Source: Coriobacteriia bacterium (GTDB lineage Bacteria; Actinomycetota; Coriobacteriia; Anaerosomatales; PALSA-660). Taken from it: a DNA stretch of 36,206 bases. Location of the stretch: positions 1 through 36,206 of the forward strand of contig JANYLP010000074.1 of the NCBI GenBank assembly GCA_025361445.1, given 5' to 3'. Shown here piece by piece: positions 1 through 36,206 of the stretch. The position numbers and the translations under genes are program-made. Position 1 is the stretch's first letter; every line of letters starts with the position of its first letter. The notes below the pieces were generated by a model, which did no database searches, had not been told where the DNA came from, and saw nothing but the letters and a program-made list of their open reading frames with translations.

Positions 1-856
1 GGTCGACGCCGGCCTCGATCGAGGAGCGGACCGTCGGCTCGTCGGGAAGGCCGTAGGGTGCCAGATCGATCAGCACGCCGGAGCCCTGGTCCTCGTAGAC
101 CGGCACGCCGTGCCTCGCGCCCAGCGCCACGAGGTCCGCGAGCGAGACCTCCTCGGTGAACCCGACGACGCGGAAGTTGCTCGAATGGACCTTGAGGAGC
201 AGCCCGGTCTTCGGGGTGATCGCGTTCTCGTAGTCGCGCAGGTGTGTCTTGTTGGTGGCGCCGACCTCGACCATCTTGGCGCCCGACTGCCGCATGACGT
301 CCGGGATGCGGAAGCTGCCGCCGATCTCGACTTGCTGACCGCGGCTGACGATCGCTTCCTTGCCCTTCGCGAGCCCGGCGATGGCGAGAAGGACCGCGGC
401 GGCGTTGTTGTTGACCGCCATCGCGGCCTCGGCCCCGGTCAGGTCGCAGATGAGCCGCTCGACGTGGGTGTGCCGGCTTCCGCGCTCGCCGCTCTCCGCG
501 TCGTACTCCAGCGTCGAGTAGCTGCCTGCGACCCGGACGACGGCCCCGAGCGCAGCGCTGGAAAGGCGGGAGCGTCCCAGGTTCGTGTGGACGATGATGC
601 CGGTGGCGTTGATGATCGGGCGCAGCGACGGTTGCATACGACGCTCCGCACGCTGAATGGCGTCGGCCGCGATCGAGTCGTCGTCGAAGGCGGCCGCCTC
701 TCCCGCCAGAACGCGCGCCCTCACCGCTTCCACCGCTTCCCGGACCGCGTCGGTGACGACAGGAGACGGGACGGTGACCGAAAGCTCCGCGAGGTCGTCG
801 CGCTTGAGCAGTTCGTCGGTTTTCGGGAGCGAGCGTAGAAGCGACTTGGTATCCAT
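1..856 (-). CDS. selA: L-seryl-tRNA(Sec) selenium transferase, partial (C-terminus outside window)
   Basis: SelA is a PLP enzyme that converts seryl-tRNA(Sec) to selenocysteinyl-tRNA(Sec) with selenophosphate as selenium donor. The minus strand is open from an ATG at 854-856 to the window edge, giving about 285 codons of N-terminal and central sequence. It begins MDTKSLLRSLPKTDELL, then has the family block INATGIIVHTNLGRSRLS followed by HTHVERLICDLTGAEAAMAV and RGQQVEIGGSFRIPDV, all typical of SelA (usual length about 460). The PLP lysine region lies beyond the edge. The gene is last of three in the order selD, yedF-like, selA, with a 41-nt gap to the preceding gene, so they are probably co-transcribed. 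Identity is secure; the end cannot be seen. Confidence 0.95.
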   Translation of the reverse strand, partial: MDTKSLLRSLPKTDELLKRDDLAELSVTVPSPVVTDAVREAVEAVRARVLAGEAAAFDDDSIAADAIQRAERRMQPSLRPIINATGIIVHTNLGRSRLSSAALGAVVRVAGSYSTLEYDAESGERGSRHTHVERLICDLTGAEAAMAVNNNAAAVLLAIAGLAKGKEAIVSRGQQVEIGGSFRIPDVMRQSGAKMVEVGATNKTHLRDYENAITPKTGLLLKVHSSNFRVVGFTEEVSLADLVALGARHGVPVYEDQGSGVLIDLAPYGLPDEPTVRSSIEAGVD

Positions 857-897
857 GCGCCGGATTCTACCTGACAGCGAGGGCCCGGCACGCAGTC

Positions 898-1236
898 CTA
901 GGCGACGGTGACCACGTCGGCATCGCCCGCGAGCACGCCGACGGACCCGGCCATGTCACCGACTTCTCCCACGGCGAGGTTGTCCTTGAGCCCCAGGTAG
1001 TCGAGGCATGTGCCGCACGACTTCACGATGCTGCCGGCCTCCGCCATCGCGCGGATGTCGTCGAGCACGGGCGAACCTTCACACGTCAGACGGACGCCGC
1101 CGTTCATGAACATGAGGCGCTCCGGGCGGACATCACCCCGGGCGAGTGAGTAGATGAGATTGCGCATCAGCAGCCGGCCGAGCTCTTCGTCGCCCGCGCC
1201 AAGCGTGTCGGTGGTGAACCAGAACGTCTTCGCCAT
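898..1236 (-). CDS. yedF: YedF-like DsrE-fold selenium metabolism protein
   Basis: Small 112-residue protein resembling the C-terminal DsrE/sulfurtransferase-like domain of selenium-metabolism proteins of the YedF type. It starts MAKTFWFTTDTLGAGDEELG, then has LLMRNLIYSLA, a central MFMNGGVRLTCEGSPVLDD and a SCGTCLDYLGL motif carrying two cysteines that could handle sulfur or selenium. Many YedF proteins carry an N-terminal TusA domain; none is encoded here, since only 61 nt separate this gene from selD. It lies between selD and selA on the same strand, which supports a role in selenium delivery, but the precise reaction of the family is not established. The ribosome binding site is weak (AAGGCGG). 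The symbol is given by resemblance. Confidence 0.8.
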   Translation of the reverse strand: MAKTFWFTTDTLGAGDEELGRLLMRNLIYSLARGDVRPERLMFMNGGVRLTCEGSPVLDDIRAMAEAGSIVKSCGTCLDYLGLKDNLAVGEVGDMAGSVGVLAGDADVVTVA

Positions 1237-1297
1237 CGTGCTGCCGCCTTATCCATCGTCGATCGGGATCGCGGCGATGCCCCGCCTCACACGCGAC

Positions 1298-2362
1298 CTA
1301 GTTCACCCGCACACACCCCGCCGCGCCCGCGCACGCGCGCCCGATCACGGCCGCCAGAACATCACGCGACTCGAGTGCCGCGACGAGGGCTTCTGCCTTG
1401 TCGGGGGCGACTGCCATCAGTAGGCCCCCTGAGGTCTGCGGGTCGCACAGGACGCGCCACGGAGTCAGATCCTCGACGGGCGAATCGGCGCTCAGCGGCG
1501 CCGGATGCGCGGGCCAGTCCGTGAACTCGGCTGCGTACTCGATAACATCCGCGGTACGCCCGGGCACGACGCCCTGCGTCGCGTAGCCCATCACGCCGTC
1601 GAGAAGCGGCAGCGCCTCGAAGTCAATCTCGCCGGCACACCCGCTTCCCAGAAGCATCTCGTGCAGGTGCCCGGCGATGCCGAAGCCCGTGACGTCGGTG
1701 GCCGCGGAAACGCCGACTTCCTGCATCGCTTCACAGGCAGCGCGGTTAAGTGTGGCCATCGACTCGATCGCCGCCCGCGCGCTGTTCTCGTCCTCGAGGC
1801 CGCGCTTGAGCGCCGTCCCGATGACGCCGGTGCCGAGCGGCTTGGTCAGAACGAGCACGTCACCGGGGGCGACCCCGACGTTGCGGACGACGCGGTCCGG
1901 ATGAACGATCCCGAGCACGGACAGGCCAAACTTCGGCTCGTTGTCATCGATGGTGTGGCCGCCAACGACGATCGCGCCGGCCTCGCGGCATATGTCACCG
2001 CCCCCGCGCAGCAGTTCAGCAACCACTTCCGGGCCGAGCGAGCACGGGAAGGCGACCATGTTCATCGCGGTGAGCGGACGTCCGCCCATCGCGTAGATAT
2101 CCGACAGCGCATTGGCCGCGGTGATGCGGCCGAAATCGTAGGGGTCGTCCACGATCGGCGTGAAGAAGTCGACGGTCAGCAGCAGCGCGGTGTTCTCATC
2201 GAGCCGGTACACGGCAGCGTCGTCCGAGGTCTCGAACCCGACCATGAGGTCTTCCGAGGCCGATGGGACGAGCGTGTCGAGGATCGCCTTGAGGTCCGCC
2301 GGACCGTACTTGGCGGCTCAACCGGCTTTCGACGAGAGCTGCGTGAGCCTGATGGGCTGCAC
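1298..2362 (-). CDS. selD: Selenide, water dikinase, selenocysteine-containing (selenoprotein SelD)
   Basis: SelD makes selenophosphate from selenide and ATP, the selenium donor for SelA. The gene reads from a GTG at 2360-2362 preceded by GAGGGAAGGA, through an in-frame TGA at 2318-2320, to TAG at 1298-1300. This gives 354 residues, close to the usual 340-350. Around the TGA the protein reads LSSKAG-Sec-AAKYGPADL, so Sec15 and Lys18 match the catalytic Cys17-x-x-Lys20 of E. coli SelD. Downstream are SDDAAVY (metal/ATP site), FTPIVDDPYDFGRITAANAL, SDIYAMGGRP, GGHTIDDNEPKFGLSVLG and the C-terminal DPQTSGGLL. A conventional call starting at the internal ATG at 2243-2245 would lack the active site. 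Reading TGA as Sec is inference from alignment and the adjacent selA; it needs selB and selC, which are not in the window. Confidence 0.93.
2296..2320 (-). promoter_or_regulatory. Putative bacterial SECIS element in selD
   Basis: Directly after the TGA the mRNA can pair CCGCC (2316-2312) with GGCGG (2300-2296), leaving an 11-nt loop, AAGUACGGUCC, with GGUC about 14-17 nt after the UGA. Bacterial SECIS hairpins recognised by SelB sit immediately 3' of the UGA and often carry a G-U pair in the apical loop. A competing GGUCC/GGACC fold is also possible, so the exact structure is uncertain. Confidence 0.55.
2318..2320 (-). other. In-frame TGA read as selenocysteine (SelD Sec15)
   Basis: The TGA codon lies at the SelD catalytic chalcogen position. 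The frame is open and conserved on both sides (LTQLSSKAG before, AAKYGP after), so this is recoding and not a sequencing error or truncation. Confidence 0.9.
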
Positions 2363-2396
2363 TGCCGCGACTTCCTTCCCTCGAGGAGCGAGCGGT

Positions 2397-2430
2397 CCGC
2401 GCAGGGGTTGCCTAGCCCCTTGGTGCGCGG
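2397..2430 (-). promoter_or_regulatory. Bulged hairpin in the selD 5' leader
   Basis: On the transcribed strand, CCGCGCA pairs perfectly with TGCGCGG. Inside it GGGG pairs with CCCC around an 8-nt loop, CTAGGCAA, with a one-sided CCAA bulge. It ends 34 nt before the GTG start, just upstream of the ribosome binding site. It has no U-tract, so it is more likely an mRNA control element than a terminator. E. coli selAB carries a SECIS-like leader hairpin; whether this one is analogous is inference. Confidence 0.5.
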
Positions 2431-2435
2431 TCAAA

Positions 2436-2459
2436 GCATAACCATACATGATGTTATGC
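2436..2459. promoter_or_regulatory. Inverted repeat, probable operator upstream of selD
   Basis: GCATAAC and GTTATGC form perfect 7-bp arms separated by 10 bp in the selD-gtrA divergent region. On the minus strand one arm contains TATGCT, a plausible -10 that would start the transcript at the base of the leader hairpin. No convincing -35 was found. Confidence 0.45.
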
Positions 2460-2501
2460 ATCTGTGTTGTCGCAACCGCCGGGCGCTACGGACACAGGCC
2501 G

Positions 2502-2531
2502 CTGACGATACGGGGTCAACAAGCGTAGACT
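2502..2531 (+). promoter_or_regulatory. Candidate promoter for the GtrA-GtrB-YfhO operon
   Basis: CTGACG (2502-2507) and TAGACT (2526-2531) are separated by 18 bp, a moderate match to a housekeeping sigma promoter directed at the plus-strand operon. Confidence 0.35.
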
Positions 2532-2613
2532 CTCACCGTGCCCTCATCGTTCTTTGGACATGCTCGCACACGAGGACCAACCCGATCCACGCCCCCGCGG
2601 ACAGGCGACGACT

Positions 2614-3024
2614 ATGCCCGGACCTTCTTCAAATCGACGTCAAATCAGCGCGTACCTCATCTTCGGCGCCCTGACCACGGCCGTGAACATCGCCATATAT
2701 GCGACTCTCACCCGGATCGCGGGTGTCGGGTACGAATGGAGCAACGTCGCGGCTTGGGCGGTTTCCGTCGCCTTCGCGTTCGTCACCAACAAAGTCTGGG
2801 TCTTTGAGAGCCGATCGATGCATCCCCGGGTACTCGCCTACGAGACCACCACGTTCGTCGCATCGCGTATCGCGAGCGGGCTGCTCGACTTGGGGCTCAT
2901 GGTCGTTCTCGTCGGGCTGGTGCACGCACCGGACCTGTGGTCGAAGGTCTGTGTGAATGTTGTGGTCGTGATAGCCAATTACCTGTTCAGCAGACTCGTC
3001 GTCTTCCGGACGCTCGAGGCGTGA
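2614..3024 (+). CDS. GtrA/GtcA-family small membrane protein (polyprenyl-phosphate-sugar flippase type)
   Basis: Four-helix membrane protein of the GtrA family, proposed to flip undecaprenyl-phosphate-linked sugars across the membrane. From the ATG at 2614 it is 136 residues, typical for the family, and opens with MPGPSSNRRQISAYLIFGAL. Hydrophobic segments cover roughly residues 11-31, 41-57, 79-100 and 109-128. The family NKVWVF motif follows the second helix, and RLVVFRTLEA closes the protein. Upstream in-frame starts (TTG 2554, ATG 2560) would add 18-20 polar residues but lack a ribosome binding site; AGG precedes 2614. Sixteen nucleotides separate it from the glycosyltransferase gene, its expected partner. 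Confidence 0.88.
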   Translation: MPGPSSNRRQISAYLIFGALTTAVNIAIYATLTRIAGVGYEWSNVAAWAVSVAFAFVTNKVWVFESRSMHPRVLAYETTTFVASRIASGLLDLGLMVVLVGLVHAPDLWSKVCVNVVVVIANYLFSRLVVFRTLEA

Positions 3025-3040
3025 CCAAGGGGGATCGCTC

Positions 3041-3970
3041 ATGCCGGTGATGTCGATCATCGTACCGTGCTTCAACGAGCAAGACTCGATCGTCAGATTC
3101 TACGAAGAGGTCCGTAGCGTCACCGCGACAATCGCCGGCGTCGAGCCTGAACTCGTCTTCGTGGATGATGGCTCGACCGACGCGACGCTGCACATCATCA
3201 AGGACCTGCGTTCACGCGATCCGCGGGTCCGGTTCGTCTCCCTGTCGCGCAACTTCGGCAAGGAGGCGGCGCTTCTCGCCGGCCTTCGCCACGCGAAGGG
3301 CGACTTCGTGGCGATGATGGACGTGGATCTGCAGGATCCGCCATCGCTGCTGCCCCGCATGTACGCGGCGGTCTCGTCCGGAGAATGGGACTGCGCCGGC
3401 GCGCGCCGCATCACCCGCGCCGGAGAGTCCCGGCTGCGCTCCTGGTGTGCGCGGCTGTTCTACCGCATCTTCAACGCCGCATCACACGTGGAGCTGGTGG
3501 ACGGCGCCCGCGACTTCAGGCTCATGACACGGCAGATGACCGACGCGGTGCTGGAACTCACCGAGGTGAACAGGTTCTCCAAAGGCATCCTGAGTTGGGT
3601 GGGCTTTAAGACGACATGGATCCCGTTCGAGAACGTCGAACGCGCCGCCGGAGCGAGCAAGTGGTCGTTCAAGGCGCTCGTTCACTACGCGACGGAAGGG
3701 ATCGTGGACTTCTCGACCGCACCACTCGAATTCGCGGCCGCCTTCGGACTCTGGTCGTGCCTGGTAGCCGTCGCCGGCGTCGTGGTGATCGTCGTGAGAC
3801 AGCTCGCGTTCGGCGATCCCGTTCCCGGATGGCCCTCGCTCGCCTGCCTCGTGCTGTTCATCGGGGGCCTGCAGCTGTTCACGATCGGCATCGTCGGTCA
3901 GTACCTCTCGCGCACGTATCTTGAAGCGAAGCGTCGCCCGGTCTACATCACCCGCGAGACCGATGGGTAG
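3041..3970 (+). CDS. GtrB/CsbB-type polyprenyl-phosphate glycosyltransferase (GT2)
   Basis: Family 2 glycosyltransferase of the DPM1/GtrB type, which transfers a sugar from a nucleotide donor to undecaprenyl phosphate on the cytoplasmic face. The 309-residue protein has the GT-A opening MSIIVPCFNEQDSI, then ELVFVDDGSTD, SLSRNFGKEAALLAGL, the metal-binding MMDVDLQDPP (DxD-like), and a second GT block RDFRLMTRQ. Two C-terminal transmembrane helices lie at about residues 235-255 and 265-290, followed by the family ending GQYLSRTYLEAKRRP. The start has a strong ribosome binding site, AAGGGGG. The stop overlaps the ATG of the following YfhO gene (3963), indicating translational coupling. The sugar donor cannot be read from sequence. 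Confidence 0.92.
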   Translation: MPVMSIIVPCFNEQDSIVRFYEEVRSVTATIAGVEPELVFVDDGSTDATLHIIKDLRSRDPRVRFVSLSRNFGKEAALLAGLRHAKGDFVAMMDVDLQDPPSLLPRMYAAVSSGEWDCAGARRITRAGESRLRSWCARLFYRIFNAASHVELVDGARDFRLMTRQMTDAVLELTEVNRFSKGILSWVGFKTTWIPFENVERAAGASKWSFKALVHYATEGIVDFSTAPLEFAAAFGLWSCLVAVAGVVVIVVRQLAFGDPVPGWPSLACLVLFIGGLQLFTIGIVGQYLSRTYLEAKRRPVYITRETDG

Positions 3971-6761
3971 CAGAGTGCAGACAGACGCCGCCGAGCCCGG
4001 CGTGACAGCGGAGGGCCCGACCGTGACGCTGAGGGACCGCCTCTTCGGAGTGCTCGCGTGCGCGGCCGCCGTCATCGGCTCCGGAGCGCTCGTCTTCCGC
4101 TATCTGTTCCAGTACGGCGTCTCCAACATCTGGTCCAACGACGGGGCCTCGCAGCACTTCCCTGCGTTCGTGTACTTCCACGAATGGATGACCGCGCTGC
4201 TGAGCGGACACGGCGCCGGCTACGGGATGTGGTCGTGGCGCCTCGGTTTGGGCGCCGACACGCTGACGACGCTGTCCTACTACTTGGGCGATCCCTTCGC
4301 GCTGCTCGCCATACCGTTCCCCGTACACATGCTCGAATACGTGTACGAGGGACTCTTCTTCCTCCGGATCTTGTGCGCCGGGCTCGCCGCGTACTACTAC
4401 CTGAGGACGATGAAGGCCCAGCGGTTCGCCGCGATCGCGGGCACGCTCGTCTACGTGTTCGCGGGCTTCACGCTGATCATCACGCTCCGGCACGCGTACT
4501 TCGCCAACGCGCTGGTCTTCTTCCCCCTGATACTGGTCGGCGTCGAAAAGATACTGGCACGCAAGCGGTGGTACCTGCTTGTGGGAGCGCTGTTCGTGGC
4601 TGCGGCCAGCAACTTCTACTTCTTCTACCAGATCGCGATCGTGGCGGTCCTCTACGCGGTCGTTCGTTATGTAGAGGTAATGAAGCCGGGCCAGCGCTTG
4701 CGTAAGCTCCTTCCGGAAGGGCTTCGGATCGGCAGTTGGTACGCGCTCGGCACGGTGCTCGCGGCCTTCATGCTGCTGCCCCTCGTTCTCGCCATCTTGA
4801 GCAGTTCCCGTGAGTCCTCCGCGTACGGGATGCCGATCCTCTACCGCCTGAACACGTACCTCAGCTACATCGTCGGGATCGCGTCCGCCCGCGGCGGGCA
4901 GAACTCCCTCTTCGGAGGGTTCGCGATAGTCGGGTTCATCGCGGCCGGCGTGGTGTTCCTGCGGCGTGGCAACTTCGCCCTGAAAGCGATGTTCGTGGCG
5001 TTCGCCGTCTTCATCGCTTTCCCGTTCTTCGGCCGACTGTTCAACGGCTTCGCGTTCCCGAGCTACCGGTTCACCTTCACATTGGGGTTGTTCTTCGCGA
5101 CCGCAGTCGCGATCGTGCTCTCGGACGCGCGACCGCTCTCCCGGCGCGAGTTGACGATCACCGGTGCGGGACTGCTGGTGTACGGAGCGGTGTCGGTGTG
5201 GGCGTGCGGCAGGCTCGGCTACCCGCTGTTGCTCATCGCTGTGCCCCTCGGCCTCGGCGCCGGGACCTGGGCGTTGCTGGCCGGCGAACGTCTCGTCTTC
5301 GAGCGGAGCGGCGCGCAGATACGCACGGTGATGGGCAGGCCTGTTCGCGTCGGAGTGTTCTTCCGCGCGGGCGTCGCGGTCCTGCTGGTCGGCGGCATCG
5401 CCGCTGCCGGAGTGGCCGACTACTCGAAGTCGTACAACACCAGGCTGACGACCTACCTGCGGTCCGGGACCGTGCTCGACCGGTACCTTCGCGATCCGGG
5501 GGCACTCGTCCCCTCGCTGCCCATCGACGGTTTGCAGCGAGTCGACAAGCAGACCGGCGCGCTGAAGAGCGACCTTGAGGTCTCCCAGAACAACGACCCG
5601 CTGGTGCAGGGATTCGCCGGTCTCGACTTCTACTACTCGGTGATGGACGGCGGCGTGCACGAGTATGCGAACGGGCTGGCGGACCGTTCGATGCGGTTCG
5701 CGTTCGACATCGAGGCCTTCGATGATCGCGCGGCGCTCGACACGCTGGCGGGGGTTCGGTACTACCTCGCGCCATCTCGCGGAGCGCAATACGTCCCCTA
5801 CGGATTCGCGCCCGTGTCCACTTTGGGCACCGCGACTGTCTACGAGAACCGGAACACGCTGCCCGTCGGCTACGTGTACCACTCGGCGATCTCGTCTGGG
5901 GTCTATGACGCGATGCCGCCACTCGACAAGCAGCAGGCGCTGCTGCAGGGCATCGTGCTCGCTGACGGAGCAGCATCGGCGACTCCGCGGATCACGCCAC
6001 CGTCGGACAGCATCGAGGTGACGTACACCCTGGCGGCCGACACGGGGATGTCGTGGGACCAAGAGACCCGGCGGGTGTCGGTCCATACCCGGGGATCCTC
6101 GGCCCGGCTGTCGTTCGCTCCCGTGCGTGACGCCGAACTCTATGTGGAGATGACCGGCATCCGCTTCGCGGGCACGACCCGGCTCTCTATCACCGTCGAT
6201 ACCGGTGGCGCGAGCAAGGCGACCCGTCTCCTCCCCCCCTCGGACAACTACTACTGGGGGAATCGGAGGATGCTCGTGAACCTCGGCTACTTCCCAAAGG
6301 GGACGAACAGCGCGAAGCTGACTTTCGGCGCCAAGACGAACGTGACGTACGATTCACTCAACATCATCGCGGTACCGATGGGGCACTTCGACCAACGTAT
6401 CGGACTGCTCGCCGCCGAGGGCATGCGCGACGTCCGAGTCGGCACCGACGCGCTGAGCGGGTCGGTCACGGCACACGGCGAAGGGGTGCTCTTCCTTAGC
6501 ATCCCCTACAGCACCGGTTGGAGCGCGACCGTGGACGGCGTGCGCGCGCCCATCATCAGGGCGAACGTGGGCTTCAGCGGTATCGCGGTCGCGAACGGTA
6601 CGCACACCGTGGAGCTACGGTACGTGACCCCGGGGTTGGTGCCGGGCACCGTGATCAGCGTCCTCGCGGTGCTCTTGGCCGCCGCGCTCGCCTTCGTGAC
6701 GGAGCGACGGCTGGCGAAGAGACGCACGAACGGGATTCTCGCCCGCAAGGGTGAAGACTGA
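3963..6761 (+). CDS. YfhO-family large membrane glycosyltransferase
   Basis: About 932-residue polytopic membrane protein of the YfhO family (GT-C-like fold). In B. subtilis and Listeria, YfhO relatives move a sugar from undecaprenyl phosphate to an extracytoplasmic polymer such as lipoteichoic acid. The first half holds about a dozen helices; the signature SNDGASQHFPAFVYFHEWM sits in the first outside loop, with MWSWRLGLGADTLTTLSYYLGDPFALLA after it. The second half, from about residue 480, is a soluble outside domain, and a single helix near the end precedes the basic tail RRLAKRRTNG. Start chosen at the ATG overlapping the preceding gene; GTG 3975 is an alternative. The stop is one base from the converging tRNA. 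The acceptor is unknown; an actinobacterium of this kind may use another polymer. Confidence 0.88.
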   Translation: MGSRVQTDAAEPGVTAEGPTVTLRDRLFGVLACAAAVIGSGALVFRYLFQYGVSNIWSNDGASQHFPAFVYFHEWMTALLSGHGAGYGMWSWRLGLGADTLTTLSYYLGDPFALLAIPFPVHMLEYVYEGLFFLRILCAGLAAYYYLRTMKAQRFAAIAGTLVYVFAGFTLIITLRHAYFANALVFFPLILVGVEKILARKRWYLLVGALFVAAASNFYFFYQIAIVAVLYAVVRYVEVMKPGQRLRKLLPEGLRIGSWYALGTVLAAFMLLPLVLAILSSSRESSAYGMPILYRLNTYLSYIVGIASARGGQNSLFGGFAIVGFIAAGVVFLRRGNFALKAMFVAFAVFIAFPFFGRLFNGFAFPSYRFTFTLGLFFATAVAIVLSDARPLSRRELTITGAGLLVYGAVSVWACGRLGYPLLLIAVPLGLGAGTWALLAGERLVFERSGAQIRTVMGRPVRVGVFFRAGVAVLLVGGIAAAGVADYSKSYNTRLTTYLRSGTVLDRYLRDPGALVPSLPIDGLQRVDKQTGALKSDLEVSQNNDPLVQGFAGLDFYYSVMDGGVHEYANGLADRSMRFAFDIEAFDDRAALDTLAGVRYYLAPSRGAQYVPYGFAPVSTLGTATVYENRNTLPVGYVYHSAISSGVYDAMPPLDKQQALLQGIVLADGAASATPRITPPSDSIEVTYTLAADTGMSWDQETRRVSVHTRGSSARLSFAPVRDAELYVEMTGIRFAGTTRLSITVDTGGASKATRLLPPSDNYYWGNRRMLVNLGYFPKGTNSAKLTFGAKTNVTYDSLNIIAVPMGHFDQRIGLLAAEGMRDVRVGTDALSGSVTAHGEGVLFLSIPYSTGWSATVDGVRAPIIRANVGFSGIAVANGTHTVELRYVTPGLVPGTVISVLAVLLAAALAFVTERRLAKRRTNGILARKGED

Positions 6762-6838
6762 TGGTGGCCCCCCTGGGATTCGAACCCAGACTACGCCGGG
6801 TTTAAGCCGGCTCCCTCTGCCAGTTGGGGTAGGGGGCC
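6762..6838 (-). tRNA. tRNA with anticodon UAA (UUA codon) and class I architecture
   Basis: Full cloverleaf on the minus strand with encoded CCA. The acceptor arm GGCCCCC/GGGGGCC pairs over 7 bp with discriminator A. The D-arm is CCCC..GAGG with one mismatch and the loop AACTGGCA. The anticodon arm GCCGG-CTTAAAC-CCGGC gives anticodon UAA. The variable loop is five bases (GTAGT), and the T-arm is CTGGG-TTCGAAT-CCCAG. UUA is a leucine codon, but bacterial tRNA-Leu normally has a long variable arm, so the amino acid identity is uncertain. The 5' end lies 3 nt behind the ppx stop, so it is probably cut from the ppx transcript or driven from within ppx. Structure confidence is high; identity is not. 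Confidence 0.88.
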
Positions 6839-6841
6839 CCT

Positions 6842-7834
6842 TCAGTCCTCGAGCCCATCCGGTCCCGCGAGCACGAGCCCGTACAGGATGTCATGTTCGC
6901 TGACGGTCGTCCCGCCGAGCCCCGAAAGCTCGATGATGGTCTCCAGTATGAGCGCGCCCGCCACGATGACGTCTGCCCGGGCGGGATCCATTCCCACGAC
7001 GCGCCTTCGCGTTGCGACGTCCATCGCCGCGAGCATCGCAAGCAGGTCCGCCACCTCACGTGCCGACAGATACGAGCCGTGCACCTTCGCGGGTTCGTAG
7101 ACCTCCAGCCCCTGGACGATGGAAACCAGGGTGGTACCCGTTCCGGCCAGCGTGATCAGCTCCTGCGGTCGCTCCCGCAGCGCTGCGAAGAACGGCCGCA
7201 TCTGCACCGCGGCCCAGTCGCGCGCCGCTTCCAGCTCTCCCGGCAGCGGCGGATCCGAGTGCAGGAACATGTCGAGCACGCGGCGCGAGCCGACATCGAG
7301 CGAGAGTCCGGACGCGATCCGGACCTCGCGGGCGCCGCCGGACTCACGGACCGACCCGAGCACCAGTTCCGTCGAACCCCCGCCGAGATCGGCGATCAGG
7401 ATGCCGTCGCCGGCAAGGCCGGTCGTGGCTCCCGCGAAGGACAGGCGCGCCTCGACGGGCCCCGCAATGATGAGGGGATGCACGCCCACAGCGGCGAGTG
7501 CCGCAAGGAACGCCGATCCGTTCGATGCGTCGCGCGCTGCGGAGGTCGCTACCGCGATCACGGACGCGGTGCCCGCTCCGGCGATGTCGGTGACGAAACC
7601 GGCCACCGCTGCCGCGACCCGGGCGATCCCTGCGCCCGACAGCGCGCCAGTCGCGTGGAGCCCCTCGCCGAGATGCGTCACGACGGTTCGCCGGAGCACC
7701 TCACCGACCTCGCGGCCATCGGTGTCGGCAACAAGCAGCCTCGTGGTGACGGTGCCGATGTCGATCGCCGCCACACGCAGGAAGCCCTGCGGGGGGGCCG
7801 GCGGAGAACCCTGGAATCGCTTCGCGGTGTTCAT
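6842..7834 (-). CDS. ppx: Ppx/GppA-family exopolyphosphatase/phosphatase
   Basis: Sugar kinase/Hsp70/actin-fold phosphatase that hydrolyses polyphosphate or pppGpp. The 330-residue protein has the phosphate-1 motif AAIDIGTVTTRLLVAD at about residues 22-37, the phosphate-2 motif ILIADLGGGSTELVLG near 150, and a C-terminal GTGTTLVSIVQG block. It resembles the short Ppx1/Ppx2 forms of actinobacteria (about 310-340 residues), which lack the C-terminal HD-type extension of E. coli Ppx. Start taken at the ATG at 7832-7834, 13 nt after the DUF501 stop; an upstream in-frame ATG at 7888 would overlap DUF501. It is the last protein gene of the housekeeping block and is followed directly by the tRNA. 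Polyphosphatase versus pppGpp hydrolase cannot be told apart here. Confidence 0.9.
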   Translation of the reverse strand: MNTAKRFQGSPPAPPQGFLRVAAIDIGTVTTRLLVADTDGREVGEVLRRTVVTHLGEGLHATGALSGAGIARVAAAVAGFVTDIAGAGTASVIAVATSAARDASNGSAFLAALAAVGVHPLIIAGPVEARLSFAGATTGLAGDGILIADLGGGSTELVLGSVRESGGAREVRIASGLSLDVGSRRVLDMFLHSDPPLPGELEAARDWAAVQMRPFFAALRERPQELITLAGTGTTLVSIVQGLEVYEPAKVHGSYLSAREVADLLAMLAAMDVATRRRVVGMDPARADVIVAGALILETIIELSGLGGTTVSEHDILYGLVLAGPDGLED

Positions 7835-7847
7835 GACCGCGATGCTA

Positions 7848-8354
7848 TCAGCCCGCGGACGTGCGTGGTTGGCATCGGGTATCCGCACACGCTTCTCCCG
7901 CCGGTGGCAGGATCATCGCGGCGACGGCCTCCCCGATCGGGTCGGGGAGGCCGGAGAGGAACGCGGCGAGCCGAGCGTGAAGGCACTTCACCGCGAGCGG
8001 ATCGACCTGCCCCGCGATGCCGACACTCTCACACGGGTCCGTTCCGTCGCCCTCAGACCGACGCGCCTCGCGGTAGGCGGCGTCGGCCTTCGCGACAGCG
8101 TCCGCAAACGCGACATCGCTCGCAACGTGCTCGGAAAACCGGGCGTTCTCGCCGGCCGATTCGAGATCGTGCACGGCGGCAACCAACTGCGGACACGTGA
8201 GCCAGAACGTGGTGGGAAACGGCGACCCATCCTCAAGCACCGGCGCCACAGCGATCACGAGCGGAGCTTGGCTCACGCACCGCGCCGCGACGCGCCATCG
8301 TCCGCGCGGCGGACGTCCCAGCTGCAAGGAGACGAGCGCCTCGTCAGGGTTCAA
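7848..8354 (-). CDS. DUF501 family protein
   Basis: 168-residue protein of the actinobacterial DUF501 family, function unknown. Recognisable blocks are LQLGRPPRGRWRVAARC near the start, PTTFWLTCPQLVAAVHDLES in the middle, and VKCLHARLAAFLSGLPDPIGE near the end with a CLHA-type Cys/His pair. DUF501 genes are habitually placed between ftsB and ppx downstream of enolase, exactly as here. It starts with TTG at 8354 and overlaps the end of the ftsB-like gene by 11 nt, which implies translational coupling. Conserved Cys and His residues suggest metal binding, but that is only a guess. Confidence 0.88.
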   Translation of the reverse strand: MNPDEALVSLQLGRPPRGRWRVAARCVSQAPLVIAVAPVLEDGSPFPTTFWLTCPQLVAAVHDLESAGENARFSEHVASDVAFADAVAKADAAYREARRSEGDGTDPCESVGIAGQVDPLAVKCLHARLAAFLSGLPDPIGEAVAAMILPPAGEACADTRCQPRTSAG

Positions 8355-8886
8355 CGGCCGTGCTCGGCTGTTCGAACCCGAAGAAGAAGTCCAGCAGTTG
8401 CTGGAGAAGGGGCGTTGCGGGGGTACCGGCGGCTGATGCGTTGGTCACTCCGGCGGGCTTGGTGGTATTGCCGCCTGACACGACGTAGACGGTGTCGTTC
8501 GCTTTTGCGAAACCGAGCTTCTCGCGTGCCGCCTTCTCGACGCCGGCAGGGGTGCTGAGAGCATCGACCTCTTTGCGCACGGCCTCCTCGCGCTGCTTCA
8601 GCGAGTCGTACTGCTGCTCGACGCCCGCGAGTCTGCGGCTTCCCAGATACTGCAGTCGCATCGCCGGATAGAGCGACCATGCGAGCACTGCGACAAGGGC
8701 GACGATCGCGATAGGCACCCATGGGCCTGCGGGCCGGCGGGTCTTGGCGCGCGAGGGCGTGGTGCGGGTGCGCGCGGGGGTCTTCCGGGTACGGGAAGTA
8801 GATGCGCCGCGCGACTTCGGGCCGCCAGGTGCGGTCCGGGTCGTACGTCGCGAGGCCCCGCGCTGCGTCGACGTGGTGCGTGCCAT
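8344..8886 (-). CDS. FtsB/DivIC-like septum formation initiator protein
   Basis: Bitopic divisome protein of the septum-formation-initiator family. FtsB/DivIC members bind FtsL and FtsQ/DivIB and help activate septal peptidoglycan synthesis. From the ATG at 8884-8886 the protein is 180 residues. A long Arg/Thr/Ser/Pro-rich basic cytoplasmic tail covers residues 1-54. One transmembrane helix (VPIAIVALVAVLAWSLY) lies at about 56-73. A coiled coil follows (LAGVEQQYDSLKQREEAVRKEV), then the family tail AAREKLGFAKANDTVYVV. A Gly/Thr-rich C-terminal extension follows. In-frame upstream ATGs at 8967 and 8949 are disfavoured because an extended -10 motif lies at 8948-8956. It overlaps DUF501 at its 3' end. 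Confidence 0.85.
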   Translation of the reverse strand: MARTTSTQRGASRRTTRTAPGGPKSRGASTSRTRKTPARTRTTPSRAKTRRPAGPWVPIAIVALVAVLAWSLYPAMRLQYLGSRRLAGVEQQYDSLKQREEAVRKEVDALSTPAGVEKAAREKLGFAKANDTVYVVSGGNTTKPAGVTNASAAGTPATPLLQQLLDFFFGFEQPSTAVEP

Positions 8887-8947
8887 GTCTGCGGTGTTTC
8901 TACGTGAGAAGGCCTGCGAATCCGACGCCTCCCAGGGCGTCGCGACC

Positions 8948-8956
8948 ATGATAGCA
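8948..8956 (-). promoter_or_regulatory. Extended -10 promoter element before ftsB-like gene
   Basis: The minus strand reads TGCTATCAT, an extended -10 (TGnTATnAT-like), in the 127-nt gap between pyk and the ftsB-like gene. It would start a transcript near 8941, upstream of the chosen ATG at 8886. No properly spaced -35 is present, which is acceptable for extended -10 promoters. Confidence 0.4.
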
Positions 8957-9013
8957 CCACGTGTCAAACCATAGACCTGTACCCGAGGCTGAGGCGGGAT
9001 ACACCCTGTCGAC

Positions 9014-10402
9014 TCAGACGGTGAGGACCCGCACCAGATCGCTCGAACCGGCGACGCCCGAAGCCGTCCCGGCGGTCAGTACGATGCGCTCCCCCGCACG
9101 CGCGAGCGCGAGCGCACGCACGATCTCGAGCGCTTCCGTGGTCGCCTGCTCGATCGTCGTGGGCGCCTCGCCGAGGGCGGGCACCACCCCCCACACGAGC
9201 GCGAGTGCACGCGCCACCGCCTCGACGGACGCGAGCCCGACGATCGGCTGCGGTGGCCGCAGGCGCGCCACCGCCCGGGCCGTGGCGCCGCTCTGCGTCG
9301 TCGTCACGATGGCGATGGAGCCGGTGTCGCGAGCAAGGTCGACCGCTGCCGCGGCGACCGGGGAAGCGGCGCCGGCGCCGGGATGGGCGTCGATGTCGGG
9401 CTCGCCGGAGTCCTCTGCCGAGCGGCACACCCGGTCCATGGTTGCGACCGCCTGCGCGGGGAAGGCTCCGATGGCGGTCTCCTCAGAGAGCATCACGGCG
9501 TCCGCGCCTTCGAACACCGCGGTGGCGACGTCGGAGGCCTCGGCTCGCGTGGGACGCGGCGAGGACACCATCGACTCGAGCATCTGCGTGGCGACGATGA
9601 CCGGTTTGCCGGCATCGCGGCACGCCGCGACGATGTGGCGCTGCGCCGGCGGCACCGCTTCGGGAGACGTCTCCACCGCCAGGTCTCCGCGGGCGACCAT
9701 GACGGCGTCCGCGGCGGCGATGATGGCGTCCAGTTCGACGAGCGCTTCGTGCTTCTCGATCTTGGCGATGATGGGGACCGTCCGGTCGCCCATGGCGGCC
9801 CGCAGCCGGTTCACGTCCGCAGCGCTGCGCACGAACGACTGAGCGACGAGGTCGACGCCTGCGTCGAGACCCCAGTTCAGCAGTTCCAAGTCGCGTTCGG
9901 TGACCCCATCGAGCGCCAGACACACTCCCGGCACGTTGACGCCCTTGTGCGAGGAGAGCGCGCCACCCCGCACCACGCGGGTCACCACGTCGTCGCCACC
10001 CGTCCCCTCGACGACCAGCTCGATGGCACCGTCGTCGAGCACGATGCGGTCCCCAGGCTCCACGTCAGCGGCGAGTCCGGAGTAGGTGACGCACGCGCGC
10101 GACTCGTCACCCATGCACTCGCCAACGCCGAGCACGAAGGCTGCGCCCTCTTCCAGCACGACGCCGTCGGCCATGTCGCCTACACGGAGCTTCGGACCGG
10201 GGAGGTCCAGCAGCACGCCGACGATCCGGCCTGCGGCAGCTGCCTCGAATCTCACGGCCGCCAGTCGACGAACAAGATCATCGAGGGTTCCGTGCGAGGC
10301 GTTCAGGCGCGCCACGTCCACGCCCGCGGAGATCACGTCGCGTAGTACCCCGGGCGCGTCACACGCCGGACCGATCGTCGCAACGATCTTCGTGCGCCGC
10401 AT
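9014..10402 (-). CDS. pyk: Pyruvate kinase
   Basis: Glycolytic enzyme converting phosphoenolpyruvate and ADP to pyruvate and ATP. The 462-residue length fits the bacterial type (about 470). Visible motifs are RRTKIVATIGPACD at the N-terminus, VARLNASHG (substrate site), VLLDLPGPKLRVG, a B-domain from about residue 70 to 165, the catalytic lysine block PIIAKIEKHEAL, MVARGDLAVE, and VIVATQMLESM, followed by PTRAEASDVATAVFEGADAVMLSEETAIG. The C-terminal allosteric domain is present but short. Departures from the common form are GDLAVE in place of GDLGVE and PPAQRHIV in place of the usual PxxQKxII. It follows enolase after a hairpin, so its level may be set separately from eno. Confidence 0.95.
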   Translation of the reverse strand: MRRTKIVATIGPACDAPGVLRDVISAGVDVARLNASHGTLDDLVRRLAAVRFEAAAAGRIVGVLLDLPGPKLRVGDMADGVVLEEGAAFVLGVGECMGDESRACVTYSGLAADVEPGDRIVLDDGAIELVVEGTGGDDVVTRVVRGGALSSHKGVNVPGVCLALDGVTERDLELLNWGLDAGVDLVAQSFVRSAADVNRLRAAMGDRTVPIIAKIEKHEALVELDAIIAAADAVMVARGDLAVETSPEAVPPAQRHIVAACRDAGKPVIVATQMLESMVSSPRPTRAEASDVATAVFEGADAVMLSEETAIGAFPAQAVATMDRVCRSAEDSGEPDIDAHPGAGAASPVAAAAVDLARDTGSIAIVTTTQSGATARAVARLRPPQPIVGLASVEAVARALALVWGVVPALGEAPTTIEQATTEALEIVRALALARAGERIVLTAGTASGVAGSSDLVRVLTV

Positions 10403-10429
10403 TCTCCCACCGGCTTCCGGAAACGTGAA

Positions 10430-10461
10430 GGGACGGACGCCCGGACCCGGACGCCCGTCCC
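10430..10461 (-). terminator. Hairpin between eno and pyk (terminator or attenuator)
   Basis: GGGACGG pairs with CCGTCCC around an 18-nt GC-rich interior immediately after the enolase stop. Only a weak T-rich stretch follows (TTCACGTTTCC), so it may be a partial terminator or an mRNA-stabilising structure. Confidence 0.45.
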
Positions 10462-10470
10462 GCGGGTCCG

Positions 10471-11763
<1,293 letters not shown>

Positions 11764-12552
11764 TTAGCGCTCCCCCTCTTTCGCCTGGCGCCACAGCGCC
11801 TCTTGCGTATCGATACCCATGTCAGCAAGGTCGCGGCCCTGACTCGCCGCCGCCCGCTCCATACTCGTGAAGCGCCGGATGAACTTGGCGCACGTCATGC
11901 GCAGCGCCTGCTCCGGGTCCAGGCCCATCTTGCGCCCTACGTTGACGACCGTGAAGAGCAGGTCGCCGAGCTCGTCCTCGGCCTCGGGCGTGCCGTGGTC
12001 GGTCGCTTGGAGCTCCGCTATCTCCTCGTGGACCTTGGCCCACACGTCATCGACCGTCTCCCACTCGAACCCGGCCCCGACAGCGCGGCGCGAGATCTTC
12101 TCGGCGTACGTGAGCGCCGGGAGGTTGGGCGCGATACCTTCCAGGATGCTCGTGTGCTCCTTGGCGACGTTCTCCGTGCGCTTGATCGCGTCCCAACGGG
12201 TGACGACGTCGGCGGCGGTCTCTGCGACTGCGTCGCCGAAGATGTGCGGGTGACGCCGCTTCAGCTTCTCGACGATGGTGGCGGCGACGTCCTCGATGTT
12301 GAAGCGATCCTCGCCGGCGGCGATCTGCGCGTGGAAGACGACCTGCAGGAGTACGTCGCCCAGCTCGTCGCGGATCTCATCATCGTTGCCGCCCTCGATC
12401 GCGGCGACCGCTTCGTACGCCTCCTCGAGTAGGTGCCGACGCAGCGTCATGTGCGTCTGCTCGCCGTCCCACGGACAGCCGTCGGGGGCCCGGAGGACGG
12501 CCATGATGCGCACGAGTTCGTCGAAACTGCTCCCGTGCGTATCGGTCGTCAC
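11764..12552 (-). CDS. mazG: MazG nucleoside triphosphate pyrophosphohydrolase
   Basis: MazG hydrolyses nucleoside triphosphates to monophosphates and pyrophosphate, clearing aberrant nucleotides and, in E. coli, limiting ppGpp. The 262-residue protein has two tandem all-alpha MazG domains. The first contains LRAPDGCPWDGEQTHMTLRR, the metal-binding LLEEAYEAVAAIE and DELGDVLLQVVFHA. The second contains VHEEIAEL and DELGDLLFTVVNVGRK. The ExxE-12-ExxD arrangement of helices is visible in both. It sits between a secreted foldase gene and eno, abutting eno with no spacer. Confidence 0.95.
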   Translation of the reverse strand: MTTDTHGSSFDELVRIMAVLRAPDGCPWDGEQTHMTLRRHLLEEAYEAVAAIEGGNDDEIRDELGDVLLQVVFHAQIAAGEDRFNIEDVAATIVEKLKRRHPHIFGDAVAETAADVVTRWDAIKRTENVAKEHTSILEGIAPNLPALTYAEKISRRAVGAGFEWETVDDVWAKVHEEIAELQATDHGTPEAEDELGDLLFTVVNVGRKMGLDPEQALRMTCAKFIRRFTSMERAAASQGRDLADMGIDTQEALWRQAKEGER

Positions 12553-12591
12553 CGCGCCCCCGTCGGAGTCGAGGCTTGAGATGTCGGTCGG

Positions 12592-13623
12592 CTACTTGCC
12601 GGCCGTCGGTGTCGTCGTCGAGGAGTTGAGCGCCCGGTTCGCCTCGATGAGCTTCTGGAGCTCGGCGTCCATGTACGTGATCGTCGCCTTGGTGCGGAGG
12701 TCCGCGATGTAGGCGCCGAACTTCTCGGAGCGCGAGGAGGACTCGAGCGTCTGACGGATCGTCGCGGTCGCCTCGGCCAGGGTCTGCGTCGAAGCGACGC
12801 GGCGGCCCAGAAGCCTGATGACGTGCCAGCCGTACTTCGACTGGACCAGAACGACGTCGTTGATCTTCATGTTCTTCATGGCGTCAGCGAACTCCGTCAC
12901 GTACGTGGACGGGTCGGCCCAACCCAGGTCGCCGCCGGTCGCGGCACTGCCGGGGTCCTTCGAGTTCTTCTTGGCAAGGGCCGCGAAGTCCCCGCCGCCC
13001 TTGACCTGCGCAAGCACGGTCTGTGCCGTCGCCTTGTCAGTGGTGGCGAATAGGATGTGCTCGGCGTGGACCTGCGCGGGCGTGGAGAACTGCGAGGGGT
13101 TCTGGGTGAAGTATGCCTTGATCTGAGCATCGGTCACGGTCACCGTCCCCGTTGTGACCTTGGCTGAGACCGCGTCGCGAAGCATGTTGCTCGAAACCTG
13201 AGCACGCAGCGACTCCATGGTGAACCCGGCGGTGGTCATCGCAGTCGTGAGACCCGCCTCGCCGCCGTACTGCGTCTGAAGCTGCGCGACGTACGCGTCG
13301 ATCTGCGCGGGGGTCACGGAGACGCCGAGGGTGGCGGCCGCCTGCTTGATGAGCTCAAGGTCGATGAGTCCCGAGAGGACCTGCGCACGATACTGCTTCT
13401 CGATCCCGGCCCCGGCGGTTCCCTCGAAGGAGGCCGGCTGGGCGGTCTTCACGCGGGCGACCTGCTCGTCGACGGCCGACTTGGGGATCTCGGCGCCGTT
13501 GACAACGGCTATGGCGGACGCAGAGGGCGCGGCGGCGTTGGTGCATCCGGTGGCAGTCAGGCCCGCAAACGCGAGGATGGCCACGAGGGGAAGGGCGATG
13601 GGGCTGAAACGACGGCGGGTCAT
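12592..13623 (-). CDS. SurA/PrsA-like peptidyl-prolyl isomerase lipoprotein (parvulin type)
   Basis: Extracytoplasmic foldase, 343 residues. The N-terminus is a lipoprotein signal, MTRRRFSPIALPLVAILAF, with lipobox LTATGC so Cys27 would be lipidated. Residues about 38-150 form a SurA-N-like helical chaperone domain starting IAVVNGAEIPKSAVDEQV. Residues about 185-280 form a parvulin PPIase domain: HAEHILFATTDKATAQ, FAALAKKNSKDPGSAATGG, LGWADPSTYVTEFADAM and SKYGWHVIRLL. Ribosome binding site AAGGAG lies 6 nt before the ATG. It lies between mfd and mazG on the same strand, 27 nt after the mfd stop. Client proteins are unknown. Confidence 0.9.
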   Translation of the reverse strand: MTRRRFSPIALPLVAILAFAGLTATGCTNAAAPSASAIAVVNGAEIPKSAVDEQVARVKTAQPASFEGTAGAGIEKQYRAQVLSGLIDLELIKQAAATLGVSVTPAQIDAYVAQLQTQYGGEAGLTTAMTTAGFTMESLRAQVSSNMLRDAVSAKVTTGTVTVTDAQIKAYFTQNPSQFSTPAQVHAEHILFATTDKATAQTVLAQVKGGGDFAALAKKNSKDPGSAATGGDLGWADPSTYVTEFADAMKNMKINDVVLVQSKYGWHVIRLLGRRVASTQTLAEATATIRQTLESSSRSEKFGAYIADLRTKATITYMDAELQKLIEANRALNSSTTTPTAGK

Positions 13624-13650
13624 GGACGCTCCTTGATATGCGAAGGACAG

Positions 13651-16600
13651 TCAGGACTGCACAGTGTGCTCGAGTATAGCAGCCAGCGCTTGTAACACTC
13701 CGTTCATCACGGGTTCTCCATAGCCGAGCGGCAGCTGGAGTTTGCGCTCCCGCTCGACGTACACGGCGCCGAACGCCGCGAGGGTACCGCGCTGCTCGGC
13801 GGTCAGCGAAACGGGCTGCACGACGACGCGGTTACGCACGACGGCGACGTTCGTCGCCCCGATCACGCTCGCGAGTGCACGGGCGCGAGCCACTCCCGCC
13901 AGGTTGACCGCGACCTCCGGCAGAGGGCCGTGACGCTCGACGATGTCGGCGACGATCGCCTCCACCGCTTCTGGCGTGGCCGCTGCGGCGAACCGCCGGT
14001 AGAACCGGACGCGCTCGTCTGCAGCATTGACGTACTCCTCGGGGAGGAACGCCTTGACCGGCACGTCCACGCGCACGTCCGGATGGGCAATCTCGGGCTC
14101 GCCACGCGCCTCGGAGACGGCTTCGCGCAACATCTGCGCATACAGGTCGAAGCCGACCGCGGACATGTTGCCGTGCTGCTCGGCACCGAGAAGCGAGCCG
14201 GCCCCGCGGATCTCAAGGTCGCGCATCGCGACCTTGATGCCGCTTCCCAGATCCGTGAGCTCAGCGATGGCGGTGAGTCGCTCGGCGGCCTGCTCAGTGA
14301 GCTGCTTGCCGCGGCCGAACAGGAAGTACGCGTACGCCTTGACGTGACTGCGGCCGACTCTTCCCTTGAGCTGGTAGAGCTGCGCGAGTCCGAGGCGCTC
14401 GGAGTCCTCGATGATGAGCGTGTTGGTGTGCGGGTTGTCGATGCCCGACTCGATGATCGTGGTGGCGACGAGCACGTCGATCTGGCCGGCGGCGAAACCC
14501 TCCATCGCGCGCTCGAGCTGGTGCTCGGACATCTGGCCGTGAGCGACGCCGATCGTCGCCTCGGGCACGAGTTCGCGAACGCGAGCGGACGCCTGCTCGA
14601 TCGTCATCACCCTATTGAATATGTAGTAGACCTGTCCGCCGCGCGCCAGCTCGCGCCGGATCGCGCCCTGCACCATGTCGGCCTCGAACTCGCCCACGTG
14701 GACCTGAACGGGGAAGCGGTTGGGCGGCGGCGTGTCGATGACCGACATGTCGCGCACCCCACCGAGCGCCATCTGCAACGTTCTCGGGATCGGAGTGGCG
14801 GACAGCGTGAGCACGTCGACTTGCTCGCGGAGATTCTTCAGATGCTCCTTGTGCTCGACGCCGAATCTCTGCTCCTCGTCCACGATGACGAGTCCGAGCT
14901 CGTGCGGCACGACATCGCGCGACAGAAGCCGGTGCGTCCCGATCAGGATGTCGACGCTGCCCTCGTTGAAACCCTTGAGCGCCGCATCCTGCTGGGCCTT
15001 CGTGCGGAAGCGCGAGAGGACCTCGACGTGCACCGGGAAGGCGCCGAAGCGGTCGGTGAAGGTGGTGAAGTGCTGCTGGGTGAGGATGGTCGTCGGGCAC
15101 AGCACCATGACCTGCTTGCCGTCCTGCGTGGCCTTGAACGCGGCGCGGATCGCGACCTCGGTCTTGCCATAGCCGACGTCGCCGCAGACAAGGCGGTCCA
15201 TCGGCTTGTCCGATTCCATGTCGGCCTTCACGTCGGCGATGGCGGAAAGCTGATCAGGCGTCTCGATGTACGGGAACGACGCCTCCATCTCCCGCTGCCA
15301 GTTCGTGTCGGGACCGAAGGCGTAGCCGGTCGCCGCGCTACGGCGAGAGTAGAGGTCCACCAGGTCGAATGCGAGCTTCTTGGCGGCCGCGCGGGCCTTG
15401 CCGGTGGCGCGCGACCAGTCGGCGGTGTTCAGCCGCGTGACGCGTGGCGCGCTCTGGTCGGGCCCGACGTACTTCGTGACGCGCTCGAGCTGCTCGACCG
15501 GGACGTAGAGCCTGTCGCCCTTCGCGTACTCGAGAAGCAGGTAGTCGCGCTCGGCGCCCAATACCTCACGGCGCGTGATCTCGCGGAACAGCGCGATGCC
15601 GTGCGTCGAGTGGACGACGTAGTCGCCGGGCTTGAAGTCGAAGGTGAGCGCGGTGGGGTCGTAGGTCGCCTGCGAGCGGCGGCCGCGCGGGAACGCGTCG
15701 TCCACGCTGACCACGGCGAGGCGCGCGTCGGAGACGACGAACCCGGCCGAGATGTCGGCCACGCCGAGGTTGACGACCTTCGACGTCAGGCCGCCGGCGA
15801 CGTCGCGCTCGCTTCCCGGGACGATGTGGCTGACACCGGAGTACAGCGCGACCGGCAGCCCGGAGTCCGTCAGCGTCGCCGCGAGGGTGTCCCGCTGGCG
15901 GCGGTCGCGCGCGAGCATGAGCACGGTGTGGCCCGTATCGACCAGGCCCTTGAGCCCCGCCACCGTCTTGCTCTGCCCGCCCGCTACGTCAGGGCGCCGT
16001 GCAACGAGCTCGGCGTCGGCCGAGACGCTCGATTGGAGGATCGAAAGGAACGTGAGGCGCTGACGCCCACCCAGGTCGAGCTTCGAGGGGGCGACGAAGT
16101 AGGCGCCCACGTCCTGGCCGGTGACGTCGCCGGCCTCCTCGGCCTCCGCGTGCACGCGCACGGTGTCGTCGAAGACGGCGCGCGGCTCTGCGACGATCAC
16201 GAGCGCGTCCTTCGAGAGGTACTCCGTGACCGAGGCGAGCTCGCGGTAGACGTAGGGCAGGTAGGCCTCGACACCGTCGAAGTAGACACCCTGCTCGAGC
16301 ATCTCGAGCTCGTGCGCGACGATCGGCTCGCCGAGACTCCTGCGCTGCAGGTCGCGGAACCCGGATCGGTACGGGTGCGCGACGTCCTTGGCGGTGCGGT
16401 TCGAGAGCCGGATCTCGCGGCACGGGAACGCCTCGATGCGCGCGACGTCGCCGACGCTCTGGCCCGTGGAGGGCACGTAGCGGCGGACCGACTCGATCTC
16501 CTCGCCGTCGAGTTCCACCCGGACCGGGTAGTGCGCGTCCGACGGAAAGACGTCGAGCGTGCCGCCGCGCGCAGCGAACTGGCCCGGGTCCTCGGCCACC

Positions 16601-17103
16601 TCGACGCGCTCGTAGCCCATGCGGGCGAGGCGGTCCGTCGTCTCCTCAAGATCAAGCGTCGCGCCGACAGCGAGCACGAGCGGCGCGAACGCCTCCGAGG
16701 CGCCGCGCGGCGGGAGCAGCCGCAGCAGCCCCGCGGCAGAAGCGACAACGATCGCCGGGCGGTTCTCCTGCAGCGCGAACAGCGCACGGGCGCGGCGTCC
16801 GGTGATGCGCACGTCGCCCGGTTGGCGCGACCACGGGTAGTTCGCCGGCTCAGGCAGCGGCAACACGAACTCCAGTGGGAGGTAGGCGGTCAGCTGGCGC
16901 GCGAAACGATCGGCCGCGTCGGATCCGGAGACGACCACGAGTGTGGCGCGCGGGTTCGAGCGGAACGCGGCGGCCACGAGCAGCGGGCGCGCCGAGGGCG
17001 GCGCGGCGAGCGTGAAGTCATCGCCTTCGCGAAGTGCGGTCTGCGTCTTGGCGAAGCCGGGCGCCCGTTCGAGCAGGGCCGAGAGGTCTGCGAGAAGCGA
17101 CAT
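13651..17103 (-). CDS. mfd: Transcription-repair coupling factor
   Basis: Mfd is a DNA translocase that removes stalled RNA polymerase at lesions and recruits UvrA. From the ATG at 17101-17103 with ribosome binding site GAAGGAGA it is 1150 residues, the normal size. Order of domains: UvrB-homology module (residues 1 to about 350, with NYPWSRQPGDVRITGRRARAL), RNA polymerase-interaction domain near 488 (DFKPGDYVVHSTHGIALF), and superfamily 2 helicase motor. The motor has Walker A CGDVGYGKTEVAIRAAF near 639, motif II VDEEQRFGVEHKE near 741, LSATPIPRTLQMAL and QLKGRVGRSHVKAYAYF. The TRCF C-terminal domain follows to the end. An in-frame TTG/ATG-type extension to 17166 exists but lacks an equally good ribosome binding site. 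First gene of the long minus-strand block. Confidence 0.97.
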   Translation of the reverse strand: MSLLADLSALLERAPGFAKTQTALREGDDFTLAAPPSARPLLVAAAFRSNPRATLVVVSGSDAADRFARQLTAYLPLEFVLPLPEPANYPWSRQPGDVRITGRRARALFALQENRPAIVVASAAGLLRLLPPRGASEAFAPLVLAVGATLDLEETTDRLARMGYERVEVAEDPGQFAARGGTLDVFPSDAHYPVRVELDGEEIESVRRYVPSTGQSVGDVARIEAFPCREIRLSNRTAKDVAHPYRSGFRDLQRRSLGEPIVAHELEMLEQGVYFDGVEAYLPYVYRELASVTEYLSKDALVIVAEPRAVFDDTVRVHAEAEEAGDVTGQDVGAYFVAPSKLDLGGRQRLTFLSILQSSVSADAELVARRPDVAGGQSKTVAGLKGLVDTGHTVLMLARDRRQRDTLAATLTDSGLPVALYSGVSHIVPGSERDVAGGLTSKVVNLGVADISAGFVVSDARLAVVSVDDAFPRGRRSQATYDPTALTFDFKPGDYVVHSTHGIALFREITRREVLGAERDYLLLEYAKGDRLYVPVEQLERVTKYVGPDQSAPRVTRLNTADWSRATGKARAAAKKLAFDLVDLYSRRSAATGYAFGPDTNWQREMEASFPYIETPDQLSAIADVKADMESDKPMDRLVCGDVGYGKTEVAIRAAFKATQDGKQVMVLCPTTILTQQHFTTFTDRFGAFPVHVEVLSRFRTKAQQDAALKGFNEGSVDILIGTHRLLSRDVVPHELGLVIVDEEQRFGVEHKEHLKNLREQVDVLTLSATPIPRTLQMALGGVRDMSVIDTPPPNRFPVQVHVGEFEADMVQGAIRRELARGGQVYYIFNRVMTIEQASARVRELVPEATIGVAHGQMSEHQLERAMEGFAAGQIDVLVATTIIESGIDNPHTNTLIIEDSERLGLAQLYQLKGRVGRSHVKAYAYFLFGRGKQLTEQAAERLTAIAELTDLGSGIKVAMRDLEIRGAGSLLGAEQHGNMSAVGFDLYAQMLREAVSEARGEPEIAHPDVRVDVPVKAFLPEEYVNAADERVRFYRRFAAAATPEAVEAIVADIVERHGPLPEVAVNLAGVARARALASVIGATNVAVVRNRVVVQPVSLTAEQRGTLAAFGAVYVERERKLQLPLGYGEPVMNGVLQALAAILEHTVQS

Positions 17104-17263
17104 GCGGAAGGTCTCCTTCGTGCGCGCGGGCTTGCGCGCGTGCGCGTACACGGGTCCGAACAGCACGACAGCCCCGCGCCGGAGCCCGGGGCGGGGTGCG
17201 AAACATGCTGTGCGAGGGTATGCCCGAGCGGGTGCGGGGTCAAGCCGGGAAGGAGACTCGCGC

Positions 17264-17974
17264 CTACTTCGCGCTCTTGAGCGCCTTCAGCTCTCGCAAG
17301 GTGGTGTCGCAGAGCTTCGCGGCCTTTGTGAGATCGGACATCGCGCCCTCCGCGTACGTGCGGTCGAACGCATTCTGTACGGCTCTCGCGGCGGCGCGCA
17401 TGTCGGCTACCGCCTGCTTCGCCAGAGGTCCGAACGGAGCCGGAGCCTGCGAGACTTCCTCATTCCACCTCGGCCCTAGGCCGATGACCAGCGTGGTCGA
17501 CAGGGGCATGTCGATGGTCTTGCTCGCGTTGATGTCCTTCTTCATCTGTACGATGTCCGCACGCATCGTGCGCGGGTATTCGCTCAGGCTGTCGGAGAGT
17601 CCCGCCGCGGCCGCGGCCGTCTCGGTAGCACCCGCGGCGTACTGGAGGACCTGCACGAAGGTGGAGACCGATTCGGGCCCGGGCTTGGTCTTGGCGAGTA
17701 TCCGTCGGCTGAGCGCGAGCGGCTTGATCGCTTCGACGCGCGCCGCAAGCTCGCTCGTTCGGCCGGAACCCTCCTTGGTAGCCAGCGCCTCTTCGTAGAG
17801 CGCCAGGGCGCCGTCCGCGTCGCCCGCAGCGGCAGCGGCGTCGGCTCGGGCCACTGTGGAGTCGAACGCGCTGCCGGCTGCTCCGGGTACGCCCGGCGAA
17901 CAAGCGCTCAAGCCAAGAAGCGCGAACATCAGAGCCGCCATGGCCGCAAGAACGCGAACGCACCTGAACCCCAT
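17264..17974 (-). CDS. Lipoprotein of unknown function
   Basis: Not recognised as a named family. From the ATG at 17972-17974 (GGGGG lies 9 nt upstream; ATG 17989 is an alternative) it is 236 residues. It opens MGFRCVRVLAAMAALMFAL with lipobox GLSAC, so it is probably an outer-leaflet lipoprotein. The mature part is Ala-rich and predicted helical. Residues about 35-70 (VARADAAAAAGDADGALALYEEAL) look like one TPR-type helical hairpin, followed by helical segments ending LRELKALKSAK. It lies 160 nt upstream of mfd and downstream of a palindromic terminator, so it may be its own unit or lead into mfd. Function cannot be assigned. Confidence 0.75.
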   Translation of the reverse strand: MGFRCVRVLAAMAALMFALLGLSACSPGVPGAAGSAFDSTVARADAAAAAGDADGALALYEEALATKEGSGRTSELAARVEAIKPLALSRRILAKTKPGPESVSTFVQVLQYAAGATETAAAAAGLSDSLSEYPRTMRADIVQMKKDINASKTIDMPLSTTLVIGLGPRWNEEVSQAPAPFGPLAKQAVADMRAAARAVQNAFDRTYAEGAMSDLTKAAKLCDTTLRELKALKSAK

Positions 17975-18069
17975 CCGAGCTACCCCCATCCGGACGTTTG
18001 CACATACGGACATCGCTCGATCAGCAAGGGGCCCATCCCAGCATCCGATCCAGGGCGATCCGGGCATAC

Positions 18070-18099
18070 TGACGGGGCGGCCACGTGGCCGCCCCGTCA
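18070..18099. terminator. Perfect 30-bp palindrome, probable terminator of the bactofilin operon
   Basis: TGACGGGGCGGCCAC followed directly by its reverse complement forms a 15-bp arm palindrome with no spacer, located 25 nt after the bactofilin stop. There is no U-tract on either side, so termination may be Rho-assisted. As a symmetric site it could also bind a protein. Confidence 0.5.
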
Positions 18100-18123
18100 T
18101 CGTGGCGCGCGAAGTCCCGGGTG

Positions 18124-18843
18124 CTACGCGGTGGCCGCGACTTTGCGCGAAGAAACGACGCCGGCGCTGCCGACGAGCGACCCGCTGTACTCGATCAGAT
18201 CGATCGAGCAGTCGGGGCCGATCGTGACGTTCGCTCCGCGCACGACCTTGGCGCGGGTGTTCTCAAGGTAGATCGTGTCGCCCTCGATCGTGTCGGCGGT
18301 CAGGTTGCGGTCGCCGAAGAACGGGAGGAACGCCCACGGCTTTCCGAGTCGCACGTCGATCGTCTCGCCCCCGATGTCGTGAGCGTCGCAGCCACCGTAG
18401 AGCTTGATCGTGATGGTTCCGGCGTTGAGCAGGCCGCCGACCGAGAAGACCCCCGCGGCGTCGAACTGCTCGGCCTGGACGTCTCCGCCGATCTTGGTGG
18501 TGCCACGGATCTCAAGGCGCTGTGCGTTGACGGAGCCGAGGATCGTGCAGGCGCCGGCGATCTTGAGCAGGCCCACCCCCACCCCCGCGCGCATCTCGGA
18601 GGTGCCGCTGACGACGAACTCGCTCGCCTGCACGTCGTCCGCGAATGTCGCGTTGCCGCTCACCTTGATCGTCTTGGCGACGACCTTGCCCTGCATCTCT
18701 GCTGTGCCTGCCACCTTCAGCGCGTTCGCGTCGATGTCTCCGCGGACAGTGCCGGCCCCGGCTATCGTCACGTCACCGTAGGTGCCGCCCGAGATGTCGC
18801 CGGCTCCGGCCACCTTGGTGTCGGGCCTCGCTGCATCGTTCAT
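18124..18843 (-). CDS. Bactofilin-like polymer-forming cytoskeletal protein
   Basis: Beta-helical, self-polymerising cytoskeletal protein of the bactofilin family. The 239-residue protein begins MNDAARPDTKVAGAGDISG and consists of repeated short beta strands such as GTYGDVTIAGAGTVRGDI, ALKVAGTAEMQGKV and TIKVSGNATFADDV, repeating about every 17-18 residues as in bactofilin right-handed beta-helices. The later part contains IEGDTIYLENTRAKVVRG and VTIGPDCSIDLIEYSG, typical of the YhbE/YhbF type. Start chosen at the ATG at 18841-18843 with ribosome binding site GAAAGGA. It lies 20 nt after a YhbD-like regulator, the same pairing as B. subtilis yhbD-bacE-bacF. A role in cell shape or motility is inferred from the family. 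Confidence 0.85.
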   Translation of the reverse strand: MNDAARPDTKVAGAGDISGGTYGDVTIAGAGTVRGDIDANALKVAGTAEMQGKVVAKTIKVSGNATFADDVQASEFVVSGTSEMRAGVGVGLLKIAGACTILGSVNAQRLEIRGTTKIGGDVQAEQFDAAGVFSVGGLLNAGTITIKLYGGCDAHDIGGETIDVRLGKPWAFLPFFGDRNLTADTIEGDTIYLENTRAKVVRGANVTIGPDCSIDLIEYSGSLVGSAGVVSSRKVAATA

Positions 18844-18863
18844 CGTGTCCACATCCTTTCCGT

Positions 18864-19493
18864 CTATGACTTCAGTAGGGTCTTGAGCTGCTCGATCTGC
18901 GTCGGCAGCGTGATCCGCGCGACCATCTTCACGCCGCTCTCCGCGATGAGTTCCGAGGCGCTGGAGATCAGGAGCACGGTGGAGACGCCCATCTTGCGAA
19001 GCAGCACGATGTCGCAGCTGGTCTTCTCGCAGGTCGTCCATCCCTCTTCGAGGGTGGAGATCGCAGAGAGCGCCTCCTCGCGTCCGGCGTCGCCGCTGAC
19101 AAGAAGCGTGTCCGCGATCGACGCGGCCAGCAGCTCGGCGAACCGCAGTTCACCGACGCCCGGGTGGCGCTCCGCGAACAGGTCGAGCGCCGTTGAAGAG
19201 ACCGCGCCGCGCGCGATCACGTCCTCACGGCGGAACGTGTCCGGCAACGGCGAGGGCGAGACCTGCTCGGCGATGTCGTCGAGCGAGAGATCCTCGTCCT
19301 TCATAGACAGGATCCGCTCAACGCGCGCCAGCATCTTCTCCCGTGGGAAGAACGTCTCCTGGCCGGTGAACGCCGACTTGCGGACGAACCACTCCTCCGG
19401 GATGAGGCCCTTGCGCTTCCAGCGGTAGAGCTGCCCGTAGCTGATGCCGGTGGCGAGCAGCAGGTCCTTCTTGGAGATCAGATCGGGTTCCAT
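18864..19493 (-). CDS. YhbD-like (DUF4004) MerR-type HTH protein
   Basis: DNA-binding protein with an N-terminal MerR-like winged helix: LISKKDLLLATGISYGQLYR then WKRKGLIPEEWFVRKSAF, the family signature of DUF4004/YhbD. A FPREKMLARVERIL segment and the DLSLDDIAEQVSP block follow. The C-terminal half (about residues 90-209) is a mixed alpha/beta domain of unknown ligand with Cys pairs near GWTTCEKTSCDIVLL. From the ATG at 19491-19493 with ribosome binding site AGGAGG it is 209 residues. It precedes the bactofilin gene by 20 nt and is likely co-transcribed. A perfect palindrome in its own promoter suggests autoregulation. Confidence 0.85.
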   Translation of the reverse strand: MEPDLISKKDLLLATGISYGQLYRWKRKGLIPEEWFVRKSAFTGQETFFPREKMLARVERILSMKDEDLSLDDIAEQVSPSPLPDTFRREDVIARGAVSSTALDLFAERHPGVGELRFAELLAASIADTLLVSGDAGREEALSAISTLEEGWTTCEKTSCDIVLLRKMGVSTVLLISSASELIAESGVKMVARITLPTQIEQLKTLLKS

Positions 19494-19520
19494 AGGTCGC
19501 ACCTCCTTGTTCCGATGAGT

Positions 19521-19549
19521 AGCGTAACAATGTGTTGTTACGCTGTCAA
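19521..19549 (-). promoter_or_regulatory. Promoter with embedded 24-bp palindromic operator (yhbD-like/bactofilin operon)
   Basis: The minus strand reads TTGACA (19549-19544), 17 bp, then TACGCT (19526-19521). The stretch 19521-19544 is a perfect inverted repeat, AGCGTAACAA-tgtg-TTGTTACGCT, filling the spacer and the -10. MerR-family regulators bind such dyads between -35 and -10, so the downstream YhbD-like protein is the obvious candidate ligand. Confidence 0.7.
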
Positions 19550-19653
19550 GGCCCGACGAGGCATGCGCGTCTTCGACGCCCCGTCGCGCGACGCCGCGGG
19601 GGTATCCTCAGCCCCACAGACACACAGCGTGGAGGGCGGTGCGGGGAATGGCG

Positions 19654-20313
19654 ATGACCCGGAATCAGCGAGCGTGCGAAGTGATGCGCCGCCTCGCGTC
19701 GCTCTATCCGACCGCGCACATCGCGCTCGACTACGCGGGCGACCCGTGGCACCTGCTGGTCGCGGTGATCCTGTCGGCGCAGACCACCGACGTGGGCGTG
19801 AACAAGGTGACCCCGACGCTGTTCGCCCGCTACCCGCACCCGGAGGACCTGGCCGGCGCCGACATGCTCGACGTGGAGGAGATCATCCACTCCACCGGCT
19901 TCTTCCACGCGAAGACGAAGTCGATCATGGCGACGGCGCGGATGGTCGTCGCGGAGTTCGGCGGACGCGTGCCTGACACGATGGAGGGGCTCATGCGCCT
20001 CCCGGGCGTCGCGCGCAAGACGGCCAACATCGTTATCAGCAACGCGTTCGGGAAGGTCGAGGGGATCGCCGTGGACACGCATGTGTTCCGGCTGGCGCAC
20101 CGCCTCGGGCTCTCCGATGAGAGCGATCCGGACAAGGTCGAACGCGACCTGACCTCATTGCTGCCGCGCGAGGACTGGTTCCACGTGAACTACCGGTTCA
20201 TCGACCACGGGCGAGCCGTATGCACGGCGAAGCGCCCGGTCTGCGGAGCATGCACGCTGTCCGACATCTGCCCGGCGGCGTTCACGATCGCAGGCTGGCG
20301 CCAGGAAGCGTAG
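19654..20313 (+). CDS. nth: Endonuclease III (DNA glycosylase/AP lyase)
   Basis: Base-excision repair enzyme removing oxidised pyrimidines and cutting abasic sites. About 219 residues. The helix-hairpin-helix LPGVARKTANIV carries the catalytic lysine, and VDTHVFRLAHRLG carries the catalytic aspartate. The C-terminal C-x6-C-x2-C-x5-C motif (CTAKRPVCGACTLSDIC) binds a 4Fe-4S cluster. The substrate region ILSAQTTDVGVNKVTPTLF is also intact. Start chosen at ATG 19654 with GGGGA six nt upstream; ATG 19648 and GTG 19639 are in-frame alternatives. Transcribed divergently from the YhbD-like operon. Confidence 0.96.
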   Translation: MTRNQRACEVMRRLASLYPTAHIALDYAGDPWHLLVAVILSAQTTDVGVNKVTPTLFARYPHPEDLAGADMLDVEEIIHSTGFFHAKTKSIMATARMVVAEFGGRVPDTMEGLMRLPGVARKTANIVISNAFGKVEGIAVDTHVFRLAHRLGLSDESDPDKVERDLTSLLPREDWFHVNYRFIDHGRAVCTAKRPVCGACTLSDICPAAFTIAGWRQEA

Positions 20314-20328
20314 ATCCCCCCCGCTGCG

Positions 20329-21069
20329 CTACATGAAGAAGGCGCCGAGCACTCCCGCGACGATCACAGCGGGCATCAGGTTGCCGACCGGTAAGCGCTT
20401 GATGCCCATCAGGTCGAGGCCGATCGCCAGGATGAGCGTCCCGCCGACCATCGACATCGCCGAGATGACCCCGATGGTCAGGAACGGCTGCAGCGCGTTG
20501 GCGCCGAGCGCGATGCCACCCTGCACAACGATGATCGGCACGATAGAGAAGCCGACGCCGATTCCGAGCGCGCTGGCGAGCGCGATCGAGGCGACGCCGT
20601 CGAGGAGCGCCTTGAGATAGAGGATCTCGGGATGGCCCATCCCGTCCTGGAGCGAGCCGAGAATCGTCATCGTTCCCACGCAGAACAGAAGCGAGGTGAC
20701 GACGAAGCCTTCAACCATCTGATGCTCGTTCTCCCCCGCGGCTGCCTTCAAGAACGGGATCCGAACGGCGACGGAGCGCAGCCAGTGCCCGAACCTCTCG
20801 AGCGCCGCCTCGACACCGATGGCTTCGCCAAGAAGGCCGCCGATGACCAGCGATCCGACGAGGACAAGGACCGCGTACTTCGAACCGGCCGCGTCGGCTT
20901 TGATGAGTCCGCCGACTACCATCATCGCGCCGATGGAGAAAGTGGACAGTCCCAGCGCGTAGAACGCGATCTGGCGGAAGCGCTCGGTGATGAAGCGCCC
21001 GAAGGCAAGTCCTATCGCAGTGCCGACAAGGACTGTGGCGACGTTGGCAAGAACACCGATTCCGGGCAC
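20329..21069 (-). CDS. DUF554 (YdfK-type) membrane protein
   Basis: Integral membrane protein of the DUF554 family, function unknown. The 246-residue protein has about seven hydrophobic segments. It opens MPGIGVLANVATVLVGTAIG, followed by family blocks GLSTFSIGAMMVVGGL, LVIGGLLGEAIGVE, GFVVTSLLFCVGTMTILGSL and DGVASIALASALGIGVGFS, and ends VGNLMPAVIVAGVLGAFF. Its GTG start overlaps the stop of the NYN-domain gene by one base (TAGTG), so the two are coupled. No transport substrate can be assigned from sequence. Confidence 0.9.
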   Translation of the reverse strand: MPGIGVLANVATVLVGTAIGLAFGRFITERFRQIAFYALGLSTFSIGAMMVVGGLIKADAAGSKYAVLVLVGSLVIGGLLGEAIGVEAALERFGHWLRSVAVRIPFLKAAAGENEHQMVEGFVVTSLLFCVGTMTILGSLQDGMGHPEILYLKALLDGVASIALASALGIGVGFSIVPIIVVQGGIALGANALQPFLTIGVISAMSMVGGTLILAIGLDLMGIKRLPVGNLMPAVIVAGVLGAFFM

Positions 21070-21557
21070 TACTTCTGTCCTTCCTTGGGGAGCCAGACGT
21101 CCTCGAGTTCCTTCGTGATGTCGGCGTGCCCCTTGGGCAGGCCTCCGTGCGCCGCACGCTGCGGCGCACGCCGCTTCTTGTGCGTCTGCTCCGCCGACTC
21201 GAACAGGGTCTCACACGGCAGCATGAGGGTCGAACGGCCCTTGCGCTCGCGGACGCGTGACTTGAGCTCGCGGTCGGCCGTGACGATCGTAACGGGCCCG
21301 GTCTCGCGCTCGGCCATGCGCACGATCACGTCGTCGGCGATCTCATCGCGCGAGAACACGGCCTCCACGCTACCGATGTCCTCCTCGCCCGCCCGGTGGC
21401 CCTTGTCCCATACGACCACGATCCGCCCGGTCCCGAGCAGGCCGCGCCCGCGTGTGGCGAGTCGGCGCATGAGCGCGAGACGCTGGTCGTCCGGCAGCAG
21501 GTGTCGCGTCGCCTCGTCGGCGCGCGTCACGTTGTATCCGTCGACGAGGATGAGCAT
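21069..21557 (-). CDS. NYN-domain (YacP-like) ribonuclease
   Basis: PIN-like NYN domain protein of 162 residues. The opening MLILVDGYNVTRAD carries the family's first acidic residue in VDGYNV. VVVWDKGHRAGEED follows, then SRDEIADDVIVRMAERE and TIVTADRELKSRVRERKG, which supply the further acidic metal ligands of the PIN fold. B. subtilis relative Rae1/YacP is a ribosome-associated endoribonuclease; an RNA target here is inferred only from family. The C-terminal tail (about residues 125-162) is Lys/Arg-rich and may contact RNA. It is translationally coupled to DUF554. Confidence 0.88.
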   Translation of the reverse strand: MLILVDGYNVTRADEATRHLLPDDQRLALMRRLATRGRGLLGTGRIVVVWDKGHRAGEEDIGSVEAVFSRDEIADDVIVRMAERETGPVTIVTADRELKSRVRERKGRSTLMLPCETLFESAEQTHKKRRAPQRAAHGGLPKGHADITKELEDVWLPKEGQK

Positions 21558-21583
21558 GGACTTGGTGGCCTTGTCGCCGGGCG

Positions 21584-22369
21584 CTAGCCGTTCGTGCCGG
21601 CCCGGAACGACTTGGCCATGCTCTCGGCCAGCGTCACGAACTCCGACGGCATCATGATGATGGTGGTCGTGTTCTGCTCCGCGCCGACCTCGGTGATCAT
21701 CTGCATGCGGCGCAGCTCGAGTCCGAGCGGGTTCTCGGTGATGATCTTCGCGGCGTCGGCGAGCTTTGAGGACGACTCGAGTTCGGCCTCGGCCTTGATG
21801 ATGCGGGCGCGCTTCTCACGCATGGCCTGCGCTTCCTGAGCCATCGCTCGCTGCATGCTGATCGGGATCTCGACGTCCTTCATCTCAACCATCTCGACTT
21901 TGACACCCCACGGCTCCGTTGCCGCGTCCACGACGGCCTGCAGCGACTCGTTGATCTTGTCGCGCTCCTTCAGGACCTCGTCGAGCACGTGCTGGCCGAT
22001 GATGTTGCGCAGCGAGGTCAGCGCGACCTGGTATGACGCCGCGTAGTAGTTGGCGACCGAAACGACCGACTTGACCGGGTCGACGATCCTCAGCCAGACC
22101 ACCGCGTTGACCTTCACGGTGACCGAGTCCTTCGTGATCGACTCCTGGCTCTCCATGTCCACGGTCATCGTGCGCATGTCGACCTTGCGCTGCGTCTCGA
22201 AGCCGAACGGAATGAGCCAGTAGAGACCGGGACCGCGGGTGCCCTTGAGCCGGCCGAGACGGAAGACGACCGCGCGCTCGTACTCGTTGGCGACGCGCAG
22301 GCCCGAGATGAGCCCTATGATCGCGAGAATCGCCAACAGCCCGATGCATCCGCCGATGAACTCACCCAT
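21584..22369 (-). CDS. Slipin/stomatin-like SPFH (band 7) protein
   Basis: Membrane-anchored scaffold protein of the stomatin/slipin group, 261 residues from an ATG preceded by AGAGGGGG. The N-terminal hydrophobic anchor is [20 protein letters not shown]. The SPFH domain begins [19 protein letters not shown] and [12 protein letters not shown], then [21 protein letters not shown] coiled coil follows with [20 protein letters not shown], and the conserved end is [12 protein letters not shown]. Slipins oligomerise at the membrane and commonly pair with NfeD proteases; no NfeD is present alongside. Its role here is unknown. Confidence 0.93.
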
Positions 22370-22521
22370 GGACGTGCCCCCTCTTCCCCGGTACGCCGCG
22401 TCGCGGCGCACTCACCCTAGTTACGAGTCTTCGGCCATCCGTCGGACTCCCCTGTGCACGGATGACTCCCTCCGCCGCCATTGTAACTGCTGTCCGCGAA
22501 GAAGTGAGACGGGGCTCCGCC

Positions 22522-22881
22522 CTATTTCACGGTCACACTGGCCTTCATCGACGGGTGGATCGTGCAGTGGATCGGGATGGTGCCGGCGGTGTCGAATGTG
22601 TGCGAGAACGATGCGCCGGGCGCGATGGGGCCGCTGTCGAACGTGTCACCGGTCACCGTGTGCGCGGTGCTGTCGTTGTTCGTGAACGTGACCGTCCCGC
22701 CGACGGCGACCTGGATGTCGGAAGGGTTGAACGCGAAGCTCTTGAGCGAGACGGACACGGAGGAGGGGGCAGTCCCGCCGCCGGTGCTGCCTGCGGGCGT
22801 CGGCGGAGCGGCAGCGCAGCCGACGAGTGCGATCAGCGACGCGAGGATGACGACTATGGCGATCCTTCGAAGGTCACGCAT
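22522..22881 (-). CDS. Cupredoxin-domain (plastocyanin/azurin-like) lipoprotein
   Basis: 119-residue secreted blue-copper-type protein. Signal [19 protein letters not shown] ends in lipobox LVGC, so it is probably lipid-anchored. After a Pro/Thr/Gly linker the cupredoxin domain shows [39 protein letters not shown] and [18 protein letters not shown]. The type 1 copper ligands are visible as His (AHT), then Cys, His and Met in HCTIHPSM. A strong ribosome binding site (AAGGGGA) supports the start. It is transcribed divergently from the DUF255 gene. Likely an electron carrier or copper protein outside the membrane; the redox partner is unknown. Confidence 0.92.
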
Positions 22882-22995
22882 GGTGTAGTTCCCCTTTCGA
22901 TCGTGGCTGCTGCCCGGCAGGTTCATACCCTCGTTGACCGCGCGCGCTATCCTTGGCGCACCGACTCGCGTCCATTCGGTGAGGGAGCGCACGCG

Positions 22996-24759
22996 ATGAC
23001 CAACCGACTAGAGGGCTCGGCAAGTCCGTACCTGCGCCAGCACGCGAGCGATCCCGTCGAGTGGTATCCGTGGGGGGACGAGGCGTTTGCCCGGGCGCGT
23101 GAGCTCGGACGGCCGGTACTGCTCTCGTGCGGCTACTCCGCCTGTCACTGGTGCCACGTCATGCAGCGCGAGTCGTTTCGGGACGCTGAGACCGCAGCGC
23201 TTCTCAACACCGACTATGTCGCCGTGAAGGTGGACCGAGAGTTGCGGCCGGACGTCGACGCCATCTATCAAGACTACGCCGCCGCCTCCACCGGATCGGG
23301 CGGTTGGCCGCTGACGGTGTGGCTTACCCCCGAGAAGCTGCCTGTGTTCGGCGGGACCTACTTCCCGCGCAACGCCCGCCCGGGAATGATCTCGTTCCCT
23401 GATGCGCTCGAAGGCGTCGCGACGTCGTGGCGCGACGACCGCGCGGACGTCGAACGCACCGCGGAACAGTCGCTCGCGTTCATGCGCGAACGTTCCGCAC
23501 CCCGGCTGGACGGTCCGATGGACCGGGCGATGCTCGACTCCTCGGTGGATTACCTGATCCAGCGGCAGGACGTGGTCCACGGCGGCCTGCGCGGCGCGAC
23601 GAAGTTCCCGCAGTTGCCGGCGATCGAGTTCCTGTGCGCGTATGCGCGGCTCGTCCCCGACGTCGAGCTGCTGCTCGCGATCGAGCGCACGATGCTCGCG
23701 ATCGTTCGAGGCGGCATCTACGACCACGTCGGCGGCGGCGTGCATCGGTACGCGACCGACCTCGAGTGGCGCACGCCCCACTTCGAGAAGATGCTCTACG
23801 ACCAGGGACTGCTTCTCTCGGCGCTCGCCTCGGCCGCGCCGTTTGCGTCGTCGAGCGCGATCAGGGGCGAGTATGCGCACATCGCGCGGGCGACTGCTGA
23901 GTTCATGCGCGTCGAGCTCGCGCGCGCGGACGGCGGGTTCGCGACCGCGCTGTCAGCTGACACGGGTGGTGTCGAGGGCGCGGCCTACACCTGGACGCGC
24001 GACCAGCTCGCGGCCGTGCTGTCCGAGGATGAGCTCGATCTTGCGGAGCATGCGCTGGGGGCGGAGCCCGCGGGCAGCCTGCGCGAGGTGACCCTGCACC
24101 GCCCGGGCGGGCGCGCGGGGAATGCTGTGGCGGTCGACGCGGTGTTGGCGAAGCTCGCGCACGCGCGCGCCGCGCGGCCGCAGCCTGATCGCGACGACAA
24201 GCGTCTGACCGCCTGGAACGCGATCGCAGCTCGTGGCTTGTTGGATGCCGGCCGCGCGTTCACCGATGCTGCGATGCTCGCCGACGGCGTGCTGACCGTG
24301 CACTGGCTCGTGCGGACCGTGGTGCGCCCCGACGGCGTGGTGCGCGAGCCGGACGACGCCTCCGTCGCGGGCGTGCGGCTGCTCGAGGACGCGGCGCATC
24401 TGGTGTCCGCCATGCTGACCGCAGCGGAGGTGACCGGCGACGGTGAACTGCTGAAGCACGCCACCGGACTGCACGCGGACACCCTGGAGCGGTTCGCGGA
24501 CGGCTCTTCCCTGTTCACCACGCCGGAGGTCAACGACCTTCCGCTGCGTCCGCGCGAGGGTGGAGACAGCGCCGTGCCCTCCGGAGCGTCGACCACCATC
24601 GAGAACGCGGTGCGAATCGGGCTGGGCGCCGGAGACGCTTCCCAGCTGGAGTTCGCGCGGAGCGCGCTCGGTCAGATGTGGGCGGTCGCCGACGCCGTAC
24701 CTGAACAGGCGGGTCGCTCGCTGGCGGCCGCGGTGACGCTGGGACTTGCAGCGGACTAG
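22996..24759 (+). CDS. DUF255 thioredoxin-like/six-hairpin protein (YyaL/SSP411 family)
   Basis: 587-residue member of the YyaL/SSP411 family. An N-terminal thioredoxin-like domain carries the signature [16 protein letters not shown] with a CxxC at CHWC, and [20 protein letters not shown] at the start. An alpha/alpha six-hairpin domain follows with [38 protein letters not shown] and [16 protein letters not shown], then [13 protein letters not shown] near the end. The family is normally about 650-690 residues, so this copy is shorter, mainly at the C-terminus. The reaction is not established for bacterial members. It starts at ATG 22996 with GAGGGAG upstream and is divergent from the cupredoxin gene. 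Confidence 0.92.
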
Positions 24760-24780
24760 CCGCCGGCGACGGACGGGCCG

Positions 24781-25992
24781 CTAGCGCCGGCCGCGCCGGC
24801 CCATGACGCGGCCGCCGAACGCCTTGCGCTTCTTGCGCGCCGCGAGCCGACCCGCGCGCGGGACGGCGCGCTCGCGGTACGGGAAGCCCTCGAGCTCCTC
24901 GACCGGGATCTCCGTATCGATGAGCATCTCGATCATGTCGAGTTCCGGGAACTCGCGGATGTCCACGAACGTGAAGGCGGTGCCGCTGGCGCCCGCGCGA
25001 GCGGTGCGCCCGATGCGGTGCACGTAGTCCTCGGGGTTGTTCGGGACGTCGTAGTTCACGACGTGGCTGATGCCCTCGATGTCGATGCCGCGGGAAACGA
25101 CGTCGGTGGCCACCAGCACGCGCACCTTCCCCTCACGGAACCGCTCCAGGGCCTTCATGCGCTGCTCCATCGTGCGGTCCGAGTGGATCGTCACGGTGGG
25201 GATGCCCTCACGCTCGAGGCCTCGCGCCACAGCGTCGCTGCGCTGCTTCGTGCGGCAGAACACGAGCGTGCTGTCGAAGTCGCCATGCGCCTTCATGAGC
25301 GCGACCATCAGGTCGACCCTCTGCGACGCGTCCACCGGGTAGAGCGCCTGGTGGATGAGCTCGATCGGCACCGAGGGAGGTGACACCTCGACACGGATCG
25401 GGTCGTCGAGCGAGGTCTGCACGATGCGCATGACCTCGGGAGCCATCGACGCCGAGAACAGCATCGTCTGCCGCTTCTTGGGGATGGCCGCGAAGATGCG
25501 CCGTACATCGGGCCAAAAGCCCATGTCGAGCATGCGGTCGGCCTCATCGAGCACGAAGATCTCTACGCGATCGAGCCTCAGGTCGCCGCGCTTGTACAGG
25601 TCGAGCAGTCGGCCCGGCGTCGCCACCAGCAGGTCGACCCCGGCCTTCAGCGCCTTGATCTGCGGCTCGAGGCCGACGCCGCCGACCGCGGAGAGCACCC
25701 GGTGACCCGTGAACTTCCCCATCTCCTTGCCGAACGTCTCGATCTGTTGCGCCAGCTCACGCGTCGGTGTGATCACGAGCGTGCGCAACACGTGGTCGGC
25801 CGGAGTGCGCTGCAACGCCGGAAGTACGAAAGCGGCGGTCTTGCCGGTGCCGGTCTGGGCGGAGCCCACGACGTCGCGCCCCGCGATCGCGAACGGCAGC
25901 GCGGCTTCCTGGATCGGTGTGGGGGTCTCGTAGCCGAGCGCGGCAACGCCTTCGAGCAGCTTCGGGTCGAGCCCGAGTTCGTCGAACCTCAC
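24781..25992 (-). CDS. DEAD-box ATP-dependent RNA helicase (RhlE-like)
   Basis: 403-residue superfamily 2 RNA helicase. Motifs in order: Q-motif GYETPTPIQEAALPF, motif I SAQTGTGKTAAF, Ia TPTRELAQQ, motif II LDEADRMLDMGFWPDV, motif III SAS, motif V VATDVVSRGIDIEG, and motif VI HRIGRTARAGASG. The basic tail RLAARKKRKAFGGRV and RRGRR probably binds RNA. RhlE-type proteins remodel RNA in ribosome assembly or decay. The GTG start overlaps the stop of the upstream aldolase by 4 nt (GTGA), so the two are co-translated. It converges on the DUF255 gene with 21 nt between stops. Confidence 0.95.
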   Translation of the reverse strand: MRFDELGLDPKLLEGVAALGYETPTPIQEAALPFAIAGRDVVGSAQTGTGKTAAFVLPALQRTPADHVLRTLVITPTRELAQQIETFGKEMGKFTGHRVLSAVGGVGLEPQIKALKAGVDLLVATPGRLLDLYKRGDLRLDRVEIFVLDEADRMLDMGFWPDVRRIFAAIPKKRQTMLFSASMAPEVMRIVQTSLDDPIRVEVSPPSVPIELIHQALYPVDASQRVDLMVALMKAHGDFDSTLVFCRTKQRSDAVARGLEREGIPTVTIHSDRTMEQRMKALERFREGKVRVLVATDVVSRGIDIEGISHVVNYDVPNNPEDYVHRIGRTARAGASGTAFTFVDIREFPELDMIEMLIDTEIPVEELEGFPYRERAVPRAGRLAARKKRKAFGGRVMGRRGRR

Positions 25993-27026
25993 AGATGGCC
26001 TCCGGTCGCGGCGGGGATGGCCGCAAGGAAGCGGTCGACGTCCTCGTCAGTCGTGTCCCATGAACATACCCAGCGCACGACGGTGTCTTCGCCGCGCACT
26101 TCCCAATCGTAGAAGTCGGCGACCGCCTGGAGCGCGGATACCGCCGTTGTCGGAAGGAGAGCGAAGACCTCGTTGGCCTGCGCCGGCCACACGAGCTCGA
26201 TGTCCGCTGCGGCCGCTCCGATCGCGAGACGCGCGGCTTTCGCGTTGGCGCTGGCCGCGCACTCGTGCCAGACGCTCGAGCCGTAGACAGCGGCGAACTG
26301 GGCGCCGATGTAGCGCATCTTGCTGGCGAGCTGCGCGCCGCTCTTGCGCTCGTACTTGAAGCGGTCGGCGAGCCCCGGGGTCAGGAAGCACACGGCCTCG
26401 CCGAACAGCAGGCCGTTCTTGGTGCCGCCGAACGACAGGATGTCGACGCCCGCGTCGGTCGTGAACGCGCTGATCGGCAGATCAAGCGCTACGGCGGCGT
26501 TCGCGAGTCGGGCGCCGTCCATGTGCAGGTACATCCCGTTGGCGTGCGCGAGGTCGGCCAGCGCCCGGACCTGCTTCGGCCCGTAGACCTTGCCGGTCTC
26601 TGTGACCTGCGAGATCGAGATGACCCGGGGCTGCGTGTGATGTTCCACGCCGCGCGCCGCCAAGAGCGGTTCGATGTCCCCAGGGCGAAGCTTGCCGTCC
26701 GCGGTGGGAACGGTGAGCACCTTGCACCCGGTGAGGCGCTCGGGGGCGCCGCACTCGTCGGTGGCGATGTGCGCGCTCGCCGCGGTGACGACGCAGTCGC
26801 CCGGCCGGAGCACCTCGGACAGGCCGGTACAGTTCGCGCCGGTCCCGTTGAACACGAAGAAGACGTCGGCGTCCGCACCTACGTGGGTGCGCACCGCGCG
26901 GACACCGCGTGCCGTCCACGGGTCGTCACCGTATGCGTGGAAGTGCCCCTCGTTGGCCTCGGCGATCGCGATGAGCGCGGTCGGATGGGCGCCGGAGTTG
27001 TTGTCTGATGCGAAGGTCCTGCTCAA
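25989..27026 (-). CDS. ltaE: Threonine aldolase-type PLP enzyme (low-specificity L-threonine aldolase family)
   Basis: Fold-type I PLP enzyme that would cleave L-threonine or L-allo-threonine to glycine and acetaldehyde. The 345-residue protein begins RTFASDNNSGAHPTAL, has a VFNGTGANCTGL cofactor-phosphate region and ASAHIATDECGAPE. It also has ISISQVTETGKVYGPKQVRAL, HMDGARLANAAVAL with the PLP aspartate, and SFGGTKNG with the Schiff-base lysine. It starts at TTG (27024-27026) with AGGGG six nt upstream. Stereospecificity cannot be read, and a related beta-eliminating lyase is possible. It precedes and overlaps the helicase gene; no functional link is obvious. Confidence 0.9.
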   Translation of the reverse strand: MSRTFASDNNSGAHPTALIAIAEANEGHFHAYGDDPWTARGVRAVRTHVGADADVFFVFNGTGANCTGLSEVLRPGDCVVTAASAHIATDECGAPERLTGCKVLTVPTADGKLRPGDIEPLLAARGVEHHTQPRVISISQVTETGKVYGPKQVRALADLAHANGMYLHMDGARLANAAVALDLPISAFTTDAGVDILSFGGTKNGLLFGEAVCFLTPGLADRFKYERKSGAQLASKMRYIGAQFAAVYGSSVWHECAASANAKAARLAIGAAAADIELVWPAQANEVFALLPTTAVSALQAVADFYDWEVRGEDTVVRWVCSWDTTDEDVDRFLAAIPAATGGHL

Positions 27027-27112
27027 GAAAGCCCCTGGCTACTGGTGATGCTCGCGTCGTTTTCGCTCGTCAGTCTACCGCACGGGCGCTACAGGCCCTC
27101 CCGGGCACCCGC

Positions 27113-29548
27113 CTACTCGTAGGAGATGGCATCCCGGACCGAGACCTGCGACGCGTTGAACGCCGGGATCAGCGAGGCCACCGCCGAGATCGCGGCGACG
27201 ACGACGAGCCAGCCGGCGACCGCTTCCCACGAGAACGTGTACGTGAGTGGGATGCCGATCGCGCCCTCGAGGACCCAGACGAGCCCCAGGCTCATCGGCC
27301 ACGACAGGATGAGACCACCTGCCCACGACAGCACTCCGATGACCACGCCCTCGGTCACGAAGACCTGGTAGATCGAGCCGTGGCTCGCCCCGATCGCGCG
27401 CATCACGCCGATCTCCCGGGTCGACTCGAGGACGTTGATGATCATCGTCCCGGACAGTCCGATGACGCCCACGGTGGCAAGGATGACCGCCATGATGATG
27501 AGGAACGTGACCAGGATACCCAGCTGGTTGGCGAAGCTCTCGGACATGCGCGCCTGGCCCAGGACATCGATGACCACAAGCCCGGCGTCCGTGAAGGTGC
27601 GATCGAGCCGATCGGCTGTCATGTCCTGCGCGGCGATGGAATGGTCGCCGGTCCGGACCAGCAAGCGGGTTATCGAACCCTGAAGCCCGAGGAGACGCTC
27701 TGTGTAGGCGCGGTTGGAGAAGAACACCGGTCCCATCATCTGTCCGCGGACGACGCCGATGACGCGAAAGTCGTAGTCCTTGCCGCGGATCTTGAGGCTC
27801 ACCGCGTCACCGATCGCCAGGTGCTCGGCGTTGACGACGTCGGTGTTGACGACGACCCCGTTCGTGTCGGCATCCGTCAGCCATCGACCGCCCACGAGGA
27901 ACGGCGTGATGAACGAGGTGTTCGGCGGCAGGGCGATCATCCCGAGCCGGGTGTTCTCGGTGCCGTCGCCGCGCCTCAGCGTCGCCGGCGATGCGAGCCA
28001 ACCCTCACTGCTCTTCACGTCCGAGACCTTGAGAGCATCCCGCTCGGCGAGTTGCGCGGGCACCGGGCGCGCGAAGTTGACCTCGGCGTCGTAGTTCCAC
28101 CACTTGGAAACGTCGGAAACGGTCGTCAGGATAGACGCGCGCACGCTGCCCACGCTCATGACGACGGCGGAAGCGAGCACGAGGGTCATGAGTGTCATCG
28201 CGAGGCGGCCCTTGCGCAGGAACGTGTTGCGCAGCGACAGTGCGACCGGCCGCGGCAGCCCGCGCAGGCGCCCCAGCAGGCGGTCGATCAGCCCGTGACC
28301 GAAGTGCGTCCCGCTCATGCCGGTGGCGTTCAACGCCGTGACGACGCTGACGCGCGTGCCCTTGCGGATCGGAAGAAGCGCGGCGATGAGCGGCACGAGG
28401 AAACCGACCGCCACCGCGAGCGCGACGGTATAGGCCGGGGGCGTCGCCGCCGCAGGGCCGAAGTCGAGCAGGCCGCCGGCGAAGTTCGCGAACCAGGATG
28501 CCCACCACGCCCCGATCGGCAGGCCGACGAGCACAGCGAGAAGGCCGTAGATCGCCACGAGCGAGAGGAACAGCGCCCCGATCTGCACGCGCTTGCCGCC
28601 GATCGCCTTCATGATCCCGACCTGCCGCATCTGCTGCGTCAGCAGGGCCGAGACGGTGTTCACCACCAGGAACCCGGACAGCGCTAGCGCCATCACGCCG
28701 AGGACCAGGAGCAGGATCGAGACCGCCTTGAAGATGTCGCCGAGCCTGTGGCTGCCGGGTTCGGGCACGGTCGTGTTCAGCGTCCGGACGCCTGCCGGGG
28801 CGATCACGTCGTCGCGGACGCGCGAGACGATCCTGTTGGCCTCGGCGCGCGTGAGCCCGGGCTTCTCGATCTTGATGAGCAGCTGGTCCATCCCGGCGTC
28901 GACCCCGAGGTCGGCCATGGTCTCAAGCGTCACGTAGCCCGTGATCTGGCCGACGAACATCGCCGGGAACGAGTTGATGTCGTGCACGAACCCGGTGATG
29001 CGAAGTAGCTTCTTGTCTCCCGATGCGGTCTCCACCGTCATGAAGTCGCCGGGGCGGAGCGCGGAGACCTGGGTGTCCGACGTCTCCAGTACGATCTCGC
29101 CCCGGGCGGGCGGCCACGGCGTACTCCCCTGGGGGGCAGCCACGTCGATGCGCGACGCCGCCCAGTCCTTTGCGGCGATGAGAGTGATCGACGTCTGGCG
29201 CTGCGCCACCGCGACCTGCACGGGAGGATCGACCTGTCCGGTGACGTCGCCGGGCCGGTACCGCAGGCTCACGGTGCGACGGCCTTCGGCGTCCGCAACG
29301 CCATCGGCCCGTGCGACACGGTCGACGAGCATCTGATCGAACCCGGTCGTCACCAGCACAGCCGTGGATGGGTTGGACTTCGGGAAGTTGGTCTCGAACG
29401 CCTCGATCAGTATCCCGCGGCCACCCATGACCACGAGGATCGCGAAGATGCCCACGGCTATGGAGAGCACCACGAGAATCGTGCGCAGCTTGTGAGCCAC
29501 GAGGTCGCGCGCGACCTTGCGCCAGCGGGGCGGCAGGACCACCGTCAC
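27113..29548 (-). CDS. MacB/FtsX-type ABC transporter permease
   Basis: 811-residue permease with two FtsX-type modules. An N-terminal helix ([20 protein letters not shown]) precedes an extracytoplasmic MacB periplasmic-core-like domain (about residues 45-270). Three helices with [20 protein letters not shown] and the FtsX motif [19 protein letters not shown] follow. The second module starts at about residue 440 ([20 protein letters not shown]). It has another large outside domain and ends with [21 protein letters not shown] and final helices near the C-terminus. The GTG start overlaps the ATPase stop by 4 nt, so both are made together. Such pairs act in lipoprotein or peptide export or mechanotransmission; the substrate is unknown. 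Confidence 0.93.
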
Positions 29549-30255
29549 GGCCGCCGGATGTCGTCGACGATCTCGCCGTCGTGAACATGCAGCGCGCGGG
29601 CGACGCGAGACGCGATGTCGTTGTCGTGAGTGACCATGACGATGGTCTTCCCCGCGGCCACCAGCTTCTCGAACAGCACGAAGACGGCCTCGGCGGTGAC
29701 GGAGTCGAGGTTGCCGGTCGGTTCGTCCGCCGCGAGTATGGGCGGGTCGTTCGCGAGCGCACGGGCGATCGCGACGCGCTGCTGCTGACCGCCGGACAGC
29801 GCCGCCGGCAGTTTGTGCGCCTGGTCCGCCATCTCGACTTGCTCGAGCAGGCTCATGGCGAAGGACTCGCGCTCACGCGGAAGGTGCACGCTGCAGAAGT
29901 CCATCGGCAGCATCACGTTTTCCACGACCGTCAGCGTCGGCAACAGTTGGAAGAACTGGAAGACGACGCCGATCGTGCGGCCCCGCCACACCGCGAGCTT
30001 GTTCTCGGAGAGCGCGTGCACCGGTGTGCCGGAAATGAGCACTTCGCCGGACGTGGGCCGGTCGATGCCGGTGATCATGTTGATGAGCGTGGTCTTGCCC
30101 GATCCGGACTTGCCGATGAGCCCGACGAACTCGCCCGGCTCGACCGTCAGATCGACTCCCCGAAGCGCGGTGAACGGGACCTCGCCGCTGTCGTAGGTCT
30201 TCACGACCTGCGTGAGGCGAATGAGCGAGTGATTCGAGCCTGATGCCGAAGCCGT
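29545..30255 (-). CDS. MacB/LolD-type ABC transporter ATPase
   Basis: 236-residue ATPase partner of the downstream permease. Walker A GKSGSGKT is at residues 49-56, Q-loop [17 protein letters not shown] near 99-115, signature LSGGQQQR at 154-161, Walker [14 protein letters not shown] at 174-186 and the H-loop in [10 protein letters not shown]. The short VENVMLPM block and the ADEPTGNLD form are typical of the MacB/LolD/FtsE group. Start taken as GTG at 30253-30255 with CGGAG upstream; an earlier in-frame start at 30300 would add 15 residues without family similarity. The MFS gene is divergent. Confidence 0.95.
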
Positions 30256-30322
30256 CACAAGAACTCCGATTCCGGTCGGGGTGCGGTGGGATGCGGGCAA
30301 CGGTCGGTGTGCCCTTCCCGAC

Positions 30323-30362
30323 AGGATACGGCACGGCGCGAGGGGGCGGCGACAGGTATCCT
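30323..30362. promoter_or_regulatory. Inverted repeat in ABC/MFS divergent promoter region
   Basis: AGGATAC (30323-30329) and GTATCCT (30356-30362) form perfect 7-bp arms 26 bp apart. Each outward arm contains TATCCT, a possible -10 for the ABC operon (minus) and the MFS gene (plus). No good -35 boxes are visible. Confidence 0.3.
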
Positions 30363-30395
30363 TTCTCGGACCAGCCCCACCGTCCCGGGAGACCC

Positions 30396-31610
30396 GTGAC
30401 GGACCGACGCCTGATCATCATCTTCTGCATCGTGCTGGTCGACATGGTCAGCTTCGGGCTGCTCATCCCGCTCATGCCCAGCTACGCCGCCCGCTTCGGC
30501 GCCAGTCCGTTCGTCGCCGGACTCATCCTGTCGGTGTACCCGCTCATGCAGGTGATCGCCGCCCCGATACTCGGGCGCATGTCCGACGTGTTCGGACGCA
30601 AACCGATCCTGCTGCTCAGCATCGGAGGCACCGTCGCGGCGCTGCTGGTGCTCGGCTTCGCCAACGCGCTGTGGATGCTGGTGGCGAGCCGGATGCTCGA
30701 CGGGATCACCGGCGGCAACATCTCCGTCGCCCAGGCCTACATCAGCGATATCACCAGCATCGAGGACCGCGGCAAAGCGTTCGGGCTCATCGGAGCGGCG
30801 TTCGGCCTGGGGTTCATCATCGGCCCGGTGACCGGCGGCCTCCTGATCGGCTATGGAGCGCAGATACCGCCGTTCTTCGCCGCCGGACTCGCCGCGACCA
30901 ACCTGTTGCTCGTCACCTTCCTGCTGCGCGAGTCGCTCTCCGCGAAGCGCCGGGCCGAGATCGCGGCCACGCCCGCCCACGGCTTCAACCTGCACGAACT
31001 CGCTTCGACCCTGAAGCTGCCACGGGTGGGTCCGCTCATGTCGGTCAGGGTTGTCATCGGACTCACGTTCTCGGTGTTCGAAGGTGGCTTCGGCCTATGG
31101 GCGCTCAACGGCCTCGGCCTCGTCCCGCGAGACATCGGTTTCGTGCTCGCCTACGTCGGAGTGATCTCGGTCGTCATCCAGCTCGGGCTCATCGGGCCGC
31201 TCACGAAGCGCTTCAAGGATCCCCAGCTCATCGTCGGCGCTACGGCCTTGGCGGCGGTCAGCCTCGCCGCATGGGGCCTCTCGCCGAACATCTGGACGCT
31301 GCTGGCGCTCATGCCGTTCCTGTCGCTCGGCATGGCGGTGAGCAACACGGTGGTGGGCAGTGCGCTGACCAAGGCGGTCCATCCGGACGAGGTCGGAGGC
31401 ATAATCGGACTGTCGACGTCGGTGGGAGCGCTGACGCGCATCCCCGCTTCGGCGATCGCCGGCGCGCTGCTGTCGGTCGGTGTATGGGCACCGGGCGTGC
31501 TCGCCGGGCTGGTGACCGCGGCCGCAGTGCCGTTCGCGTATGCGCGACTGATCAAGAGGCCCGATGCGCCGCTGCCGCCAAGGGAGACGGGTGCGGCCGG
31601 CGTTCTGTGA
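30396..31610 (+). CDS. MFS transporter (TetA-like drug/metabolite efflux type)
   Basis: 404-residue major facilitator with about 12 transmembrane helices. It opens [20 protein letters not shown] at a GTG with CGGGAG upstream. The cytoplasmic loop 2-3 motif A is [13 protein letters not shown], and loop 4 has [20 protein letters not shown], as in TetA and related drug:H+ antiporters. ERDRGKAFG-type loop residues ([19 protein letters not shown]) follow. A longer in-frame opening upstream (30243) would overlap the ABC gene start and is polar, so it was rejected. The substrate is unknown. Confidence 0.92.
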
Positions 31611-31635
31611 CAGACGTATGAGTGTCGGGTAGTCT
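31607..31635 (+). promoter_or_regulatory. Promoter of the Gfo/Idh/MocA dehydrogenase gene
   Basis: GTGACA (31607-31612), 17 bp, then TAGTCT (31630-31635). The -35 overlaps the last bases of the MFS gene and transcription would start about 25 nt before the GTG start. Confidence 0.5.
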
Positions 31636-31667
31636 CCTGCACAAGACGAACAGATGGGGGGAACCGG

Positions 31668-32720
31668 GTGCCGAACACCACGGTTGCGTTGATCGGATAC
31701 GGGTACTGGGGGCCCAACCTGCTCCGCAACTACATGGAGCTGGCCGGCGCCGAGGTCAAGTGGGTCTGCGACTCGCGCCCCGAGCGTCTCGAGAAGGCCA
31801 TCGCGCGATACCCGTCGATCGTGAGCACTACAGATCTGAAAGTCGTGCTCGGCGATCCCGATGTCGACGCCATTTTGATCGCGACCCCAATCGGAACGCA
31901 CTACGCGGTCGCGATGGAGGCGCTTCACGCCGGGAAGCACGTCTTCGTCGAGAAGCCGATGGCGATGACCGTCGGCGAGTGTGACGAGATGTGTCGCGCG
32001 GCGGAAGAGCGTGGCCTCACCCTGATGGTGGGGCACACCTTCGTCTACAGCCCGCCGGTCCGACTCGTGAAGAGCATCATCGATTCGGGTGAGTTGGGCG
32101 ATGTGCGGTTCATCACCTGCTCGCGCGTGAACCTGGGACTCCACTCCAAGGAGGTCAGCGTCGTGTGGGACCTTGCCCCGCACGATCTGTCGATACTGGC
32201 GTACTGGCTCGGGGAGACTCCCCTGTCCGTCCAGGCGATGGGCCGCAGCTGCATCATTGATGGAATCCCGGACGTCGCGTTCCTGAACGTACGCTACGCG
32301 TCGGGGATCATTGCGGAACTCGAGGTGTCGTGGCTCTCGCCCGTGAAGCTGCGCCGGACAGTGATCGTCGGCAGCAAGAAGATGCTCATGTATGACGACA
32401 CGGAGAGTGTGGAGAAGGTCAAGATCTTCGACCAGGGCGTGGACTACAAGGATCCGGAGACGTTCGGCGAGTTCCAGCTCTCTTACCGCACGGGCGGCAT
32501 CTACAGCCCCCGCGTCGAGAACACGGAGCCGTTGTTCGTGGAGGCGGCGCACTTCATCGACTGCGTCGCGAACGGCACGACACCCCTGACCGATGGCGCG
32601 TCCGGCCGACTTGTCGTGGCCGCGCTCGAGGCGGCTCAGGCATCCCTGGACGCGGGTGCGAAGAACCCGGACGAGCGTCGCGGCCGCGTGGAGCGGCGCC
32701 GGCGGGCTCGCGAGGAGTAG
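31668..32720 (+). CDS. Gfo/Idh/MocA-family sugar dehydrogenase
   Basis: NAD(P)-dependent oxidoreductase of 350 residues. The Rossmann motif GYGYWGPNLLRN is at about residues 10-21, followed by VDAILIATPIGTHYAVAMEALHA-type sequence, the signature EKPMAMTVGECDEM, and VWDLAPHDLSILAYWLG, which supplies the catalytic-site Asp/His. The C-terminal beta-sheet domain ends LEAAQASLDAG, then an Arg-rich tail RRGRVERRRRAREE. GYWGPNLLRN is the subgroup found in nucleotide-sugar pathways, often paired with WbpD/QdtC-type acetyltransferases, and such a gene lies at 35.8 kb. GTG start with ATGGGGGGAA upstream. Substrate inferred as an activated sugar, not proven. Confidence 0.9.
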   Translation: MPNTTVALIGYGYWGPNLLRNYMELAGAEVKWVCDSRPERLEKAIARYPSIVSTTDLKVVLGDPDVDAILIATPIGTHYAVAMEALHAGKHVFVEKPMAMTVGECDEMCRAAEERGLTLMVGHTFVYSPPVRLVKSIIDSGELGDVRFITCSRVNLGLHSKEVSVVWDLAPHDLSILAYWLGETPLSVQAMGRSCIIDGIPDVAFLNVRYASGIIAELEVSWLSPVKLRRTVIVGSKKMLMYDDTESVEKVKIFDQGVDYKDPETFGEFQLSYRTGGIYSPRVENTEPLFVEAAHFIDCVANGTTPLTDGASGRLVVAALEAAQASLDAGAKNPDERRGRVERRRRAREE

Positions 32721-32736
32721 TCGAGCACACACGTTG

Positions 32737-32775
32737 AAAGGCCCGGGTCCGCGCTTCTCGCGGGCCCGGGCCTTT
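32737..32775. terminator. Bidirectional intrinsic terminator
   Basis: AAAGGCCCGGG extends to a 17-bp stem with CGCGGGCCCGGGCCTTT, including one G-U pair, around a 5-nt loop CTTCT. It is flanked by A/T-rich ends (GTTGAAAG, CCTTTGTATT) and lies between two convergent genes (stops at 32720 and 32790). Confidence 0.88.
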
Positions 32776-32789
32776 GTATTCCTGCGGGA

Positions 32790-35435
32790 TTAGCGAACCT
32801 GGATCTGAAGCGTCGAGCTGGATACGCGCACGTGGGTCGCCTTGGTCGCGAGGACGATCCGGTAGGAGTGGGCACCACGCCTCGAGAACCCGACCCTGGC
32901 TGCGTAGCGACCCGCTGAGCTCGTCCTCACGCGCCGGACCGTTCTCCACGCGCCGCGAACCGACCGCTGCAGCAGTACGGTGACCTTGCTCGCAGCGCCG
33001 ACGACCCCGCTCACGACCACGTGGCTCGTCCTGCGGACGATCCTCTTCGAGGAGCGGATCGTCACGCGTGGCTGCACGGTGATGGTGACGGTGGCCGAGA
33101 CGGCACCCGTCTCGACAAGCACCGTGCGGTACTGAGTGCTGACGAGCGGGGTCACGGCGAGCTGAGCAAGGCCGCTCGCGTCGGTCGTCAGTGTTGCCAC
33201 TGTCGACCAGACGCCCGTGCCAGAGTTGAACTTCTCGACCCGCACGATCGTCGCGTAGCCGGGGTTCACAGCGATCGTGAGGGTGCCGGACGCGCCGTAG
33301 TCGAGTGTCGAGGGCGAGCCCTGCAGGTTCGGAGTCGCGATCACGGACGGTACTACCGGCGCGGGCGGGACTGCGGGCTCGACAGGCGGTACTACCGGCG
33401 CGGGCGGGACTACGGGCTCGACCGGCGGTACTACCGGCGCGGGCGGGACTACGGGCTCGACCGGCGGGGCCGTGAGCTCGACCAGATCCATGAGCTGCAG
33501 CGTGCCTCCCGCATTGCGGTACTCGACGCGAACCGTGTTGATGCCGGTGTTGGGAAGCGTGATCTGCGCGGTAGCTGCGTATGCGATCCAGGGACCGAAG
33601 ACGCCGGTGCCGGGATCGATCCGCATCTCGGTCGCCCCGGTGATCGCGGAGGCGATCGAGATGTCAGCGGAGGCGACCTGGTCGGCGCCGGCCGCGGCGA
33701 TCATGGTGCCGGCCGGGACCGGGACGGTGATCGTGAAGCTCGCGGACGTGCGAGCCTCGATGTTGCCGGCCGCGTCGACGGACCAGAACTGGATAGTGTG
33801 CGCGCCGGGGGCCGTGACGTTGATGGTCGTACCAGCGGTCTGCACTCCACCGTCAAGCGTGAAGTAGGTGGCGGTCACGCCGACGTTGTCGGTTGCCGAC
33901 AGCTTGATGATGGCTGAGCTGAGGTAGGTGGCCTTGGCATCGGAGTTCGTGACGGGAGCGGTGGTGTCCGCGGGCGGAAGAACCGGGGCGATCTTCAGAA
34001 GGACGATTCCGTCGCGCGGCTGCAGGGTGACGGAGGTGACGTCCGTGCCGTCGTTGACGCTGGGGGCCTGGGTTCCCTTGATCTTGCGGTAGGTCCCACC
34101 GAGCTGGACGGTGACTGCGCTGGCGGTCGGGTTCACGAGGGCGATGCCGCTGGTGAAGTCACGACGCCACGCGTTCCCGGCCTTGGCCATCGGACCCGTC
34201 GGCTGGCCCAGATACCCGCGGCCCGCTCCGGCGTTGTCGTACTCGTCGAACCAATCAAGCCCGTTCCATGAGTGCTCCCAGGAGGAACGTGCGTAGGAGA
34301 AGGTGCCGTCACTCATGAGGGCGGAGGTAAGACCAAACCGCATCAGCTGGTAGTCGTTGGCGGCGCCGTAGGTCTGGATGAGCGTCAGGTTCGGCAAGGC
34401 GGACTTGCTAGCCCACTCAGCGTAGGACGCGTGTGGAGCGGCGTACGGGCCGACGAACACGATATTCCATGTAGCCAGAGCGATGTTCGTGTAGGGAAAC
34501 TCCTCGAACGCGTTGCCGTTGAGGTTGAAGTTGCGCATGTTGCCGTTGCCGATGAGCGCCCTGGTGCCAGCCATGGCCCGCATCGAGTTGCCGTAGGCGA
34601 TGGCGCCGGCGTTCCAAGCGCTGTTGAGCGCCGCGTAGCCGTCGGTGACCGGCGTGTTCGTGCGCAGAGCATCGATCGAACGGGCCCTCGACGGGTCGAC
34701 CATCCAGGACACGTTGGACGAGAGGACATCGATGAAGAGGCCGTCCCACGGCGCGGCGTTGAGGATGCCCTGCCCGCGACGCGTGTTCCAGTCACCCCAT
34801 GTCTCGAGTCCGTAGCCGACATCCCGCTTCGGGCAGTTGCTCGAGAGGTCCATCGTGATTGTGCCGGGCCAGGCGGTGACGACGGACGCGATGCGCGTCC
34901 CAGCCGCGTGGGTTGCGGGGGGGTTGACCGGGCCGCGAGCTGTGACGGTCAGCACCGATCCGTTGATCGCATCGATGTGCACGAGCTCGTGGTACACGAG
35001 AGCCATCTCGCCGACGGCGAACTTGGTCGGGTCGGCGACGGTGATCGATGTGGTCGAGGCGTTGATCGCGGCAGTGAGCGTGGAGCCGACCTGGGTCAGC
35101 ATCCAGTCGGTCGACACAGTGCGAAGCTCGACGTTCACCGAGTGGTTGTAGTCCGACAGGTAGTAGTTGATATCGGTCGCATCCGTTGTGCCCAGGATGA
35201 TGATGCTCGGATTCGCTGCGCGCAGGGCCGGGATGCGATTCGCGTCGTGGTTCTGCAGCGCAATCCAATCGGCACGTGCAAGACTCGCAGCGGACTGCGT
35301 GCTCGCATCGGCCCACCACACGGCGAGGCGCGGGAACGACGGCACCGTGGCGGCCTTGGCAACCAGCGGTCCGGACACGATGAGGATCAGCGACGCGATC
35401 GCCGCGAACATGACGAAAGCCGACTTCGCCATCAT
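32790..35435 (-). CDS. Secreted GHL15-like putative glycoside hydrolase with Ig-like and Pro-rich repeat domains
   Basis: About 881-residue secreted protein. Signal MMAKSAFVMFAAIASLILIV with cleavage near AKA. Residues about 30-490 resemble hypothetical glycosyl hydrolase family GHL15: PRLAVWWADAS, IIILGTTDATDIN, DGLFIDVLSSN, NGNAFEEFPYTNIALATW and a closing RDGIVLLKI. A small beta insert (ITVADPTKFAVGEMALVYH, then VLTVTARGPVNPP) interrupts the barrel. Later come a TDNVGVTATYFTLDGG / HTIQFWSVDAAGNIE Ig-like domain, a PVEPVVPPAPVVP linker, and two C-terminal Ig-like domains, the last very Arg/Ser-rich. Starts at GTG 35474 or TTG 35531 are possible. Its leader carries a c-di-GMP riboswitch. The glycan target is unknown. 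Confidence 0.82.
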   Translation of the reverse strand: MMAKSAFVMFAAIASLILIVSGPLVAKAATVPSFPRLAVWWADASTQSAASLARADWIALQNHDANRIPALRAANPSIIILGTTDATDINYYLSDYNHSVNVELRTVSTDWMLTQVGSTLTAAINASTTSITVADPTKFAVGEMALVYHELVHIDAINGSVLTVTARGPVNPPATHAAGTRIASVVTAWPGTITMDLSSNCPKRDVGYGLETWGDWNTRRGQGILNAAPWDGLFIDVLSSNVSWMVDPSRARSIDALRTNTPVTDGYAALNSAWNAGAIAYGNSMRAMAGTRALIGNGNMRNFNLNGNAFEEFPYTNIALATWNIVFVGPYAAPHASYAEWASKSALPNLTLIQTYGAANDYQLMRFGLTSALMSDGTFSYARSSWEHSWNGLDWFDEYDNAGAGRGYLGQPTGPMAKAGNAWRRDFTSGIALVNPTASAVTVQLGGTYRKIKGTQAPSVNDGTDVTSVTLQPRDGIVLLKIAPVLPPADTTAPVTNSDAKATYLSSAIIKLSATDNVGVTATYFTLDGGVQTAGTTINVTAPGAHTIQFWSVDAAGNIEARTSASFTITVPVPAGTMIAAAGADQVASADISIASAITGATEMRIDPGTGVFGPWIAYAATAQITLPNTGINTVRVEYRNAGGTLQLMDLVELTAPPVEPVVPPAPVVPPVEPVVPPAPVVPPVEPAVPPAPVVPSVIATPNLQGSPSTLDYGASGTLTIAVNPGYATIVRVEKFNSGTGVWSTVATLTTDASGLAQLAVTPLVSTQYRTVLVETGAVSATVTITVQPRVTIRSSKRIVRRTSHVVVSGVVGAASKVTVLLQRSVRGAWRTVRRVRTSSAGRYAARVGFSRRGAHSYRIVLATKATHVRVSSSTLQIQVR
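33349..33465. repeat. Three tandem 39-bp repeats encoding a PVEPVVPPAPVVP linker
   Basis: Three head-to-tail 39-bp units (33349-33387, 33388-33426, 33427-33465), nearly identical, encode 13-residue Pro/Val/Glu units in the linker of the GHL15-like protein. Units 2 and 3 are identical; unit 1 differs at two positions (GCGGG and ACA). Such repeats may change copy number by slippage. Confidence 0.93.
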
Positions 35436-35506
35436 TCCCGGCTTGTCGGTGTGTGCGGTGGTGGTGTGGTACACGGTGCTCGCCTCGCAGGCTCTACGAG
35501 ACGCAG

Positions 35507-35552
35507 CGGACCCGATCTCCTCTGCTAACAAGCCGAGAGGGAATCGGGTCCG
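35507..35552 (-). promoter_or_regulatory. Expression-platform hairpin downstream of c-di-GMP riboswitch
   Basis: On the transcribed strand CGGACCCGAT pairs perfectly with ATCGGGTCCG, and inside it CCTCT pairs with AGAGG around a 12-nt loop. It lies 17 nt after the aptamer and 70 nt before the chosen start. There is no U-tract, so it could be a Rho-linked or pause structure, or act on translation, and not a standard intrinsic terminator. Confidence 0.55.
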
Positions 35553-35569
35553 AGTTCAGAGCCCGCTTT

Positions 35570-35662
35570 CCGACGGCAACCCGGCTGTCATGGGGAGTCC
35601 AGAAGACTCCCGTTAGACCCGTGGCTTTGCGAGGTCGACTTTCGCCGACTGTGCCTTTGTCG
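35570..35662 (-). ncRNA. Cyclic di-GMP-I (GEMM-I) riboswitch
   Basis: The minus-strand leader of the GHL15-like gene matches the GEMM-I aptamer. ACAAAGGCACA is followed by a 6-bp helix, GTCGGC-GAAA-GTCGAC, with a GNRA tetraloop. The conserved core CGCAAAGCCACGGG and CTAA come next, with a P3 helix GGGAGTC/GACTCCC, then the tetraloop receptor and ligand-contact strand ATGACAGCCGGGTTGCC. These are the hallmark blocks of the class I c-di-GMP aptamer. It points towards the secreted glycoside hydrolase gene, making that gene its likely target. Confidence 0.92.
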
Positions 35663-35718
35663 CGGTGAGGATCGCCGCTGCGTCGATTTTCAAAGTCAGA
35701 AGGTCTATCGGAACGCGA

Positions 35719-35747
35719 GACCGCCTGCTTTAGCGCCGCAGGCGGTC
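35719..35747. terminator. Hairpin between acetyltransferase and riboswitch-controlled gene
   Basis: GACCGCCTGC and GCAGGCGGTC form a perfect 10-bp stem with a 9-nt loop. It lies 46 nt after the acetyltransferase stop (minus strand) and could end that transcript, with only a weak T-run following. It could also insulate the riboswitch promoter. Confidence 0.5.
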
Positions 35748-35792
35748 AATTGCGATGAATGGAGAGATGTATGTGTGCGTGTGGTGCGGTCC

Positions 35793-36206
35793 CTAGCGTT
35801 CGCCCACGTCACCGACCACTCGGGCAGGGTTGCCCGTGACGATCGCGCGTGCGGGCACGTCGCGCGTCACGACGCTGCCGGCTCCCACCATTGCGCGCTC
35901 CCCGATCATCAAGCCGGGGAGGATCGTCGCGTTGGCTCCGATGGACGCGCCGGAATCCACGCGGGTGGTGGCCACATCGTGCTCGTAGACCTTGCTGCGC
36001 GGGAAGGGATCGTTGGTGAAAGTCGCGTTCGGGCCGATGAACACATCGTCGCCGATCCGCAGCCCGTCCCACAGTTGCACGCCTGACTTCACGGTCACCC
36101 GATCACCAACGACGACGTCGTTCTCGATGAAGACGTGATCGCAGATGTTGCAGTCCGCGCCCAGGCGCGCGCCCGCGAGCACGTGAGTGAACGCCCATAC
36201 CCGCGT
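35793..36206 (-). CDS. Left-handed beta-helix sugar acetyltransferase (WbpD/QdtC type), partial (5' end outside window)
   Basis: Hexapeptide-repeat acyltransferase, with 137 residues visible and the first codons beyond the window edge. The visible start [20 protein letters not shown] continues into [20 protein letters not shown], then [20 protein letters not shown] and [10 protein letters not shown]. Further blocks are [20 protein letters not shown], then [20 protein letters not shown]. This is the pattern of UDP-sugar or dTDP-sugar N-acetyltransferases, which use acetyl-CoA to acetylate an amino sugar. The catalytic histidine of the family lies near the ICDHVF segment. The Gfo/Idh dehydrogenase at 31.7 kb would be a fitting partner in nucleotide-sugar synthesis. 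The exact sugar is unknown. Confidence 0.88.

Follow-up and report, generated by a model that had tools for sequence, protein, structure and literature searches.

The window, that is, the whole 36,206-nt stretch of DNA analysed here, is contig C73 of a Coriobacteriia genome of 1.57 Mb that is 91% complete. Its minus strand carries a tRNA gene at 6762–6838, and the features of the locus are as follows:

3921–6761, plus strand: YfhO membrane protein gene, converging on the tRNA gene (Pfam PF09586).
6762–6838, minus strand: class I tRNA-Leu(UAA), 77 nt, with encoded CCA and a short variable loop (ARAGORN, RNA folding, RF00005, covariation).
6762–6765, minus strand: discriminator A73 and encoded CCA end (from the sequence; A73 is found in 81/81 short forms).
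6790–6794, minus strand: variable loop GUAGU, 5 nt, with U48 as its last base; the site of the long arm in class II relatives (alignment).
6802–6804, minus strand: UAA anticodon within the loop CUUAAAC (sequence, ARAGORN).
6842–7888, minus strand: ppx, of the Ppx/GppA phosphatase family, directly upstream of the tRNA gene (Pfam PF02541).

A preliminary description had called a class I tRNA with a UAA anticodon here, with all stems paired, CCA encoded and a 5-nt variable loop, and ARAGORN, folding and RF00005 all agree with that call. ARAGORN labels the gene tRNA-Leu(taa), RNA folding gives a full cloverleaf with stems of 7/3/5/5 pairs and a 5-nt variable loop, and in the genome search RF00005 scored 51.3 bits, the cut-off being 29. 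The layout of the molecule is GGCCCCC-UA-CCC-CAACUGGCAGA-GGG-A-GCCGG-CUUAAAC-CCGGC-GUAGU-CUGGG-UUCGAAU-CCCAG-GGGGGCC-ACCA. The D-stem has three pairs only and, with its 11-nt loop, is of the leucine type; C13 faces A22, which is unusual. The anticodon loop has 7 nt, with U33 and the leucine anticodon UAA. The variable loop falls in the class I range of 4–5 nt, and the class II long arm of at least 10 nt is absent, so that the oddity first noted, a leucine anticodon on a class I molecule, is real. A tRNA-Sec or allo-tRNA reading was rejected, the acceptor branch being 7+5 with a 5-nt loop, where a longer branch and a long arm are required. In 15 distinct relatives 99% of stem cells were paired and 12 of 20 pairs had changed on both sides; covariation was 0.658, versus 0.200 in shuffles. 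The single-sequence folding z-score of -1.35 is too weak to add anything to the covariation. This tRNA is missing from a gathering scan of the window with Rfam, despite its score with the same family in the genome search; tRNAs with an unusual D-arm, such as this one, may be lost through speed filters.

The tight fit of the gene between the phosphatase gene and the converging membrane gene was also as first described. The YfhO gene ends at 6761 and abuts the CCA of the tRNA, and the ppx stop is 3 nt from the tRNA start; yet the ppx linkage is common to long-arm relatives and is not peculiar to this gene. In most sister families read, a class II tRNA-Leu(UAA) gene follows ppx, as a rule at a distance of no more than about 100 nt, and the gap differs between copies. 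The linkage is old and common to short and long forms; named relatives of the window's ppx locus are Coriobacteriia metagenome bins. Processing of the tRNA out of a ppx transcript is plausible: the tRNA would be transcribed together with ppx, and RNase P would free its 5' end from the message, with 3' processing in addition. In L042 and L043, of genus g45, the ppx frame enters the tRNA (1494–1569) by 10 nt, and the ppx stop codon UAG is made up of tRNA positions U8-A9-G10. Genome G005 has a near-identical pair of short tRNA genes on different contigs (C32:583-659 and C111:8-84), both near ppx, which may reflect a strain mixture. Elsewhere in the window an AIR-synthase-like gene (1298–2245, minus strand), taken to be selD, is situated 4.5 kb from the tRNA gene, and a c-di-GMP-I-GGC riboswitch aptamer (35571–35664, minus strand; 60.9 bits) lies directly upstream of a gene at 32790–35531 that matches GHL15, a hypothetical glycosyl hydrolase. 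In genome G069 a tRNA-Sec gene (L151, 14934–15030) is found 5 kb from the short tRNA-Leu gene.

The leucine identity set of E. coli comprises A73, A14, A15-U48, G18G19 and A20a (PMC9976931), and all of these elements are present in the 6762–6838 tRNA. Moreover, U8, A14A15, U48, the GGNA motif (G18 G19 N20 A20a) and A73 were found in 81/81 short and 58/58 long tRNA-Leu genes. Bacterial LeuRS recognises A73, A15-U48, G18G19 and A20a and does not need the long arm, and in E. coli, tRNA-Leu variants that have neither the anticodon arm nor the long arm remain active (PMC9976931). Because the enzyme reads these elements instead, the long arm could vanish without loss of leucine identity. There was at most one LeuRS-level match per searched genome, whole or in pieces, with fragments only in some incomplete bins.

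UUA had been expected to be very rare, and it is: 3 of the 986 leucine codons in 26 window genes (0.3%) are UUA. A set of 62 UUA codons was taken from short-form Coriobacteriia genomes outside the window's own family (f1) and aligned with homologous residues. Of the residues facing all 62 codons 51% were Leu and 12% Ile, other leucine codons facing Leu at 60–67%; no residue rivalled leucine. The preliminary description had proposed charging with a residue other than leucine, which would mean that UUA is recoded. Such recoding would go with a class I form that bears a leucine anticodon, and would be cheap for so rare a codon. We nevertheless consider it very improbable, given that at conserved columns leucine faces 22 of 27 UUA codons and the runner-up, Ile, 2, that the LeuRS identity elements are intact in every copy (81/81), and that phages with short forms infect standard-code hosts, e.g., Citrobacter and Salmonella. 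With at most one LeuRS-level match per genome and UUA aligned with leucine, there is no need to invoke recoding or a second enzyme dedicated to this tRNA.

tRNA sets were read in four genomes, namely G069 (98% complete), G002 and the single-contig G306 and G365; the window's own genome is incomplete. A second, class II tRNA-Leu(UAA), for which a search had been proposed, was absent from all four sets. Among the 45 tRNA matches of G069 are class II tRNA-Leu genes for CAA, TAG, CAG and GAG, and UAA only as the short gene; the tRNA-Sec of this genome is separate from the short tRNA-Leu. The G002 set is like that of G069, with UAA only as the short gene. G306 and G365 belong to other families of the phylum: the former has four class II tRNA-Leu genes plus the short UAA gene, and in the latter GAG, CAG and TAG are class II while UAA and CAA are both short. 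As judged from these gene sets, the short form is the UUA reader, and the sole one found, in the four genomes. This bears on the earlier suggestion of a regulatory or otherwise non-standard tRNA, which is not supported. A regulatory or decayed tRNA-like RNA that takes no part in translation would suit a gene inside the ppx transcript, 3 nt from the stop codon, with no space outside ppx where it could have its own promoter. Its strong compensatory changes, its conservation over many genera and the finding of no other UUA reader in genomes that do use the codon make this the least credible of the readings considered.

A sole UUA reader for a codon this scarce is also what a bldA-like switch would have, in which a scarce UUA tRNA limits regulatory genes that contain UUA; the 0.3% usage in the window is as bldA-type control would need (PMC4255298). 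Here, however, in a small sample, the three UUA codons of the window are in mfd, in a DUF554-like gene and in the GHL15 gene, none of them a regulator, and in relatives UUA occurs in rpoB-region and leuS genes. In addition, bldA may have no part in development outside Streptomycineae (PMC4255298). We regard such a switch as quite improbable.

For comparison with other tRNAs, the variable region was removed before the short form was matched. The nearest tRNAs beyond the short-form group were class II tRNA-Leu(UAA), with tRNA-Lys not far behind: the 6762–6838 tRNA had an identity of 0.74 to class II tRNA-Leu(UAA) versus 0.69 to tRNA-Lys, and a short copy from family f20 had 0.85 versus 0.81 to tRNA-Lys, the next isotype. 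The anticodon arm, GCGGACTTAAAATCCGC, is letter-identical in the short tRNA of L042 and the class II tRNAs of L065 and L095. In sister-family Coriobacteriia tRNA-Leu(UAA) is 83–88 nt long and has the long arm, and because it occupies the same place after ppx in most of those read, the short and class II tRNA-Leu(UAA) genes look like the same gene. The class II tRNAs (L095, L065, L153) resemble the short form in the anticodon arm, the type of acceptor and T arm, the 11-nt D-loop with GGCA, A15-U48, A73 and the place after ppx; they differ in the long variable arm, in place of 5 nt, and in the core.

Core positions 9, 12 and 13 were rewired along with the arm. A9, C12 and C13 are found in 80, 80 and 79 of 81 short forms, percentages that lean toward this signature because the covariance model that picked up most of them was built on it, the BLAST-found phage and plasmid copies being less affected; G9, G12 and G13 are found in 47, 47 and 53 of 58 long forms. 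Arm loss goes with a core of A9, C12:G23 and C13 in place of G9, G12:C23 and G13. In the window's own order the class II core is A9, C12:G23, G13: eleven long forms, all tRNA-Leu(UAA) with the string UAUCCG, have A9 and C12. In these the 9-12-23 change is already there although the arm is still on. C13 in a long form occurs only in G121, a congener of G285, whose short form keeps G9 and G12. The genus of these two has both forms, short in L094 (G285:C18:23566-23642) and long in L173 (G121). The G285 short form, with a core lacking A9 and C12, looks like a separate, recent arm loss, an assembly or sequencing error being possible.

These comparisons also bear on an origin from another class I tRNA, Lys being the nearest, by an anticodon change followed by spread, with no arm loss at all. 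The 0.81 identity of the f20 copy to a tRNA-Lys and the close likeness of short forms from distant hosts and phages (93% for P-RSM6) would accord with it. The class II tRNA-Leu(UAA) is closer, though, and sits in the same place after ppx; it shares the 11-nt D-loop and A15-U48; and the window's order has A9 and C12:G23 with the long arm still present. We think a class I origin unlikely. It is most likely, as the sequence comparisons suggest, that the 6762–6838 gene encodes a leucine tRNA that has passed from a class II to a class I form.

In the window's family, f1, the tRNA was found in 8/8 genomes at 91–100% identity. A covariance model made from the 15 distinct copies was run on 296 Coriobacteriia genomes, of which 21 (families f1, f6, f17, f20 and f21) had scores of at least 95; G285 scored 83.5, and every other match was at or below 70.5, many of the next-best being long-arm tRNA-Leu(UAA). 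On a LeuRS tree of sampled Coriobacteriia the short form needs 3 changes, at least 2 of them forced by well-supported branches. A single origin of all short forms was considered in this light, but sequences of 77 nt are too short to decide between histories; the changes may reflect repeated loss, reversal or transfer. More widely, the same model, run on a sample of 396 Actinomycetota genomes that took in Coriobacteriia and the window itself, gave a match of about 73–79 nt with E <= 1e-17 in 101 of them. About 48 further genes read by ARAGORN were all tRNA-Leu, mostly TAA, then CAA, with one TAG. In named records, short tRNA-Leu genes were found in Nocardia farcinica and Arthrobacter (TAA), in Nonomuraea (CAA) and on a Mycolicibacterium alvei plasmid (CAG). 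A Thermomicrobium match was discarded, the tRNA there being Lys and not Leu. The MenT3 paper remarks that tRNA-Leu-2, -3 and -5 of M. tuberculosis have long loops (PMC11541572); two short tRNA-Leu in that species would fit the remark.

Short tRNA-Leu genes with several Leu anticodons also occur in phages of E. coli relatives, Mycobacterium, Acinetobacter, Enterococcus and cyanobacteria: cyanophage P-RSM6 (TAA, 93% alike), Citrobacter phage Moogle (TAG, CAA), the T5-like Salmonella phage SH9 (TAA), Mycobacterium phage Mikro (GAG, CAA), Corynebacterium phage StAB (CAA), an Acinetobacter phage (TAG, TAA), Enterococcus phage phiSHEF16 (TAG) and Erwinia phage M7 (AAG, TAA). Phage tRNA arrays (L274, L287, L289 and L290) carry short tRNA-Leu with TAG, CAA, GAG and AAG, some beside long ones. 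Public phage records annotate the short genes as tRNA-Leu, so the sequences have not been hidden. The phage tRNAs (P-RSM6, Moogle, SH9, Mikro, StAB) are like the 6762–6838 tRNA in class I size, in annotation and mostly in the core signature; they differ in being phage-borne and in their range of anticodons (TAA, TAG, CAA, GAG, AAG). Occurrence across many Actinomycetota and phages argues for a real variant and not for recoding or a regulatory RNA. A bolder and decidedly speculative idea is that the short-arm leucine tRNAs form a single ancient lineage, marked by the rewired core, that spread between phages and Actinomycetota and replaced host long-arm UUR tRNAs, possibly by escaping SerRS as well as toxins or defence enzymes that take hold of the class II long arm.

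In sum, we give a probability of roughly 0.93 to the reading, made from sequence, that 6762–6838 encodes an ordinary-functioning leucine tRNA, the cell's UUA reader, in a lineage that lost the long arm and took on a class I style core (A9, C12:G23, C13). The tRNA would be charged with leucine by the cell's single, ordinary LeuRS and then used at UUA. Without the arm it should escape being mistaken for tRNA-Ser by SerRS; arm loss would remove a feature that SerRS needs, and leucine and serine identities would be easier to keep apart.

Several known systems invite comparison. Streptomyces bldA tRNA-Leu(UAA) is likewise a rare-UUA reader in an actinobacterium, but it is tied to development, and there is no sign of such a role for the 6762–6838 tRNA. 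The bldA tRNA is class II. Bacterial and archaeal/eukaryal tRNA-Tyr are also one family whose long arm differs by lineage; there the change separates domains, whereas the tRNA-Leu change splits one phylum, and even one class. Animal mitochondrial tRNA-Leu(UUR) also serves UUR codons without a long variable arm, with identity via A73 and A14 (PMC9976931), but it is organellar, is served by a LeuRS of its own and has a floppy anticodon branch, while the 6762–6838 gene is on a bacterial chromosome and gives a regular GC-rich cloverleaf. A 2023 identity review gives tRNA-Leu a long arm everywhere but in animal mitochondria (PMC9976931), and the portion seen of a review of non-canonical tRNAs places tRNA-Leu in class II and mentions no bacterial exception (PMC7609411). 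No description of a short bacterial tRNA-Leu was found in the open-access literature, in which this form, seemingly a leucine tRNA in function and not class II in structure, seems to have gone unremarked.

The short tRNA-Leu is apparently a real, overlooked tRNA variant. The variable-arm class has been regarded as constant in tRNA-Leu, and in one bacterial phylum sister families differ in it. Since some long-arm relatives already possess part of the altered core, the order of steps in a change of class is open to study and to rebuilding in vitro. Natural short leucine tRNAs call for caution in annotating tRNAs and in using isotype models, and offer material for work on discrimination between LeuRS and SerRS.

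Follow-up and report, generated by a model that had tools for sequence, protein, structure and literature searches.

Control of secreted surface enzymes by c-di-GMP riboswitches is already known from C. difficile, where such a riboswitch acts on the secreted zinc metalloprotease zmpI/PPEP-1 (CD2830) (PMC6366702). In the actinobacterium Rubrobacter, the sigma factor WhiG is under the c-di-GMP-binding anti-sigma factor RsiG and drives type IV pili from WhiG-type promoters (TAAA / GCCGATAA); that paper (PMC8325347) nowhere uses the term riboswitch. With regard to glycoside hydrolases of the GHL type, families other than GHL1 were stated to be uncharacterised in 2017 (PMC5765458), and no characterised GHL15 enzyme was found in the literature searched.

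The window analysed here (36,206 nucleotides) is the whole of one contig, C73, of the 1.57 Mb, 115-contig genome of a Coriobacteriia bacterium. The sequence-only reading had placed a c-di-GMP-I riboswitch at 35507-35662. The full regulatory unit turned out to be larger, spanning about 35472-35732 on the minus strand, and includes outside the stretch first noted a promoter (35706-35732), an upstream switching strand (35675-35684), a Shine-Dalgarno sequence (SD; 35481-35486) and the start codon (35472-35474). Our main reading, to which we give a probability of somewhat under 60%, is that an exported GHL15 hydrolase, encoded by a lone gene on a sigma28/WhiG-type transcript, is under translational control by a c-di-GMP-I riboswitch, with expression ON at high c-di-GMP. 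The features, in the order of transcription, are as follows.

35728-35732, minus strand: -35 element TAAAG of a sigma28 (FliA/WhiG)-type promoter, by pattern match
35706-35712, minus strand: -10 element TCCGATA of the same promoter, by pattern match
35675-35684, minus strand: strand S (GACGCAGCGG), upstream switching strand with 10 Watson-Crick pairs to S'; covaries
35667-35670, minus strand: strand A (CCUC), candidate anti-SD adjoining P1, strong in relatives but weak in the window itself
35572-35665, minus strand: c-di-GMP-I (GEMM-I) riboswitch aptamer, scoring 70.5 bits with RF01051 (gathering score 35) and, in cmscan, 60.9 bits with RF03167 (cut-off 59)
35558-35566, minus strand: o5 (GCGGGCUCU), 5' arm of the outer platform stem; o5:o3 covaries across families
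35508-35551, minus strand: inner platform hairpin, -27.9 kcal/mol, not followed by a U-run
35500-35509, minus strand: strand S' (CCGCUGCGUC), partner of S or, in the window, of the SD region
35487-35495, minus strand: o3 (AGAGCCUGC), 3' arm of the outer platform stem; o5:o3 covaries
35481-35486, minus strand: Shine-Dalgarno GAGGCG, by sequence; kept together with the GTG start in G001
35478-35507, minus strand: local SD-hiding hairpin of the window's minimum-energy fold, -17.6 kcal/mol
32790-35474, minus strand: GHL15 protein of 894 aa, secreted, with a signal-peptide-like N-terminus and an OmpL47-type domain; begins at GTG
32734-32775, minus strand: terminator-like hairpin after the GHL15 stop codon, -32.4 kcal/mol, which parts the gene from a convergent dehydrogenase gene

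The GEMM-I aptamer proposed from the sequence was confirmed by the Infernal covariance model. The RF01051 match was the only one in the 1.57 Mb genome, and a scan of the window against Rfam returned this single RNA, on the minus strand. Filing under the sister model RF03167 (c-di-GMP-I-GGC) was dropped despite a score above the cut-off; at the diagnostic GCAAAG column the window has A where the RF03167 consensus has G, and the aptamer is therefore treated as ordinary c-di-GMP-I. P1, P2 and P3 with a GNRA loop were recognised in the alignment (..AAAGGCA.., GAAA loop, ..CGCAAAGCC.., ..UUGCCG..; positions assigned by eye). In the same alignment, the ligand-contact positions, which we take to be G20, A47 and C92 in Vc2 numbering, hold G, A and C. 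The fold, the score and these bases are those of the c-di-GMP-I riboswitch RF01051; unlike in that class as described, a conserved upstream strand S pairs with the platform here, and the aptamer is combined with a nested two-stem platform, three covarying helices and a sigma28-type promoter. As G20A is a change studied for cGAMP binding (PMC6274999), the G at position 20 argues for c-di-GMP rather than cGAMP as the probable ligand. The window genome encodes 11 GGDEF domains. Two aptamers of another relative in the same genus (G002; L066 and L075) read ACAAGAGCAAACC and so have A at the G20 position, which is the change associated with binding of cGAMP. Downstream of them are an S8 peptidase gene and a short open frame that is truncated where the contig stops.

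The gene downstream encodes, as proposed, a secreted GHL15 protein: the PF14885 profile scored 52.2 bits against a cut-off of 27, and the expected Ig-like part was identified as one OmpL47-type domain (NF047446, 55.1 bits against a cut-off of 40). The catalytic part was modelled with AlphaFold2 (pLDDT 88) as a TIM barrel in which conserved acidic residues lie where strands end, in agreement with PF14885; these are D249 and E324, of which E324 is invariant and D249 near-invariant among 18 homologues. The fold is shared with GH168 endo-fucanases, the best solved structures in Foldseek (E 4e-12), and more weakly with the PelA hydrolase domain (5tcb; E 1e-5). GHL15 has only 10-14% identity to the GH168 structures and no sequence match to a solved enzyme, as a PDB sequence search with the GHL15 alignment returned weak phage tail protein matches only. 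An exopolysaccharide substrate would fit the modelled likeness to GH168 and PelA. In two relatives, FemAB, glycosyltransferase or DUF4012 genes are found close to the GHL15 copies. The earlier suggestion of a link to surface glycans thus stays plausible on account of the structural likeness and these neighbours. A second GHL15 gene in the same-genus Coriobacteriia MAG G001 (L127:5562-7640) is preceded by neither a sigma28-type promoter match nor RF01051 and adjoins DUF4012, FemAB, radical SAM and glycosyltransferase genes.

By its sequence surroundings, the GHL15 gene is alone on its transcript. The sequence-only reading had suggested that adjacent nucleotide-sugar genes may build the glycan; control of these genes by the riboswitch did not hold. 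The dehydrogenase gene (31668-32720, plus strand; a GFO/IDH/MocA oxidoreductase) is convergent to the GHL15 gene and lies past the terminator-like hairpin, and the hexapeptide acetyltransferase gene (35793-36206) lies upstream of the sigma28-type promoter. Because of strand, hairpin and promoter position, both are neighbours and not targets, neither being co-transcribed, and co-operonic nucleotide-sugar genes were dropped from the account.

To compare the leader across the lineage, the window was combined with 65 loci taken from the 59 of 100 relatives in which RF01051 aptamers were found (one to three per genome), giving a set of 66 aptamers. The window promoter, TAAAG-N15-TCCGATA, has 11 of 12 matches to the sigma28 pattern TAAA(G) - about 15-16 - GCCGATA. 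The exact pattern TAAAG-N16-CCGATA occurs just twice in the whole 1.57 Mb genome, once at this leader, and the reversed control pattern nowhere. At least 10 of 12 positions (10-12 matches) were scored in 52 of the 66 leaders, compared with 21 of 1320 shuffles; the module pattern is TAAAG-N15-GCCGATA, which in most cases precedes the aptamer by about 36-50 nt and keeps an about constant distance among the scoring leaders. As in Rubrobacter with its type IV pili, the window genome encodes a FliA/WhiG sigma factor (284.6 bits, above the cut-off) and PilT, and it gave no match to flagellin. RsiG was not found: a search of the window genome with the motif E(X)3S(X)2R(X)3[Q/H](X)3D as a DNA pattern yielded one match, equal to the control count, in a doubtful reading frame. 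A perfect inverted repeat of 10 bp at 35713-35742 (GACCGCCTGC...GCAGGCGGTC) encloses the -35 element in its loop; it has no counterpart in G001 and may terminate transcription of the acetyltransferase gene upstream. In many loci of families f12 and f5 (e.g., L054, L070 and L083), the sigma28-type promoter is preceded by a palindrome, in some cases by two, resembling TGTGA-N6-TCACA (CRP/GlxR-type); none was seen in the window.

The nested hairpin proposed to follow the aptamer was recovered as the inner hairpin, enclosed by o5 and o3. Three helices recurred in the leader set: S:S', between S and the stretch after the inner hairpin; o5:o3, the outer stem; and A:A', between the anti-SD and the SD/start region. 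S:S' consists of 10 perfect pairs in the window, a run reached in 1 of 2000 shuffles. When own and swapped partners were compared in 52 loci, z was 7.1 for S:S', 10.4 for o5:o3 and 8.0 for A:A'. With one locus per family, median z across 12 families was 3.3, 4.8 and 3.8, respectively, compared with 0 to 1.3 for upstream control strands. Judged by these comparisons, the three helices covary across 12 families and the control pairings do not. S:S' crosses o5:o3 and A:A', so these are alternatives or form a pseudoknot. Because the same promoter is found in 52 of 66 leaders and the three helices covary across 12 families, the promoter, the sensor and the RNA strands able to cover or uncover the SD are read as a lineage-wide control module, mostly before secreted enzymes. 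Tandem duplication of the whole module is seen at L033 (G005), where a pair of GEMM-I aptamers lies about 1 kb apart and each has its own HExxH gene behind it.

Folding placed the SD in a helix in the minimum-energy folds of the loci looked at, in the window by a local 13-pair hairpin of S' with the SD; the window's own A:A' helix is weak. In truncated RNA ending at S', the S:S' probability was 0.78 in the window when P1 was free and 0.81 when it was forced, with means of 0.40 and 0.31 over the loci, and S:S' was lost in the full-length RNA, so that it is best read as a co-transcriptional intermediate. Without pseudoknots, the conformer with S:S' and P1 lay about 14-26 kcal/mol above the minimum in the five loci examined. 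This exceeds what ligand binding alone provides, and a kinetic or pseudoknotted mechanism must therefore be assumed.

Translational control by hiding of the SD is, we infer, the best supported mode. The leader would be transcribed from the sigma28/WhiG-type promoter, and S would pair with S' and keep the SD region open. At a later stage the SD would become hidden; in most relatives this would be the work of strand A, the anti-SD that adjoins and overlaps P1, and in the window mainly of the local hairpin using S'. Termination of transcription, with the inner hairpin as terminator and the aptamer switching an antiterminator, could account for UUUU-UUUUU after this hairpin in a few f12 relatives (G042, G051), but the window and most other relatives lack a U-run there and the helices come together at the SD and the start codon, which makes this mode very unlikely. 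We give still less credit to the notion that the sensor is a genuine c-di-GMP sensor by descent with GHL15 as a chance or non-regulated neighbour. GHL15 is indeed not the usual cargo of the riboswitch, but it is found directly behind it in three genomes of two families, and the GTG start and SD are kept in G001.

The sign of control is somewhat more likely ON than OFF at high c-di-GMP. Outside family f12, the anti-SD shares the CCCC of P1 in most leaders; P1 and the anti-SD thus compete for the same bases in most homologues, and the bound aptamer therefore most likely leaves the SD open and expression ON. Forcing P1 lowered A:A' in 18 loci and raised it in 8, which also favours ON. The same module may instead work with the opposite sign, bound c-di-GMP stabilising a P1 stacked on the SD-hiding helices and turning translation OFF. 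This we consider unlikely, though far from negligible. It agrees with the SD still being hidden with forced P1 in many loci, with the OFF-like layout of four genomes of the same order (G030, G008, G012, G036), in which the SD lies within the 3' strand of P1, and with S:S' of the truncated RNA, which fell with forced P1 in 12 loci and rose in 4; it is opposed by the need of most anti-SDs outside f12 for the CCCC of P1, by which P1 competes with hiding of the SD. Also against ON, mean SD accessibility modelled by equilibrium folding hardly moved, from 0.34 to 0.37, when P1 was forced and was 0.00 both ways in the window. Under the preferred reading, with expression ON at high c-di-GMP, the exported enzyme would then trim or remodel surface polysaccharide, the presumed substrate.

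Downstream of 38 loci lies a secreted protein of about 165-245 aa with an HExWHxIDW motif, and five more downstream proteins align to this family with H-E-H invariant; the members are those at L038 and 42 further loci among L033-L094, with a GRIDWGExxP-like tail. The family gave no sequence match in Pfam, NCBIfam or the PDB and is apparently undescribed so far; its C-terminal domain has a high-confidence model with weak likeness to minigluzincins. By gene order, this small secreted HExxH protein is the usual cargo of the riboswitch in the order; it was sought and not found in the window genome, where GHL15 takes its place. Other cargos are GH26, cellulase-like and pectate-lyase-like proteins, the latter with CWB2, and S8 peptidases. 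Four GHL15 genes above the cut-off were found in 71 genomes, and three of them, in G000, G001 and G053 (the last of another family), lie directly behind the riboswitch; GHL15 homologues outside the class had no riboswitch within the flanks fetched. The proposed control of GHL15 by c-di-GMP is accordingly lineage-specific and no rule for the order. L046, L050, L056 and L057 show another, OFF-like arrangement: a 75-nt aptamer with the SD inside the 3' strand of P1 precedes a secreted protein, which is GH26 by Pfam at L046 and L057 and looks similar at L050.

As for zmpI/PPEP-1, a c-di-GMP riboswitch here precedes a secreted surface-modifying enzyme, and the usual cargo in the order is likewise a small secreted HExxH protein; unlike there, the window gene encodes GHL15 and no protease, and the HExxH family is minigluzincin-like by model only. 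The sensor class is known, and the combination of promoter, sensor, platform and cargo appears to be new: a partial literature search found no paper with c-di-GMP riboswitch and glycoside hydrolase as joint phrases, and none with riboswitch, c-di-GMP and Coriobacteriia. Tentatively, and with the odds rather against it as a whole, the module may form a double c-di-GMP gate in one order of the Coriobacteriia. Synthesis of the leader would depend on a sigma factor of the WhiG type, which an anti-sigma factor loaded with c-di-GMP may hold, and translation on the riboswitch as a co-transcriptional, three-helix strand-exchange platform gating a secreted surface-remodelling enzyme, be it the HExxH protein, GHL15, GH26, a pectate-lyase-like protein or an S8 peptidase.

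The findings make available from the Coriobacteriia a well-conserved riboswitch platform with natural compensatory changes. They also place GHL15 and the family of small secreted HExxH proteins under a common signal, c-di-GMP, and link both to a sigma factor of the motility type, so that the substrates of both become testable as surface glycan or adhesin.
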